Position numbers and translations under genes: made by a program. Under the pieces are notes generated by a model that saw nothing but the letters and a program-made list of their open reading frames with translations, was not told where the DNA came from and did not search any database. From the NCBI RefSeq assembly GCF_000214825.1, contig NC_015581.1, positions 1,116,001-1,180,000 of the forward strand: a DNA stretch of 64,000 nt. The letters run 5' to 3'. Each line of letters begins with the position of its first letter. Position 1 is the first letter of the stretch. Shown here in pieces: positions 1 through 64,000 of the stretch. The DNA comes from Thiomicrospira cyclica ALM1. GTDB taxonomy: Bacteria; Pseudomonadota; Gammaproteobacteria; Thiomicrospirales; Thiomicrospiraceae.

Positions 1-320
1 ATGGTTTTGAAGTTGGTTAACATACCACCTAACCAGCGGTGGTTAACATAAGGCATACCACAACGATTGGCTTCTTGTGCAACCACTTCACGCGCGGCAC
101 GCTTAGTACCGACAAATAGGATTTTGCCTTTGTTAGCGACAACTGAACCTGCAAAGTTCAACGCATCGTTGAACATAGGTAGGGTTTTTTCTAAGTTGAC
201 GATATGAATTTTGTTGCGTGCGCCAAAGATGTATTGACCCATTTTTGGGTTCCAGTAGCGAGTTTGGTGTCCGAAGTGACAACCGGCTTCTAACATTTGA
301 CGCATAGTAACTTTTGCCAT
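1..320 (-). CDS. rpsB: 30S ribosomal protein S2 (partial, N-terminal 106 residues)
   Basis: The product is ribosomal protein S2 of the small subunit. The minus strand read from 320 begins [20 protein letters not shown] and continues through the family-typical [15 protein letters not shown] and [12 protein letters not shown] stretches. The 3' part of the gene lies beyond the left edge of the window, so only the N-terminal part is visible. A GGAGAA ribosome binding site sits about 8 nt upstream of the ATG. The gene is divergent from map, as in many gammaproteobacteria, and is preceded by a structured leader of about 140 nt (separate entry). Identification is firm. Confidence 0.97.
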
Positions 321-459
321 GATTTTCTCCAATGTGGGGTTAGGCCTCCGCGCTTCCATCTTATCCGAACTGTTGCCTTGACCAAGTCAAACCACCAGCA
401 CCCCGAATAAGGTTACAAAACGCGTGTGTTTTTAAAATAAAGATTACGCTTAAAAAGCG
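321..459 (-). promoter_or_regulatory. rpsB mRNA leader, probable S2 autoregulatory element
   Basis: This is the predicted untranslated leader of rpsB. On the minus strand the segment 411-405 (CTTATTC) can pair with 366-360 (GGATAAG). These arms enclose a perfect TTGAC-CAA-GTCAA hairpin at 378-390. GGGG (404-401) and CCCC (339-336) could form a pseudoknot next to the ribosome binding site. In Escherichia coli the region between map and rpsB holds the t44/rpsB leader, which mediates feedback by S2. The same position and the possible pseudoknot suggest the same role here. The fold is by eye only. Confidence 0.55.
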
Positions 460-466
460 CGGCGCA

Positions 467-495
467 TTTATACCACATGCTCGCATTTTAGGCAA
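467..495 (-). promoter_or_regulatory. rpsB promoter
   Basis: On the minus strand a TTGCCT -35 box (495-490) is followed after 17 bp by a TATAAA -10 box (472-467) and a GC-rich discriminator TGCGCC. The layout matches the promoters of the three tRNA genes in this window. Transcription would start near 460 and give a leader of about 140 nt. Confidence 0.6.
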
Positions 496-567
496 GGAAT
501 CTGCTAGACTTGGCTCATAATTTAATTTTATGTTTGCCATTTCGCGCCCACAGAAGAAAGATGAGTT

Positions 568-1350
568 ATGTCGATTATATTAAAAAACGCTGAACAACAA
601 GCCAAAATGCGCACGGCCGGCCGCTTAGCCGCTGAGGTTTTAGAATATCTTACGCCCCATGTTACGGTTGGCGTAACCACCGAAGCCTTAAACCAACTGG
701 CCCACGATTATATGACTGAAGTACAAGGCACCATTCCAGCAACCTTGGGCTATCATGGTTATCCTAAATCGATTTGCACCTCGCTAAATCATGTGGTTTG
801 CCATGGTATTCCGAATGACAAGAAACTTAAAAAAGGTGACATTATAAATATTGATGTGACTGTCATTAAAGACGGTTTTCATGGTGACACCAGTCAGATG
901 TTTATTATGGATGATGCGAAACCCTTCGCACATCGGATTTGCAAAGTGGCTTATGAATGTTTGTGGAAAGGCATTGATGAAACCAAACCGGGGCAATCCT
1001 TATATGATGTGGCCAAAGCTATTGAAACCCATGCGCACGACCATCATTGTTCCGTGGTACGCGACTATTGCGGGCATGGTATTGGTCAGGAGTTTCATGA
1101 ATCACCGCAAGTATTGCATTACGCCGCCGAGGAACTAAAAGACATTATTTTGAAACCCGGCATGACCTTTACCATTGAACCGATGATTAATTTAGGCAAA
1201 CACGAGGTTAAACTTTTAGGTGACAATTGGACGGTGATTACCAAGGATCGTAAATTGTCGGCGCAATGGGAGCATACGCTCTTAGTCACCAACGATGGTG
1301 TAGATGTGCTGACCCTACGCAGTGATGAACAGCGACCCGTTTTTAACTAA
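568..1350 (+). CDS. map: Type I methionine aminopeptidase
   Basis: This cytosolic metalloprotease removes the initiator methionine from nascent proteins. The 260-residue length matches type I enzymes without an N-terminal extension. The dinuclear metal ligands are in place: D96 and D107 (in DIINIDVTVI and FHGDTS), H170 (in CGHGIG), E204 (in FTIEPM) and E235 (in WEHTLLV), with substrate-binding H79 in CHGIPN. The ATG at 561 is out of frame, so 568 is the start. The gene is divergent from rpsB and is followed 15 bp later by glnD, giving a probable map-glnD unit. Confidence 0.97.
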   Translation: MSIILKNAEQQAKMRTAGRLAAEVLEYLTPHVTVGVTTEALNQLAHDYMTEVQGTIPATLGYHGYPKSICTSLNHVVCHGIPNDKKLKKGDIINIDVTVIKDGFHGDTSQMFIMDDAKPFAHRICKVAYECLWKGIDETKPGQSLYDVAKAIETHAHDHHCSVVRDYCGHGIGQEFHESPQVLHYAAEELKDIILKPGMTFTIEPMINLGKHEVKLLGDNWTVITKDRKLSAQWEHTLLVTNDGVDVLTLRSDEQRPVFN

Positions 1351-1365
1351 CAAAGGGCTTTACTC

Positions 1366-4002
1366 ATGACCGCCAACCCGCCCACTAATTTTATGCAAGC
1401 GCTGAAAGACCCACTGCAGGCGGCAAAAGTGGGTCGCGCCATGTTACAACAGTTTAACGACACCCAGTTTGATCGCTTTGATCAGGGTCAACCTGTCTCC
1501 GCACTCATTCACGAACGTGCGACATTTATCGATCAAATTCTAAAAAAAATCTGGCACCATTATTTTAAAAACACTAGCTTTACCTTAGTTGCTGTTGGCG
1601 GCTATGGTCGTGGTGAACTTCACCCCTATTCGGATGTTGATATTCTTATTGTTCGCCCTCCTTTACCCCAAGCAAAGGCCGACCTTGACGCCGAAAACAC
1701 CCGACTGAGTGACTTTATCCGCTTTTTATGGGATTTAGGGCTTGAGGTGGGCCATGCTATTCGCACGATAGATGAGTGCATCGAAGCTGGCCAAGAAGAT
1801 ATCAGCACCGCAACCAATTTATTAGAAGCCCGATGGATTACCGGCAACTATCCATTATTTGAACAACTGCAAAATGTTTGGTGGGAAGATAATTTTTGGC
1901 CAAGCCAGGCTTTTTACCAGGCCAAAATTGATGAACAAACTGCGCGGCACCGCCGCTTTAACGATACCGTCTATCAACTCGAACCGAATCTGAAAGAGAG
2001 TCCCGGCGGATTACGCGATATCCAAACTATTATTTGGGTGGCCAAGCGTCACTATCGTGCGTCAAGCCTGCACCAGCTGGTACAAAATGCTTTTATTACC
2101 CCTGAAGAATATCGCGAATTGGATGCGGCTTATAAATTTTTAAGTCGGGTACGTTTTATTCTTCACCGGCTAAAAAAGCGTCGTGAAGATCGGCTGTTAT
2201 TTGACAATCAACAACTGATTGCCCAAGTACTCGGCTATGAAAACACCACCGAAAAGCTGGCCGTTGAGCAGTTTATGAACAGCTACTACCGTAACGTGCA
2301 AGCGGTTGTTAAACTGAACGAAATTTTGTTGCAACACTTTTTAGAAGACATCTTTAATGATAGTCAACGCGACATCCAGCCCATCAACAGTCGCTTTCAA
2401 TTGCGTAATGGTTATTTGGATGTACGTCATGAACAAGTATTTAATGACTTTCCTTCGGCATTATTAGAAATATTTATTGTTCTCGAGGGTCGACCGGAGA
2501 TTCAAGGAATTCGCGCACGCACGATTCGTTTACTGCGTAATGCATTGCACTTGATTGATCAAAAATTTCGCCAAGACCCGATCAACAAAGCGCTATTTAT
2601 TGCTATTTTTCGTCAACCTAACGGCGTCAACGCGGCTTTGAAACGCATGCATAGCTATGGCTTATTAGCCGCCTATATTCCTGCCTTCCACCAGATTAGC
2701 GGCTTGATGCAGTTTAATATCTTTCATGCTTATACCGTCGATGAACATACTCTGCTGGTGATTCGCAATTTACGTCGCTTTTTTATCGAACAGTATGCCT
2801 ATGAATTTCCGACCGCGCATCGTGTTGCAAGTGGCGTTACCAAGCCAGAAGTGCTGTTTCTTGCGGCGCTCTTTCATGACATTGCCAAGGGTCGCGATGG
2901 TGCGCATGAGATTTTAGGGGAAGTGGATGCGCGAGAATTTGCCCAGGCACACAATCTACCGCCTCGTGATATTGAATTGATTGCTTGGCTAGTTCGCCAT
3001 CATTTAGAATTTTCGACCATTGCGCAACGCAAAGATTTAACCGACCCGGATGTTATCGAAGGTTTTCGCCAATTTGTGGCGACCCGTGAACGCTTAGATT
3101 ATTTGTATTTATTAACCCTTGCTGATGTTCGCTCGACGTCTAAAGAGGTATGGAACGACTGGAAAAATGTGCTGTTTTTAGATCTTTATAATGAAACGGC
3201 GACCGCACTCGATAAAGCGGAAGAAATTCCGCGTGATAAGGCTAAAAAAGCCTTGATTCACCAGGAGCGTGCCCGCGAGATGTTACTGAAGCAGGGTCTT
3301 AAACCCGAGCACTATCAGCTTTTGTGGCAAGCTTTTCAAGATACCCAGTTTTTTAACCGCCATTCGCCACAGGATTTAACCCGTTTAACCACCCTTCTGG
3401 CGACCGCCAGCGACCAGCCTGCCATCATTGAGGTTAATGGCACCAGTAATCGCGGTGCTTCGGAGTTGATTTTACTGGCTAAAAATCGTGATTTTTTATT
3501 TGCGCAAATCACCCAAGTATTTGAACGCTTGGATTTAACGGTTGTTGAAGCGAAGGTTTACACCAGCAATGATAACCGTACTCTCGTGTTGTTTTATTTT
3601 TTAGACCGTCTTAATCAACCCGTTCAAGATCAGAGCGCGTTGACTGAGATACGTCACCAGCTACTTGAGCAACTAAGCCATGATGATGCCGGATTTACTC
3701 CGGTCATTAACCACACCCGTTCGCGACGCATTAAGCACTTTAGCACCCCAACCGATATCCAGTTTAAACCGTTATCTGCCCAAGTTACGGAACTAACTTT
3801 GATCACAAAGGATATACCAGGCCTGCTGTCGCGTGTAGGTAGTGCCTTGCGGGATAATAAAATTCGTTTACATGATGCGAAGATTGTTACGATCGGCGAA
3901 AAAGCTGAGGACATTTTTTTGGTTAGTGATATTGATAATCAAGCCTTGGGTGAGGCGCAGCAAGAGGCGTTTAAAGAACAGCTGATTGATTCATTGGCAT
4001 AG
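1366..4002 (+). CDS. glnD: Bifunctional PII uridylyltransferase / uridylyl-removing enzyme
   Basis: GlnD senses glutamine. It adds UMP to the PII proteins when nitrogen is scarce and removes it when nitrogen is sufficient, which sets glutamine synthetase activity and Ntr transcription. The 878-residue protein has all family domains in order. The nucleotidyltransferase motif GGYGRGELHPYSDVDIL is at about residues 78-94. The HD hydrolase site FHDIAKG (H504, D505) follows, then two C-terminal ACT domains near 698 and 808 (ASELILLAKNRDFLF and TELTLITKDIPGLL), which bind glutamine. It lies 15 bp behind map. A bidirectional hairpin follows the gene. No key residue looks lost. Confidence 0.96.
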   Translation: MTANPPTNFMQALKDPLQAAKVGRAMLQQFNDTQFDRFDQGQPVSALIHERATFIDQILKKIWHHYFKNTSFTLVAVGGYGRGELHPYSDVDILIVRPPLPQAKADLDAENTRLSDFIRFLWDLGLEVGHAIRTIDECIEAGQEDISTATNLLEARWITGNYPLFEQLQNVWWEDNFWPSQAFYQAKIDEQTARHRRFNDTVYQLEPNLKESPGGLRDIQTIIWVAKRHYRASSLHQLVQNAFITPEEYRELDAAYKFLSRVRFILHRLKKRREDRLLFDNQQLIAQVLGYENTTEKLAVEQFMNSYYRNVQAVVKLNEILLQHFLEDIFNDSQRDIQPINSRFQLRNGYLDVRHEQVFNDFPSALLEIFIVLEGRPEIQGIRARTIRLLRNALHLIDQKFRQDPINKALFIAIFRQPNGVNAALKRMHSYGLLAAYIPAFHQISGLMQFNIFHAYTVDEHTLLVIRNLRRFFIEQYAYEFPTAHRVASGVTKPEVLFLAALFHDIAKGRDGAHEILGEVDAREFAQAHNLPPRDIELIAWLVRHHLEFSTIAQRKDLTDPDVIEGFRQFVATRERLDYLYLLTLADVRSTSKEVWNDWKNVLFLDLYNETATALDKAEEIPRDKAKKALIHQERAREMLLKQGLKPEHYQLLWQAFQDTQFFNRHSPQDLTRLTTLLATASDQPAIIEVNGTSNRGASELILLAKNRDFLFAQITQVFERLDLTVVEAKVYTSNDNRTLVLFYFLDRLNQPVQDQSALTEIRHQLLEQLSHDDAGFTPVINHTRSRRIKHFSTPTDIQFKPLSAQVTELTLITKDIPGLLSRVGSALRDNKIRLHDAKIVTIGEKAEDIFLVSDIDNQALGEAQQEAFKEQLIDSLA

Positions 4003-4041
4003 TAACTCGTACTAAACAAAAGGTATAAAAAAGGTATAAAA

Positions 4042-4067
4042 AAAGCCAGATAATGTTATCCGGCTTT
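4042..4067. terminator. Bidirectional terminator between glnD and tRNA-Pro
   Basis: AAAGCC-A-GATAA pairs with TTATC-C-GGCTTT around a TG loop, with one internal mismatch. The element lies between the convergent ends of glnD and tRNA-Pro and has A-rich sequence to the left and T-rich sequence to the right, so it can serve both strands. Two copies of GGTATAAAAAA lie directly before it (4021-4042). Confidence 0.7.
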
Positions 4068-4076
4068 CATTTAATT

Positions 4077-4153
4077 TGGTCGGGACAGTAGGATTTGAAC
4101 CTACGACCCCCGCCACCCCATGACGGTGCTCTACCAGGCTGAGCCATGCCCCG
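4077..4153 (-). tRNA. tRNA-Pro (GGG)
   Basis: Read on the minus strand, this is a complete cloverleaf. The acceptor arm CGGGGCA pairs with TGTCCCG, the D arm contains GCTC...GAGC, and the anticodon stem CCGTC/GGCGG carries the loop ATGGGGT, giving anticodon GGG. The T arm contains GGTTCGAATCC. The CCA end is encoded (4079-4077) after discriminator A. It reads CCC and CCU codons. Confidence 0.95.
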
Positions 4154-4164
4154 AACGTGCGTGA

Positions 4165-4192
4165 ATTATAACGCCTTTCTTTTGAATAGCAA
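4165..4192 (-). promoter_or_regulatory. tRNA-Pro promoter
   Basis: On the minus strand TTGCTA (4192-4187) is followed after 16 bp by TATAAT (4170-4165), 12 bp before the mature 5' end. The layout is the same as for tRNA-Ser and tRNA-Lys. Confidence 0.7.
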
Positions 4193-4206
4193 GCCTCTTA
4201 CCGCGA

Positions 4207-4560
4207 TTATGCTGACAAGAATGGCGCATCATAATCGTCGGGTTCATCGGAATAAACACAGACATTCCAATCGGCAGCTAAGCCATCGTCGGCCAAACAA
4301 TACTTGGTAAAGAAGTCCTGAATCTCCTGACGCTGACAATGGGCTTCAAAATGCGCCATATCCGCCCAAATTTCATTAAATACGATTGGAAAACTGTTAC
4401 CGGGCGCAAAATCACTGGTAATTTGACGCGTAACTCGATATTGAAGACAGCCGTCTTCACGCAACGTATTGGGTTCGAGTTGCTGCAAAACTTGAAACAA
4501 AGCCGCCTCTTGACCGGGCTTGGGTAAAAATTGAGCAATACAATAGACTTTCTTCGACAT
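4207..4560 (-). CDS. Antibiotic biosynthesis monooxygenase (ABM) domain protein
   Basis: This 117-residue protein, starting MSKKVYCIAQFLPKPG, has the pattern of a single ABM-fold domain of the YgiN quinol-monooxygenase-like type. Supporting features are a beta-strand start, EPNTLREDGCLQYRV in the middle, FNEIWADMAHFEAHCQ, and a short C-terminal strand. Such proteins form dimeric ferredoxin-like barrels, and many have no known substrate. I place the start at 4560 because AGGGAA lies just upstream. A longer reading from 4611 has no better support. It lies 78 bp downstream of the NTase-fold gene on the same strand. The specific reaction is unknown. Confidence 0.7.
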   Translation of the reverse strand: MSKKVYCIAQFLPKPGQEAALFQVLQQLEPNTLREDGCLQYRVTRQITSDFAPGNSFPIVFNEIWADMAHFEAHCQRQEIQDFFTKYCLADDGLAADWNVCVYSDEPDDYDAPFLSA

Positions 4561-4638
4561 AACATTCCCTGAAACATGCCATTTGGTTAGGGGCATCTTA
4601 ACAAAAAACAAGGCTGGTGAGTACTTAATTGACTTGGC

Positions 4639-5511
4639 TTAAAGCTCTGGTAACCAGTGCTGCGCAACCCAATGACGCACGACAGTTTCGAAGACCTCAT
4701 AATGACGTAACCATTCGTTTAGGTAGCTTATAACATCCGCGTTGTTAGGATAGACCTGCGCATAAAATTCCGCTACCAGATCCGCTACTAATTCAGACTG
4801 AGGAAGCGTTAATGCTGGCCGAGTAGCCGTCGGTTTGGCCAAGATTTTGACCCACTGTCGCCATTGTTCTGCCGTCACGGTCTGTGCCACTTCAGCACCC
4901 TGTGGTGAAAACAACTGCTCATACCGTGATAACAGCATCACCAGGATCCATACAAACCGAAAAGCCAGCTGTTTCAGCGGCTGATGATAGATAAAGGCAT
5001 AATCCTCGATTCGGGCGTGTTCTAAACTACCAGAACTCCCAGCTGACAAACCTTTAATCCATGTTAAACGATCCTGCAGCTGAGCAACGTAATGTGCCGA
5101 ATTATCTAACGTACACAGAATTTTATCATGGCGTCGCTGCGGAAACTGCTCGATTAAACGATGCCACTGGCTAAACTGTTGCAAGGCTTCCTTGACTTGC
5201 AAGGGGCGCTTCCCCTGTTCTAGGATCGTTTGCTTAAAGGTAGAAGACGGATAACATATCGCATCCAGTTTGGGCTGTGATGCGTCCAAATCTAACCAGG
5301 CTGACCAGGTTAGCGGTGAACAATGTTGATCTAAATACACATCCAGGTCGGAATCTAACCAATAAGCCAGCTCAGCTACTGAACCGATGACACTAAGACT
5401 AACACGGTGTGTTTGCTCAAAAGCCATCAACTGGTCAAGGAGTAGCAAAAGACTATCTTTCTTAGCCGCTAGCAAGCTTTCTAAACGCGCGTGTTCCGAT
5501 GCACTGAGCAT
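4639..5511 (-). CDS. Nucleotidyltransferase-fold protein of unknown function
   Basis: I do not recognise the family. The 290-residue protein contains VIGSVAELAYWLDSDLDVYL at about residues 40-60, a GS...DSDLDVYL arrangement typical of polymerase-beta-like nucleotidyltransferases, where the aspartates bind metal. A similar GS...SDLD signature occurs in the catalytic domain of class I adenylate cyclases. The rest is mostly predicted helical, with a tryptophan- and histidine-rich C-terminus. The start at 5511 is preferred because its ATG overlaps the rmlB stop as TAATG, with GGGGA upstream, which indicates translational coupling. A start at 5529 is possible. The gene is not RmlA, which is larger in its core and starts differently. 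Confidence 0.55.
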   Translation of the reverse strand: MLSASEHARLESLLAAKKDSLLLLLDQLMAFEQTHRVSLSVIGSVAELAYWLDSDLDVYLDQHCSPLTWSAWLDLDASQPKLDAICYPSSTFKQTILEQGKRPLQVKEALQQFSQWHRLIEQFPQRRHDKILCTLDNSAHYVAQLQDRLTWIKGLSAGSSGSLEHARIEDYAFIYHQPLKQLAFRFVWILVMLLSRYEQLFSPQGAEVAQTVTAEQWRQWVKILAKPTATRPALTLPQSELVADLVAEFYAQVYPNNADVISYLNEWLRHYEVFETVVRHWVAQHWLPEL

Positions 5512-6587
5512 TATTTTAATCCCCGGCACCAGGCCTGGTTATCTAAATACCACTGCACGGTTTTGCGAATCCCGGATTCAAAAGTTTCTTGTGGCGCCCA
5601 ACCCAGTTCGCGCTGAATTTTGCTGGCATCAATGGCATAGCGTTTATCGTGCCCCGGTCTGTCGGCGACTTTTCTAATCAATGCGACATAGCTATCGGCA
5701 TTGCCGGGCTGGCACGAATAGGTGTCGATATTAGGGTTGTTTTCGCTGGGTGCCAATTCTTCCAGTACCGCACAAATCGTTTTCACCACTTCGATGTTTT
5801 GTTTTTCATTGTGACCACCGATGTTATAGGTTTCGCCTATTTTGCCTTTTGTTGCCACTTGCACTAATGCTCGCGCATGGTCTTCCACATAGAGCCAATC
5901 GCGAATTTGGTTACCTTTGCCATATACTGGCAGGTCTTTGCCCGCTAAGGCGTTTAGTATCATTAGTGGAATGAGTTTTTCCGGAAAGTGATAAGGGCCA
6001 TAGTTGTTCGAGCAGTTGGTCACGAGGGTCGGTAAGCTATAGGTTCTTAGCCAGGCACGCACCAGATGATCGGATGCCGCCTTAGAGGCACTGTAGGGTG
6101 AGCTGGGCGCGTAGGCGGTGGTTTCGGTGAATAGGGGTAAATCGCCCAACTGTTCATCCGGGTGGGCTAAATCGCCATAAACCTCGTCCGTCGAAATATG
6201 GTGGAAGCGGAAGTTGGCTTTTTTATCGCCCCTTAGCTTGACCCAATAAGCCCTCGCCTGCTCTAACAGCGTATAGGTGCCGACAATGTTGGTTTGAATA
6301 AATTCAGCCGGGCCATCAATAGAGCGATCCACATGAGATTCGGCCGCTAGATGCATCACAATATCTGGTTGATGTTGCTCAAATACCCGCTTGAGTTCGG
6401 CGGCATCGCATATATCAACTTGTTCAAACGCATAACGCGGATCATCACTAACGCTCGCTACCGAAGCTAAATTGCCGGCATAGGTGAGTTTATCTAGATT
6501 GACGACCGCATAATTCGTGTCGTTAATAAGATGGCGCACCACTGCGCTGCCAATAAAACCGGCACCGCCGGTAACGAGTATTTTCAT
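5511..6587 (-). CDS. rmlB: dTDP-glucose 4,6-dehydratase
   Basis: RmlB converts dTDP-glucose to dTDP-4-keto-6-deoxyglucose, the second step of dTDP-rhamnose synthesis for O-antigen or other surface glycans. The 358-residue length fits the family. The NAD site GGAGFIGS is at 7-14. The catalytic STDEVYG (D134, E135) and the YSASK motif (Y165, K169) are present. The start overlaps the end of rmlD by 4 bp. The stop overlaps the next gene by one base. The CAGGCCTG palindrome at 5530 encodes part of the C-terminus. Confidence 0.97.
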
Positions 6588-7639
6588 GGCTTTGGTTCCA
6601 ATTCGTTTAAACAGGTTTGCAGTGCGTCACGCCAATGGCGAATCACCAGGTCTGGTAACGCTTGTTTGATTTTAGTGGTATCCAGCAGACTATAGCTGGG
6701 ACGTGTTGCTGGTGTTGGATAATCTTTGCTTTCAATAGGATTGATCTTACAGTCGCTATTGGAAAGTTCCAATATCGCTTTGGCAAAATCATACCAAGAA
6801 CAGGCACCTTTATTGGAATAATGGTAAATAGATACGCCTTTGTCATGTGGGATGTGTTTCAGCATTTTGGGGTTGGGGAGATTCCGGCCTTCGCCGGAAT
6901 GACGGGGGGAGCTGTCGGAATGAGCAGGGGAACTGCCGGAATGACCAGGGAAGCTGTCGGGGTGAGCAGTCAAATTGTCGGGGTGCTGTAACAAGCTAAG
7001 TATCACCCGCGCTAAATCGCTGGCATAAGTTGGGCTGCCGATTTGATCGGCAACAACATTTACGCTGTCTTGCTCTCGCCCCAATCGCAACAAAGTCTTC
7101 ACAAAGTTATGTCCAAATTCTGAATAAAGCCAACTGGTGCGAATAATCGCCCCACGGCAACCGGACACAATCACAGCCTGCTCACCACGTTGTTTTGTCG
7201 CACCATAAACATTGATGGGTGCTGTTAAATTCGCTTCAAGATAAGGGCGACACGCCTGACCATTAAACACATAATCGGTTGAGATATGAATCAACGGAAT
7301 GGATTGCTGTTGGGCAATTGCCCCCAGCTGGGCAACAGCCAGGTGATTAATTTGTTCTGCTAATTGAGCATTAGACTCTGCTTTGTCTACTGCGGTATAA
7401 GCCGCGCAATTAATAATCGCTCCAAAGTCTTTATCGGCAAAATAGCCTAGGATCGAGGCATTTGACGACAAATCTAGCGCATCTCGCCCCACAAACCTAA
7501 AATCAGCGCCAGCAGACATTGTCAGCAAATCTGAGCCATCTCTAACCAGCTTTTGCAGCGACTGGCCTAGCTGACCGTGCTGGCCAATAACTAAAATTGG
7601 CTTATCCGCATTAGATCGGTTATAGAAAGAGTTTGTCAT
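6584..7639 (-). CDS. rmlD: dTDP-4-dehydrorhamnose reductase with an in-frame repeat insertion
   Basis: RmlD reduces dTDP-4-dehydrorhamnose to dTDP-L-rhamnose with NAD(P)H. Visible features are the nucleotide-binding [10 protein letters not shown] near residues 20-29, STDYVFNG, and the YGATK active-site motif. I place the start at MTNSFYNRS (7639), which gives 351 residues and a 20-bp overlap with rmlC. The 7690 start would overlap rmlC further. Residues of about 219-250 are unusual: a run of seven-residue repeats beginning HPDNLTA and ending HSGEGRN, produced by 21-bp tandem repeats and a REP-like hairpin inserted in frame. The flanking motifs are intact, so the enzyme is probably active with a disordered surface loop. 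Confidence 0.93.
6881..6988. repeat. REP-like hairpin plus 21-bp tandem repeats inside rmlD
   Basis: A perfect palindromic hairpin ATTCCGGC-CTTC-GCCGGAAT (6881-6900) overlaps the first unit of a degenerate 21-bp tandem array. The units are 6896-6916, 6917-6937, 6938-6958 and 6959-6979, with a partial unit to 6988. Each unit starts GGAATGA or GGGGTGA. The array preserves the rmlD frame because each unit encodes seven residues. Hairpins of this kind (encoding RHSGEGRN) are dispersed in many proteobacterial genomes. Confidence 0.85.
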
Positions 7640-8186
7640 CGCGAATAAGCGCCTTCCAGCTGGGTTGTTGTTGATCCTTTGGCGACACATGATATTTGCA
7701 ACTCAATTTTGGCCAGGCAATCTTCAGGTCGGGGTCATTATAGGCCAAACCGGCATCCGCATCGGGTTGATAATACTGATCCACCTGATACAAGACGGTA
7801 GCTTGTTCACTTAATACCAAATAACCGTGGGCCAGGCCTGCTGGTATATAGAGTGTCTGAGGTGTTTTAGCCGACAAGTGCAGGTTCAGAGTTTTGCCAA
7901 AGGTGGAGCTGCTGCGCCTAAGGTCAACCATGACGTCAAAAATCTCACCTTCAATAACCTGAATCAGTTTGGCCTGCGCATAGGGTGGGCGCTGAAAGTG
8001 TAGACCCCGCAACACGCCCCTAGTGGATTGCACGAGGTTATGCTGACAAAAGTTGACAGGTTTTTGCAGCACCTGCTCTAACCAGGCCTGGCGAAAGGTC
8101 TCGACAAATTGGCCGCGCGCATCACAATGGGATTGCGGATTCAAAAGCACAACATCGGCGATATCAAAGGTTTTTAAATTTAACAT
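7620..8186 (-). CDS. rmlC: dTDP-4-dehydrorhamnose 3,5-epimerase
   Basis: RmlC epimerises C3 and C5 of dTDP-4-keto-6-deoxyglucose, the third step of dTDP-rhamnose synthesis. The 188-residue length is normal for the cupin-fold family. The active-site region GVLRGLHFQRPPYAQAKLIQ with its conserved histidine, and the IPAGLAHGYLVLSE segment, are both present. Its 3' end overlaps rmlD. The rml order here is C-D-B. RmlA, the thymidylyltransferase for the first step, is not in the window. The ribosome binding site is weak. Only 23 bp separate the start from the tRNA-Ser terminator, leaving no room for a separate promoter. Confidence 0.95.
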   Translation of the reverse strand: MLNLKTFDIADVVLLNPQSHCDARGQFVETFRQAWLEQVLQKPVNFCQHNLVQSTRGVLRGLHFQRPPYAQAKLIQVIEGEIFDVMVDLRRSSSTFGKTLNLHLSAKTPQTLYIPAGLAHGYLVLSEQATVLYQVDQYYQPDADAGLAYNDPDLKIAWPKLSCKYHVSPKDQQQPSWKALIRDDKLFL

Positions 8187-8209
8187 TAGCTGAGATTTTA
8201 GGCGAAAAA

Positions 8210-8234
8210 AAAGGGTGCTAATTTAGCACCCTTT
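8210..8234 (-). terminator. tRNA-Ser terminator
   Basis: AAAGGGTGCTA pairs perfectly with TAGCACCCTTT around a three-base loop. On the minus strand the stem is followed by a run of T. It lies 9 bp after the tRNA-Ser CCA end and 24 bp before rmlC. It may therefore act as a partial attenuator if the rml genes depend on read-through. Confidence 0.85.
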
Positions 8235-8242
8235 ACATTATA

Positions 8243-8333
8243 TGGCGGTGGACTAGGGATTCGAACCCCAGGTAGGCTATTAACCTACAACGGTTTTCAA
8301 GACCGCCGCCTTAAACCACTCAGCCAGTCCACC
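8243..8333 (-). tRNA. tRNA-Ser (TGA)
   Basis: The minus strand gives GGTGGAC paired with GTCCACC, a long variable arm (GTAGGTT...AGCCTAC) as expected for a class II serine tRNA, and the anticodon arm CGGTCTTGAAAACCG with anticodon TGA. The T arm GGGGTTCGAATCCC is present and CCA is encoded after discriminator G. Length with CCA is 91 nt. Confidence 0.95.
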
Positions 8334-8349
8334 TTTGTTATGTGGGCGT

Positions 8350-8377
8350 ATTATAGAGCAAAATAACCGCTTTGCAA
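8350..8377 (-). promoter_or_regulatory. tRNA-Ser promoter
   Basis: On the minus strand TTGCAA (8377-8372) is followed after 16 bp by TATAAT (8355-8350) and the discriminator ACGCCC, ending 16 bp before the tRNA. The GC-rich discriminator is typical of stringently controlled stable-RNA promoters. Confidence 0.75.
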
Positions 8378-8439
8378 CACCCAAACACATTTTTTCTAGC
8401 CTGCCGATAAGTGTTAATAAACGAGCAAGACTATTTTGA

Positions 8440-9753
<1,314 letters not shown>

Positions 9754-10143
9754 TTATAAGACTAAAAACTGTTTGGCGACCCAAAACCCAAGCAAGACAG
9801 CTAGGATACTGAGTAGCACACTGGCTAAAATGTTTAACATCGCTTTTAACCAGTCACCCAATTGAATAAACTGTAAGGTTTCGTAGGAGAAGGTCGCAAA
9901 GGTTGTAAATGAACCTAAAAATCCAACGATTAAAAACGCTTTCCATTCCGCCGACACGGCCCACTTATCTAACAGTAGCAGGGTTAATAGACCGACAAAA
10001 AAAGAACCGGTTACGTTAACGCCGAGCGTACCCCAGGCAAAATCACGCCCCAACCACTCATAAGTCGCGTGAGACATGGCAAACCGCGCCATGCCACCAA
10101 GTGCACTCCCTACGGCAATAGCCACCCAAAACATCAAGGTCAT
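9754..10143 (-). CDS. crcB: Fluoride ion channel CrcB/Fluc
   Basis: CrcB exports fluoride passively across the inner membrane as a dual-topology dimer. The 129-residue protein has four predicted membrane segments. The family signatures are GGMARFAMSH near residue 16, GTLGVNVTGSFFVG near 39, and GFLGSFTTFATFSYE near 75, with the phenylalanines and threonines that line the pore. It overlaps the end of rarA by 4 bp, so the two are translationally coupled. I see no fluoride riboswitch upstream, and the overlap leaves no space for one. Confidence 0.93.
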   Translation of the reverse strand: MTLMFWVAIAVGSALGGMARFAMSHATYEWLGRDFAWGTLGVNVTGSFFVGLLTLLLLDKWAVSAEWKAFLIVGFLGSFTTFATFSYETLQFIQLGDWLKAMLNILASVLLSILAVLLGFWVAKQFLVL

Positions 10144-11483
10144 AGTGTTCCCTTCTTGCGTCGTTGCGCGGACGACTGGCGATTTAATTCAGCCAACTCT
10201 GTCATTTTAGCGTTGATTTTAATTTCTAAACCACGTTCTGCCGGTTGATAAAACACCTGTTCTGACATAGCATCCGGAAAGTAACACTCTCCGGCGGCAA
10301 ATGCATCCGGCTCATCATGCGCATAACGATAGCCTGCGCCAACATCTAATTGCTTCATGAGTTCAGTTGGCGCATTTCGTAAATGTTTAGGCACGGGCAA
10401 AGCACCTGTTTGCTTCGCACAGCTTAATGCTTGATTGTATGCTACATAAACCGCATTCGATTTGGGCGCTACCGCTAAATAAGTCGCTGCTTGCGCGAGT
10501 GCTAGATCACCTTCGGGTGAACCCAGACGTTCATAGGCCTGCGCCGCATCTATCGCCGTGCTTAATGCTCGTGGATCAGCATTGCCAATTTCTTCTGACG
10601 CCATGCGGATTAAACGTCGCGCTAAATAACGAGGGTCGGCACCACCGGCTAACATACGGGTTAGCCAATAAAGCGCGGCTTGCGGGTCAGAGCCACGTAT
10701 TGATTTGTGCAATGCCGATATTTGATCATAAAAGGCATCGCCCTGCTTATCAAATCCGGCTAAGCCACGTGCGATGACTTTCCGACAAATATCAGCTTTC
10801 ACTACCAGACCTGCTGGTGTATTTTCTGCAAAATCAATGACTTGTTCGAGCGCGTTTAATAGCCTGCGTGCATCACCCTCTGCGGCATTTAACAACCAAG
10901 TTTTGGCGTCATCTTCAAGGATGATACCTTGGCCTAGGTCGATTGCTAACAGATCAACAGCGCGATCAATCAAGGGTAATAAATCGGCCTGAGTAAGTGG
11001 GTCAAGGACATAGACACGTGCTCTCGACAATAAGGCACGATTGAGTTCAAATGATGGGTTTTCGGTGGTCGCACCAATAAAAATAACTGTACCATCTTCA
11101 ACATAGGGCAAAAACGCATCCTGCTGAGCCTTGTTAAAACGGTGCACTTCATCAACAAATAATAGTGCCGGCTGTCCAGTGAGTTCTCGTTCAGCCTGTG
11201 CCTGCTCTACCGCCTTGCGTACTTCTTTAACACCGTCTAACACCGCTGACAGGGCTAGAAACAAGCGATTCGACTGCTGAGCAATTAAGCGAGCTAGCGA
11301 GGTTTTACCGGTGCCTGGCGGGCCCCAAAAAATCATCGAGTGTAAATGCTGCTGAGCTAAGGCGCGTTCGATAGCACGACCTGGCGCCACTAAATGCGAT
11401 TGCCCTACAAAGTCAGTCAGACACTGCGGCCGCAGGCGTTCAGCGAGCGGTTGATAAGCCGGCCTGCCAGCAAACATCGACAC
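10140..11483 (-). CDS. rarA: Replication-associated recombination protein A (AAA+ ATPase)
   Basis: RarA (MgsA) is a clamp-loader-like AAA+ ATPase that acts at stalled or gapped replication forks. The 447-residue protein has Walker A GPPGTGKT at 54-61, Walker B ALLFVDEVHRFNK near 106, sensor 1 GATTENPSFE, and the C-terminal tetramerisation region with MLAGGADPRYLARRLIRMASEE. It lies 2 bp from lolA and overlaps crcB. The same order (ftsK, lolA, rarA, serS) occurs in Escherichia coli. Confidence 0.95.
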   Translation of the reverse strand: MSMFAGRPAYQPLAERLRPQCLTDFVGQSHLVAPGRAIERALAQQHLHSMIFWGPPGTGKTSLARLIAQQSNRLFLALSAVLDGVKEVRKAVEQAQAERELTGQPALLFVDEVHRFNKAQQDAFLPYVEDGTVIFIGATTENPSFELNRALLSRARVYVLDPLTQADLLPLIDRAVDLLAIDLGQGIILEDDAKTWLLNAAEGDARRLLNALEQVIDFAENTPAGLVVKADICRKVIARGLAGFDKQGDAFYDQISALHKSIRGSDPQAALYWLTRMLAGGADPRYLARRLIRMASEEIGNADPRALSTAIDAAQAYERLGSPEGDLALAQAATYLAVAPKSNAVYVAYNQALSCAKQTGALPVPKHLRNAPTELMKQLDVGAGYRYAHDEPDAFAAGECYFPDAMSEQVFYQPAERGLEIKINAKMTELAELNRQSSAQRRKKGTL

Positions 11484-11485
11484 GT

Positions 11486-12109
11486 TTAAAACTCACCAAA
11501 ATAATCGACATTGCCATCTAGCTGTAATTCAAAATGCTCATAGGCGATCGGCTGATTTTGTTGAATATTGCTAAATGTCACCTTGGTGACTTCGGTTGCA
11601 CCCTGGTACATCCAAACCGCATGAATTTGTTGATCTTTTAAGCCCACTTCAATACTTTGAAAAAAGGTGGCGCGACGTGGGCGCAAGTTATACCAGGTTA
11701 AGCCATCACGCTGACCCGCATCAATAATCCGATAGGTTTGCTCAATGGGTTCATCAAATAATAACCACGCCAACGGAATATCACCCTGAATCTCAGTGAC
11801 TCGTTGCACGGTAACCTGCGCGAGTTCGGGTTCATAAACCCACAAATGACGACCATCAACTAGAATTTGCTGTGGGTCTGGGCGCGTATAGTTCCAACGC
11901 ATCATCCCTGGACGCGCTAAATAAAATTCACCAAACGCGCGATTAACCCGAAAAAAATGCTCTTCCGGTTGTTCTTGCACAAAATCCGCTTGAAAGGTCA
12001 CCAGTTGATCTATGGCTTGCTGCAAGGGATGCGGCGTTTGCGCCACAACCAGGCCTGGTAACAAGGCAAGGCTTAACCACAACCCACTAAAAAAATGCCG
12101 AACTGTCAT
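11486..12109 (-). CDS. lolA: Outer-membrane lipoprotein carrier protein LolA
   Basis: LolA is the periplasmic chaperone that takes lipoproteins from LolCDE at the inner membrane to LolB at the outer membrane. The 207-residue precursor has a signal peptide ending near LVVAQ and the LolA beta-fold with FQADFVQEQ and RPGMMRWNYTRPDPQQILVDG. It lies between ftsK and rarA, as is usual. It is relevant to the lipoprotein island at 24-30 kb, whose products carry leucine at +2 and should follow the Lol pathway. Confidence 0.94.
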   Translation of the reverse strand: MTVRHFFSGLWLSLALLPGLVVAQTPHPLQQAIDQLVTFQADFVQEQPEEHFFRVNRAFGEFYLARPGMMRWNYTRPDPQQILVDGRHLWVYEPELAQVTVQRVTEIQGDIPLAWLLFDEPIEQTYRIIDAGQRDGLTWYNLRPRRATFFQSIEVGLKDQQIHAVWMYQGATEVTKVTFSNIQQNQPIAYEHFELQLDGNVDYFGEF

Positions 12110-12149
12110 AAAAATCCTTAAAACTAACGTTTAATGAGTGAACACGCCA

Positions 12150-14858
12150 TTAATCATGTCTGGGGGTTAAGACTTCCCTTACCCCATTGGCTTGCATCGT
12201 CGATACCACCCCGGCCGCTTCCATCGCTTCCACAATGCGCGCGGCACGGTTGTAACCAATTTTAAAACGACGTTGTACCATCGAAATACTGACTCGACCG
12301 CCTTCAATTACAAAAGCGACCACTTCATCATAAAGTGGGTCGGACTCCGCATCATCACTACCAGCGCCGTTACTGCTCACGGCACTGCCGCCATTTTCAT
12401 GATCATGCGTTATTTCTGGTAAATATTGCGGGGCGCCTTGTTGTTTAATAAAATCCACCACTCGATGCACTTCGTCATCAGAGACAAAGGCACCGTGAAC
12501 ACGCAATGGTGAACCACTGCCTGGTGGCAAATACAACATATCACCCATTCCTAATAAGCTCTCCGCCCCCATCTGATCGAGAATAGTCCGCGAATCAATT
12601 TTTGAGGACACCTGGAAGGAAATTCGGGTCGGCACGTTGGCTTTTATCAAGCCGGTAATCACGTTTACCGACGGACGCTGGGTGGCGAGCACCAAATGGA
12701 TCCCTGATGCACGGGCTTTTTGCGCCAAGCGGGCAATCAACTCTTCGACCTTTTTACCGACCACCATAATCATATCGGCAAATTCATCAATAATGACGAC
12801 AATAAATGGTAGCGGCGTTAGCGTGGGTGCTTCATCGGCTATTGCCATGCCATGATTGGCGGCTTGCTCGAATAAGGGGTCGATAATGGGCTGACCAGCA
12901 TCTATCGCTGCTTGCACCTTTTCATTAAAACCGGCAATGTTACGTACACCCATTTTTGCCATCAATTGATAGCGACGATCCATTTCAAATACGCACCAAC
13001 GCAAGGCATTTGCGGCATCACTCATGTCGGTCACCACGGGCGTCAACAAGTGGGGAATGTCGCCATAAATGGATAACTCCAACATTTTTGGGTCGATCAT
13101 AATAAATTTGATTTGATCCGGTCGCCCTTTCAACAACATGCTGATTATCATACTGTTCACCCCAACCGATTTACCCGATCCGGTGGTGCCGGCAACCAAT
13201 AGGTGTGGCATTTTCGCTAAATTAGCGACCACCGGCTGCCCTTCAATATCCTTGCCTAAACCAAGGGTTAGTAAGGCATCACTGTCTTGAAAAGCCGGCG
13301 ATTTTAATACGTCTTTAAAGCTGACGATTTCACGATTTTCATTCGGAATCTCAATACCGACATACGGCTTGCCTGGAATCACATCGACCACGCGCACCGA
13401 TTGCACCGACATCGCCCGTGCCAAGTCTTTCGCAAGATTATTAATTTGGCTGACTTTGACACCCGGCGCTGGCATTAGCTCAAAACGTGTTACCACTGGA
13501 CCTGGTAATACCGCTTCAACCGTGGCGGTTACCCCAAACTCTAGCAAACGGGTTTCTAACAGTTTTGACAGGTCTAATAACTGCTCGGCAGTATAACGAT
13601 CTTTGTAGACTCTGGCCGGGTCCAATAAATCAACGCCAGGTACTTGATAGTCGTTGCTAGTCATTGGCGCTAAAGCAGTTTGCGCTGGTGCCACAGGCGT
13701 TGTCTCAATCGACTGGGGTGATACGGCTGGGGTATCTTGAACTGCGAGCTCACTGAGATCGCCTAACTGCTGGGGTTTGTGCTTCGCGTTCGCTGCTAGG
13801 TCTGCCGTATCGCCTAAGGTGGGCATTTTTTGGGTTTTGGGCGGTGAATCCGCCATTTCTGGTGACTTCGCATCATCACCAAACAAGCTCGGCGTGCGCA
13901 GACCTTTGGCCACATCTTTAAGGCTGCCAAAATCAAAGGATTTTTTAACCGCTACGTCTGTCACAACATCCGAATCTTGTTGTGCATCTACCGACGCCAG
14001 CGTTTTAATTAAAGGGGGCTTTCGTACGAGTTTAGTCTGGCCTTCTCCGCTAGCCGATAAGGTAACCGAAGCTGAAACTGCGTCATGAGCAGATGTCATT
14101 TTTTTAATCCGACCCTGTGCCGAGAATGCAGCCTGCTGTAGTTTAGCTGTGAAGCCCTGTGCTATCGCACGCCAAGGAATACGTTTTTGTTGGGTTAAAA
14201 GGTAGCTCGCCATGCCCGCTAAGCGTGGTTTTAACCAGCCAACACTCTGCCAAAAACCGCTACCGGTTTGCTCAAAAATAGATAACCAAGAACGAGCTAA
14301 GGCCAAACTAAACCCAACCGCCATTAGTGCAATCAATAGCAGCGTTGTCGCCAGTAAGTCAAACTGTGAGACCAAAAATTTACTGAGCTCAAAGCCAACC
14401 ACACCTCCCGCATAAAATGGCAGAGCAACCCATGTAGCATCAGGACTCACAAACAAACTCGCCAATGCCGAACCACTGACCACAACAAGCACGACACCGA
14501 CAAGACTTAGCGCAATCCGAGCAATATCAAATTCATCATTGCGTCGATTGCGTAACACGAGCCAACTGATCACCAATAGACCGAGTGACCAAGCAAACGC
14601 AAAAATACCAAACACATAAAATAAGATAGACGAAAGCCACGCACCAGTCGCCCCGCCAAAATTTAAAACAACGCCACTTTGACCGGCTTGCTGAAAACCG
14701 AGATCGTTTGGGTCGTAGCTGTAAAGCACCAATAAGATAAATAGCGCTAAGGTAATACCTGCAATAAAGATGACATCTTTTAATAACCAATGAGTGGGTT
14801 TAGCTTGCTCGCTGCTTCGTGAAGCATTAGTGGCTGAGACCATGTATTTGAAATCCAA
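12150..14858 (-). CDS. ftsK: DNA translocase FtsK
   Basis: FtsK is anchored in the division septum and pumps DNA toward dif, where it activates XerCD. The 902-residue protein has an N-terminal domain with four or five membrane segments (about residues 28-200), a low-complexity linker rich in P, A and S (about 230-400), the RecA-like motor with Walker A AGTTGSGKSVGVN near residue 560 and Walker B FIVVIIDEFADM, and a C-terminal winged-helix gamma domain (VSISMVQRRFKIGYNRAARI) that reads polar KOPS sites. The start may be the methionine six codons later. It is shorter than enterobacterial FtsK because the linker is shorter. Confidence 0.96.
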   Translation of the reverse strand: MDFKYMVSATNASRSSEQAKPTHWLLKDVIFIAGITLALFILLVLYSYDPNDLGFQQAGQSGVVLNFGGATGAWLSSILFYVFGIFAFAWSLGLLVISWLVLRNRRNDEFDIARIALSLVGVVLVVVSGSALASLFVSPDATWVALPFYAGGVVGFELSKFLVSQFDLLATTLLLIALMAVGFSLALARSWLSIFEQTGSGFWQSVGWLKPRLAGMASYLLTQQKRIPWRAIAQGFTAKLQQAAFSAQGRIKKMTSAHDAVSASVTLSASGEGQTKLVRKPPLIKTLASVDAQQDSDVVTDVAVKKSFDFGSLKDVAKGLRTPSLFGDDAKSPEMADSPPKTQKMPTLGDTADLAANAKHKPQQLGDLSELAVQDTPAVSPQSIETTPVAPAQTALAPMTSNDYQVPGVDLLDPARVYKDRYTAEQLLDLSKLLETRLLEFGVTATVEAVLPGPVVTRFELMPAPGVKVSQINNLAKDLARAMSVQSVRVVDVIPGKPYVGIEIPNENREIVSFKDVLKSPAFQDSDALLTLGLGKDIEGQPVVANLAKMPHLLVAGTTGSGKSVGVNSMIISMLLKGRPDQIKFIMIDPKMLELSIYGDIPHLLTPVVTDMSDAANALRWCVFEMDRRYQLMAKMGVRNIAGFNEKVQAAIDAGQPIIDPLFEQAANHGMAIADEAPTLTPLPFIVVIIDEFADMIMVVGKKVEELIARLAQKARASGIHLVLATQRPSVNVITGLIKANVPTRISFQVSSKIDSRTILDQMGAESLLGMGDMLYLPPGSGSPLRVHGAFVSDDEVHRVVDFIKQQGAPQYLPEITHDHENGGSAVSSNGAGSDDAESDPLYDEVVAFVIEGGRVSISMVQRRFKIGYNRAARIVEAMEAAGVVSTMQANGVREVLTPRHD

Positions 14859-15963
<1,105 letters not shown>

Positions 15964-15991
15964 TAAAAGACATCAAATAACCAAGCCTCAT

Positions 15992-16022
15992 CCAGCAGCC
16001 TGGTTGTTCCAACCAGGCCTGC
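15992..16022. terminator. Hairpin behind trxB built from inverted iterated-palindrome copies
   Basis: GCAG-CCTGGTTG (15995-16006) pairs with CAACCAGG-C-CTGC (16010-16022) around TTC, with a single bulged C. The right arm contains an exact CAGGCCTG and the left arm a copy lacking one C (CCAGCAGCCTGG). It lies 28 bp behind the trxB stop, so it may end trxB transcription. No U-tract follows. Confidence 0.5.
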
Positions 16023-16107
16023 ACCCAAGCCACAATGACTTTTCACTATAAACTCATTCAACGTTAGATAACGCTATCCAGCCTCATCGAATAGAAGTTT
16101 TTGCGCA

Positions 16108-17682
16108 TTAATGTTCGCGGGTAGCGACAAACTTTAGTGTCGGCCAGCGTTCTTCTGTGAGCTGTAAGTTCACTCGCGTTGGGGCAATATACACCAGCTG
16201 ATCGGCGGCATCGTAAGCGACGTTATCGGTCACCTTATCCAAAAACTTAGCTATTTCAGCTTTATCACCAACGACCCAGCGCGCCGTCGCGACATTGACA
16301 GGTTCGAATTGGCAAGCCACGTTATATTCATCGGCCAGACGTTGTGCCACTACTTCAAACTGTAGCACCCCAACCGCGCCCAAAATCAGATCATTATTGG
16401 CAATCGGGCGATACAACTGGGTTGCGCCCTCCTCTGAAAGCTGGGTTAAGCCTTTTTGTAAGGCCTTCATTTTCATTGGGTCTTTTAAACGTGCACGACG
16501 GAATAATTCCGGCGCAAAGTTAGGGATACCGGTAAATTTTAAGATTTCGCCTTCCGTAAACGTATCGCCAATCTTAATCGTACCGTGGTTATGCAAGCCA
16601 ATAATGTCACCAGGATAGGCTTCTTCCGCTTGTTCACGTTTGTTGGCTAGGAAGGTAATCGCTTTGGAGATTTTAACGTCCTTGCCAATGCGCACGTGTT
16701 TGAGTTTTTTACCGGCCTCGTATTTACCCGATACTATGCGCATAAACGCAACACGGTCACGATGTGCCGGATCCATATTGGCTTGGATTTTAAACACAAA
16801 GCCGGTCATTTTTTCTTCGTCCGCTTTCACAAAGCGATCTTCGGTTTCACGGCCTTTCGGTGGCGGCGCATATTGGGCAAAGCCATCGAGCAACTCTTGC
16901 AAACCAAAGTTGTTTACCGCTGAGCCAAAAAACACCGGGGTTTGCTTGCCTGCTAAAAATGAGCTCAATTCAAATTCGTGGCTGGCACCGCGCACCAGTT
17001 CAATTTCCTCACGCAATTCATCGGCCATACTACCAATCAGTTCATCGAGTCGTGGGTTGTCAAGACCCTTGATGACTTCACCTTCACTCGCTCGCTGACC
17101 ATCAGCCTGTGCAAACAGACGAATCGTATCACTGTAAAGATGATAAATACCTTTAAAACGCTTGCCCATGCCGATCGGCCAGGTCATTGGCGCACATTCA
17201 ATTTTTAACACATCTTCGACTTCATCCAACAATTCAATAGGTTCTTTGCCTTCTCGGTCGAGTTTGTTGATAAAGGTTAAAATTGGCGTATCACGCAGGC
17301 GACACACTTCCATAAGTTTTATCGTGCGATCCTCTACACCCTTCGCTACGTCGATAACCATTAGCGCCGAATCTACCGCTGTTAAAACCCGATAGGTATC
17401 CTCGGAAAAGTCTTCATGCCCGGGGGTATCCAGTAGGTTCATCATCACCTCTTTATAAAGGAACTGCATAACAGATGACGCAACTGAAATACCCCGCTCT
17501 TGCTCCATTTTCATCCAGTCCGAGGTCGCACCACGATCAGTCTTGCGACTTTTTACCGCACCGGCCATTTGAATCGCACCGCCGTACAACAAAAGTTTTT
17601 CGGTAACGGTGGTTTTGCCGGCATCCGGATGAGAAATAATCGCAAAAGTGCGACGACGGGTGGTTTCTAGAATCAAAGACAT
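16108..17682 (-). CDS. prfC: Peptide chain release factor 3
   Basis: RF3 is a translational GTPase that recycles RF1 and RF2 from the ribosome after peptide release. The 524 residues match the family. G1 SHPDAGKT is at 17-24, the switch region [21 protein letters not shown] follows, then G3 DTPGHEDF and G4 NKLDRE. Domain II/III sequence continues to FVATREH. The gene stands alone on the minus strand between trxB and the secF terminator. Confidence 0.97.
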
Positions 17683-17721
17683 GAATTTAATCTACTACTC
17701 AAATAATCAAGTTAAAACAAA

Positions 17722-17752
17722 ACAGCAGATCCAACCTTGTTGAATCTGCTGT
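17722..17752 (-). terminator. Terminator of the queA-secF operon
   Basis: ACAGCAGAT (17722-17730) pairs with ATCTGCTGT (17744-17752). On the minus strand the stem is followed by TTTGTTTTAAC, a U-rich tail. It lies 23 bp after the secF stop and just before prfC. Confidence 0.75.
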
Positions 17753-17774
17753 GCATTATCATCCAGCAGGCCTG

Positions 17775-18821
17775 CTAATCTTGTGCTTTTCGCTTGGCCT
17801 CTTGCGCAAGAAAGTCTTTATGGAGCTCGTCATCCGACAAATCATCTGCACCACCTTCTTTTTTAACCGGCGGCATCAAATCTTGCTTAGATACGCCCAA
17901 TAGCAACGCGGTATTACTGGCAACATAAATGGATGAGTAGGTACCCACAATAACACCAATTATCAAGGCGGTAGCAAACCCATGAATAATCTCGCCACCT
18001 AAGAAAAACAACGCTGACAATACGAGCAAGGTGGTTAAGGAAGTCATTAAGGTTCGCGCTAGCATATCATTGAGCGCTTTATTAGTGACTTCTGCTGGTG
18101 TGCCGATTCTCACGGTTCGAAAGTTTTCCCGTATTCTGTCAAACACAACGATGGTATCGTTTAGCGAGTAACCTATAATGGCCAAAATCGCAGCTAATAC
18201 TGTTAAGTCAAATTGAATTTGAGTCCAGGCAAATACCCCCAGTGTAATCACAACGTCGTGGACGAGTGCTGTGATAGCTCCCAACGAGAAACGATATTCA
18301 AACCGTAATGCAACATAGATTAAAATACCAATTAACGCATAAAGCACCGCTAAAGCCCCATCCGTCGTGAGCTCTTCACCAACTTGTGGCCCTACAAATT
18401 CGACACGGCGTAAATCAATCAGTTGATCGCTCGCCTGCTGTAAGGCTGCCATCACTTCATTACTTAAGGTTGCTGATGCCATATCGCCACGCGGCGCAAT
18501 CCGAATCAACACTTCTCGTGATGACCCAAAATGCTGTACTTGCGCTTCTTCATAGCCAGCAGCTACTAGATGGGTACGGATTTCAGTTAAATCCGCACCT
18601 TGTGGATAGGTTAACTCGATGATGGTACCACCAGTAAAATCGACGCCTAAGTTAAGTCCCTTGTACCAAAGACCTAATAATGATGCGATGATCAACAAGA
18701 CTGAAAATAGTACCGCCGGGGTTCTAATTTTCATAAACTTAATCTTGCCGTAGTCCATTGGTGTCGACTGAGCTGTTTCTACTGTGCTGTCTGGGGTCGT
18801 TGCGGTTTGTTTAGTCGTCAT
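17775..18821 (-). CDS. secF: Protein translocase subunit SecF
   Basis: SecF pairs with SecD in the inner membrane and uses the proton gradient to aid late steps of Sec export. The 348-residue protein has six predicted membrane segments and the characteristic GLNLGVDFTGGTIIEL after the first. The segment AILAIIGYSLNDTIVVFDRIREN is the conserved TM4-TM5 region. A charged tail of about 35 residues ends KRKAQD. The stop codon directly abuts the palindrome CAGGCCTG (17767-17774). It lies 9 bp behind secD. Confidence 0.96.
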   Translation of the reverse strand: MTTKQTATTPDSTVETAQSTPMDYGKIKFMKIRTPAVLFSVLLIIASLLGLWYKGLNLGVDFTGGTIIELTYPQGADLTEIRTHLVAAGYEEAQVQHFGSSREVLIRIAPRGDMASATLSNEVMAALQQASDQLIDLRRVEFVGPQVGEELTTDGALAVLYALIGILIYVALRFEYRFSLGAITALVHDVVITLGVFAWTQIQFDLTVLAAILAIIGYSLNDTIVVFDRIRENFRTVRIGTPAEVTNKALNDMLARTLMTSLTTLLVLSALFFLGGEIIHGFATALIIGVIVGTYSSIYVASNTALLLGVSKQDLMPPVKKEGGADDLSDDELHKDFLAQEAKRKAQD

Positions 18822-18830
18822 AGCACTCTC

Positions 18831-20714
18831 CTATATCCACAACTTGGTGACACGTTTATTACCATAACGCCAATTCACCAACCCGCGAGTTAAGAGAATA
18901 GCGGTAAACATAGAGGTCGCGATACCAATACTTAGGGTAATCGCGAAGCCTTTAATCGGCCCCGTACCAAAACTAAATAACACAATAGCTGCTATCAGCG
19001 TGGTGATGTTGGCATCGGCAATGGTCACAAAAGCTTTTTCATAACCCGAATGGATGGCATTTTGTATCGAGCCCTTTTTCATTTCTTCACGGATCCGCTC
19101 AAATATCAGCACGTTGGCATCAACGGCCATCCCGACGGTTAATACAATCCCAGCAATCCCTGGTAAGGTTAAGGTGGCTTGCAACAACGAGAGCACAGCA
19201 ACGATTACCACCAAGTTAACGGTTAGCGCCACGTTAGCAATCATCCCAAACGCCTTGTAACGCCAAGCCATGATAATAAGCACCAAAATAAAACCAAAGA
19301 TCACCGACATTAAGCCTTGGTTAATATTGTCCTGACCCAAGCTCGGTCCAACCGTACGCTCCTCGACAATCTCCATGGGAGCGGCCAAGGCACCGGCACG
19401 CAGTAACAACGCTAGGTTCTGTGCTTCTTGTGAACTTGATAGACCGGTGATTTGGAAACGATTGGCAAATTGATCACGAATGACCGCGGCGTTAATAACA
19501 TCGCGAGTCACGATACGTTCACGTACCAATTCACCATCACGTTCCACGGTTTCAACACGGCTCTCAATAAACACCACCGCCATGCGATTACCGATATTGT
19601 CACGCGTGGTTGCCAACATCCGGCGGCCACCTGCACCATCCAGAGTAACACTGACTTGTGGCGAACCCTGTTGGGCATCAATCCCTGATTGGGCATTAAT
19701 CACGCTTTCACCGGTCACAATCACATTACGCTGTAACAAAATCGGACGACCATCACGGAAGTTAAACAATTGGGTATTCGGTGGTACGGCACCGGTGCGC
19801 TCGGCCCGTTCCGCATCACCGCGTTCATCCACTAAACGGAATTCTAGGGTTGCGGTTGCGCCTAAAATTTCTTTCGCGCGTGCCGTATCCTGCACCCCAG
19901 GTAATTGCACCACAATCCGCCGCTCGCCCTGTTGTTGAATCACCGGCTCTGCAACACCCAACTCGTTAATACGATTACGAAGCGTGGTGATGTTTTGCTG
20001 CAATGCAAATCGCTTGGTTTCAGCAATAACGCTGGAGGCCAAACGCATTTCAACCAGTGCTTGCTCACCCTCGTCTAAGGCACGAGTTTGCAATTCGTTA
20101 CTCATCTCACGGTTAATGATGACCAAACCTTGGTCACGCGCCTCGGCTGAACGAAAAATAACCCGTAAAGTTTCATCTTGATATTCAACCGTTTGATAAC
20201 GCACCCGTTCATCACGTAATAGATTGCGCACTTCGTCATCAAAGCGGCGATAGGCACCGGCGACTGCCGCGTCCATATCAACATCCATTAAGAAATGGAC
20301 GCCACCGCGTAAATCCAAACCTAAATACATAGGCTGCCCACCTACAGCTCGCAATAACCCTGGGGTTGCTGGTGCTAAATTCAAAGCAACCACGGCCTGA
20401 CGGCCAAACATTTCACGCATTAAGTCGTTGGCTTGTAATTGCGTGTCAACATCATCAAAACGGATCAAATATTGATTACCATCAAAGCTGAGCAATTTGG
20501 GTGTTAAACCTGCGGCAATTAAACGCTGTTCAATTTCCTCGGTTGTACGCTCATTAAACTGCCCTGCTTGGGTTGAGGATACTTGTACCGATGGGTCATC
20601 ACCGAAAAGATTGGGCATTGCATAAGTAATACCCAGCACGACCACGGCAATAATCAACAAATACTTCCATGCCGGAAAACGGTTTGAAATAATCTGACGT
20701 TGTGATTCAAACAT
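18831..20714 (-). CDS. secD: Protein translocase subunit SecD
   Basis: SecD is the larger partner of SecF. The 627-residue protein has an N-terminal membrane anchor (about residues 17-35), a large periplasmic domain including LGLDLRGGVHFLMDVD, which marks the family, and a C-terminal five-helix bundle with AGIVLTVGMAVDANVLIFERIREE and the charged residues of the proton path. A strong hairpin precedes it, separating it from yajC. Confidence 0.96.
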   Translation of the reverse strand: MFESQRQIISNRFPAWKYLLIIAVVVLGITYAMPNLFGDDPSVQVSSTQAGQFNERTTEEIEQRLIAAGLTPKLLSFDGNQYLIRFDDVDTQLQANDLMREMFGRQAVVALNLAPATPGLLRAVGGQPMYLGLDLRGGVHFLMDVDMDAAVAGAYRRFDDEVRNLLRDERVRYQTVEYQDETLRVIFRSAEARDQGLVIINREMSNELQTRALDEGEQALVEMRLASSVIAETKRFALQQNITTLRNRINELGVAEPVIQQQGERRIVVQLPGVQDTARAKEILGATATLEFRLVDERGDAERAERTGAVPPNTQLFNFRDGRPILLQRNVIVTGESVINAQSGIDAQQGSPQVSVTLDGAGGRRMLATTRDNIGNRMAVVFIESRVETVERDGELVRERIVTRDVINAAVIRDQFANRFQITGLSSSQEAQNLALLLRAGALAAPMEIVEERTVGPSLGQDNINQGLMSVIFGFILVLIIMAWRYKAFGMIANVALTVNLVVIVAVLSLLQATLTLPGIAGIVLTVGMAVDANVLIFERIREEMKKGSIQNAIHSGYEKAFVTIADANITTLIAAIVLFSFGTGPIKGFAITLSIGIATSMFTAILLTRGLVNWRYGNKRVTKLWI

Positions 20715-20779
20715 AAAACAAGCCTTCAGCTAAATTGGGCTATTGAAAGTTAGCTACTAATGGAGTTGTGGCGAAGAAA

Positions 20780-20799
20780 AAAGGGGCATGAGCCCCTTT
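20780..20799 (-). terminator. Intrinsic terminator/attenuator between yajC and secD
   Basis: AAAGGGGC and GCCCCTTT pair perfectly around ATGA. On the minus strand the stem is followed by six T. It lies 18 bp after yajC and 65 bp before secD, inside what is normally a single operon, so it could lower secDF expression relative to yajC. Confidence 0.8.
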
Positions 20800-20816
20800 C
20801 AAACACCAAGCAACAA

Positions 20817-21251
20817 TTACTTGGTTTCTTTAGTCTCGGTTGATGTCGAGTCAGCAGACTCAGCTGCTTGAACTTCAGCTTTAGTATCAACCTTGGCATC
20901 TGTATCGGCAGATTTACCGGCAATACCGGCAGTTTTTAAGGTACCTTTTGGCAATAGACGGGCAATATTTTGGCGATCTAATTTAACAATCACATTGGGC
21001 GCAATTTCTAGTTCACAAAAAGCCTCATCGAGGTCGCGAATTTTGCCACCAATACCACCGTAGGTTATTACTTCGTCACCTTTTTGAACTTCACCCACTA
21101 ATTTGCGGTGATCTTTAACTTTTTTCTGTTGCGGACGAATCAATAAGAAATAGAAAATAACAAATAACAAAATTAACGGAATAAGGCCTTCCCAGCCCGC
21201 ACCACCTGAACCGCCGCCCTCTGCCATTGCATTGCTAATAAAAAAATCCAT
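20817..21251 (-). CDS. yajC: Sec translocon accessory protein YajC
   Basis: YajC is a small inner-membrane protein associated with SecDF. The 144-residue sequence has one membrane segment (GLIPLILLFVIFYFLLIRP, about residues 23-41) followed by the family signature RPQQKKVKDH and GDEVITYGGIGGKI. The C-terminal 35 residues are a low-complexity A/D/K/T/E tail (KVDTKAEVQAAESADSTS), longer than in E. coli. It sits between tgt and secD in the classic order. Confidence 0.94.
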   Translation of the reverse strand: MDFFISNAMAEGGGSGGAGWEGLIPLILLFVIFYFLLIRPQQKKVKDHRKLVGEVQKGDEVITYGGIGGKIRDLDEAFCELEIAPNVIVKLDRQNIARLLPKGTLKTAGIAGKSADTDAKVDTKAEVQAAESADSTSTETKETK

Positions 21252-21354
21252 GCCCTACTCCTTAAAATTCAAAAATAAATAATCGCCGTATTTTGGCACA
21301 ACTAACCATAAAAATCAGCTTTTTTAATTGCGCTACCCACGCACATCAAGCAAG

Positions 21355-22470
<1,116 letters not shown>

Positions 22471-22533
22471 TTAAATCTTATTCCTGCCTAGATTGTTCAA
22501 TGCGCTTCCGCCCATGTGCCCCGACTCCTTCGG

Positions 22534-22552
22534 CTTTTTGCTGCGCAAAAAG
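22534..22552. repeat. Short hairpin between queA and tgt
   Basis: CTTTTTGC pairs with GCAAAAAG around TGC in the 105-bp queA-tgt gap. It lacks a clear U-tract on the minus strand. It may be an mRNA processing or weak termination signal. Confidence 0.4.
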
Positions 22553-22575
22553 AGGCGTCGCTGGAGCACACCGGC

Positions 22576-23607
22576 TCAGCTCAGAGAAGCTTGGTTAAAT
22601 ACCAACATCGCATCGCCATAACTAAAAAACCGATAGCGTTGTTCTACCGCATGGCGATAAGCATTCATGGTATTGTCATAGCCTGCTAAGGCACTAACGA
22701 GCATGATTAATGTCGATTCCGGCAAATGAAAATTGGTCAATAGCACATCCACCTGCTGAAACTGATAGCCTGGGGTAATAAAAATATCGGTATCGCCAGT
22801 GTAAGGTCGCAGCTCACCATGCTGGGATGCTGACTCTAAACAGCGTACTGAGGTAGTGCCTACCGCAATCACCCGACCGCCTTTGGCTCTTGCCGCCTTG
22901 ACCTGTTCAACCAGGCCTGGTTGCACCTCCAGCCATTCCGAATGCATGGTGTGTTGGTTAATGTCATCCACTTGTACCGGTTTAAACGTACCCGCCCCAA
23001 CGTGCAGGGTGACAAAACCAATATCCGTACCCTTAGCTTTAATTGCGGCTAGGATATCTTCATCAAAATGCAGGCCTGCTGTTGGCGCGGCTACCGCACC
23101 AGGCCTGCTGGCATAAACGGTTTGATAACGGTTTTTATCCGCGTCCGTATCAGCACGCTCAATGTAAGGCGGTAGTGGCATATGGCCATAGGCTTCCACC
23201 CATTCTAGCGGTGTTTTGGTAGGATCAAAGGTAACTAAAAACAACGCCCCTTGTCGCCCAGTCACTTCCACCTCAAAGGCGTCTTCAATAACTAACTTGG
23301 TGCCAGGCTTTGGTGATTTAGACGATCGGATATGACATAAGGCTTGATGATCGCTAATAATGCGCTCGATCAGTAACTCTACTTGACCACCGGTCATTTT
23401 TTTGCCAAACAAGCGTGCCGGAATGACCTTGGTGTTATTAAAGACTAGCAAATCATTCGGCTGGATAAAATCCAGAATATCAACAAACTGCTTGTCGTGA
23501 AGTGCTGTGCCTTGCAGCACCAACAATCGACTAGCTCGACGCTCAGAGGTAGGTTGTTGGGCAATTAAGGCTTCTGGCAAATCAAAATAAAAATCTTGGC
23601 GTTTCAA
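22576..23607 (-). CDS. queA: tRNA preQ1(34) S-adenosylmethionine ribosyltransferase-isomerase
   Basis: QueA transfers and rearranges the ribosyl group of SAM onto preQ1 in tRNA to make epoxyqueuosine. The 343 residues start [19 protein letters not shown] and contain [29 protein letters not shown], and [12 protein letters not shown], all family hallmarks. It is the first gene of the queA-tgt-yajC-secD-secF block. Its coding sequence holds three copies of the CAGGCCTG palindrome (22912, 23071 and 23100). Confidence 0.97.
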
Positions 23608-24300
23608 TGGACTTAACCTATGGTCACTGACAAATAAATTGGCGCTATTTTGACCGATTTAAGCTAAAAACACCAGCCAATAAAAATCCAAAGTAGACTT
23701 CTGTATGATTCTCATCACCAAAAAAACTGTCCTAGAACCATAAAATAATAACGCGATAATATAGAGTTTTATAAAATCATTAACGCGGGGGACAGACATG
23801 TCTCAAATTAATAGGGAGCAGTCAAAATCAAGAATTACCAAGAACCAAAAAATTTTCATTCTTCTTTTTTGTCATAGAGTTTGGTAGCTACTGCCTGCAA
23901 AAGGGTAAAGGCAATCTTCGAAGGATTAGAAAAAAAGCGGACTGCCAGTTTAATACAGAATGTATAGCTAGCACTAATGCAGCACGAGCAAGTTAACGAA
24001 TTGGAATGAATAGCGTGATATTAAGTTATCTTATACCCAAACAGAAAAGACGCAACTGAATATTTTTAACAAATTAATAGCTTATTCAAACATGAGATTT
24101 AAATAAGCATACTTTTGAACAACTAATGAGGAAGTAGGCAATTAGATTTTCTGTAAAACACAATTTTTATTTAACTTATGGGTTAATTACAACAAAAGCT
24201 TTATCTATAGATGCCATAATTAAGGAGTCTTGTAAAGTGGAGACTTTCCTAAGTTGGGGTTCTTTAATTGATTTATCGAAATTGTATGAGATGTTTTCAC
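23608..24300. other. AT-rich gene-poor stretch, possibly decayed mobile DNA
   Basis: No supported gene is seen in these roughly 690 bp. The composition is markedly more AT-rich than the flanks. GGGGGACAGACATGTCTC at 23787-23804 resembles the flanks of REP-associated transposase units seen in other proteobacteria. AAGGAGTCT...AGACTTTCCT at 24222-24250 is an imperfect inverted repeat. No transposase reading frame remains. The queA promoter should lie near the left edge, but I cannot assign boxes. Confidence 0.4.
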
Positions 24301-24338
24301 ACGTCATTCCTTTTTTTAAAAAATTTAAGGAATGACGT
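24301..24338 (-). terminator. Hairpin terminator of the downstream lipoprotein gene
   Basis: ACGTCATTCCTT and AAGGAATGACGT form a perfect 12-bp stem around a T/A-rich loop, 39 bp after the stop of the lipoprotein gene at 24377. The T/A-rich sequence is inside the loop and not after the stem, so termination efficiency is uncertain. Confidence 0.6.
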
Positions 24339-24376
24339 AACGTTATAAAAACCTCTTAAACTCAGGCTTCAAAAGA

Positions 24377-26104
24377 CTATGGTTCAGATGAAAATACTTG
24401 TTCATTAATCGCCTCTGCCGCTATTTTATTGAAAGCACCGGCCATACGTATATAATCATTTAAGTACCAACCACCGTTAATTTTTTCATATGCAGCTCCT
24501 TGATCTTCAATAAAAACTTCTAGTCTAGACTGTCTGTTTTTAATAAAATTTGGCATTTCAAAATAATACAAGAATTCACCCGCTCGAAAGTTATAGTAAG
24601 AATTAACTGCTAAGGTTGTTTCATCACAATTTCCTTTTAGGCAATAATTGATTTTTTCCATATTATCTGAAAACCACCATTCAAACTTAACGCCGTCATT
24701 ATTTTCTTCGACAAACCGCTTCCCATCTTTAAGAAGATCGTTTTTTAAATCTGTTACTGAACCAAGATTTTTATTATCAGCACAGTTAAAATCAAACGTA
24801 TTACTACAATTCAAATCAGCAAGCGAAGGCTCACTACGGCCAATATGTTCAAGACCATACTCATACATAATTGATCCTGGTGGAAAGATAATTCGCTTAG
24901 CAAGTACAACTTCGTCTCTATCAAATTGCCCAAAATAATTTAAGGATGCCATGGAAAAAGTTTTTCCAGATATATCAGTCTCATTAACGTAAGTAATTTT
25001 TGCAAATGCTTTTGTTTCCCCTTCATCCGAATAAACGACCAACTCACCATCAACAAACTCAAAAGGATAATCGAAATTTCCAGACGCTCCTTCAAGGTCT
25101 GCAATGTTCCCCGGGAAGCAACTTGAAAAATTATTCCCCCTTTTACACCTAATGTCGTAACCCACCCCTTGCGTTGCATCAAAATGAATCTTTGTTATGC
25201 CTTCCTCTTTTCCATCTCTATAAATTTCATAAATGAAAGGACTGGTTGTAGTAAATAAATCTAAAAAGTCATTTGTTGAAAGAAATCCTCGGCCTAAACT
25301 GATTTGATTGCGCTCTTGCTTGAGATCTAATTGCTCCTGAAGTTTTGTTTCATTCTTAGTGAACTCCTTAACTCCAGCAGTAATTAATGAATTACGGATT
25401 TCATCTGCATCATTTTGTAACTCATCCACAGTTGAAGAAGATAAATCCTGACCAACTATAACGTCTAGGTACTTTAAGATTGTTTCCTCAGCAAAGGACT
25501 GCTTAGCTAAGCTATCACCTTCTAGTTTTTCAAGATCTTCAGATAGCGAGACAAGCATCCGCGCAATGATTTGTGCGAAGCGATGCGTTTCAGAGTTTTC
25601 ACCCGAATCACTAATAAAGTCATTTAAAACGCTGGCCTCATCTTTGCTTAATAGCTTTGCAATAGATTTTGTTGCAAAATTTAAATTTACACCTCTAGCA
25701 AACATATCTGCCTGAACCATTGTTGTGAGGGGACTAACCACTGCACCTTGACCTGGCGGACTTGTCAGTGAAAAGGAACGTGGAATTAAGTCACCGTTTA
25801 AGTCAGTGTCTGTTGTTGTACCTGCAATAGCTTCCACCACAACAGGAAAATTATTAATCTGAGCTTGTGTTACCCCAGTTATGGTATAAGTGCCATCCGC
25901 CGCCGTGATAGCTCGCGGTTCGTTATCATCACAGACCATATTTCGATTCAGATCTAAACAGACAGTTGCTTGACCAAGATAACCATCTATCGCAACGCCA
26001 GTTATCGATAAAGAATCTGTTCCACCATCACCCCCACCACCTAAACATCCTGAAACTACTAGTATGGGAGCAAATAACAGCGACAGTGTAAATTTATTAC
26101 GCAT
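24377..26104 (-). CDS. Large surface lipoprotein A, candidate T2SS-linked paralog
   Basis: Function is not known. The start at 26104 has AAGGA upstream and begins MRNKFTLSLLFAPILVVSGC, a lipoprotein signal peptide with lipobox VSGC (Cys20) followed by a LGGGGDGG linker. Residues of about 30-100 (GVAIDGYLGQATVCLDLNRN onward) resemble a small beta-sandwich carboxypeptidase-regulatory-like domain. The rest (to residue 575) has a helical stretch (about 130-270) and then a beta-rich, cysteine-containing region. The first roughly 120 codons and the promoter are nearly identical to the paralog at 26328, while the remainder is only distantly alike. Leucine at +2 predicts the outer membrane. It lies downstream of the gsp operon and may be a T2SS substrate (inference). 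Confidence 0.75.
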   Translation of the reverse strand: MRNKFTLSLLFAPILVVSGCLGGGGDGGTDSLSITGVAIDGYLGQATVCLDLNRNMVCDDNEPRAITAADGTYTITGVTQAQINNFPVVVEAIAGTTTDTDLNGDLIPRSFSLTSPPGQGAVVSPLTTMVQADMFARGVNLNFATKSIAKLLSKDEASVLNDFISDSGENSETHRFAQIIARMLVSLSEDLEKLEGDSLAKQSFAEETILKYLDVIVGQDLSSSTVDELQNDADEIRNSLITAGVKEFTKNETKLQEQLDLKQERNQISLGRGFLSTNDFLDLFTTTSPFIYEIYRDGKEEGITKIHFDATQGVGYDIRCKRGNNFSSCFPGNIADLEGASGNFDYPFEFVDGELVVYSDEGETKAFAKITYVNETDISGKTFSMASLNYFGQFDRDEVVLAKRIIFPPGSIMYEYGLEHIGRSEPSLADLNCSNTFDFNCADNKNLGSVTDLKNDLLKDGKRFVEENNDGVKFEWWFSDNMEKINYCLKGNCDETTLAVNSYYNFRAGEFLYYFEMPNFIKNRQSRLEVFIEDQGAAYEKINGGWYLNDYIRMAGAFNKIAAEAINEQVFSSEP

Positions 26105-26145
26105 AGGATTTTCCTTAATTAATACATAAATACTTATACTAGAAC
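25741..26145 (-). repeat. Homogenised 5' segment, copy A
   Basis: This roughly 400-bp segment matches 27710-28114 with about eight differences by my count, without visible indels. It covers the 5' UTR, the ribosome binding site, the signal peptide and about 120 codons, ending abruptly after VVSPLT. Further upstream, similarity to copy B continues at a lower level to about 26230. Confidence 0.85.
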
Positions 26146-26327
26146 AACACGTAGCGTAACTAATGTTTTCAATCAATTACATAATAGCAATAAATCAATC
26201 TTCCGTTTACCAAGCAGACAAACTAATCAAAAATAAATTATTTAGAGTCTTATAGTTTTTTAAATAATTGCACTAAAATTGCACACTATGCATTACTTAA
26301 AATCAATGCATTATGAAATAAATAAAA

Positions 26328-28073
26328 TCACTCAACCACTTGTTCTAACAAATCTTTAATTGCGATATCATTAAAAAAAGAAAAAGGGTTTATAAACTCA
26401 ACCAAAAACCAATCCCTTTCAAACCAGTAAAGTTTATTATTATGCTCAGTAAATATTTGGGCCACAAATCTGCCATCTCTCAAGTATGGCCCCATATCTA
26501 GGTAAGAAATAAAGCTTTTACCTTCCACAAAATGTGACTTCACACTTTTAGTTGTATCACTTTTGCAAGTGTTATTTGTGTTTCTATCACAATAAAAAAT
26601 TGTTTGCAAATCTTCAGAAAACCAAATTAGATTATTATTAGCAGCCTCTCCTTTTGTTCCTTCTTTTGGAAGAAGCATTTTATGGCCTATAACATTGGTT
26701 TCATTATCAAAAGTATGATCATTTTCAGCAGCATCTTCACACTGGTACCATGATGATTCTTTATTATCACAAATTTTCTCATAAGAGGCATTTTGATCAT
26801 TAAGGTCAGGGCCAATCATTGAACGCCACATAAAATCAATACGCTTTGCACCCTCAGAAAAATTAATTTCTTTTGCGTGAATATTTTCGTTAAAACTTTT
26901 GGCCGCTGGATCAAGTCCGCCTAATGTTGTCTGAAGCCCAGACAGGTCATATGAGTTAAACCGTGCAACCTTATGCAAAATACGGTCAGCACCATCAACT
27001 TTAACTTTGAATAAATTACTTTCTACTTCATAGTCATAGTCATTTGTATCATCTTTCCGCACAGGTTGATCTAGTTGTATGCAGCCATCTAACCCATTTA
27101 TTGTGCAGTCTCTTGTAAAGACACTTCCAGAAAAGTTGTCCTCAGGAAAAAAGGAAACTTTCCTTACAGTGTGTCCACTACCATCATACCAAACCTGAAA
27201 TATTCCATCACCATTGCCATAGTCGGATAATAGCTGTTCAAATAAAACCTCACTAACTCGACTTCTAATTTCGATACGATTTTTTTGATCAGCAATTAGA
27301 TCATCTACATTTAAGCCCTCAACTAATGTCAAAGAAGCTTGATCAACTATGATCTGAATCTCATCAATAGTAGGTCGTGATTCATTACTAATTTTTTTAA
27401 TTAGACCCAAAAAACCCTTTGACTGGCTTAGAACCAGTTCATTTACAGAGGATGTAAGATACTGCTGATCCTCTTCATTTGTTATTTTATCTTTTAATTG
27501 GTCCTTTAACCTGGCTTGAAGACGGACAAGCGATTGTGCGGCAACGTGCGCCTGTATATTTCCAGAAACAATAAAGTCACCTATTATATTGTTTCTATTG
27601 TCGATGCTTGAGTCATTAAAGACTAGGCCAGCCACCATTGTTTGCGCATCTTCCAACCTAAAGCCATCATGTACTTTTAAACCGGCAAGGCTGGTTAAAG
27701 GACTCACTACTGCACCTTGACCTGGCGGACTTGTCAGTGAAAAGGAACGTGGAATTAAGTCACCGTTTAAGTCAGTATCTGTTGTTGTACCTGCAATAGC
27801 TTCTACAACAACAGGAAAACTATTAATCTGAGCTTGTGTTACCCCAGTTATGGTATAGGTGCCATCCGCCGCCGTGATAGCTCGCGGTTCGTTATCATCA
27901 CAGACCATATTTCGATTCAGATCTAAACAGACAGTTGCTTGGCCAAGATAACCATCTATCGCAACGCCAGTTATCGATAAAGAATCTGTTCCACCATCCC
28001 CCCCACCACCTAAACATCCTGAAACTACTAGTATGGGAGCAAACAACAGCGACAGTGTAAATTTATTACGCAT
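26328..28073 (-). CDS. Large surface lipoprotein B, paralog of the gene at 24377
   Basis: The start at 28073 (AAGGA upstream) gives 581 residues with the same signal peptide, lipobox VSGC at Cys20 and LGGGGDGG linker as lipoprotein A. Up to VVSPLT the two proteins differ at one residue (N/S). Beyond that they share only scattered positions. Both have a WFSED- or WFSDN-like motif, a cysteine pair, an FxxYxxM segment and W-L near the C-terminus, so they are true paralogs that have diverged. Four or more cysteines in the variable part could form disulfides. I cannot assign a function. The gap to A is 223 bp. Confidence 0.75.
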   Translation of the reverse strand: MRNKFTLSLLFAPILVVSGCLGGGGDGGTDSLSITGVAIDGYLGQATVCLDLNRNMVCDDNEPRAITAADGTYTITGVTQAQINSFPVVVEAIAGTTTDTDLNGDLIPRSFSLTSPPGQGAVVSPLTSLAGLKVHDGFRLEDAQTMVAGLVFNDSSIDNRNNIIGDFIVSGNIQAHVAAQSLVRLQARLKDQLKDKITNEEDQQYLTSSVNELVLSQSKGFLGLIKKISNESRPTIDEIQIIVDQASLTLVEGLNVDDLIADQKNRIEIRSRVSEVLFEQLLSDYGNGDGIFQVWYDGSGHTVRKVSFFPEDNFSGSVFTRDCTINGLDGCIQLDQPVRKDDTNDYDYEVESNLFKVKVDGADRILHKVARFNSYDLSGLQTTLGGLDPAAKSFNENIHAKEINFSEGAKRIDFMWRSMIGPDLNDQNASYEKICDNKESSWYQCEDAAENDHTFDNETNVIGHKMLLPKEGTKGEAANNNLIWFSEDLQTIFYCDRNTNNTCKSDTTKSVKSHFVEGKSFISYLDMGPYLRDGRFVAQIFTEHNNKLYWFERDWFLVEFINPFSFFNDIAIKDLLEQVVE

Positions 28074-28114
28074 AGGATTTTCCTTAATTAATACATAAAT
28101 ACTTATACTATAAT
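27710..28114 (-). repeat. Homogenised 5' segment, copy B
   Basis: This is the partner of 25741-26145, about 98% identical by eye. It joins directly at its upstream end to the 128-bp repeat 28114-28241. Together the shared block of lipoprotein B runs from the gspN-tail fragment through the promoter into codon 120. Confidence 0.85.
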
Positions 28115-28141
28115 AACACACAGCGTAACTGATTTTGTCAA
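28113..28141 (-). promoter_or_regulatory. Shared lipoprotein promoter, copy B
   Basis: On the minus strand TTGACA (28141-28136) is followed after 17 bp by TGTTAT (28118-28113). The spacer contains AGTTACGCT, conserved in all three lipoprotein upstream regions, and the palindrome TTACGTAA lies just upstream of the -35. The corresponding boxes upstream of lipoprotein A are TTGAAA and TGTTGT. Confidence 0.55.
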
Positions 28142-28241
28142 TTAATTACGTAATACTGATAAAGCTATCTTATGCTTACTAAGTAGATAAACTAATGAAA
28201 ACTTTCAAAATTAACATACATCACCACTGCCCGCGCAACTT
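28114..28241. repeat. 128-bp direct repeat, copy 1, with duplicated gspN tail
   Basis: This segment matches 30286-30413 over 128 bp with four mismatches and no gaps. Its right end (28221-28241) is a copy of the last codons of gspN (KLRGQW then stop, here TGA in place of TAA). A gspN fragment 2.2 kb away from gspN shows that the block arose by duplication of the gspN 3' end with the adjoining promoter. Confidence 0.9.
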
Positions 28242-28430
28242 TACAAGTCCTTCATGTACTGTGAACTTGGTTGATACTGAACTTAATAAGCATCATAAAA
28301 AAACTCACCGAAGATCAAAAATGAGCTTTAGTGTCTTGAATTCAGGGGGACAAAAAACAGGCATTAAATTTCTCATGAAATATACGCGCTAAATTTAGGA
28401 TTGGGTTGATGAGGAATTATGAGTTAGTGT
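28242..28430. other. Short intergenic stretch without a supported gene
   Basis: Between the gspN-tail fragment and the hairpin at 28431 I see no gene. An ATG-initiated frame running from 28195 across the repeat border has no ribosome binding site and no recognisable protein pattern. TCAGGGGGACA at 28343-28353 recalls the GGGGGACAGAC sequence at 23787. Confidence 0.4.
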
Positions 28431-28458
28431 TCAACAACAGCCTAGAGGCTGTTGTTGA
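28431..28458 (-). terminator. Hairpin behind the 513-residue secreted protein gene
   Basis: TCAACAACAGCC and GGCTGTTGTTGA form a perfect 12-bp stem around TAGA, 42 bp after the stop. There is no long U-tract on the minus strand, so it may rely on other factors or protect the 3' end. Confidence 0.6.
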
Positions 28459-28500
28459 AATGAAAACACAAACAAGTGACTGCATTAAAAAACGAAAAGA

Positions 28501-30042
28501 TTACTGTAGTTTTCCATTGATTACAGCAGGCAGCAGCCCCTCATAAGATGGGATATCGAGCCTGTTATCTAGTAAAGTTGTGTCTACATTATTTGGTATT
28601 TTACCGGGAAGATCAACTAAATTTAACTCACTACAATCTTTAGCATCAACGGTATCTAATATTTGTACTAACTCCCAAGCCTTTACAACATATTTAGGTT
28701 CATCGTCTCCCGATTTAGTTAATTCAACGCCGTCTTTTAAAACTGCCGGAAATGGAAATTCAAAGTTTAGGACTTTTAGGTCTTTAAAGGGGAACCCCCA
28801 TAGGTTTCCATTTCCCGAGTACTCTAGAAAGAATGTATCGCCATCATATTCATCATCCTTAGATGGATTTCGCGACATCGATTTTGAATCAAACTCAAGC
28901 GTAAACTTTTTGGGCGCTTCAAACGTAATAGCTTCTCCAGATTCATTTGATACAATATAAGGTTGCTGCAAATTATTTTCTTCGTCTCTATTTTCAACAG
29001 TTTCTATTTTAACAGGCGTTTTGATTGCATTACCAGTAACATAATCTATCTTGAACACCTCTTCATTTTCTGTGGGCACTACACCATCCTCTGTCCATAT
29101 ACCCCAGTAACCTATGTAACCATGCTTATTATTGTATATAAATGGGAATCCTGTATTGACCTCAACTTCATTACCTGTTGCTTTTTCATAAACGCCATAT
29201 TCCAGAACAGCAGTACTTACCACGTCCCTCGCTAGACAAGTTAAATCACCATTTAAACCAGAAATGTTATTTGCAAAATTATTACCGTTTTGAACTTTTA
29301 CTCGATTAGATGTGATATCTTCATCCCAAACCAATCCATAATATTCTCTTTCATTTTCATTGTCCGAGTCCCAAGATTCCATTGTAATTGCTAAACCATT
29401 ACGCCCTTTAGGATCTTTTAAAATTTTCGCAGCAGAGGTAAATATTTCATCATCAATAGGTGTAGACTCGAAATATTCAACAAGCATTTGACCATCATCC
29501 CGTTCGCTTGAAGGTATTGCTTTAATAAAACCACCACCAACCTTTTCGCCTACAATGCCATCTGCATCTTGCGCGTACAGATCCCAACGAAGTGTAAAAT
29601 CTTGAAGTGGCTCTGCCTCAGTAGGCTCTTGCGTAATGGTAGCGAAGGCCTTAATTAAAACCAATGAATCTTCACTCAGAGACCAATTTGGTATCCAAGC
29701 TTCAATTTGTTGCGGGGTTGTATTAGAGTCACGTTCTGAATTGACAATAACAAGCTGCTGACTTTGACTTCTATCGCGATACCATGGAATATCTGATCCG
29801 CATCTATTAAAATTGATTAGAGCCGTATATACGCCTTTGTTTAGCATGTCTTGTGCATTAACTTGATCAACCATACATAAAATAGTATTGACGCTGTTTA
29901 AAGCATACGTACCTGGAGTAAAAGTATAGGCAATTTGTTGTGCTTGGCTATAGTCGGTACTTTCACCACGGAAATCAGCATAGGACTGGGAGGAAATCAT
30001 TATTAAAAATGAGCTTGCTAAAAGTGTATATTTAAATTTCAT
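28501..30042 (-). CDS. Secreted protein of unknown function, 513 residues
   Basis: I do not recognise the family. The N-terminus MKFKYTLLASSFLIMISSQS followed by YA-D is a clear Sec signal peptide, so the mature protein begins near residue 23. The sequence is acidic and predicted beta-rich, with few cysteines (about five) and segments such as GFPFIYNNKHGYIGYWGIW and FFLEYSGNGNLWGFPFKDL. No membrane segment follows the signal. It lies 23 bp downstream of the small lipoprotein gene, so the two probably form one transcript driven by the promoter at 30285-30313. Its place behind the T2SS operon makes it a candidate export substrate (inference). Confidence 0.7.
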   Translation of the reverse strand: MKFKYTLLASSFLIMISSQSYADFRGESTDYSQAQQIAYTFTPGTYALNSVNTILCMVDQVNAQDMLNKGVYTALINFNRCGSDIPWYRDRSQSQQLVIVNSERDSNTTPQQIEAWIPNWSLSEDSLVLIKAFATITQEPTEAEPLQDFTLRWDLYAQDADGIVGEKVGGGFIKAIPSSERDDGQMLVEYFESTPIDDEIFTSAAKILKDPKGRNGLAITMESWDSDNENEREYYGLVWDEDITSNRVKVQNGNNFANNISGLNGDLTCLARDVVSTAVLEYGVYEKATGNEVEVNTGFPFIYNNKHGYIGYWGIWTEDGVVPTENEEVFKIDYVTGNAIKTPVKIETVENRDEENNLQQPYIVSNESGEAITFEAPKKFTLEFDSKSMSRNPSKDDEYDGDTFFLEYSGNGNLWGFPFKDLKVLNFEFPFPAVLKDGVELTKSGDDEPKYVVKAWELVQILDTVDAKDCSELNLVDLPGKIPNNVDTTLLDNRLDIPSYEGLLPAVINGKLQ

Positions 30043-30065
30043 AACCTGTTTACTCTGTAAATTAA

Positions 30066-30242
30066 TTAATCAGCTTGCGCATCAACTATCGTAACTAACG
30101 AGGGAGTTTTTAAACCCTGAATTTCTGAAGTGGCATCTTGAGAAGAGCCTGATGAGGGAGAGTCTGAACCACCACCGCCAAGGCAGCCCGACAATAAAAT
30201 TGCGAACCCAAAAAAAATAGCAAGTAAATAGTTTTTAGTCAT
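30066..30242 (-). CDS. Small lipoprotein, 58 residues
   Basis: A short gene begins ATG at 30242 with AGGGAAA upstream. It encodes MTKNYLLAIFFGFAILLSGC followed by LGGGGSDSPSSG and a 25-residue tail ending VTIVDAQAD, with the stop at 30066. The lipobox LSGC (Cys20) and LGGGG linker match those of the two large lipoproteins, but the downstream domains are absent. It may be an independent partner of the 513-residue secreted protein or a shortened member of the lipoprotein set. The +2 leucine predicts outer-membrane targeting. Function is unknown. Confidence 0.75.
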   Translation of the reverse strand: MTKNYLLAIFFGFAILLSGCLGGGGSDSPSSGSSQDATSEIQGLKTPSLVTIVDAQAD

Positions 30243-30284
30243 AGTGATGATTTCCCTAACTTTTCAATTAATCTTTATTTTAGA

Positions 30285-30313
30285 GTAACACATAGCGTAA
30301 CTGATTTTGTCAA
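30285..30313 (-). promoter_or_regulatory. Shared lipoprotein promoter, copy C
   Basis: On the minus strand TTGACA (30313-30308) is followed after 17 bp by TGTTAC (30290-30285), the same element as at 28113-28141, here driving the small lipoprotein and the 513-residue protein. The upstream TTACGTAA is conserved. Confidence 0.55.
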
Positions 30314-30413
30314 TTAATTACGTAATACTGATAAAGCTATCTTATGCTTACTAAGCAGATAAACTAATGAAAACCTTCAAAATTAACATACATTACCACT
30401 GCCCGCGCAACTT
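30286..30413. repeat. 128-bp direct repeat, copy 2, overlapping the gspN 3' end
   Basis: This is the probable parental copy: its right end is the genuine terminus of gspN (stop 30395-30393). It differs from 28114-28241 at four positions. It contains the promoter for the small lipoprotein. Confidence 0.9.
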
Positions 30414-31175
30414 GGCACGGGCTTCCGTTGCTGATACTTGATTCATCATAATTAATGCCCAATCAGGGAACTGATTGGGCGTATCTGTTGTTAGTACAAA
30501 TTGATTATCAAATTGATTAGGTGGCGTCAGTAGGCTCGTACCGGCTAATTGCCAGCCTTTTTCAACCGAATTGACCTGCAAATTTATTTGTTGTTGCACT
30601 TGGCTTAAGGCTATATCTAATTGTGCAATCGAAGCGCCTAACATCGTTAAATTGGTTAGAACTACATGCCCGCTCACATTGGCTGGCCAAGCCTGCTGAT
30701 TGTCCAAATCAAAAGACATCTGCACATCTCGTATATATACTTGACCACTTAGGTCGCTCAAGATCGGTTGTTGGCGCACGGATTCATATAATAAGCCACC
30801 GACCAAAGGGGCGATAGCCAAACTAGCCGTTGCAATTTCCGCATTCAGCTCATCTGACGATAACAAGATACGCAAATCACTCTGAATAGCGGCATTTTGC
30901 AACACCATATCCATAGGCAACGCCTGCTTTATCAACGCATAAAACACATCGCGCGCAGATACGTGCCAATGCACTTTGAGCGGCTCTAAATTTGGATACA
31001 GCAAAACCGCTTCGCCCTGCCAAACACGCCCCTCTACTTGAGAGATAACCAGGCCTGCTGGTAAATGTGGTTGCAGTTGTTTTAAGCCAAAGCTGGCTGG
31101 CAAATTCACCAAAAAACTGGCTACAAAAACACCGAACAAACCAAAAAAAAGAGCTAAATATCTGCGTAAGCTCAT
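30393..31175 (-). CDS. gspN: Type II secretion system protein N
   Basis: GspN is an inner-membrane accessory protein of the T2SS, found in a subset of systems. The 260-residue protein has an N-terminal membrane segment (LALFFGLFGVFVASFLVNLPAS) followed by the family pattern LPAGLVISQVEGRVWQGEA and a beta-rich periplasmic domain. It is the last gene of the gsp operon and overlaps gspM by 4 bp. Its last codons have been copied to 28221-28241. Confidence 0.9.
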   Translation of the reverse strand: MSLRRYLALFFGLFGVFVASFLVNLPASFGLKQLQPHLPAGLVISQVEGRVWQGEAVLLYPNLEPLKVHWHVSARDVFYALIKQALPMDMVLQNAAIQSDLRILLSSDELNAEIATASLAIAPLVGGLLYESVRQQPILSDLSGQVYIRDVQMSFDLDNQQAWPANVSGHVVLTNLTMLGASIAQLDIALSQVQQQINLQVNSVEKGWQLAGTSLLTPPNQFDNQFVLTTDTPNQFPDWALIMMNQVSATEARAKLRGQW

Positions 31176-31684
31176 TGAGATACCCTGTAGTTCAATGTGG
31201 CTTTAACCAGCCCTTCTGAAATAGGCTCAATTTGCATACTATCCGCCACAACACCCTGTGATTCTAAACGTGCTATCCAGACAATCAATTGCGATGCCAC
31301 CACTTGGTTAAATTGGATCTGAATAGCATCATTAACTGGACGAATCGCTGTCATTTGATTGGTTAAATTGGCACTTCGCAGGGTTTGTTGTAAGTGGGCT
31401 AATAACTGCGATTGGGTTTGCAATTGTAGTCCGGTCGTATTGCCCTGCGCTCGCACTTGTGCAATCTCAGGGAGTTGCTGATTCAGCCAGTTCCACTGCT
31501 CTTGAACGACCTGTAATTGCTGCAGAGCCTGCTGATGCCTCGTATGCAATGGCTGCCAAAGCCAGATATAGACCAAAAACAGTCCCAAAACCAACATTAA
31601 TAACTTAATCATCTTACGCTCACGTGGGGCGAATGCGTCCCAACGCGATTGAATAACCTGCTTCAATTCAGTGAGCGGTAACAT
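31172..31684 (-). CDS. gspM: Type II secretion system protein M
   Basis: GspM is a bitopic inner-membrane protein that binds GspL in the assembly platform. The 170-residue protein has a short cytosolic N-terminus with the PRERKMI motif, one membrane segment (KLLMLVLGLFLVYIWLWQ, about residues 27-44), a periplasmic coiled coil, and a C-terminal ferredoxin-like domain. It overlaps both gspL (17 bp) and gspN (4 bp). Confidence 0.92.
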   Translation of the reverse strand: MLPLTELKQVIQSRWDAFAPRERKMIKLLMLVLGLFLVYIWLWQPLHTRHQQALQQLQVVQEQWNWLNQQLPEIAQVRAQGNTTGLQLQTQSQLLAHLQQTLRSANLTNQMTAIRPVNDAIQIQFNQVVASQLIVWIARLESQGVVADSMQIEPISEGLVKATLNYRVSQ

Positions 31685-32765
31685 TTAAATGTGCCTCCAC
31701 CTTATCCGCCACGACTTGGCGAATCAGTAATCTTGCCTGTAAAGGCGCGGGAAGCGCCTCATTCACTTGCATCAATAGCTGATCCAACTGTTCCGTAGTC
31801 CCAGCGGTTAATGCCAAGCTTAAGGTTTGGTTTTGCCAATCAAATCGACCCGTTTGGATCCCTGGCTGTGCCAAGATGAAAGGCTCAATACGCGCAAGGA
31901 TCTGCACTGGCGCAAAATCAACACCCTGCGCACTGGATTGATTTAAAAAACTTTGAGTCTGTACCTGAATATTCACAATTCGCTGTGATTCAGGCATCGC
32001 TTGTCTAAATAGCGATTCTGTTTGCTGCTGCATATTCTGCGCTTGTACCACGGACTGTTGCGTTTCCAATAGCATCTGCCCAAGCAGTAAACTCAGCCAA
32101 GCCGCCGCCAACCCCGCTGACCACCGCCAAACTCGCCAAGAACTTTTTGCATGACGTTTTGGCGCGTAATCACCTTGGCGCAAGTTAAAGGGGGCATAGT
32201 CACAAGGATTGCCACCACCCGTCAAGTCTTGTGGTGTAAAAATAGGGCTAGGATATAAAGCCAAAAATCCGGACCAGTGGGCTTGTGGAAAACTAAACCC
32301 TAGGCCGAAAGAAGCGCGGGCAATGTAAGTCTCTGGCTCAATGTTAGAAGGCGCAAAATACCCTGCTTGCTGGCTATCACCTGCTTCTTTAAATTTCCAA
32401 TCAGGCACAGGTAACCGAAAGCACTCCGGGACTAACCAGGCCTGCTCGAGTCCTGCTTGCGCTAAGCCATCAATCCAAAGTTGCAGCTGTTGCTTAGCTA
32501 CAACCGCTACCGTTACCAGGCCTGCTTTATCACGTTGGATCAAAGCAAAATGCACTTCCTCAATTGGCTGGGCAATTTGTTCTTCAAACGCATAAGGTAG
32601 GGCGGCTTGCCATTGCGCACATGATTTACCTGGTACAAAACCCTGTAAAATTGTTACCCGCACACTTGGCACCCATACAATTATCGGGCTGTTAGCAGCT
32701 TCAGCGCTTGGGTTTTGGGGTAATATGCTGTGCAGCTGGTTGTTCAAGTCAAAATAACTATTCAT
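31668..32765 (-). CDS. gspL: Type II secretion system protein L
   Basis: GspL links the cytosolic ATPase GspE to the inner-membrane platform. The 365-residue protein has an actin-like cytoplasmic domain, with LPYAFEEQIAQPIEEVHFAL near residue 55 as in the family, one membrane segment near 213-233 (SAGLAAAWLSLLLGQMLLET), and a small periplasmic domain. It overlaps gspK by 8 bp. Two iterated palindromes (32437 and 32517) lie in it. Confidence 0.9.
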   Translation of the reverse strand: MNSYFDLNNQLHSILPQNPSAEAANSPIIVWVPSVRVTILQGFVPGKSCAQWQAALPYAFEEQIAQPIEEVHFALIQRDKAGLVTVAVVAKQQLQLWIDGLAQAGLEQAWLVPECFRLPVPDWKFKEAGDSQQAGYFAPSNIEPETYIARASFGLGFSFPQAHWSGFLALYPSPIFTPQDLTGGGNPCDYAPFNLRQGDYAPKRHAKSSWRVWRWSAGLAAAWLSLLLGQMLLETQQSVVQAQNMQQQTESLFRQAMPESQRIVNIQVQTQSFLNQSSAQGVDFAPVQILARIEPFILAQPGIQTGRFDWQNQTLSLALTAGTTEQLDQLLMQVNEALPAPLQARLLIRQVVADKVEAHLNVTAH

Positions 32766-33717
32766 CCACTAGGGCAATCCATCGTTGTAGTAGGTTAACC
32801 TGCTGGTTTTGACGATAATACAAAGCACGCGCATTCAGTCTTGCGCTGCCATATTCAATCTGACCCTGCAGTTTAAAAAAAGCGGTAGTAACACCAATAA
32901 CACTATCGGGCAATACCTGCTGTATCTCACTGTCATCACGCCCGGTCTGCTGTTGGATAAATTGTCGAAAACTTGCGGTATCCGTTGCAGGCTCAAGCAA
33001 ACGTAATTCAACCCAAGCATCAACCAGCGTGACATCCATAAAATCGGCTAAAGCCTGCAATATTTGTGGTTGCGCCGTATTAACATTGATAGTAGTTATC
33101 TGCGGTAATGTCGATAAGAGCGGCAATAATGTGCCAAATACCTCATCGCTCATACCCGCTAACAGTCGCGCCTCTTGGGGCAGCACCATCATACGATTGG
33201 CGGCACGATAGGGTGGTGTTTTTAATAAATACACATCCGCTTCGGCTCCGCCAGCAATCGGGTTATTATCGGCATCCAACCAATCAATCAGTGGCGCGAC
33301 CCAGTCAGATGACAAATCTTGTTGGCCTAATAGCCGCTCTAAAATGGCACGCCATCGTCTTTGTTGTACCTCATCGGCCGTAGCAAGGTTATTCAGATTA
33401 AAACGCCCCTGCATGTCAAATAACTGACCGCTTATCTCGCCACCTTCAAACCCTATCGGAAACATAGGCAGCGCCCAAGCTTCCGCTAAATGATCCGTCT
33501 CGTTTTGACTCGCATCAAACGCTAAGCCCTTTTTAACCCAGGCATCGATGCCAGCACTCACCACAATCGCCTGTGATTGATGCTGTAAAAAACTACTACG
33601 CTTAATATCCAATTTAAGCTGATATAGAATACCGGTCGCAATGACCGCAACCAATGCTACTACCACTAATACGCTTAACAGCGCAAAACCCTGCTGTGGC
33701 GTATTACGAACGCGCAT
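32758..33717 (-). CDS. gspK: Type II secretion system minor pseudopilin K
   Basis: GspK caps the pseudopilus tip with GspI and GspJ. The start at 33717 (MRVRNTPQQGFALLSVLVVV) is preferred, giving 319 residues and a 14-bp overlap with gspJ. The prepilin cleavage site is G10/F11. As is typical for K, the residue five after cleavage is not glutamate (here serine), unlike the other pseudopilins. The large insert domain with NNLATADEVQQRRW is present. Confidence 0.93.
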   Translation of the reverse strand: MRVRNTPQQGFALLSVLVVVALVAVIATGILYQLKLDIKRSSFLQHQSQAIVVSAGIDAWVKKGLAFDASQNETDHLAEAWALPMFPIGFEGGEISGQLFDMQGRFNLNNLATADEVQQRRWRAILERLLGQQDLSSDWVAPLIDWLDADNNPIAGGAEADVYLLKTPPYRAANRMMVLPQEARLLAGMSDEVFGTLLPLLSTLPQITTINVNTAQPQILQALADFMDVTLVDAWVELRLLEPATDTASFRQFIQQQTGRDDSEIQQVLPDSVIGVTTAFFKLQGQIEYGSARLNARALYYRQNQQVNLLQRWIALVDE

Positions 33718-34327
33718 CGGCTGGCATTCCTTCCACACCGTGCAATAACCGGCGTAATTGTCCCTGTTTTTTCAGTACTAGCTCCACCTCAACCAGGCCT
33801 GGTAACGTCTCTAACGATTGATCAATAGCCGGCCAAAACTCTAGCCATTCTTGACGCGAGTCCAACACGCGAACTTTAAAATCAACCACATCATCTAACA
33901 ACACCTGACGCCTAGGTTGACTATCTGGCGCTCGATCTAATACGGCCCAACTCAGGCGCACCAACTGCCCATCCTCCAGAACATAACGTACGCGAACTAA
34001 ACCACCGGAGGATACCGGGGTCGGATAGAGTGCAATCCGCGTCAATTCTAACTGATTAGGCTGCAATTGCATGGCCGCAAGCGATGAACCGAGTTCATCC
34101 AAAACCGGTCTAGGAGCCATTTGCATAATATCTTGCTCAAGCCACCAAATGGCACGTTGCAGCTGATTCAGCGCGCTCTGCTGTGCTTGGTGAGCTTCAT
34201 TGACCCGCACCGCACTGGTAATGCTTTGATAAGCCAACAAGGCAATCACCGCAGACACGGCGATGGCAATAAGAAGCTCAATGAGCGTAAAACCACCTTG
34301 CTGCGACCGCACTAGTGCACGCTTCAC
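33704..34327 (-). CDS. gspJ: Type II secretion system minor pseudopilin J
   Basis: GspJ is part of the pseudopilus tip complex. The 207-residue precursor MKRALVRSQQGGFTLIELLI has a type IV prepilin leader cleaved at G12/F13, with glutamate at +5, then a hydrophobic helix and a C-terminal beta domain. It overlaps gspI by 4 bp. Confidence 0.94.
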   Translation of the reverse strand: MKRALVRSQQGGFTLIELLIAIAVSAVIALLAYQSITSAVRVNEAHQAQQSALNQLQRAIWWLEQDIMQMAPRPVLDELGSSLAAMQLQPNQLELTRIALYPTPVSSGGLVRVRYVLEDGQLVRLSWAVLDRAPDSQPRRQVLLDDVVDFKVRVLDSRQEWLEFWPAIDQSLETLPGLVEVELVLKKQGQLRRLLHGVEGMPADARS

Positions 34328-34713
34328 TCCCCAACCACCGTCACTAATCTAGCTGCCGGATTTGCCGCACCTTTAACCTCAACTAACAAAGTTGCGCGCA
34401 CCATGCCCGGAATCGGCGTACTATCAAATTGCAGCTCGGTTTGCCAAGTCACCCCTAGCAACTCAACCTCCTGCTGACGCTCAATCTCACTACCCACACT
34501 CGCCTGAATTTCAACCAGACGATTTTGCGCCACCCAACCGGCATAAGCCCGCTCTGTCAAACTCGCTTGCTGATGTGTCAAGGTAGCCAAAGTTTGACTC
34601 AGTGCCGCTAAAGACACCGCCACAACTAATAAAGCAATCATCACTTCAATCAAGCTAAAACCCTGTTGTGGCGCTACGGATTTAAGGTTGTATTTCAAAA
34701 CGTAATCCTTCAT
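34324..34713 (-). CDS. gspI: Type II secretion system minor pseudopilin I
   Basis: GspI is the core minor pseudopilin that nucleates the tip complex. The start at 34713 (MKDYVLKYNLKSVAPQQGFS) gives 129 residues. Cleavage would be at G18/F19 before SLIEVMIALLVVAV. It overlaps the end of gspH by 32 bp. The start six codons upstream is possible and would lengthen the leader. Confidence 0.92.
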   Translation of the reverse strand: MKDYVLKYNLKSVAPQQGFSLIEVMIALLVVAVSLAALSQTLATLTHQQASLTERAYAGWVAQNRLVEIQASVGSEIERQQEVELLGVTWQTELQFDSTPIPGMVRATLLVEVKGAANPAARLVTVVGE

Positions 34714-35155
34714 CCCATCGCAAGACCTCAACAGTGGACTGAGTATCCGAAATTAGCTTAATGGCTAACTCGCCCGCTGTAACCAAACCATCCGGCCAAC
34801 ATAGCCAGCCTTCGGCAGGCATCTGCCATTGTGCTTGTAAATTAGTATCAGCAACCCAGCTAATTAACTGGTTATCTGGCCAAGTCAGGCCGTGTAACTC
34901 AGCCTTTTGCCACTCGCCACTTTGACGATAGTAGGCTTCTAATCCGCTATCATTCACCGCCACTAAATAAATACGTTGTTGAAACGCAGCTTGGTCACAG
35001 GCCATTTGTATTAACGACTGAATTTGTACCCATTGCTGACGCTGTTGTTGATGATCCCTACCTGATAACGACATTACCCCTACCGCTAACACGATGGCAA
35101 TAATCGCCACTACGACTAATAATTCAATGAGCGTAAACCCTTGCTGGCGATTCAA
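34682..35155 (-). CDS. gspH: Type II secretion system minor pseudopilin H
   Basis: GspH links the tip complex to the GspG fibre. The 157-residue precursor MNRQQGFTLIELLVVVAIIA is cleaved at G6/F7. The C-terminal domain is short and beta-rich. It starts 3 bp after gspG and overlaps gspI. Confidence 0.92.
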   Translation of the reverse strand: MNRQQGFTLIELLVVVAIIAIVLAVGVMSLSGRDHQQQRQQWVQIQSLIQMACDQAAFQQRIYLVAVNDSGLEAYYRQSGEWQKAELHGLTWPDNQLISWVADTNLQAQWQMPAEGWLCWPDGLVTAGELAIKLISDTQSTVEVLRWDEGLRFEIQP

Positions 35156-35158
35156 GGC

Positions 35159-35608
35159 TTAACGCGTCCAATTGCCTATCGTGGCATCGGCACCGTCGCC
35201 ACCGTTAATACCATTCGCACCATAGGTAAACACATCGAACTCACCATGCTGACCGGGGCTTAAATATAAGTAACTGCGCCCCCAAGGATCTTGTGGCAAA
35301 CGCTCCATATAAGGCTTCCAATTACGCGGAACCGGCTCAGTTGTAGGCTGGCTCACTAGCGCCTCTAACCCCTGGTCTGTTGTTGGATAACGAAAGTTAT
35401 CTAGCCGATACAGCTGTAATGCCGACGAAATGGCACTAATATCTTGCTTGGCTTTTACCGCACGCGCTTCATCGGGTCGATCCATTAACATGGGCACGGC
35501 AATCGCCGCTAGGATAGCTAAAATGACCACCACCACCATTAACTCAATTAAAGTAAAACCTGCTTGTTTCGGTTTGATTTGTCGTTTTGCTTGCATCAAC
35601 TTTTTCAT
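35159..35608 (-). CDS. gspG: Type II secretion system major pseudopilin G
   Basis: GspG polymerises into the pseudopilus that drives substrates through the secretin. The 149-residue precursor has cleavage at G17/F18 (KPKQAGFTLIELMVVVVILA) and the highly conserved body: PTTDQGLEALVSQPT, RLPQDPWGRSYLYLSPG, and the calcium-binding C-terminus NGINGGDGADATIGNW. It overlaps gspF by 4 bp. Confidence 0.97.
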   Translation of the reverse strand: MKKLMQAKRQIKPKQAGFTLIELMVVVVILAILAAIAVPMLMDRPDEARAVKAKQDISAISSALQLYRLDNFRYPTTDQGLEALVSQPTTEPVPRNWKPYMERLPQDPWGRSYLYLSPGQHGEFDVFTYGANGINGGDGADATIGNWTR

Positions 35609-36846
35609 CCTAGCATTTGATTCATTTCAAAGATGGGTAACATAATGGCCAACACAATCGTTAGCACCACACCCCCCATGGTTACAATTAATAAAGGCTC
35701 AAGTACACTGACTAAGCGTGCTGAACTGGTTTCAACTTGGTATTCATAGTGCCCCGCCCCTTTCAGTAACATACTATCTAATTGCCCCGAGTTTTCACCG
35801 GTTTGAACGAGGTTAATCAACAAGGCTGGAAAAACCCGCGCCTGTTGCATTGCCTGTCCGAGCGATTGACCTTTACGCACCTGCTCTTCCAACTCGAGTA
35901 CTTTATCCTTTAAAGGTAAAAGCGTCATGACTTGTGACGAAATATTCAACGCTGTTTTGAGCGGCACGCCGCTGGCCACTAACACCCCCAAAGTACGCGC
36001 CCATTTTGCGACCGCTGCGAAGACTAAAAAACGCCCTATCAGTGGCAATCTGAGCAACAGCTTGTGCCAGCGCGCTTGCCAACTGGACTTTGTCATTAGC
36101 CATTTAAACAATAGGATACTCAGCAGCAGGCCTGCTAACATAACCCAATTATACTGTTGCACAAATTCACTTACTGCCAGCAGTCCTAACGTCAAGGGTG
36201 GCAAGGTTTGACTCATATTATCAAATACACTCACGACCTTCGGTACCACATAAATCATTAAAAAAAACACAATCGCTACGGCAATAATCACCATTAACAG
36301 CGGATAAATCAGCGCGGTTTGGAGTTTTTTTTGTAATCGCTCTTGCTGTTCAATGGTATCGGCTAACCTGCCTAATACCGCCTCTAAATGCCCTGACTCC
36401 TCACCGGCATGAATAGTCGCTTGATAATCCTTACCCACTAAATAGGGCGATTGCGCTAATGCCTGAGCAAATGAATAGCCTTGCGCGACATGATGATGCA
36501 AACTCGTTAAAAATCGTTGCATTAACTTCGTTTCGGCCTGTTTTGCAACACCTTGCAATGCCGCCGTAAGCGGCATACCCGCTTCAAGCAATGTTGCAAT
36601 TTGGCGAGTGGCTAAAGATAAATCCGCAATAGAAATTTTACGCTTTAACCAGGCCTGCTGCTCCAAGGTTTGGGGAGTGTTATTTGCAAAACGTTTATTA
36701 GCTGACTTATTCACCGACGTTAACTGCAACGGCGTCAAACCTTTATCACGCAGAGCCTGACGTACCTGGCGCTCGGAATCGCCCTCAAGTAATCCCTTAC
36801 TTGTTTTACCTAGTGCACTTATGGCTTGATATTCATAAACTGGCAT
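35605..36846 (-). CDS. gspF: Type II secretion system inner-membrane platform protein F
   Basis: GspF is the polytopic protein at the base of the pseudopilus. The 413 residues comprise two homologous cytosolic four-helix domains and three membrane segments (around 175-200, 225-245 and 380-405). Signature segments include FARQIATLLEAGMPL-like ATRQIATLLEAGMPLTAAL and LINLVQTGENSGQLDSML. Two iterated palindromes (36127 and 36650) lie within it. It starts 1 bp after gspE. Confidence 0.96.
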   Translation of the reverse strand: MPVYEYQAISALGKTSKGLLEGDSERQVRQALRDKGLTPLQLTSVNKSANKRFANNTPQTLEQQAWLKRKISIADLSLATRQIATLLEAGMPLTAALQGVAKQAETKLMQRFLTSLHHHVAQGYSFAQALAQSPYLVGKDYQATIHAGEESGHLEAVLGRLADTIEQQERLQKKLQTALIYPLLMVIIAVAIVFFLMIYVVPKVVSVFDNMSQTLPPLTLGLLAVSEFVQQYNWVMLAGLLLSILLFKWLMTKSSWQARWHKLLLRLPLIGRFLVFAAVAKWARTLGVLVASGVPLKTALNISSQVMTLLPLKDKVLELEEQVRKGQSLGQAMQQARVFPALLINLVQTGENSGQLDSMLLKGAGHYEYQVETSSARLVSVLEPLLIVTMGGVVLTIVLAIMLPIFEMNQMLG

Positions 36847-36847
36847 A

Positions 36848-38290
36848 CTATTGTTGCGTCACTCGTAACACTTCTTCTAAACTAGTTTCACCGGCAAGCA
36901 CTCGCTCGAAACTGGTTTTTTGCAACGATGGAGTGTGCTGCCGAACATATTTTTCAATGGCTAATTCCGAAGCTCCGCTATGAATCATCTGTTGCACAGG
37001 TTCATCAATCAGAATCAACTCATAAATACCTAAACGCCCTTGATAGCCGGTGTAATTACATTGTTCACAACCATTTGCGCGGTAAATGTCGGCCTTATCC
37101 ACCCCGAGCAACGCACATTCAGCGGGATCTGCGTGATGTAACTCTTTACAATGCGTACATAATCGACGAACCAGACGTTGCGCTAACACACCCGTTAGAC
37201 TTGAGGCTAATAAAAACGGCTCTATACCCATATCGCGTAATCGCGTCATTGCCCCGACCGCGGTATTGGTATGTAAAGTCGATAGCACCAGGTGCCCAGT
37301 TAGAGAGGATTGCACCGCTATTTCAGCAGTTTCTAAATCACGAATTTCACCAATCATCACCACATCAGGATCTTGACGCAAAATCGCCCGTAACCCTTTG
37401 GCAAAAGTCATGTTGGTTTTACTGTTAACTTGCGTTTGACTAATACCGGCTATGTTGTATTCAACTGGATCTTCAATGGTCATGATATTGCGATGGCTAT
37501 CATTCAAACGCGACAAACCAGCATAGAGAGTGGTGGTTTTGCCTGATCCCGTTGGACCGGTGACCAAAAAAATACCATGTGGCCGCGCCAGCAATTGCCG
37601 AATGTGCGATAGCACCTGTTTTGGCATACCTAAGTCAACAAGTTCTAACAATCCCGCTGACTTATCCAACAAACGCATCACCACCCGCTCACCGTAATTT
37701 GAAGGGATTGTTGACACCCGTAAATCCACTGCACGCCCACCCAGTTTTAAGGCTATACGCCCATCTTGTGGCAAGCGTTTCTCAGCAATATCGAGCTTGG
37801 CCATGACCTTAATCCGTGACACCAACATCCCGGCTAAGCCTGATTTAGGCGTAAGCATCGTCTTAAGTTGTCCATCAATCCGAAAACGTATTCTTAACTC
37901 TGTCTCAAAAGGTTCGATATGAATATCAGACGCGTTGGCGCGAATTGCTTGAGAAAACACGGCATTAAGTAATTTTATAATTGGTGCATCATCCTGGTTG
38001 TCGAGCAGGTCCTGCGTTTCATCAACCTGCGCGACCAGTGAGTCTAAATCATCATCAAAATCAGCAGCCACACCCATTGCATCTTGTGCCCCTTGGGCGT
38101 AAAGGCGCTGTAGCTGGCGTTCAAATTCCGTCTCCGACACTTGCTTTAATGAAATAGGTGCCTCTTGCAGGCGCTGCGCTTCGATAATCGCTGACATGGG
38201 TGTTGTTTGTGTCACGCGCAGCACGGCTTGCTGAGCCTGTTGCTCTAACAACACGTGATTTTTGCGCGCAAACAAGAACGGCAACAACAT
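36848..38290 (-). CDS. gspE: Type II secretion ATPase E
   Basis: GspE is the cytosolic hexameric ATPase that powers pseudopilus extension. The 480-residue protein has an N-terminal domain that docks on GspL, Walker A GPTGSGKTTTLY near residue 248, the Asp box, Walker B VVMIGEIRDLETAEIA, and a zinc-binding tetracysteine (CTHC near 402 and CEQC near 430) typical of T2SS E proteins. It lies 2 bp from gspD. Confidence 0.97.
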   Translation of the reverse strand: MLLPFLFARKNHVLLEQQAQQAVLRVTQTTPMSAIIEAQRLQEAPISLKQVSETEFERQLQRLYAQGAQDAMGVAADFDDDLDSLVAQVDETQDLLDNQDDAPIIKLLNAVFSQAIRANASDIHIEPFETELRIRFRIDGQLKTMLTPKSGLAGMLVSRIKVMAKLDIAEKRLPQDGRIALKLGGRAVDLRVSTIPSNYGERVVMRLLDKSAGLLELVDLGMPKQVLSHIRQLLARPHGIFLVTGPTGSGKTTTLYAGLSRLNDSHRNIMTIEDPVEYNIAGISQTQVNSKTNMTFAKGLRAILRQDPDVVMIGEIRDLETAEIAVQSSLTGHLVLSTLHTNTAVGAMTRLRDMGIEPFLLASSLTGVLAQRLVRRLCTHCKELHHADPAECALLGVDKADIYRANGCEQCNYTGYQGRLGIYELILIDEPVQQMIHSGASELAIEKYVRQHTPSLQKTSFERVLAGETSLEEVLRVTQQ

Positions 38291-38292
38291 AC

Positions 38293-40377
38293 CTAAAAGC
38301 CCAATACTTCAAGCGAGCTATCACGGCGCTCCACGGCGCGGCTTGAAGAGGATGTCGATTGTTCAATCACAGAGTCGCGTCTAGGCATGGTTGAAATCAC
38401 GCCTTTTTCTGACGAAGTCGCCAAGCCATCGTCTAATTGCTCTAAAGTAGGTAATTCCGGTCGTAGACCTTCCAGCAACCCGCTTGGACTATGACGTAAG
38501 ATTGTTTGCTGTTGTTCTTGCATCTGCCCATATTTTTGGCGACTGTGGAAACTTCCCATGGTTTGATCACGAATAATGACAGGGCGTAAAAAAATCATCA
38601 AATTCACTTTTTCACGCTGGCTGGATTGATTCCGAAATAACGCGCCCAAACCGGGAATACTACCTAAGCCTGGCACTTCATTACGTGTATCGGTTTCCCG
38701 CTCACTCAACAAACCGCCCAGCACAATCGTATCTCCATCACCGACAATGACACTAGTCCGTAACTCACGCTTAGAGGTCTGTAACAAATCGGGGGTATCA
38801 CCAGGCAATACATCAGAAATTTCATTCTCAATTTCTAGATAAACTTCATTACCCTGATTAATCTGCGGTTTAACACGCAGCTTGAGTCCGACACTTTTTC
38901 GTTCAATAGTAGTAAATGGATTAGTGCCACCTGCGCTGGTGGTGAAACTACCGGTTCGAAACGGAACCTCTCGACCCACAATGATTTCAGCACTTTCGTT
39001 ATCTAAAGTTAACAAGGTCGGTGTTGACAAAATATTGGCACCAGTATCAGAACGCAATGCATTAATTAAGGCACCCCAGCCGCTGTTACCACGAACTTCA
39101 CCCACCGCCGCAGTCACACCCCGACCCGGAAAGCCATCCGGCAAGGCTTGGATATTGCCTGTACCCACGGCCGTTGCCACTCCCGGCAAATTACCTGATA
39201 AGTTAAACAAGCCTACCCCGCTCGCGCCAAAAGCCGCCCAATCGACGCCTAACTGTGCCGCACGCGCCTCAGACAGTTCCACAATAATCGCTTCTATTAA
39301 GACTTGTGCTCGGCGAATATCAAGCTGACGTATAACACTTTTCAAGCCCTCCAGTATATCGGCAGGCGCGCTCATTACGATTGCATTCATTCGTTCGTCA
39401 GCTTGAATGGATACACTGGTCATCATAGATTTTTCAAACGAGACCTGATTAGCAGGCCTGCTGCTGGCGTCTTCACTCGTGGCTGACTCACCAGCTACGC
39501 TTTCCAATCCACCGCGAAAACCCTCCTGACTTGCCAGCTGCTGGAGTATGGGTACTAAATCCGTCGCTTTAGCATATTGCAAATACACTACCTGGATACT
39601 TCCGTCACGGCTTAAAGGTACATCCAGATCCGCAATTAAGGCGCGCACCATTAACCGATCATCAATATCACCTGACACTATGATGCGATTAGAACGTTCA
39701 TCAAAATTAATCCGTGCACCCAATACATTTTGACCCGCACCAGAAACACCTTGAACCGCGCGCAAGGTTCTTACCAACTCATCCGCTGGCGCATGTTGCG
39801 GACGGATCACCTCAAACTCGGCATGAGTATTAATATCAATTTGTCTTAGAATCGCTTTAATCCGATTCAAGCCATCTACAGTATCCGTTACAATTAATCG
39901 ATTGCTATCGGCCAGTGCCACTAAATGACCTTCGCGCGCAACAAGCGGACGTAAAATGGCAACCAATTTAGCAGCCTCGACATGATTCACTGATACCACT
40001 TCGGTCACCCAAGCCTCCCCTACATCCTGCGGGCTCACATAAGGCAATTGGTCTCGCGCTAAATTAACCGGCACCACCTTAATCACTTCACCACTGGGAA
40101 TCGCTACAAAACCGTGCACATTTAAAATCGCCAGCAAGGTTTGATATAAGGCATCCCCCGACATGGCTTGTGGTGCAATCAAGGTCACCTTACCTCTGAC
40201 ACGTGGGTCAATAATAAAATTCTGACCAGTCACTTTTGCTACGGCTTCAATGACATTCGCAATCTCCACATCACGAAAGTTTTGTTGAATCTCTGCCGCT
40301 TGCACACGCGGAATCATCATCGCCCAAATAAACAGGCCTACTAACAAACTAAATCGCCCTATTTGTGACTTCAACAC
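38293..40377 (-). CDS. gspD: Type II secretion system secretin D
   Basis: GspD forms the outer-membrane channel. The 694-residue precursor has a signal peptide ending VQAAE (near residue 28), the N0 domain (IQQNFRDVEIANVIEAVAKV), N1-N3 KH-like domains to about 380, and the secretin domain with VPGLGSIPGLGALFR near 590. The C-terminal roughly 75 residues are low complexity (STSSSSRAVERRDSS), where other systems carry an S-domain for a pilotin. It lies 24 bp after gspC. Confidence 0.96.
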   Translation of the reverse strand: MLKSQIGRFSLLVGLFIWAMMIPRVQAAEIQQNFRDVEIANVIEAVAKVTGQNFIIDPRVRGKVTLIAPQAMSGDALYQTLLAILNVHGFVAIPSGEVIKVVPVNLARDQLPYVSPQDVGEAWVTEVVSVNHVEAAKLVAILRPLVAREGHLVALADSNRLIVTDTVDGLNRIKAILRQIDINTHAEFEVIRPQHAPADELVRTLRAVQGVSGAGQNVLGARINFDERSNRIIVSGDIDDRLMVRALIADLDVPLSRDGSIQVVYLQYAKATDLVPILQQLASQEGFRGGLESVAGESATSEDASSRPANQVSFEKSMMTSVSIQADERMNAIVMSAPADILEGLKSVIRQLDIRRAQVLIEAIIVELSEARAAQLGVDWAAFGASGVGLFNLSGNLPGVATAVGTGNIQALPDGFPGRGVTAAVGEVRGNSGWGALINALRSDTGANILSTPTLLTLDNESAEIIVGREVPFRTGSFTTSAGGTNPFTTIERKSVGLKLRVKPQINQGNEVYLEIENEISDVLPGDTPDLLQTSKRELRTSVIVGDGDTIVLGGLLSERETDTRNEVPGLGSIPGLGALFRNQSSQREKVNLMIFLRPVIIRDQTMGSFHSRQKYGQMQEQQQTILRHSPSGLLEGLRPELPTLEQLDDGLATSSEKGVISTMPRRDSVIEQSTSSSSRAVERRDSSLEVLGF

Positions 40378-40401
40378 TCGATTTCACTCCATTTATTTGG
40401 C

Positions 40402-41295
40402 TTATTCGGCACTTAAATCAACTTCAATCGTTTCGGCTAGCCCATTACGATTGATCACTAAACTAAACCGTCTATCTTGTAAAAACTGATTCCACACAGT
40501 CGGATTTTCAGCCATTTCTGCCACGGTGATGCCGTTAATGCTGGTCACCAAATCGCCCTCTCGAAAACCCAGCGCGCTAAATATATCCGGGTGATTACGT
40601 GGCGCAATACGGATACCTAACCAGTTACTGCCTTCCTTTACCCCCTCAAAGCGCACATACTGACCAATCGCCATCGGGCTTTGACGTACTTGCTGACTGA
40701 CTTGTCGTAATTGCGTTTGTTGCTGTGCGTCTAAACCAACTTGCTCGATCAACGGCGACTCGGCATCTGTTGGATTTTCGACACTTTTTTCCAGCAAGCC
40801 CATAGCATTATCAACCATCGACAAGCGCTCGAGTCGTCCCTGGTTGCGCAACATCACAAAATCGGCACCCACTTCAGCAAGCGCGACATTGTTTGGCAAT
40901 TGGTCACCCACCGCTAACACCCGCACATCGCGACCAGCTTGAATAATCGCCACTTGTTTATCCTGCTGACGAATGACCCCAATCAGCTGAAAATTGAGTC
41001 GAGTTTCGGTAATAATCGGTTCAGACTGAACAGGAACAAACGACGCTGAAGCAACTGCGGGCGACTCACCCCACAAACCTAAAGGAATTGGGGACTCTAT
41101 GGATTTTTGAAGCGATAATGATTGCATCACTGGCAAAGGCGGGGTAACGGGCACTGCTAAAAACTTAGCCGCTAACACCCCTGCTTGCCAGACAAGCATC
41201 GGGGTTAACCCTATTACTAAAATGCGGGCTAATAAGTGTGGCTTAAAAATTAAGTTTTGCAATGGAAAATACGTTACTTTAAATATTAACATCAT
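40402..41295 (-). CDS. gspC: Type II secretion system protein C
   Basis: GspC connects the inner-membrane platform to the secretin. The 297-residue protein has one N-terminal membrane segment (HLLARILVIGLTPMLVWQAGV), a linker, the HR domain (TRLNFQLIGVIRQQDKQVAI near 100) and a C-terminal PDZ domain (GFREGDLVTSINGITVAEM near 250). It is the first gene of gspCDEFGHIJKLMN, which is co-directional with only small gaps or overlaps. The second methionine could be the true start. Confidence 0.95.
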   Translation of the reverse strand: MMLIFKVTYFPLQNLIFKPHLLARILVIGLTPMLVWQAGVLAAKFLAVPVTPPLPVMQSLSLQKSIESPIPLGLWGESPAVASASFVPVQSEPIITETRLNFQLIGVIRQQDKQVAIIQAGRDVRVLAVGDQLPNNVALAEVGADFVMLRNQGRLERLSMVDNAMGLLEKSVENPTDAESPLIEQVGLDAQQQTQLRQVSQQVRQSPMAIGQYVRFEGVKEGSNWLGIRIAPRNHPDIFSALGFREGDLVTSINGITVAEMAENPTVWNQFLQDRRFSLVINRNGLAETIEVDLSAE

Positions 41296-41630
41296 AGCAA
41301 AACCTAAATTTGATTACGTAATTTTTTGCAAGGCTTTTTAAAAAGCAAAAACCAGATAGTATTTATTCGCCAATATAAGCCCTAGTTCAATTGCCGCATC
41401 GGGAAATATCTAACCTTATTCCTTCACAAAGGATAACGGCTTCTTTTTTTAAATTCGTTAGTGTCGCTTTTTATTAAGCGCACTTTTGACTCACATTCAC
41501 TTTCAAGCTTCAACAGCTACTATTGTCTCATATTGAGATTTCCACATTAGAACAGATCATAACCAATAAAAACGCTATTATATGAGTCGTGTATAGTGAT
41601 CATTTAGACTCTTAACAGGAGACTTTAACC
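41296..41630. promoter_or_regulatory. Divergent gsp operon / msrAB control region
   Basis: This 335-bp gap holds the promoters of both divergent units. A perfect 14-bp palindrome GCTTTTTAAAAAGC (41333-41346), flanked by TTTTTGC and GCAAAAA, lies about 40 bp before gspC and could be an operator. TATAGT at 41592-41597 is a possible msrAB -10 box. The msrAB ribosome binding site AGGAG is clear. The rest shows no gene. Confidence 0.4.
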
Positions 41631-42791
41631 ATGAACCAACAAACTAAAATGAGTCAAAATGCAAACTACCCTTTTGTCGTACTGGGCATGGGCTGCTTTT
41701 GGGGGGCAGAAAAACGGATGCTAAGCCTTGCAGGCGTTGTGGATGTCGAATCCGGCTATGCCAATGGTGAGATTGATGCCAGCTACGAAGCTATATTAGC
41801 GCATGAACGCAAGCGCCGCATGGGGCTTAGTGAGCTTAAAAACCATGTTGAGGTCGTTAAGGTGTGGTTTGACCCGGCAAAAACAACCCTTGAACAGGTA
41901 CTCGCTCAATTTTGGGAAAGCCATAACCCAACTCAAGGCGACCGCCAAGGCAATGATGTCGGCAGTAATTACCGCAGTGCTATTTTTACCGCCACCGAAC
42001 AAGACCTGCCTATTGCTGAAGCTTCTAGAAAAACATATCAACAAGCGCTCGATACGGCTGGATTCTCTCAAATTACCACCGACATTACCCTGCTAATGAG
42101 CTACACACCGGCAGAAACTTACCATCAGCGCTATTTACAAAAAAACCCCAACGGCTATTGTGGCTTAGGCGGTACCGGGGTTGCCTACCCTAGCAGCCAA
42201 GCATTTCGCCCCTACCCAGAGTGGACTCTGGTTATTTACGGGCAACAGACGGCCTTTGCCGAAGATCAGTTTTGTAACGAGGTGTTAAAACACTATCCCT
42301 TGCCGTTTGAGTTACGCTGGCAAGAATCAGCGTCGCCGCTCACCTTACAACTTGAGCAGAAAGGACGACCAAGCGCTGAATTTGCTGACCCGTTTAGTCC
42401 ACCCTATACGGAGTTTTGGCGGTGGCTCGGACACTATTTGCTAACCGAAGAACAACATTACATTGCCTTTTCACAAGGCACGGAACGCCCATTTTGTGGG
42501 CCTTATTTAACCGAAAAACGCCGTGGCTGGTTTTTAGATCCCTTATCCGGTGTCCCGTTATTTCATAGTGATACAAAATTTGACAGCGGCACCGGCTGGC
42601 CCAGTTTCTTTGACGTAGTGGCTGATGCCGTTACCCTCGTCAAAGATCGCTCACATGGCATGATTCGAACCGAAGTACGCAGTGCCAGCACCGGGATCCA
42701 TTTGGGTCATGTGTTTGAGGATGGCCCTGCACCCACCCATTTACGCTATTGCATTAACGGTCAGGTACTGTTGTTTAAGCATGACGTTTAA
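41631..42791 (+). CDS. msrAB: Fused peptide-methionine sulfoxide reductase MsrA-MsrB
   Basis: The enzyme repairs both S- and R-epimers of methionine sulfoxide. The 386 residues comprise an N-terminal MsrA domain with catalytic GCFWG (C22) and QGNDVGSNYRSAIF, and a C-terminal MsrB domain from about residue 265 with FDSGTGWPSF and catalytic RYCINGQ (C374). No export signal is visible, so it is probably cytosolic. The MsrB part lacks the usual zinc CxxC before PLF (here DPLSGVPLF), so it belongs to the non-zinc type. The MsrA part carries a charged insertion (AHERKRRMGLSELKNH) before the conserved HVEVV stretch. The LysE-family gene overlaps its 3' end. Confidence 0.95.
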   Translation: MNQQTKMSQNANYPFVVLGMGCFWGAEKRMLSLAGVVDVESGYANGEIDASYEAILAHERKRRMGLSELKNHVEVVKVWFDPAKTTLEQVLAQFWESHNPTQGDRQGNDVGSNYRSAIFTATEQDLPIAEASRKTYQQALDTAGFSQITTDITLLMSYTPAETYHQRYLQKNPNGYCGLGGTGVAYPSSQAFRPYPEWTLVIYGQQTAFAEDQFCNEVLKHYPLPFELRWQESASPLTLQLEQKGRPSAEFADPFSPPYTEFWRWLGHYLLTEEQHYIAFSQGTERPFCGPYLTEKRRGWFLDPLSGVPLFHSDTKFDSGTGWPSFFDVVADAVTLVKDRSHGMIRTEVRSASTGIHLGHVFEDGPAPTHLRYCINGQVLLFKHDV

Positions 42792-43395
42792 TTTACTGCT
42801 GAGCTTATCCATCGCTCTAACCTTAGTTGCGGCCGCACCCGGACCCGGGGTGATTATGACCGTAACCCGTACGCTACAGTTTGGTCTGACTGCCGGTCTA
42901 CTCGTGGTTGCTGGCATTGTTGCCATGGATTTGGTCGTGTTAATGGCAACCCTGGCCGGCTTAAATCTGCTAACGCTTGCTAACCAACCAGGCCTGCTAA
43001 CCCTTTTGATGGTGATCGCAAGCTTGGTGTTGATTGTTCTTGGTATTCAAAGTTGGCGGCGACCGATCATTTTAAGACTGGATGAAGGTCATGCTTCGGT
43101 TAGCCATTTTATGGCCGGCATTGCCGTCAGCTTGACCAATCCAGTGCTGTTTTATTTGGCTTTTTTACCTGTTTTTATTGATTTAGATGCCCTTACGCTT
43201 CATGATCAAATAGTTTTGTTGGCTTTAATTAGCGGCGTTCTAACCCTGGTACTGGGTGCCTATGCCCTCCTGGCTGCAAAACTAAAAACATGGTTATTTG
43301 AACAACACCCAGAGCGTCAGCTTTGGTTAAACCGAATCAGTGCCACGGTTTTGTTTATACTTGCAATTACCCTTATTCACTCTACAATAAGCTAA
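42781..43395 (+). CDS. LysE/RhtB family amino-acid exporter
   Basis: This is a 204-residue inner-membrane protein of the LysE superfamily, which exports amino acids or related metabolites. The start ATG at 42781 overlaps the last codons of msrAB by 11 bp, and a longer upstream reading would be internal to msrB. Six hydrophobic segments are visible. The conserved N-terminal APGPGVIMTVTRTLQFGLTAG and SLTNPVLFYLAFLPVFID match the family. An iterated palindrome is at 42989. The substrate cannot be told from sequence. Confidence 0.88.
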   Translation: MTFNLLLSLSIALTLVAAAPGPGVIMTVTRTLQFGLTAGLLVVAGIVAMDLVVLMATLAGLNLLTLANQPGLLTLLMVIASLVLIVLGIQSWRRPIILRLDEGHASVSHFMAGIAVSLTNPVLFYLAFLPVFIDLDALTLHDQIVLLALISGVLTLVLGAYALLAAKLKTWLFEQHPERQLWLNRISATVLFILAITLIHSTIS

Positions 43396-43423
43396 TAACC
43401 AACTAATTTAGTCAGGAATCATT

Positions 43424-44845
43424 GTGGCAAGCTTCAGCCCTTTTCAACAGCCCTACTGCCAACTGGGTGGACAGTTTTTTCGTTACTGCCAAGCGGAACC
43501 TCTGCATAATGCCCATTGGGTCGCTCGCAATGATGCGCTGATTGTTGAACACCGGTTAAGTTTTAACGATGCCGAACTACTCAAACTGGCCAGCGGCCAA
43601 CTCGATGATTCATTAACACCTATTGCTCAAAAATATACAGGTCATCAATTTGGCTACTATAATCCCGATTTGGGTGACGGTCGCGGTTTATTACTTGGTC
43701 AAGGCTCTCAGGCAAATGGTCTCGCCTATGACTGGCATTTAAAAGGGGCTGGTCGCACGCCCTTTTCTCGCGGCGGTGATGGTCGCGCCGTTTTACGTTC
43801 GTGTATTCGGGAATATTTAGCCAGTGAAGCCATGGCCGGCCTAGGAATTCCAACCAGTCGAGCGCTATCGGTGGTCAGTAATGATGAAACCGTTTGGCGA
43901 GAAGGTGCTGAACCTCGAGCTGCTTTGCTCCGCTTAACTCCAAGCCATATTCGTTTTGGCCATTTTGAATGGGCCGCACAATTAGGCCCCGCCGCTTCTA
44001 AGCAACTGGCTGACCATGTGATTGAACAGCATTTTTCGAATCTTGCAGACACAGCTGAACCCTATGCGGCCTTACTCACTGAAATCGTAACTAGAACAGC
44101 AAAGATGATCGCGCAATGGCAAAGTGTTGGTTTTAATCATGGCGTCATGAATACCGATAATTTTTCTATCCTAGGCGAAACCTTTGATTATGGCCCTTAT
44201 GCATTTTTAGATGATTGTCAGATAGCTTATATTTGCAACCACTCCGACCAGGCGGGACGCTATGCCTACAACGAGCAACCACAAATCGGATTATGGAATT
44301 GCCAGGTTTTAGCGGCGAGTTTTGCCGATTTAATTCCAGAAACAAGCACCCGTGAGGCCATTATTAACAACTATGTCACCACCTATAACCAGCATTACAT
44401 AACTCTCATGCGGCATAAACTTGGGTTGGTCAGCGAGAATGCTAAAGATAAGGAATTGGTGGCCGAGTTGATTATTTTGATGGATAAACATGCTCTCGAT
44501 TGGAGTTGTACATGGCGAGAATTAGCCCTGCCGCTAGACGCACAATTTGCCAGCAAACTCAAAGATTACCAGGCCTGGTGGCTAACTTATCAAGCACGAC
44601 TTGACTTAGAATCAATTTCAGAACATACCCGCAAGATATTGATTTTAAATAAAAACCCACAACTGGTTTTACGCAACCATATTGCGCAAGAAGCGATTGA
44701 GCGTGCCGAAGCTGGCGATAGTGCTTGGGTAGACCAATTACGTAAAGCCTTGCAAAACCCGTTTGACATTTCAGCAGAATGGCTGACTTATACTGAGCGC
44801 CCAAAACTTAACCAAAAAGGCTTACGATTAAGTTGTTCGTCTTAA
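43424..44845 (+). CDS. selO: Protein adenylyltransferase SelO (YdiU)
   Basis: SelO is a pseudokinase-like enzyme that transfers AMP to protein hydroxyls and is linked to redox responses. The 473-residue protein starts at GTG (43424) with AGGAA upstream. It has the QKYTGHQFGYYNPDLGDGRG block, the inverted nucleotide-binding region HLKGAGRTPFSRGGDGRAVL, and the metal-binding VMNTDNFSILGETFDYGP. The C-terminus LSCSS keeps the cysteine at the site of selenocysteine in eukaryotic homologs. It is shorter than most, with a compact region before the end. Its place behind msrAB, another redox gene, is consistent with a shared stress theme. Confidence 0.95.
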   Translation: MASFSPFQQPYCQLGGQFFRYCQAEPLHNAHWVARNDALIVEHRLSFNDAELLKLASGQLDDSLTPIAQKYTGHQFGYYNPDLGDGRGLLLGQGSQANGLAYDWHLKGAGRTPFSRGGDGRAVLRSCIREYLASEAMAGLGIPTSRALSVVSNDETVWREGAEPRAALLRLTPSHIRFGHFEWAAQLGPAASKQLADHVIEQHFSNLADTAEPYAALLTEIVTRTAKMIAQWQSVGFNHGVMNTDNFSILGETFDYGPYAFLDDCQIAYICNHSDQAGRYAYNEQPQIGLWNCQVLAASFADLIPETSTREAIINNYVTTYNQHYITLMRHKLGLVSENAKDKELVAELIILMDKHALDWSCTWRELALPLDAQFASKLKDYQAWWLTYQARLDLESISEHTRKILILNKNPQLVLRNHIAQEAIERAEAGDSAWVDQLRKALQNPFDISAEWLTYTERPKLNQKGLRLSCSS

Positions 44846-45011
44846 AAATTGACACCATCGATACTGGGTTGAGGAGCCCTTCTGCTATTCACTTTTTTAG
44901 GGCTAATAAACAATCATTTTGTCATGCTGGTGCGCATCAGTCATGGTCGTTAAACCCATGTAACGTTATAATAATTCAATGAGTACCAACACTAGCAAAT
45001 AGAGAACACAA

Positions 45012-46085
45012 ATGATCAATAATGACTGGAAAACTTTTTTAAATGAACAACATGCCGTGCTCAATAAAGAAGGTGCTATTACAGCACTGCAATTTCCTGA
45101 ACTAGAACGCACGATCCTAACACATGGCCCCGCGCTAACTAGCCTTGCTCATGACGCCCTACTAGAAGTACGCGGTGAGGAAGCGCTCAGTTTTTTGAAT
45201 GGTCAACTCACTAATGATATAAAAACCGTTACCGAAGAAAATGCCTGCTACAGCGCCTACTGTGACCCAAAGGGGCAGGTTTTAGCGCTAATGCTCGTGT
45301 TTAAAATGGCCGACGCCTATTATTTGAGTTTTGATGGCAGCTTAAAAGACGCCGTTCAAAAACGCTTACAAATGTTTATCATGCGTTCTAAAGTAACCCT
45401 GACCGATGTTAGCCAAGACTGGATTAAAATCGGCTACGCAGGGCAATTTGCCGATTTAGAAATTCAACGCCGCTTAGATGTGAAAGTGAAGAACTCACTT
45501 GCCACTGCGCAAGCGAAGGATGAAAGTTTTACAGACTTAACTTTGATTAAGGTGCCCGGCCCCTATCACAGCTATGAAATTTTTGCCCCAGTTACCACGG
45601 CACAAAAAGCTTGGGAAGCGCTCAAACGCAACGGAGAAGCCACCAATGCTCAGGACTGGCGCTTGTTAAAAATTCTGGCCGGTTTTCCCAGTGTCAATGC
45701 TCTAACTTCCGGACAATTTATCGCCCAATTTATAAACTTGGATAAACTCGATCAAATTAACTTCAAAAAAGGCTGTTTTCCCGGTCAAGAAATTATCGCT
45801 CGCCTACATTACCGTAGCCAACCCAGTAAGCGTATGTTCCGCTTAAAGCTGACTCAATCTGTGGATTTAGAACCTGGCTCTGAGTTGAGTTTAATGGATG
45901 CCAATGGTAAAAAACATAAGTTTGACGTCGTCTCGGCAACAGCGGATATTTTTGCTGGGACCCAAGTTTTGGCTGTCGCTACTGTGAAGTCTTTAGAAGC
46001 CGCCGTAGGTCAACTACAAAGTCCGGAAACAGGCCTGGTAACTATCGAACCCCATCCCTACCCGCTAGTTTCGGTTGAAGACTAG
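45012..46085 (+). CDS. ygfZ: Folate-dependent protein YgfZ
   Basis: YgfZ is a GcvT-like folate-binding protein that supports repair or assembly of iron-sulfur clusters, including those of tRNA-modifying enzymes. The 357-residue sequence contains the signature KGCFPGQEIIAR near residue 252 with its conserved cysteine, and an N-terminal half with LNGQLTNDIKTV and YCDPKGQVLALMLV. A TATAAT at 44967-44972 may be the -10 box. The stop codon overlaps the stop of the convergent helicase gene. Confidence 0.93.
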   Translation: MINNDWKTFLNEQHAVLNKEGAITALQFPELERTILTHGPALTSLAHDALLEVRGEEALSFLNGQLTNDIKTVTEENACYSAYCDPKGQVLALMLVFKMADAYYLSFDGSLKDAVQKRLQMFIMRSKVTLTDVSQDWIKIGYAGQFADLEIQRRLDVKVKNSLATAQAKDESFTDLTLIKVPGPYHSYEIFAPVTTAQKAWEALKRNGEATNAQDWRLLKILAGFPSVNALTSGQFIAQFINLDKLDQINFKKGCFPGQEIIARLHYRSQPSKRMFRLKLTQSVDLEPGSELSLMDANGKKHKFDVVSATADIFAGTQVLAVATVKSLEAAVGQLQSPETGLVTIEPHPYPLVSVED

Positions 46086-47590
46086 CCGGGTTTGTTAGCA
46101 GGTTTTTCAGCCAATTGATCAAAAAATTGGTTGAGGGCTTTGGGTAACTTCAATACTTTTTTAGCACGCGTAATCGCTACATACAGCACATTCAACTGTT
46201 CAATATAATCATTGGCATCCGCTTCAGGTGCTTCAAAATCAGACGCTAGAACCACTTGTTCAAACCCAAGGCCTTTCGCTTTATGCACCGTACTAATAAA
46301 AACCTGCGAAATCTGTTGTGAGCCTGAAGCACAATGCCGATGCAGGCGAGCAATTCTAGCCAGGGTTTGATCACGATGGGCTTCAACAAATTTAATAATG
46401 TGCTTCCATTCATTTTTTTGCGCCTCGTCAGCCACCTGAGTAAATTCTTGCCAACTGGTAAAAATCGCCAAATCACTGACCTTAACCTGCGCTAACTTGC
46501 CTTTATACAGCGCATACGCTGACTCAATCAGCTTGGCGACCTGGTCCAGTCCACCGTTTATTTCAAAGGTAATCTTACGTTCAATGCAAAACTCCGCCAC
46601 TTCAAAGACCTTGGCATTGGTTCGACACAACACCGTGTATGGCGCATAGGGATCAAACTGGGTATTAATCGGATAGTCTTTGGCCAAACCCTTAACCACT
46701 CGCTGCTCACCCGTTTGCTGCAACAATAAATTAGCTAACTGGGCGATATGCTGTCCAAATCGAAACGACTGGGTTAGCGGATACTGCTGTTTGGGTTCAC
46801 CCAATAAACTGGCACTGGCACGACGCCACGAATAGATTTGTTGATGCTTGTCACCCACCCAAATTTTTTGAGCCGACTGGCGATTTAACAGGGCTTTTAG
46901 TACCTGATTGGTATCCTGTGCCTCGTCTAAGAAGACCAGCTGATAATTGAGTTGGGGTTGGCGCAATTGAAACAACTTTAAATAACCATCGTGGGTAATC
47001 GCACAGGGGTGGTTTTCATCGAACATAGCCTGCGCCAAGGCATGCACACTGGCCAATAGTGGCATTAAAAAGGCGCTTTGCTCGTGGGGCTTAAGACTGT
47101 GTAACCAGTCCTGCAAGGGTTCCGGTAAATGACTGGCATCCGGTTCGGCATCTGCCGAATTACAAAATCCAGTGAGGGTTTCACTAATGGCGAGATTGAT
47201 TTGAAAGCGACTACGACCAAGAGTTGGCCAATTGGGCGTTTTCTCAGCATAGGCTTCAATATCTTGAAACGGTATGAAACCGCCACCCGCACGAAGCTTT
47301 TGCATCATAGCCTGACTCGGTTGCACCACATAACGATAGGCTAAGCTATGCGCGGTTCGACATTCCACCCAATTCGGAAATAAGGCATTCGCCTCTTGGG
47401 CAATGGCTTTATTAAACGCCAAATAAAGGGCTTTTTTAAATGGCTGTTGCTGTGCTATCGCATTCAAAGTGGCCGTTTTACTGGTGCCGGCAAAGGCTGG
47501 CACCGCAAAACTCTCACCGGCAATCGCCGCATCTATAATCGCCACTTGTTCGGCTGTGGCATCAAATCCTGCTACCTGATATCGACTCAT
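46082..47590 (-). CDS. UvrD/Rep-like superfamily I helicase
   Basis: This 502-residue protein has the layout of a compact SF1A helicase. Motif I is FAGTSKTATL near residues 33-42, with serine in place of the usual second glycine of GxGKT. Motif II LVFLDEAQDTNQ is near residue 222. Motif III KIWVGDKHQQIYSWRRA, motif V STVHKAKGLGFEQVVL and motif VI NVLYVAITRAKKVLKLP follow. It is shorter than UvrD (about 720), with reduced 1B/2B subdomains, and resembles the FBH1-like group. Its ATG overlaps the stop of the symporter gene. The biological role is unknown. Confidence 0.85.
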   Translation of the reverse strand: MSRYQVAGFDATAEQVAIIDAAIAGESFAVPAFAGTSKTATLNAIAQQQPFKKALYLAFNKAIAQEANALFPNWVECRTAHSLAYRYVVQPSQAMMQKLRAGGGFIPFQDIEAYAEKTPNWPTLGRSRFQINLAISETLTGFCNSADAEPDASHLPEPLQDWLHSLKPHEQSAFLMPLLASVHALAQAMFDENHPCAITHDGYLKLFQLRQPQLNYQLVFLDEAQDTNQVLKALLNRQSAQKIWVGDKHQQIYSWRRASASLLGEPKQQYPLTQSFRFGQHIAQLANLLLQQTGEQRVVKGLAKDYPINTQFDPYAPYTVLCRTNAKVFEVAEFCIERKITFEINGGLDQVAKLIESAYALYKGKLAQVKVSDLAIFTSWQEFTQVADEAQKNEWKHIIKFVEAHRDQTLARIARLHRHCASGSQQISQVFISTVHKAKGLGFEQVVLASDFEAPEADANDYIEQLNVLYVAITRAKKVLKLPKALNQFFDQLAEKPANKPG

Positions 47591-49065
47591 CCAGGCTGTG
47601 CTGGGCTAAATGGCCCCGTATTTTCGGACGCTGTTTCAAAATCAGGTGTTTGCTTTTTTGGCCACACATAAGAGCCAATAATCATCCCTGCAATCGCCAT
47701 AAAGAAGCCAATAAAGTGCGCGGGTAAGCTCTCTTCTAACCCTGGGAAAAGATATTCAAGACTCAACCAGGTGACCACACCTAAACCGATGCCTAGCAAA
47801 GCGCCACCATTGCTGGCTTTTTTCCAATACAGACCTGCCACCAATGGTACAAAAGCAACCACCAGCGTGACTTTGTAAGCATTCTCGACCATTTTATGAA
47901 TGGAGGTTTCTTGCTCCAGTGACCAGAGCGTATAAATAGCGACCAGCAAGGCAAAAGCCACCACCACACCTCGAGTGAGCATCAACAAATAACGGTCACT
48001 AATTCCCTTTATAAAATCCTTAAGGATGTTTTCCGAAATGATGACTGAAGGTGCCAACATGGTCGCCGATGCGGTCGACATAATCACCGACAATAGTGCG
48101 CCATAAAAAATGACCTGAGCATAGAGAGGCAAATGCTCTTTGACTAAATAGGGCAAAACCAATTGAGCGTCAATGGCCATAAAGTGATTAACCAAATCTG
48201 GATTGATTAAAAACGCCGAATAACCCAAGAAAATTGGCACAGCCGCAAACACCAAATATATAAGACCGCCATTAATGGTACCCCAAGCAGCGATAGATTC
48301 ATTCTTAGCCGTGTTAGCGCGCTGAAATACGTCTTGTTGTGCAATCGAACCCAAGCCCATGGTCAGCAGTGCTGACATAAAGGCTAACATCGCGATGGTA
48401 TTAAGATCCGGCATAAAAATAAAGCGTTCTGCTTGAGAGGCATGCTCGATAACTGGCATAATCCCGCCGGTCATGCCTGATAGATACCAGGCAATAAACA
48501 ACAAACCTAGCACGATCACAATCATTTGCACAAATGTTGTCACCGCTACAGACCACATACCACCAAACAAGGTATAAATCAGCACCACGCCAGTACCAAT
48601 CAAAATCCCATTGAACACGCTAATAGAACCATCAGACAACACATTAAACACAATCCCCAGTGCCATAATTTGCGCCGATACCCAGCCCAAATAGGATACC
48701 GCAATCGCGACTGATGCTATTAATTCAACATTGCGATTAAAGCGAATACGGTAAAAATCACCCAAGGTTAATAAATTCATACGATAGAGTTTTCGGGCTA
48801 AAAACACGCCAAACAAAACCAGACACAGAGCCGCGCCAAAGGGGTCAGCTATAATGCCGCCTAGTCCATCCTGTAAAAATTCAGCGGGCACACCCAATAC
48901 AGTCTCGGCGCCAAACCAGATCGCAAAGACCATCGCTGTCACCATCCAAATCGGCAAACTCCGACCGGCCGACACATAGTCTCCCATATTTTTTACTTTT
49001 GTTGCCGCTAGCAAACCTATCACAATAGCTACAAATAAATACAACGCCGTAAAGGTAATTAACAT
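47587..49065 (-). CDS. Sodium:solute symporter family protein
   Basis: This is a 492-residue inner-membrane transporter of the SSS family, with about thirteen hydrophobic segments beginning MLITFTALYLFVAIVIGLLAATK. Family motifs include FAIWFGAETVLGVPAEFLQDG, LGWVSAQIMALGIV and SALLSVIMSTASATMLAPSVI. The substrate is unknown; SSS members carry proline, pantothenate, sugars, acetate and others. The C-terminus is short and hydrophilic. The following helicase gene overlaps by 4 bp, an unusual partner that does not inform function. Confidence 0.87.
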   Translation of the reverse strand: MLITFTALYLFVAIVIGLLAATKVKNMGDYVSAGRSLPIWMVTAMVFAIWFGAETVLGVPAEFLQDGLGGIIADPFGAALCLVLFGVFLARKLYRMNLLTLGDFYRIRFNRNVELIASVAIAVSYLGWVSAQIMALGIVFNVLSDGSISVFNGILIGTGVVLIYTLFGGMWSVAVTTFVQMIVIVLGLLFIAWYLSGMTGGIMPVIEHASQAERFIFMPDLNTIAMLAFMSALLTMGLGSIAQQDVFQRANTAKNESIAAWGTINGGLIYLVFAAVPIFLGYSAFLINPDLVNHFMAIDAQLVLPYLVKEHLPLYAQVIFYGALLSVIMSTASATMLAPSVIISENILKDFIKGISDRYLLMLTRGVVVAFALLVAIYTLWSLEQETSIHKMVENAYKVTLVVAFVPLVAGLYWKKASNGGALLGIGLGVVTWLSLEYLFPGLEESLPAHFIGFFMAIAGMIIGSYVWPKKQTPDFETASENTGPFSPAQPG

Positions 49066-49150
49066 GGGTTTATGCCCTCAGAATCTTGCTGAAAACGGAA
49101 GTCCGGCCTAAGTGTGAAATATAACAAAAAAATGACAATTTAAAGCAAAA

Positions 49151-49180
49151 AAAAACCCCATCAAACATGATGGGGTTTTT
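49151..49180 (-). terminator. tRNA-Lys terminator
   Basis: AAAAACCCCATCA and TGATGGGGTTTTT pair perfectly over 13 bp around AACA. On the minus strand a T run follows. It lies 5 bp beyond the tRNA-Lys CCA end and upstream of the symporter gene. Confidence 0.88.
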
Positions 49181-49185
49181 AAATG

Positions 49186-49261
49186 TGGTGGGTCGTGTGC
49201 GACTCGAACGCACGACCAATTGGTTAAAAGCCAACTGCTCTACCAACTGAGCTAACGACCC
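49186..49261 (-). tRNA. tRNA-Lys (TTT)
   Basis: The minus strand gives a full cloverleaf. GGGTCGT pairs with ACGACCC, the D arm contains GCTCAGTTGGTAGAGC, and the anticodon stem GTTGG/CCAAT holds the loop CTTTTAA, giving anticodon TTT. The T arm GTGCGTTCGAGTCGCAC is present and CCA is encoded (49188-49186). Length is 76 nt. Confidence 0.96.
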
Positions 49262-49278
49262 TCGTTGATATGGGGCGT

Positions 49279-49306
49279 ATTATACATTCCACCTCAGGAA
49301 GCGCAA
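49279..49306 (-). promoter_or_regulatory. tRNA-Lys promoter
   Basis: On the minus strand TTGCGC (49306-49301) is followed after 16 bp by TATAAT (49284-49279) and the discriminator ACGCCCC, ending 17 bp before the tRNA. It lies in the 74-bp gap behind queC. Confidence 0.75.
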
Positions 49307-49335
49307 GCCTTTTCTTAATTTTTTATGACATTTTT

Positions 49336-50010
49336 TTAGACTTGATAACGCGTAGGATCAACCAGGCCTGCTTGTTCAAATCCTTGTTTACGCAAACGGC
49401 AGGAATCACATAAACCACAAGCACGGCCTTGCTCATCAGCACTATAGCAGGATACAGTTTGACTATAATCAACACCAAGTCTTACGCCCAGTTGTATAAT
49501 CTCAGCTTTTGACATTGCAATTAATGGTGTTTTAACTTCAACACCGCGGCCTTCAACACCCGCTTTTGTCGCTAAATTTGCTAAGGTTTGAAAAGCGGCA
49601 ATAAATTCCGGACGACAATCTGGGTAACCCGAATAATCAACCGCATTAACCCCTACAAATAATGCCTGCGCTTCTAAGACTTCACAAACACCTAAGGCAT
49701 AGGCTAAAAAAATGGTGTTACGCGCTGGTACATAGGTAATGGGAATATGATCTTCAACACCATCCACTGGTACAACCAAACTATGGTCGGTGAGTGCTGA
49801 CCCGCCAATACTTGCTAAATCTATTTGGACCACACGATGTGATTTAGCGCCATAATGAGCGGATAACTGCGCTGCAGCCAGAAGTTCAGCAGTATGGCGC
49901 TGACCATAAGCAAAGCTCAAGGTATGACAATCATACCCTTCCTGTTTTGCCAAGGCTAACAGCGTAACGGAATCCAAACCACCAGATAATAAAATAACCG
50001 CCTGCTTCAT
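49336..50010 (-). CDS. queC: 7-cyano-7-deazaguanine synthase
   Basis: QueC makes preQ0 from 7-carboxy-7-deazaguanine, ammonia and ATP, in the pathway to queuosine. The 224-residue protein has the PP-loop [12 protein letters not shown] at 8-19 and the zinc-binding cysteines [17 protein letters not shown] near the C-terminus. Its start overlaps the cpoB stop by one base (TGATG), so it is the last gene of the tol-pal transcript, as in many proteobacteria. QueA, Tgt and QueD are also in the window at separate sites. Confidence 0.96.
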
Positions 50011-50759
50011 CAGTTTAATGCTCGCAAGCGATTCAATCGCTCTTGCGCGCTTTTTGCCGCACGACCATTCGGGAAGAGATCAATTAATTGTTGGTACAAC
50101 ACCTCGGCCTGATCAATATCATTAAAACCAACCAAACTATCAGCCCCACGCAATAACGCATTTTCAAAACGCACATGATCTTCAAACTCATTAATAATAA
50201 CTTGGAATGCTTCAAATGCCTGGCCAAAATCCTGTTGAATCAATCGTGCTTCACCTAACCAATAATAAGCATCAGCGGTTAAGGTTTCGTCGGGATAATG
50301 ACTTATAAATGCTTCAAATGCTTGCTGCGCAGCACCGTACTCGCCTGCTCCTAATAACTGGAAGGCCGCATCATAAGATGATTGCGCATTAGATGATGGG
50401 GCTGATTCGATAATCAATAATTCTTGTGCCGCGTCCTCACCTGCGGCATCTGGCACAAAGGTTAAGTCAACCGACTGAGATTGTAACTGCGCCTCTAACT
50501 GTGCTATACGCTGACTAGACTGTTGTATATATTGTTCTAGTTGCGATTGTAATTGCTGATTTTGGAAGAGCAGCCTATCCAGCCGATCTTGAATTTGTGC
50601 TAATTCATTGGCTTGAAAATCCAGACGCTGTCCTAACTGAATAGTTACTGGATTACTGGCAATCCCTTCTAATCGATCCACCCGCTGCTCGAGCGTTTGT
50701 GCGCTGACGAGGCTAGACCCCATTAAACTCAATGCCATTACTCCAAACCACTTGCGCAT
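50010..50759 (-). CDS. cpoB: Cell division coordinator CpoB (YbgF)
   Basis: CpoB is a periplasmic protein that couples Tol-Pal to peptidoglycan synthesis at the septum. The 249-residue precursor has a signal peptide ending LVSAQ, an N-terminal trimeric coiled coil (about residues 24-100, rich in Q and L), and C-terminal tetratricopeptide repeats starting [20 protein letters not shown]. It lies 8 bp behind pal. Confidence 0.93.
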
Positions 50760-50767
50760 AGCAACTC

Positions 50768-51340
50768 CTATCTAAAATTCAACTCAACGCGACGGTTCAT
50801 TAAGTAAGCTTCTTCGCTTTGTCCTAATACCGCAGGGCGTTCTTCACCAAATGAAATTGCCATCATTCTATTTTCAGCAATGCCATAGGCTTTCATGACA
50901 TCAAGCACAGCAATCGCACGACGCTCGCCTAAAGCTAGGTTGTAAGCTGGGCTGCCTCTTTCATCCGTATGACCTTCAAGTTTTACCGTTAAACTTGGAT
51001 TATCTAGTAATACATCCGCGTAGTGGCGAAGTACATTCAATGAAGCATCATCAACAGAATACTGATCAAATCCAAAATAAATAATGGGCTCCATTTCAGC
51101 GGTTATTTCATCCGCCAGCCTGTCTCGTAACTGATCATCAGTCAAATCCAATGCTTCGAAACCGGTTTCCCCCTCTAACGGAACAACCTCAATACCACGG
51201 TTTTCTAGCAGACCACCGCCACCTCTTCGATCATCTGCAACGGAGGATACTTCATCAGACAAATCGACTTGTGGCAAGCTACTACAAGCTACGATGGTGA
51301 AAGCTAACACGGAAATCAAGGAAATTTTTACGCTATTCAT
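50768..51340 (-). CDS. pal: Peptidoglycan-associated lipoprotein Pal
   Basis: Pal anchors the outer membrane to peptidoglycan. The 190-residue precursor has a lipoprotein signal with lipobox IVAC (Cys19), a glycine-rich linker, and a C-terminal OmpA-like domain with VKLEGHTDERGSPAYNLALG and RRAIAVLDVMKAYGI, which bind diaminopimelate. It lies between tolB and cpoB. Confidence 0.96.
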   Translation of the reverse strand: MNSVKISLISVLAFTIVACSSLPQVDLSDEVSSVADDRRGGGGLLENRGIEVVPLEGETGFEALDLTDDQLRDRLADEITAEMEPIIYFGFDQYSVDDASLNVLRHYADVLLDNPSLTVKLEGHTDERGSPAYNLALGERRAIAVLDVMKAYGIAENRMMAISFGEERPAVLGQSEEAYLMNRRVELNFR

Positions 51341-51382
51341 GTTGGTTGATCCCTATTAATAAAGAAGGAGAAAGATAAATTA

Positions 51383-52711
51383 TTAACGCATTCTTGGCGG
51401 CGTCAGGTAAGGACCCCATGCCGGCTCCCGAACTTGACCATCTTGAACTCTTAACACTTGTGCCGCACGCCCATCCACTGAAATCACTGCTAATTCGCCA
51501 CGACCACGGTTATTCGTTGCATAGACCAACATATCACTATTGGGAGCGAAACTGGGTGACTCGGCAAGACTGGTACGGGTTACCTGTCTAAAGTCACCAC
51601 TATTCATGTCCATAATACCAATATTGAAACCATTATTCGCATGAACCATAGCCAAATAACGGCCATTGGGCGACATCATAGGACTGGCATTGTAGCGCCC
51701 TTCAAAAGAAACCCGCGTCACAACATTCGTGGCTAAATCCAATTTAAAAATTTGAGGTTGACCACGACGATCCGAGTTGAAAAAAATAGCATCGCCTTCT
51801 GGACTCCAGCTCGGTTCAGTATCAATAGCAGGATGATTGGTTACTTGGCGTAATTGACGCGTCGCTAAATTCATAATGTAAAGATTCGCACTACCATCTT
51901 TAGACAGGGTCATCGCCATCTGCTGACTATCTGGTGACCAAACAGGTGTACTATTAATACCTCTGAATTCTGCTAGAACCTCTCGCTGACTGCCGTCAAG
52001 ACTTTGTAACACAATAATTGAGCGCCCAGCCTCAAAAGAAACATATGCAATTTGCTGACCATTCGGTGACCAACGTGGCGACATAATCGGCATTCGACTA
52101 CGTAAAATTGTTCTTGGGTTATGTCCATCGGAATCCGATACATCAAGCGAATAATTACGTTCATTACCCTGTTCACGAACGGTCACATAGGCTAAACGGG
52201 TATTAAATGCCCCCCAAACACCCGTCAATTCGTAATAGAGTTCGTCTGAAATTTGATGCGCCGCTTGGCGCAGACGATTCGCAGGGATTTGCTGATAGCG
52301 TTTTGCAAGGACCTGTTGACGACGAAGTACATCGACAAGACGAACATCAATATCATAGCTTCCATCAGGACGAAGACTTAACTGACCCATAATTAAATGA
52401 TCGACATCAAGTCGCTGCCATTGTTCAAAAATAACGCTATCCATTGTGACAGGACGTTGTGGCAAACGATTGGTGGCGACAGGCGCAAAGCGACCACTAC
52501 GACGCATATTGTTCTGAATAATTTCACCGACATCCTGTGGTGCAGCACCGCGTCCCTCGACATTGAATGGTACCACCGCTATAGGAATGGCATTCTCGAA
52601 ACCTTCGGTAATTTCAATGACCAAATTCGCTTGCACAAACTGACTGGCAAATACAAAAACCAGACCTGCTGAACAACGTGCAAAAATATGTTGAATTGCG
52701 CTAAAACGCAT
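51383..52711 (-). CDS. tolB: Tol-Pal system protein TolB
   Basis: TolB is the periplasmic partner of Pal and TolA. The 442-residue precursor has a signal peptide ending FVQANLV, an N-terminal alpha/beta domain (about 30-165), and a six-bladed beta propeller with repeated SPRWSPNGQQIAYVS, TPVWSPDSQQMAMTL and EPSWSPEGDAIFF units. It lies 42 bp before pal. Confidence 0.95.
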   Translation of the reverse strand: MRFSAIQHIFARCSAGLVFVFASQFVQANLVIEITEGFENAIPIAVVPFNVEGRGAAPQDVGEIIQNNMRRSGRFAPVATNRLPQRPVTMDSVIFEQWQRLDVDHLIMGQLSLRPDGSYDIDVRLVDVLRRQQVLAKRYQQIPANRLRQAAHQISDELYYELTGVWGAFNTRLAYVTVREQGNERNYSLDVSDSDGHNPRTILRSRMPIMSPRWSPNGQQIAYVSFEAGRSIIVLQSLDGSQREVLAEFRGINSTPVWSPDSQQMAMTLSKDGSANLYIMNLATRQLRQVTNHPAIDTEPSWSPEGDAIFFNSDRRGQPQIFKLDLATNVVTRVSFEGRYNASPMMSPNGRYLAMVHANNGFNIGIMDMNSGDFRQVTRTSLAESPSFAPNSDMLVYATNNRGRGELAVISVDGRAAQVLRVQDGQVREPAWGPYLTPPRMR

Positions 52712-52752
52712 AATCTTATCCTTCTCAATTATCCTATGAGCATTTCAAGGTA

Positions 52753-53763
52753 TTAGGGTCTAAATACAAAACGTATCGTCCGTTCATAAACTTCAGCTAC
52801 TGGTGCTTGTGGTAATGGCGATGCACGAAGAACCGCCCGCTCAGCCGCTTGTTTAAATTGCTCTGATGCTTGTGGGTTACAACTCTCTGTTCGCACGCTG
52901 ACCACTGTACCGTCACGATCTTGCACGATAACCAGTTCACATTGGGCTTCGGCCGAAATATCCGCCGGTGTTCGCCAATTTTCACGCACTTTTGCGGTAA
53001 TTGACGACACATAACTTTGTCGAAGATTTCGTACCTCACGCTGTCGCGCCGCTTCACGTTCACGAGCCTCTTCTTCAGCCAGTGCTGCTAGACGTGCGCG
53101 CTCTGCTTCCTGTTGACGCGTTTGCTCGGCCACTTCTCTCTGCCTTGCTTCTTCTCGTGCCCTTTCTGCTTCGGCTTGCTTTTGTAATTCCGCCAATTCA
53201 GCTAAACGGCGCTCTTCTGCTTGACGCTGACGTTGTGCCTGCTCAGCAGCATCACGAGCTTGCTGTTCGGCACGGGCGCGATCACGCTCGGCTTGTGCAC
53301 GTTGTTGTTCGGCTTGTGCGGCAACGCGACGCGCTTCTTCCGCTCGGCGTTGTTCCGCTTCAGCTCGTTGACGTTCGGCATCGATGCGCTGACGTTCTTG
53401 TTCCGCTTGACGACGAGCTTGCTCGGCACGTCGCGCCTCTTCTTCTTGCTGGCGTTGCAGTTGGGCAATACGCTGTTCACGCTCCCTAGCTTCAGTTAAT
53501 TGACGTTGCTGTTCCGCTTGACGTTGTGATTCTTGTTCACGAATTCGAGTCAGTTGTTCTTCTATCAGTGACTGATCCACGGTCATGGTCGTTAGCGGCA
53601 TCTGAGGTGTCACTTCAGGCTGAATTAACGCCGACCCACTATCTTGCACCGTAATTATTGTCGGTTTTGACCAAAAATTACCAATCAAAAATAGCGCAAT
53701 AATGATATGAAAAACGAAAGCTAATCCCACCGCATAAGGATGTCGTTTAATATAACTAATCAC
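52753..53763 (-). CDS. tolA: Tol-Pal system protein TolA
   Basis: TolA spans the periplasm from the TolQR motor to the outer membrane. The 336 residues comprise an N-terminal membrane segment (YAVGLAFVFHIIIALFLIGN, about residues 10-29), a long A/E/Q/R-rich helix (about 70-245) and a C-terminal globular domain with VRENWRTPADISAEAQCELV. The repetitive helix makes long spurious frames on the opposite strand. The stop of tolR overlaps its start by 4 bp. Confidence 0.95.
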   Translation of the reverse strand: MISYIKRHPYAVGLAFVFHIIIALFLIGNFWSKPTIITVQDSGSALIQPEVTPQMPLTTMTVDQSLIEEQLTRIREQESQRQAEQQRQLTEAREREQRIAQLQRQQEEEARRAEQARRQAEQERQRIDAERQRAEAEQRRAEEARRVAAQAEQQRAQAERDRARAEQQARDAAEQAQRQRQAEERRLAELAELQKQAEAERAREEARQREVAEQTRQQEAERARLAALAEEEAREREAARQREVRNLRQSYVSSITAKVRENWRTPADISAEAQCELVIVQDRDGTVVSVRTESCNPQASEQFKQAAERAVLRASPLPQAPVAEVYERTIRFVFRP

Positions 53764-54212
53764 ACCCCGTCCTCCGGTTGCGTCATTAATGAAACATTGG
53801 GCACACCATTATTCTTCAGTAATACAAACAGATGTACGACACGTCCATATGGCGCATCTCGATCCCCTTCAATAACAATAGGTAGCTGTTCATTTAACTG
53901 ACTGCGTGCCACCACTTCAGCTACCAACATGGCGAGCTCAGCCGGTGTTAGGTGTTCATTGGGGTTTTCACTAGTATGATACAAACCATCTCGTGTTACG
54001 GTAATGACAAAAGGGGGTGTCAGCTGTGTCGCTTCAACCGAGCGCTCAATCTCAGGAGTACCAGGTAGGTCAACAGTAATAGCTTGATGAACAAGCGGTG
54101 CCGTGATCATAAAAATAATCAGCAACACTAGGGTAACATCAATGTAGGGCACCACATTAATTTCCGCCATTAACCGTTTTTTATCACGAATTGATCGTAA
54201 ACTGGTGTTCAC
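53760..54212 (-). CDS. tolR: Tol-Pal system protein TolR
   Basis: TolR is an ExbD-like subunit of the proton-driven TolQR motor. The 150-residue protein has one membrane segment with the conserved aspartate (INVVPYIDVTLVLLIIFMIT, near residues 18-37) and a periplasmic domain that binds peptidoglycan. It lies 12 bp behind tolQ. Confidence 0.95.
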   Translation of the reverse strand: MNTSLRSIRDKKRLMAEINVVPYIDVTLVLLIIFMITAPLVHQAITVDLPGTPEIERSVEATQLTPPFVITVTRDGLYHTSENPNEHLTPAELAMLVAEVVARSQLNEQLPIVIEGDRDAPYGRVVHLFVLLKNNGVPNVSLMTQPEDGV

Positions 54213-54224
54213 AGATCACTCCTT

Positions 54225-54902
54225 CTAGTTCGAATGCGCTTGTCGTTGCAGGATGGCTAAAAACTCTTCGGCAAAATGCTCATATTCACTTAATAGTCGA
54301 TCCGCACGATTGGTTAAGCTATTAAAGAAAATGACCGCTGGAATAGCGGCAAACAAGCCCATGCCGGTTGCTAATAAAGCTTCAGCAATACCTGGGGCAA
54401 CAGCCGCAAGCGTCATGTTTGGGGAATCACCCAAACCCTGAAAGGCATGCATAACCCCAATGACCGTTCCAAACAAACCAATATACGGCGCCGATGAACC
54501 AACCGTCGCTAAATAAGAGAGACGATGTTCTAAACGCTCCGTTTCACGACCCAGCGCAATTTTCATAGCTCGATGACTGGCTGAAACTAATTCATTAACA
54601 TCTTGGACGCCTTGATTCTTTAAACGAACAAACTCTTGAAAACCGGCTTCAAACAAACGCTCCAAACCATGCAAGTCATCACCCTCTTTATTGGCAAGTT
54701 GGCGGTAAAGCTGACCCAAATCATCAGAATCCCAAAAGGTTGCTTCAAACGAGCTTAGCTGCTGCTTCGCTTTGCGCATTTGATGTGTTTTGGCTAGAGC
54801 AACTGCCCATGCTGAGATTGACATAAATACTAAAATGGCCATGACCAATTGCACAATTGGACTGGCCATTAACACTAAATCAATTATAGAGTGATCACCC
54901 AT
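54225..54902 (-). CDS. tolQ: Tol-Pal system protein TolQ
   Basis: TolQ is the MotA/ExbB-like channel subunit of the Tol motor. The 225-residue protein has three membrane segments (about 15-37, 130-155 and 168-195) and the family segment LATVGSSAPYIGLFGTVIGV followed by PGIAEALLATGMGLFAAIPA. It starts 4 bp after ruvB. The ybgC gene, usually upstream of tolQ, is absent and ruvB takes its place. Confidence 0.96.
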   Translation of the reverse strand: MGDHSIIDLVLMASPIVQLVMAILVFMSISAWAVALAKTHQMRKAKQQLSSFEATFWDSDDLGQLYRQLANKEGDDLHGLERLFEAGFQEFVRLKNQGVQDVNELVSASHRAMKIALGRETERLEHRLSYLATVGSSAPYIGLFGTVIGVMHAFQGLGDSPNMTLAAVAPGIAEALLATGMGLFAAIPAVIFFNSLTNRADRLLSEYEHFAEEFLAILQRQAHSN

Positions 54903-54906
54903 TCAG

Positions 54907-55917
54907 CTAATCCTTTTCTGTTGCTACTAAGTTAAGATGTTGGTAGGCTTTGGTGGTTGCCACGCGCCCTCTTGGCGTTCTAATCATAAAACCTTGTTGT
55001 ACTAAATAGGGTTCAATGACATCCTCAATGGTACCGCGCTCTTCACCGACGGTCGCCGCCATACTTTCAATCCCTACTGGACCACCGTCAAAATTAGCAA
55101 TAATTTTTTCTAATAACCGACGATCCATTTTATCTAACCCCATCGGGTCGACTTCTAGCAAATTTAATGCCGCGCTGGCAATCATTTGGGTAATGACGCC
55201 TTGACCCTCGACCTGTGCAAAATCCCGCACACGCCGTAACAAGCGGTTAGCGATTCGCGGGGTACCGCGCGAACGCTTGGCAATTTCTGCCGCCCCCAAT
55301 TGCTCACAAGCCACGCCTAAAATATTCGCCGAACGCGCCACAATCTGTGTGAGCTCGGCTTCATTATAAAACTCCAAACGTTGCACGATACCAAAACGAT
55401 CACGCAATGGTGATGTCAGCAGGCCTGCTCGCGTGGTGGCACCTATGAGAGTAAAGGGCGGCAAATCAATTTTTACGCTGTGTGCCGCCGGTCCATCACC
55501 TATCACAATATCGAGTTGAAAATCTTCCATCGCGGGATAGAGAATTTCTTCAACCACCGGGCTTAAGCGATGTATTTCATCTACAAATAACACATCATGG
55601 GGTTCAAGCCGTGTCAAAATTGCGGCTAAATCCCCCGGCTTATCCAATACTGGGCCCGAGGTTTGGCGCAAGGTGGCACCCATTTCTTGGGCAACAATAT
55701 TCGCTAAAGTCGTTTTTCCTAAGCCAGGTGGTCCGTAGAGAAGCACATGATCCAGATGTTCACCGCGCATTTTTGCCGCATCAATGAACATACTCAGTTG
55801 CTCACGCACAGCCGTTTGACCAATATAATCCTGCATAAACTGCGGGCGGATTTTAGGCAACGCATACAGGTCATCGTCCTGCTCTTGACTACCAATTATG
55901 CGATCTGTTTCAATCAT
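54907..55917 (-). CDS. ruvB: Holliday junction branch-migration helicase RuvB
   Basis: RuvB is the AAA+ motor of the RuvABC resolvasome. The 336 residues include Walker [12 protein letters not shown] near residue 61, Walker [13 protein letters not shown], sensor [18 protein letters not shown], and the C-terminal winged helix [13 protein letters not shown]. It overlaps ruvA by 4 bp. An iterated palindrome lies at 55420. Confidence 0.97.
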
Positions 55918-56525
55918 ACCCTAACCTGCAATAAGGCTTGTTTAATCAACTGCTCTAGTGAAAGCGTATCGGAGTAAACCTTCGCGACCAAACCCTCAGC
56001 TTGTGCTTCTTTATACCCTAAAGAAACCAGGGCTGCAACTGCTGAATGCTTGTTTATAGTATTAACATTATTGGCCGATAAGTCCGCCGAAACGTAACTT
56101 GTAGTAACACTTTGTCCGAACACTTTTTGCATACGATCTCGCATCTCAATTACCATTCGTTCTGCCGTTTTTTTACCAATGCCAGGCACCTTAGCCAAGG
56201 CCGCTGTATCAGCGCTATGAACATGGTGTTGAAAGTCCTCAACCGAGTAGGTGGACAGCACAGCCAAAGCCATCTTAGTGCCGATTCCAGACACCTTAAC
56301 TAACTCACGAAATAACTGGCGCTCGGCTTCACCAGCAAAGCCATAAAGCAACATGGCATCCTCTCGCACATGAAGATGGGTTAGCAGTTTAACCATGACA
56401 CCCATATCAGGTAACGCATAGAAGGTTGACATGGGTGCTTCCAGCTCGTAACCCACACCATTTACATCTAACACGAGTAAAGGAGGCTGTTTTGAAACCA
56501 AAGTGCCTTGCAGAAAGCCTATCAT
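55914..56525 (-). CDS. ruvA: Holliday junction DNA-binding protein RuvA
   Basis: RuvA tetramers hold the Holliday junction and load RuvB. The start at 56525 ([20 protein letters not shown]) with AAGGAT upstream gives 203 residues; longer starts lack support. The OB domain is followed by two helix-hairpin-helix motifs ([13 protein letters not shown] and [15 protein letters not shown]), and a flexible linker leads to the RuvB-binding C-terminal domain. Confidence 0.96.
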
Positions 56526-56564
56526 CATTAATCCTTGTTGCAATGAGACCGCCAGCACCTGCGG

Positions 56565-57095
56565 TTATTTAAAATGCGTGCCTTTCGATAAACTTGCCGG
56601 GTCAATACCCAGCGTTAAATAACGGTCATGACACAAAGCACAAGCCAAAGCATCGGCCGCATCTTCTTGAGGAACTTCCGTTAGCCGCAACAACTGCTTG
56701 ACCATAAATTGAACGGCATCCTTTCCAGCATGGCCTTGCCCCACAATCGTGCTTTTTATTTGTGTCGGCGTATATTCAATAATCGCGCGTGACTGTAATG
56801 CGGCCGCACACAAAATGACGCCACGCGCTTGCCCTAATTTAATCGCTGAACTGGGGTTTTTATGCACAAAGACTTTTTCAACCACAACAAAATGTGGATC
56901 ATAGCGCTCGATCAATTCACCAATCGACTGGAAAATACGAGTGAGTCGCTCAGTACCAGTAAATTTTTCAACTCGAATAACGCCGCTGGCCAAATATTTA
57001 GGATGATAGCGACCCGACTCGATAACCCCAAAGCCTGTTTTCCGTGACCCTGGATCGATGCCCAATATACGTTGACTGGGCCGAAGGTTGGCCAC
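56565..57095 (-). CDS. ruvC: Crossover junction endodeoxyribonuclease RuvC
   Basis: RuvC cleaves Holliday junctions. The 176-residue protein has the acidic catalytic residues in ILGIDPGSRKTGFGVIE (D14), VVVEKVF, and EDAADALACALCH. It follows yebC with a one-base overlap and precedes ruvA by 39 bp. Confidence 0.96.
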   Translation of the reverse strand: MANLRPSQRILGIDPGSRKTGFGVIESGRYHPKYLASGVIRVEKFTGTERLTRIFQSIGELIERYDPHFVVVEKVFVHKNPSSAIKLGQARGVILCAAALQSRAIIEYTPTQIKSTIVGQGHAGKDAVQFMVKQLLRLTEVPQEDAADALACALCHDRYLTLGIDPASLSKGTHFK

Positions 57096-57850
57096 TAGTC
57101 TGCTGCCATTAATTGTGCCATCACCTCATCCGATATATCGAGGTTGGTGTAAACCTGTTGCACATCATCTAAGTCTTCCAGCATGTCGATCATCGCCATT
57201 ACCCGCTGGGCATCCTCAAAATCCAACCTCACTTTAATGTCGGCTTCCATGCTGATATCAACATGGGCGGGCGTAAATCCAGCCAGGATAATAGCGTCGG
57301 CAACGGGATGAACTTCTTCGGGTGCGGTGATAACGGCAATACTGCCATCCGAATCTACTTTGACATCTTCAGCACCTGCCTCAATAGCAGCTTCCATAAC
57401 CGCATCTTCATCGGACCCTGGTTCGAACTGAATCAAGCCTTGTTTAACAAACATATATGCAACCGATCCGTCAGTACCTAAATTACCGCCTTTTTTGGAG
57501 AATGCATGACGCACTTCACCCACCGTTCGGTTTCGGTTATCGGTTAAGCAATCAACCATCACCGCTACACCCGCCGGTGCATAACCCTCGTAACGTATTT
57601 CTTCGTAATCGTCACCTTCCTGGTTACCCGCACCTCGCGCAATGGCTTTGTCAATGGTATCGCGGCGCATGTTTTCACCTAGTGCTTTATCAATAGCCGA
57701 GCGTAAGCGAGGGTTGTCTTCTGGGTGGGGGCCCCCTGCTTTTGCCGCTACTACAAGTTCACGTATTAACTTGGTAAACACCTTACCTTTTTTAGCATCT
57801 TGACGTGCTTTACGGTGTTTAATGTTTGCCCATTTACTGTGTCCAGCCAT
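57095..57850 (-). CDS. yebC: YebC/PmpR family regulator
   Basis: This family was annotated as transcriptional regulators; recent work links members to translation of proline-rich sequences. The 251-residue protein begins [20 protein letters not shown] and has the three-domain pattern with [20 protein letters not shown]. It is the first gene of a yebC-ruvC-ruvA-ruvB run that continues into tolQ. Confidence 0.95.
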
Positions 57851-57881
57851 CTTCCCTCACTCTCTTATTAACACTTGCTTG

Positions 57882-58979
57882 TTAGCGTTTTACGACCAAC
57901 CCATGCTCTCTCGAAAACGCCAACATGCGATTTAATGCCACTAAGGCTTGTTGACGTTTAGATTCATCCAAAATAATCTCATGATTCTTGGTTGATGCGT
58001 CCTGATTATCAAAATACGTCAGTACCGCCGCTAAGTTAGTTAAACTATTCATACCCATCCAAGGACAGTTAGCACAACTAATACACTGCTTGGCTTTGGA
58101 ATCGGTTGGTGCAACAATCAGTTGTTTATGGGGTGCAAGCTGCTGCATTTTATAAAAAATACCCTGGTCCGTTGCCACAATGAATTGCTGATCGGGCAAG
58201 GATTGCACCGCGTTGATTAAGACTTTTGTTGAACCTACCACATCGGCCAAGGCAACTACCGCAGCTGCCGATTCGGGATGCACCAAAACTTTGGCATCTG
58301 GATAGCGTTGTTTTAGCTGCTCAAGCTCGAAGGCTTTGAACTCATCATGCACAATACAATGCCCCATCCAGCGAATCATCTCAACACCGGTTTCTTGCTC
58401 AATCCAATGACCCAAGTGCTGATCTGGCGCCCAAATAATCTTGTCACCCTGGGCTTTTAAATGCCGCACTATCTGCAACGCATTACCCGAAGTGACCACC
58501 CAATCCGCTAGGGCTTTTACCTCGACACTGGTATTAGCATAGACGACAACCTTATGATCCGGATATTGCGCACAAAACTGGGCAAACTCATCGGCAGGAC
58601 AGCCTACATCCAAAGAGCAGGTGGCTTGCAAATCCGGCATCAATACCGTTTTTTCGGGGCTCAACAGCTTGGCCGTTTCACCCATAAAGCGCACTCCGCA
58701 TACGACTAAAAGATCGGCCGCGGATTGCGCACCAAAATTAGCCATTTCCAATGAGTCAGCAACAACCCCACCGGTTTCTTCAGCCAAAGCCTGCAGATCA
58801 GCGTCGACATAATAGTGAGCGACCAACTGGGCATTATGCTTCACCAGCAGCTGCTTAATTTGAGCTTTTAGCAGACTTTTTTGATCAGCCGAAAGAGGCA
58901 CAGGGCGGTCTGCATCCAAAGCAAGTTGATTAATACGTGCCGTAAGCTGCCGCGGGATGTCCGTTGCTAACTCAATCAT
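57882..58979 (-). CDS. nadA: Quinolinate synthase A
   Basis: NadA condenses iminoaspartate with dihydroxyacetone phosphate to quinolinate in NAD synthesis and needs a 4Fe-4S cluster. The 365-residue protein has the three cluster cysteines in [12 protein letters not shown], in the central [16 protein letters not shown] region context, and in [13 protein letters not shown] near residue 300. The [17 protein letters not shown] motif lies near the N-terminus. Its ATG overlaps the aspS stop as TAATG. Confidence 0.94.
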
Positions 58980-60766
58980 TAGGCTTGCGCAGCCTCGGCG
59001 ACTTTTTTATTTAAACGAATGTTCAATTCACGCAATTGCGCCATATCCACCAGGCCTGGTGCCTCAGTCAACAAACATGCCGCAGACTGGGTTTTCGGGA
59101 AGGCAATAACATCACGAATGGATTCACGATCTGCCATCAACATAATCAAACGATCCAAACCAAACGCCATACCCGCATGCGGAGGGCAACCGTATTTCAA
59201 CGCATTCAATAAGAAGCCAAACTTCTCCGCTGCATCCTCATCATTAATACCCAGTAATTTGAAGACCGCCGCTTGCATATGGGTATCATGGATACGTACC
59301 GAGCCACCACCGACTTCAATACCGTTAATCACCAAGTCATAGGCGCGAGCTAGCATTTGCCCTGGGTTTTTTGAGGCTAAAATTTCTTCTGTGGTTGCTT
59401 TTGGCTGGGTAAATGGGTGATGCATTGCCGCCACACGAGCAGTTTTTTCGTCTTCTTCAAACATCGGGAAATCGACGACCCAAACCGGCTTCCATTTTTC
59501 GGTAAACATATTGCGGTCTTCGCCAATTTTGACCCGCAATGCGCCAAGAGCTTCGTTAACGATTTTGGCTTTATCGGCACCAAAGAACACGATATCACCG
59601 TCTTTTGCTCCAACACGATCAAGTATCTGCATCACCTGCTCTGGGAAGAACTTCACAATCGGTGACTGTAAACCGTCAATGCCGGCGGCCATATCATTAA
59701 CCTTAATGTAGGCCAAACCTTTGGCGCCATAGATGCTGACAAACTTGGTGTAATCATCAATTTCTTTACGCGACATTTCGCCCGCACCCGGCACACACAA
59801 AGCGGCCACACGTCCTTTTGGATCTTTCGCGGGCCCAGCAAATACCTTAAATTCAATGTCCTGAAGCAAATCTGCGACATCAACCAGCTCAAGCGGAATA
59901 CGCAAATCTGGACGGTCAATGCCATATTTTTGAATCGCATCGGCATAGGTCATTTGCGGGAAATCATAATCAAACTCGACACCAACACCCTCTTTGAAAA
60001 TCGTTTTGGTGAGACCCTCCATCAAGCCCATAACGCCAGCCTCGTCCATAAATGAGGTTTCAATATCCAACTGGGTAAATTCGGGCTGACGGTCGGCACG
60101 TAAATCTTCATCGCGGAAACAACGGGTAATTTGATAATAACGATCAAAGCCCGACATCATCAACAACTGCTTAAATAATTGTGGCGACTGGGGCAAGGCA
60201 AAAAACTTATGCTCATGGGTACGACTCGGCACCAAATAATCTCGAGCGCCTTCCGGTGTGGACTTAGTCAAAATCGGCGTTTCCATATCGATAAAGCCAT
60301 TATTATCCAAATAGTTACGCATCGAACGGGTCACGGCATAACGCAACTTTAAGGTTTTTTGCATCTCATCACGGCGCAAATCAATGTAGCGAAATTTCAA
60401 GCGAACTTCTTCACTGACATGCTTGTCATCCAACTGAAATGGAATCGGCTCTGCCATGCTTAACACGTCTAATTCTTTTGCTAACATTTCCACTTGGCCT
60501 GAGCTCAAGTTGCTATTTGCCGTTCCTTCTGGGCGCGCACGCACAATGCCAGTAATTCGCAAAACACATTCCGCACGCAAATGTTCCGCTTTGGCAAAAA
60601 TTTCCGCCGTATCTGGGTCCACAACGACCTGTAACAAACCTTCGCGGTCACGCAAATCAATAAAAATAACGCCACCATGGTCACGACGACGATGAACCCA
60701 ACCGGCTACGCTAACCGTTTGACCAATTAATGCTTCTGTTACCTGACCACAATAATGTGTACGCAT
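58979..60766 (-). CDS. aspS: Aspartyl-tRNA synthetase
   Basis: This class II enzyme charges tRNA-Asp. The 595-residue length is that of the bacterial type with the GAD insertion. The N-terminal OB anticodon-binding domain contains [22 protein letters not shown]. Motif 2 is [20 protein letters not shown] and motif 3 is [20 protein letters not shown]. Whether it also charges tRNA-Asn cannot be settled here. It overlaps nadA by one base and follows the DUF502 gene by 95 bp. An iterated palindrome lies at 59051. Confidence 0.97.
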
Positions 60767-60861
60767 TGCTTATCCTTCAACTTTTATAAACTTAAACTAT
60801 TAAATGAAACCTGTAAATTAAACCTGTAAATTAAACCTTAACTTGCCACACAACTGGTCCA

Positions 60862-61554
60862 CTAAAACCTTACCTCAGCACCATTGCTGGAGGGCTTTAA
60901 ATCGGTTGGTGCGACTAAATTCAACTCTTGTTGCAACTCACCCTGAGCTTGCTGCCAAGGCGGAACCACTACCCCCCCTGAAATCAGCATTTTTAAAGCT
61001 TCATCAACGGACATTTCCAGCTCTACCACATCCTGCTCCGCCACCATAATAAAAAACCCCGATGTTGGGTTGGGCGTCGTTGGAATAAAAATATTAATAA
61101 CCGTCGATTTGCCGGTCTTGATTTGTGCTTCGCCCATCACATCACTGGTCTTAAAACCAAGTGTCCATAAGCCTTTGCGCGGATATTCTACCAAATAGAC
61201 TTGCTGAAAGGTTTTTTGGCCAGTACCGACAATCGCTTCTACAATTTGCTTAACTGCGGTATAAATCGAACGCACTAGCGGAATTTTTGACAAGAGTCTT
61301 TCCCACCAATTAACAATTCGGCCACCCAAAATATTGGCCACTAGCATGCCTGTCATTATTACAATAGCAAATGAAACAATCAGACCAAAACCAGGTATAG
61401 CAAAACCGAGCAAAACTTCAGGCTGGTACTGATCAGGAATTAATCGCAGACTGCGATCAAAGATCCCCATCAAAAACAAAATGGCTTCAAAGGTAACCCA
61501 TAAGGGCAACAACACCATTAAACCCGCAATAAAATAGCGCTTTAGTAGACTCAT
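60862..61554 (-). CDS. DUF502 family membrane protein
   Basis: This 230-residue inner-membrane protein begins MSLLKRYFIAGLMVLLPLWV at 61554; a longer reading from 61587 has no ribosome binding site. Two membrane segments (about 8-30 and 55-80) flank a short loop, followed by LGGRIVNWWERLLSKIPLVRSIY and TPNPTSGFFIMV, both typical of DUF502. The family often neighbours aspS, as here. Function is unknown. Confidence 0.88.
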   Translation of the reverse strand: MSLLKRYFIAGLMVLLPLWVTFEAILFLMGIFDRSLRLIPDQYQPEVLLGFAIPGFGLIVSFAIVIMTGMLVANILGGRIVNWWERLLSKIPLVRSIYTAVKQIVEAIVGTGQKTFQQVYLVEYPRKGLWTLGFKTSDVMGEAQIKTGKSTVINIFIPTTPNPTSGFFIMVAEQDVVELEMSVDEALKMLISGGVVVPPWQQAQGELQQELNLVAPTDLKPSSNGAEVRF

Positions 61555-61691
61555 ACTTAATCCAAAATTTAGCGCATTATTATACATAATTTAACGGGGC
61601 GCTTGACGTCATCTTACAAAATCAACGCATTGTTTCAACTGGCTTTTTCAGCTACTATTGTGAGTCAATTTTGACTAAAGTCGCCAAATTT

Positions 61692-62570
61692 ATGAAAAGC
61701 ATGCAATCGAGCCGCCCTATTAGACCCTATGACACTGTTTTAATCAGTGGCTGCTCTTCTGGAATTGGGCTGGCAACGGCAGAGTTGCTTCACCAGCAGG
61801 GCTACCAAGTTATTGCAACTTATCGCAAAACGGAAGACCTGTCACGATTAGAGGCCTATGGCTTTTTTGGCTACATCCAACTCGATCTGGCTGACTCTAA
61901 TAGTATCAACCAGGCCTGGCAAAAAGCTTTAGAACTTAGCAATCATAAAATTTACGCGCTATTCAATAATGCCGCTTTTGGCATCCCCGGCGCCTTAGAA
62001 GACGTCAGTCGTGAGGCGCTCGAGAATCAGTTTCAAACCAATGTATTTGGTACGCATCAACTTACTCAGCTAGCCGTAAAACATATGTTAGTGCATAGCG
62101 GCGGTCGTATTCTACAAAACAGCTCTGTACTTGGGTTTATTCCGATGAGTTTACGAGGCAGTTATAACGCGAGTAAATTTGCCCTTGAAGGCTTAACTGC
62201 GACACAACGCCTAGAGCTGGCAAATGATCCCATTGACCTTGTTCTACTGCAGCCGGGGCCGATTATTAGTCAATTTAGATATAATGCGCATCAAAACTAC
62301 CTGAAATGGATAGCAGATCAACCCAGCCGTTATGAAGCGACCTACCATAATATGACCAATCGCTTAACCGCTGAAACCGCACCCGCACCTTTTACCCTGC
62401 CTGCTGAGGCGGTTGCAGAGGTTGCACTAAAAGCACTAAGAGCCAAACGCCCAAAAGTGCAATACCCCATTACTGTGCCGACCAAAGTCTTCCATTTTAT
62501 ACGTCGCTTATTGCCGGCACGCTGGCTGGATTATTTACTTATTCTTGCTAGCGGCGGAGGCAAACGCTAA
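61692..62570 (+). CDS. Short-chain dehydrogenase/reductase
   Basis: This is an NAD(P)-dependent oxidoreductase of the SDR superfamily. The coding sequence from ATG 61692 gives 292 residues; a TTG start at 61671 or ATG at 61701 are alternatives, and none has a strong ribosome binding site. The cofactor site is VLISGCSSGIGLATAEL, with serine replacing the usual TG start. NNAAFG, a catalytic serine in LQNSSVLG and YNASK are present. The C-terminal roughly 60 residues are long and basic, as in SDRs acting on hydrophobic substrates. It lies 2 bp before ispA, suggesting co-transcription. The substrate is unknown. Confidence 0.85.
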   Translation: MKSMQSSRPIRPYDTVLISGCSSGIGLATAELLHQQGYQVIATYRKTEDLSRLEAYGFFGYIQLDLADSNSINQAWQKALELSNHKIYALFNNAAFGIPGALEDVSREALENQFQTNVFGTHQLTQLAVKHMLVHSGGRILQNSSVLGFIPMSLRGSYNASKFALEGLTATQRLELANDPIDLVLLQPGPIISQFRYNAHQNYLKWIADQPSRYEATYHNMTNRLTAETAPAPFTLPAEAVAEVALKALRAKRPKVQYPITVPTKVFHFIRRLLPARWLDYLLILASGGGKR

Positions 62571-62572
62571 TC

Positions 62573-63478
62573 ATGCAACACGAACAACTTAGCCGGATTC
62601 AAACCCGGATCAATGCGCATCTCAACCAAAAAATCGCTCAATTAACCGACTCGACCATTGCCATCGCCCCCCTCACCGAGGCACTCGTTTATGCGAGTTC
62701 ACAAGGCGGCAAACGCTTACGGCCTGCATTGTGTTTTTCCTTAGGCACATCGCTTGGTGTGTCTGATGACGCCTTATTAGATTGCGCGGTGGCCATTGAG
62801 TTTATTCATGCCTATTCTTTAGTACACGACGACCTACCTGCGATGGATAATGATGTTTTGCGTCGTGGCCAACCGACCTGTCATATTCAATTTGACGAGG
62901 CAACCGCGATTTTAACCGGAGACGCCCTTCAAGGCCTTGCCTATCAAACCCTAATAGAATCAGCACACCTGACGGCACAACAAAAAGTGACCGCTTGCCA
63001 GTTGCTATTAGAAGCCGCTGGCCCAAGAGGCATGATTGCCGGTCAAATGCTTGATATTTTAGGGGAAAATGCTGAACTTAACTTGGCACAGCTTACCCAA
63101 CTTCATCAACTAAAAACTGGGGCGCTTATCACTGCCAGCCTTTTGCTAGGCGCTCTAACATCATCGCATTTTGATGAACTAAAACCGATATTAATAACAT
63201 TGGGTAACACCCTTGGGCTCGCATTTCAAATTCAGGATGATCTTCTAGATATTGAGGTACCAACTGAAGCCCGCGGTAAAACCCAAGGGCGAGACGCTGA
63301 ACTCGGTAAAAGCACCTATCCCAGCTTATTAGGATTAGACGGTTCAAAAATCATGCGCGACCAACTGATTAGACAGGCCAATGACGCTTTAGAAAACATT
63401 GCATCCAACCCAGCTGTGACCGGCGACCTGCGCTTTTTAGCGAACATCATTCGATTTATTGGCGAGCGTCAGCATTAA
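62573..63478 (+). CDS. ispA: Farnesyl diphosphate synthase (polyprenyl synthetase)
   Basis: IspA builds geranyl and farnesyl diphosphate from C5 units for quinones and undecaprenyl phosphate. The 301-residue protein has the first aspartate-rich motif DDLPAMDND near residue 84 and the second QIQDDLLDIE near 222, plus GGKRLRPALCFSLG. The two residues between the aspartates of the first motif fit short-chain bacterial synthases. It is not next to dxs here. It sits between the SDR gene and queD. Confidence 0.93.
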   Translation: MQHEQLSRIQTRINAHLNQKIAQLTDSTIAIAPLTEALVYASSQGGKRLRPALCFSLGTSLGVSDDALLDCAVAIEFIHAYSLVHDDLPAMDNDVLRRGQPTCHIQFDEATAILTGDALQGLAYQTLIESAHLTAQQKVTACQLLLEAAGPRGMIAGQMLDILGENAELNLAQLTQLHQLKTGALITASLLLGALTSSHFDELKPILITLGNTLGLAFQIQDDLLDIEVPTEARGKTQGRDAELGKSTYPSLLGLDGSKIMRDQLIRQANDALENIASNPAVTGDLRFLANIIRFIGERQH

Positions 63479-63523
63479 ATTCGTTATAATTATGCTGATA
63501 AAACACGGTAACAAGAGTACACC

Positions 63524-63910
63524 ATGAAAAAGAACTTTATTCTCACCACACAGTTAGATTTTGCCGCTGCTCACCGCCTGATTGGCTATGAAGGTGATTG
63601 CGCAAAACTTCATGGGCACAATTGGAAAATCGAAGTCTCAGTTATTGGATATAGCCTTAATGATATTGGTATGGTTGTTGATTTTAAACTAGTAAAACAT
63701 CATGCTAAAGCCGTTGTCGCTGAACTAGATCACAGTTATTTAAATGATCACCCGCACTTTCAACGCACCAATCCGACGGCAGAAAACATTGCGCATTATC
63801 TTTACAATGAGCTAGCGAAACGTCTAAACCAGGATCAATTTAAAATGCATCAAGTCCGCGTTTGGGAAAATGACCGCAACTATGTAACCTACTCAGAAAC
63901 TGAACACTAG
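63524..63910 (+). CDS. queD: 6-carboxy-5,6,7,8-tetrahydropterin synthase
   Basis: QueD converts dihydroneopterin triphosphate to 6-carboxytetrahydropterin in the route to queuosine. The 128-residue protein has the zinc histidines in AAAHRL and KLHGHNWKIEV, the catalytic cysteine in GDCAKLHGH, and the C-terminal VRVWENDRNYVTYSE with the conserved glutamate. It has the size of the QueD type and not of eukaryotic PTPS. It is 45 bp behind ispA. Confidence 0.93.
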   Translation: MKKNFILTTQLDFAAAHRLIGYEGDCAKLHGHNWKIEVSVIGYSLNDIGMVVDFKLVKHHAKAVVAELDHSYLNDHPHFQRTNPTAENIAHYLYNELAKRLNQDQFKMHQVRVWENDRNYVTYSETEH

Positions 63911-63926
63911 ATAAGTAAGGCTGGCT

Positions 63927-64000
63927 ATGTTTTCACTAACACTACTACCCAGCCACCAAGATCATTGGTTTATTACAACTATCTCTGTCATTTTAGTAAC
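63927..64000 (+). CDS. N-terminus of a probable membrane protein (partial)
   Basis: An ATG at 63927 with TAAGG upstream opens a frame that runs off the window. The 24 visible residues start MFSLTLLPSHQDHWFI and continue into a hydrophobic stretch TTISVILV, suggesting a membrane segment. Too little is present to name a family. Confidence 0.45.
   Translation, partial: MFSLTLLPSHQDHWFITTISVILV

What the first reader, a model, noticed from the sequence alone, without database searches (positions are those of the whole stretch)
24377..30242. T2SS-adjacent island of lipoproteins and a secreted protein: candidate cell-surface system
Immediately downstream of a complete gspC-N operon, on the same strand, lie a 58-residue lipoprotein, a 513-residue Sec-signal protein and two large lipoproteins. 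All three lipoproteins have a Cys-Leu-Gly-Gly-Gly-Gly start. Genes for T2SS-exported lipoproteins are encoded beside their secretion operons in Klebsiella (PulA) and Escherichia coli (SslE). The variable regions match nothing I recognise. The set could be a dedicated, undescribed group of exported surface proteins.
Basis: partly seen in the sequence, partly recalled or inferred. Interest (0 to 1): 0.75.

Follow-up and report, generated by a model that had tools for sequence, protein, structure and literature searches.

The report
Surface lipoproteins and a split anchor
Next to a protein-export machine, this soda-lake bacterium carries a small gene island for proteins that are probably displayed on its outer surface, and one of them seems to be made in two parts, a short lipid-anchored peptide and a larger body that docks onto it, an arrangement that recurs in many unrelated bacteria.

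Summary
Behind a complete gspC-N operon lie a 58-aa lipoprotein, a 513-aa Sec protein and two large lipoproteins, all three lipoproteins starting C-L-G-G-G-G. A pattern for that start matches three places in the 1.93-Mb genome, all here.

(1) The 58-aa and 513-aa genes look like one module. The 513-aa protein belongs to an unnamed family (80 loci kept, several phyla). Most members are single lipoproteins with a short N-terminal motif. In all 23 Sec-type members found, an upstream gene ends in that motif instead. The two states interchanged at least four times. In a fused homolog's AlphaFold2 model the motif has high local confidence between disordered linkers, which suggests docking.

(2) The two large lipoproteins are paralogs: near-identical N-termini, C-terminal parts 24% identical.

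(3) The post-gspN slot holds a subtilase homolog, mostly a visible lipoprotein, in 17 of 29 relatives. GspN was recently shown to export lipoproteins with Gly/Ser-rich starts (PMC12802150).

Export by this T2SS is likely but unproven; 513-family relatives mostly lie away from T2SS genes.

The parts
30066..30242 (-). 58-aa lipoprotein: lipobox signal, CLGGGGSD tag, C-terminal docking motif; proposed membrane tether of the 513-aa protein
   Evidence: ORF; only strict motif match among 514 window ORFs of 30 aa or more, 3 with a looser pattern (pattern written after the sequences were seen); same gene order in 23 homologous loci
30069..30125 (-). Docking motif EIQGLKTPSLVTIVDAQAD at the end of the 58-aa protein
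   Evidence: Resembles the GLxMPxxxSVV segment of fused homologs
28501..30042 (-). 513-aa Sec-exported body protein, member of an unnamed family; lacks the optional middle part of most relatives
   Evidence: Homologs; model mean pLDDT 84.3, pTM 0.78; no Pfam or NCBIfam family
26328..28076 (-). Lipoprotein B (582 aa): CLGGGGDG tag, N-terminal domain shared with A, own C-terminal part
   Evidence: C-terminal part has 1 marginal match in 368 other class genomes
24377..26107 (-). Lipoprotein A (576 aa): same N-terminal module as B, C-terminal part 24% identical to that of B
25731..26030 (.). Near-identical 300-nt stretch in A, partner 27700-27999 in B (97%)
   Evidence: family D1
30251..30425 (.). 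Repeat copy 1: 3' end of gspN plus the region before the 58-aa gene
   Evidence: family D2, 87% to copy 2
28079..28253 (.). Repeat copy 2: region before B, with a remnant of the gspN 3' end at about 28221-28253
26110..26284 (.). Repeat copy 3 before A (65%)
26031..26047 (-). C-L-G-G-G-G coding site of A (others at 28000-28016 and 30169-30185)
30393..31175 (-). gspN, the T2SS part linked to lipoprotein transport in other bacteria
   Evidence: Pfam T2SSN; PMC12802150
30393..41295 (-). gspC-N operon
   Evidence: H and I named by place and similarity to relatives

Best explanation
The island is probably a horizontally acquired set of units in a slot behind gspN that holds cargo of the GspN-type T2SS: cell-surface lipoproteins tagged by a Gly-rich start after the lipidated cysteine. 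Lipoproteins A and B are two copies of one display module (tag plus small N-terminal domain) with diverged C-terminal payloads. The 58-aa and 513-aa genes are one surface protein in two pieces. The body is exported by Sec. The 58-aa lipopeptide provides the lipid, the export tag and a C-terminal segment that docks onto the body, so that the pair is anchored and exported together. Shown: gene order, tag, motif, families, the recurring pair, repeated change between split and fused forms, high local model confidence of the motif in a fused homolog. Inferred: docking itself (no coordinates were seen), docking between the window's two proteins, surface exposure, and export by this T2SS.
For: Pairing: 20 upstream lipoproteins by script, of which 17 end in the strict motif, L213 and L214 in a looser one and L221 by eye; L179 and L199 lipoproteins and L203, with an unclear signal, by reading. 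Background: of 404 other ORFs in the same loci 13 have an upstream lipoprotein and 0 one ending in the motif. In 52 rows not of the pair type, the motif lies in the chain's own N-terminus in 17 by the strict pattern, 44 by a loose one, and in 7 of the 8 misses by eye. Tree: 5 changes between the states needed, at least 4 across starred branches, against 19.6 in shuffles. Model of fused homolog L150: residues 31-40 have mean pLDDT 93 and 41-50 76, between stretches under 50 (1-28 and 50-61). Export: CLGGGG only in the island; 3 of the 4 C-x-G-G-G lipoprotein starts found in the genome are here; subtilase homolog after gspN in 17 of 29 relatives, with 6.6 of 7 Gly/Ser/Asn/Asp residues after the cysteine in the 14 scored, against 3.9 in 53 other lipoprotein-like ORFs; co-occurrence with gspK 19 of 19; GspN function from PMC12802150.
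Against: A profile of the motif alone does not find the 58-aa gene significantly: rank 5 of 667 ORFs with the first profile, rank 1 with E 0.5 with the second. The strict pattern was written after the sequences were seen, and the loose one also matches the own N-terminus of 5 of 23 Sec-type rows. DSSP does not call the motif a strand, and pLDDT alone does not show contact with the body. Position P2' is Leu, where the published motif has Gly, Asp or Asn. No gspK-length match in 15 of 50 genomes with 513-family members; this is soft, because the window's own gspK scores only 25.6 bits with that model. 26 of 31 A/B-domain relatives are not shown near gsp genes. G012, without gspK, had one weak A match. 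Caulobacter ElpS, encoded beside a T2SS, reaches the surface without it (PMC2996285). The 513-aa protein is a long branch.
Confidence: 0.5

Rival explanations
1. Ordinary outer-membrane lipoproteins, sorted by Lol and facing the periplasm or surface by another route, that landed beside gspN by chance in a low-G+C acquired segment. The T2SS plays no part.
For: 513-family relatives have almost no T2SS-like neighbours (2 of 80 loci) and occur in genomes where no gspK was detected; most A/B-domain relatives are not gsp-linked; Gly/Ser-rich starts also occur in Campylobacterota homologs whose genomes gave no gspK match; ElpS precedent.
Against: 19 of 19 co-occurrence with gspK; cargo-like genes (subtilase, GH16 lipoprotein) recur in the same slot in relatives; the C-x-G-G-G start is restricted to the slot in this genome apart from one broken-looking subtilase gene.
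Confidence: 0.28
2. The 58-aa gene is a leftover of a formerly fused lipoprotein; the 513-aa protein has gained its own signal and is a soluble periplasmic or secreted protein that needs no partner.
For: The 58-aa gene is short; the motif profile is weak on its own; no binding data exist.
Against: The same two-gene order, overlapping in Vibrionaceae, is kept in all 23 Sec-type relatives found, in Vibrionaceae, other Gammaproteobacteria, Sphaerotilaceae, Campylobacterota and others, and the state changed several times.
Confidence: 0.15
3. A diversity-generating array: repeated upstream regions and N-termini let the units recombine so that surface payloads change, for example to avoid phages or grazers.
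For: A and B share 97% of 300 nt of the 5' half while their C-terminal parts are 24% identical; three repeats, two of them with gspN-tail sequence; tandem ice-binding lipoproteins sit near the same slot in congener G003.
Against: Only two copies of the A/B N-terminus in the genome; no population data. It is compatible with the main explanation.
Confidence: 0.2

Closest known systems
GspN-dependent T2SS surface lipoproteins (InvL of Acinetobacter baumannii, PulA of Klebsiella; PMC12802150)
   Different: Different proteins, though no direct comparison was run; P2' is Leu; one cargo appears to receive its lipid from a separate protein; no export test
Pilotin and secretin pairs (PulS with PulD) against the lipidated secretin HxcQ (recalled; HxcQ also mentioned in a passage of PMC2996285)
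   Same: A lipid anchor given in trans by a small lipoprotein or in cis by the protein's own lipidation
   Different: Pilotins steer assembly of a channel (recalled); here a segment of about 20 residues seems to dock onto a surface protein; no sequence link was tested
Subtilase (Peptidase_S8 with P-domain, typed in L106) and ~190-aa Sec protein behind gspN in relatives
   Same: Same slot, same strand, same kind of lipid start in most
   Different: Enzyme domain recognised; in the window genome the slot holds other proteins, and a broken-looking subtilase lipoprotein gene lies elsewhere
Carboxypeptidase-regulatory-like small beta domains in lipoproteins
   Same: Two Campylobacterota lipoproteins with the A/B-type domain give sub-threshold hits to PF13620
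   Different: A and B themselves give no hit; the hits are below the curated cut-off

Membership tests
GspN-dependent T2SS surface lipoprotein | Lipoprotein signal with lipobox | tested here: met
   SGC after a hydrophobic segment in all three; pattern rule, no trained predictor
GspN-dependent T2SS surface lipoprotein | Gly/Ser- or Asn/Asp-rich residues P2'-P8' | tested here: met
   CLGGGGDG twice and CLGGGGSD; P2' Leu departs from the published GGG or ND start
GspN-dependent T2SS surface lipoprotein | T2SS with gspN in the genome | tested here: met
GspN-dependent T2SS surface lipoprotein | Surface exposure lost without GspD or GspN | not testable with these tools
   Needs a deletion strain
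513-aa body family (unnamed here) | Sequence homology over the body | tested here: met
   Best E 2e-21; 28-34% identity in the eight strongest hits to other genomes bar the C-terminal one
513-aa body family (unnamed here) | Motif in cis, or in trans at the end of an adjacent upstream gene | tested here: met
   Strict motif at the end of the 58-aa gene, only match of 514 ORFs; weak by profile
513-aa body family (unnamed here) | Middle part of roughly 200-300 aa | tested here: not met
   Absent here; also absent in L130, L131 and L133, so optional
A known fold | Clear match to a solved structure | tested here: inconclusive
   No Foldseek match at E 0.001; VIA-align best Z 6.9 and 7.6, within the range stated as common
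Carboxypeptidase-regulatory-like domain (PF13620) | Pfam curated cut-off | tested here: not met
   A and B no hit; two homologs 14.5 and 14.8 bits against 32.3

The most novel reading that the evidence does not exclude
A widespread, undescribed kind of two-part surface lipoprotein: a dedicated lipopeptide tether carries the lipid, the export tag and a segment that completes the partner's fold, so that a protein without a lipid is displayed as if it were a lipoprotein, possibly through GspN and the T2SS. Evolution has repeatedly fused and split the two parts at the same joint.
Probability: 0.45. Interest if true: 0.75.

Novelty: new variant of a known kind. Interest (0 to 1): 0.6.

Why it matters
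GspN was only recently assigned to lipoprotein export. A gene slot behind gspN that is refilled with exported lipoproteins in relative after relative would be a way to find its cargo in sequence data. If the tether is real, one can no longer tell from a protein's own signal peptide whether it is lipid-anchored: the anchor may be a separate gene of about 50 codons, easily missed in annotation. No Pfam or NCBIfam model hit the body proteins tested (the window protein and four homologs; one hit of 13.4 bits far below its cut-off), and the family includes Vibrio and Geobacter relatives, so the idea can be tested in cultured bacteria.

Tried and rejected
Considered and rejected: the 58-aa and 513-aa genes as unrelated neighbours (the same pair recurs in 23 loci). 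Donor-strand docking as a stated mechanism: DSSP gives no strand at the motif, so I say docking only, and even that rests on local pLDDT, not on coordinates. In the VIA-align rows for the fused model the aligned range often begins at residues 26-33, at the first residues of OspA chains, which may hint at an edge strand; Z about 7 is not enough to claim it. Weak Pfam hits of A (Csx1_CARF, E 0.018) and B (Glyco_hydro_59, E 0.003) are below cut-off and dropped. NCBIfam gave nothing usable for the island or the body family. Promoter-like sites were fewer than in shuffles (18 against 27.3), so no promoter is claimed. PDB by sequence: nothing usable for either profile. Viral structure library: nothing at E 0.001. 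The absence of matches in Foldseek or VIA does not show a new fold. The C-terminal part of B has one marginal match in 368 other class genomes; that of A was not searched by itself. The first scan for upstream partners used a loose rule, gave 21 of 35, some spurious, and missed five visible; one search replaced it. PF03934 also hits ComEA/ComEC-sized frames (names recalled), so I counted gspK-length frames: 35 of 50, one of them only 185 aa, where the tool's tally says 38; its E 1e-5 limit is strict, as the window's own gspK gets 25.6 bits. Of the 35 homologs classed as lacking their own lipobox, 12 are not counted as Sec-type: L145, L158, L160, L175 and L216 are cut or frame-broken; L172, L190, L194, L195, L201, L202 and L215 carry the motif in their own chain by pattern or by eye. 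The large chain of L196 ends early, and the start of L199 is uncertain. The tree left out 11 of the 80 loci (partial or duplicate rows). Papers: the searches showed no description of this family, the slot or such a tether in their listings, in an open-licence library only.
Full report
Where it is. The window lies in a one-contig genome of 1,932,455 bases. That is the length published for Thioalkalimicrobium cyclicum ALM 1, now Thiomicrospira cyclica (renaming recalled), a sulfur oxidiser from alkaline Mono Lake (PMC4891895, passages seen). The identification rests on that length; it was not otherwise checked.

A gspC-N operon (41295 to 30393, minus strand) is followed on the same strand by a 58-aa lipoprotein, a 513-aa protein with a Sec signal, and two lipoproteins of 582 and 576 aa. 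Pfam names C, D, E, F, G, J, K, L, M and N; H shows only the prepilin motif and I was not run. All three lipoproteins start C-L-G-G-G-G after the lipobox. A DNA pattern for that start has 3 matches in the genome, all in the island, against 2 for the reversed control. A wider pattern for C-x-G-G-G has 41 sites (control 51), of which 4 follow a lipobox-like signal: these three and a subtilase gene at about 42 kb whose reading frame looks broken (Pfam Peptidase_S8, E 2e-11). Other Gly/Ser/Asn/Asp-rich starts were not scanned for.

How the island was built. Lipoproteins A and B share 97% of 300 nt. Identity runs from about 40 nt before the start codon to about codon 124 and then falls to chance, while the C-terminal parts are 24% identical over about 300 residues (E 3e-12 for this single comparison). 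This is what an old duplication with later conversion of the 5' half would leave; that is inference. A 175-nt repeat occurs before the 58-aa gene, before B and, weaker, before A, and the copy before B contains a remnant of the 3' end of gspN. A, B and the 513-aa gene have 37-38% G+C and the 58-aa gene 42%, against 45-49% for the four gsp genes tested and 48% for queA. The set therefore looks like three units, [58 aa + 513 aa], [B] and [A], gained and duplicated behind gspN.

The slot behind gspN in relatives. gspK is present in 42 of 62 genomes of the family. I read the region behind gspN in 30 of the other 41. Of 29 with sequence beyond gspN, 17 have directly behind it, on the same strand, a homolog of a gene typed as Peptidase_S8 with a P-domain (Pfam of L106). 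14 of the 17 are lipoproteins by the rule used, L109 and L112 show a lipobox by eye, and L118 is unclear. In 14 of the 17 a Sec protein of about 190 aa follows. The other 12 include three with a 641-aa gene (a histidine kinase in the one typed), several with nothing cargo-like, and two islands. G004 has an M48 peptidase, two outer-membrane proteins and an 1834-aa lipoprotein with A/B-type similarity. G411 has a convergent 1229-aa lipoprotein with A/B similarity, GH16 and carbohydrate-binding domains. In the congener G003 the subtilase is followed by further lipoproteins, two of them typed as ice-binding. The slot thus repeatedly holds exported lipoproteins, and the window is one filling of it.

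Link to the T2SS. A profile of the A/B N-terminal domain (A5) matches 19 of 62 family genomes, and all 19 have gspK (hypergeometric p 1e-4; permutation within genera p 8e-4; among the 51 genomes at least 90% complete, 37 have gspK and again 19 of 19, p 4e-4). Genomes are not independent, so these values are optimistic. G012, without gspK and 85% complete, had one weak match to the single-sequence query (E 5e-4) that the profile search did not repeat. By position the link is weaker. Of 31 other proteins with the domain, three lie within about 20 kb of a T2SS operon (G004 contig 4, G411, G009) and two beside an orphan gspC-gspN pair (G004 contig 25, G008); the other 26 are not shown to be near one. 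Roberts, Gura and Sandkvist (PMC12802150; abstract, sections 5, 11 and 13, part 1 of section 10, and passages read) report that GspN is needed for T2SS transport of lipoproteins but not of the soluble cargo tested in Acinetobacter baumannii, that PulA of Klebsiella needs the GspN homolog PulN, and that a Gly/Ser- or Asn/Asp-rich stretch after the cysteine is required but not sufficient. CLGGGGDG and CLGGGGSD fit this except for Leu at P2'. Among lipoproteins of the gsp loci, the subtilases score 6.6 of 7 such residues on average (14 of the 17 could be scored by the rule), against 3.9 for 53 other lipoprotein-like ORFs, a mixed set that still contains surface-type proteins and some false calls. 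Caulobacter ElpS warns that a lipoprotein gene beside a T2SS need not use it for translocation (PMC2996285, passages).

The 58-aa and 513-aa genes as one module. The 513-aa protein has no relative at E 0.001 in 56 nearby genomes but matches 17 of 368 others in a wider sample of the class at E 0.01. A scan of the species-genome collection with six homologs gave 87 relatives, 80 kept, in Pseudomonadota, Campylobacterota, Nitrospirota, Planctomycetota, Thermodesulfobacteriota and others. No Pfam family hits the members tested; NCBIfam gave one hit far below its cut-off. Most are single lipoproteins of about 800 aa with, after a Gly/Ser linker, a short motif of the form GLxMPxxxSVVxA. Another 23 have a plain Sec signal (the start of L199 is uncertain and the chain of L196 ends early), and in each an upstream gene ends in that motif: 20 lipoproteins by script (17 by a strict pattern, L213 and L214 by a looser one, L221 by eye), L179 and L199 lipoproteins by reading, and L203 with an unclear signal. 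L165 and L166 are two strains of one species. In Vibrionaceae the two genes overlap and the small one ends LQLPQQLEVVTNEND or close to it. In two Campylobacterota the partner is a 238-242-aa lipoprotein that carries an A/B-like domain (blastp E 6e-6 and 2e-4) and ends in the motif, which ties the two kinds of protein of the island together elsewhere. Background: of 404 other ORFs in the same loci, 13 have an upstream lipoprotein by the same rule and none ends in the motif. Of 52 rows not of the pair type, 17 have the strict motif in their own N-terminus, 44 a loose one, and 7 of the 8 misses show it by eye; L205 is unclear. None of the 23 Sec-type rows has the strict motif in its own N-terminus; 5 have a loose, apparently chance, match. 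The window's 58-aa protein ends EIQGLKTPSLVTIVDAQAD and is the only one of 514 window ORFs with the strict motif near its end, 3 with the looser one; the patterns were written after the sequences had been seen. A short profile alone is not significant (rank 5 of 667; rank 1, E 0.5). The case rests on motif, place and partner together.

Split and fused more than once. A tree of 70 bodies (69 of the 80 loci and the window; N-terminal columns removed; quick search with SH-aLRT support) needs 5 changes between the two states, at least 4 of them across starred branches, against 19.6 in shuffled labels. The window protein is a long branch and its exact place is unsure. Breaking or joining the gene repeatedly at the same joint is what one expects if the motif is a piece that docks on its own and the linker is free.

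Model. AlphaFold2 gives the 513-aa body mean pLDDT 84.3 and pTM 0.78 (50-row alignment), and a fused homolog (L150, 824 aa) 85.1 and 0.82 (44 rows). In the fused protein the motif block, residues 31-40, has pLDDT 93 and the next block 76, while the stretches on both sides (1-28 and 50-61) are below 50. A short confident segment between two loose linkers suggests that it is held on the body, but I saw no coordinates, and DSSP does not call it a strand. I could not fold the two window proteins together. Foldseek finds no solved structure at E 0.001 for either model; VIA-align gives middling rows (Z up to 7.6), many of them OspA, whose meaning is unclear.

How it most likely works. Both proteins cross the inner membrane by Sec. 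The 58-aa protein is lipidated, and its last 20 residues dock onto the body protein. The Gly-rich tag keeps it off the Lol route and hands it to GspN, and the T2SS takes the folded pair across the outer membrane, where the lipid holds it. A and B do the same in one chain, with a small N-terminal domain between tag and payload. Steps shown: gene order, tag, motif, pairing, local model confidence. Steps inferred: docking, GspN and T2SS use, surface exposure. What the displayed bodies do is not known; the slot's other tenants (protease, glycosidase, ice-binding) suggest work on the outside of the cell.

Against. The body family is not tied to T2SS genes: in the flanks of 80 loci (up to about 6 kb a side, less at contig ends) only L184 (gspE/F-like) and L219 (gspG-like) have anything similar to the window's gsp genes, and these may belong to pili. 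gspK-length matches were found in 35 of 50 genomes examined (50 of 80 loci were sent); none was found for the Sulfurimonas, Arcobacter and Agaribacterium genomes. The limit used would be near the score of the window's own gspK, so absence there is soft. The tether idea and the T2SS idea stand apart: the first has the better evidence, the second the better fit to this genome.

Verdict. What it took for four proteins is better read as two display lipoproteins and one split lipoprotein. As far as the listings show, in an open-licence library, the split module is not described.

Noticed in passing
L032:7339-9002 (G004) and L033:8756-10398 (G008): An orphan gspC-gspN pair without other gsp genes in the stretch read, divergent from a lipoprotein with A/B-like N-terminal similarity (clearer in L033) and a YjbH-type protein (Pfam PF06082 in L032); in L033 it lies beside what look like polysaccharide genes. 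Possibly a dedicated lipoprotein-export adaptor.
   Followed up: partly
L036:712-7122 (G003): Behind gspN and a subtilase lipoprotein, a 320-aa lipoprotein and three tandem lipoproteins; the two tested have Big_5 and Ice_binding domains.
   Followed up: partly
L295:4830-6554 (own genome, about 42 kb): A subtilase lipoprotein gene with a CGGGGGGG start that appears broken into several frames; the only other C-x-G-G-G lipoprotein start found in the genome.
   Followed up: partly
L119:1967-12271 (G411): Convergent with gspN: a 1229-aa GH16/CBM lipoprotein with A/B-type similarity and two further large genes (1014 and 1154 aa).
   Followed up: partly
L132:8670-10964: A homolog of the 513-aa protein sits beside queA-tgt-yajC-secD-secF, the same genes that flank the island in the window.
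   Followed up: no
L135, L136, L137 behind gspN: A 641-aa Sec-signal gene (a 7TMR-DISM histidine kinase in L136) and a 232-aa gene follow gspN, then prepilin-like genes.
   Followed up: no
L047, L048, L049, L031: By size and look only, a recurring set of Sec-exported proteins of about 290-310, 450 and 460 aa (M48 peptidase, FadL-type and TraF_2 proteins where typed, in L031) beside lipoproteins with A/B-domain similarity, weak in L047-L049; no gsp genes were seen in L047-L049.
   Followed up: no
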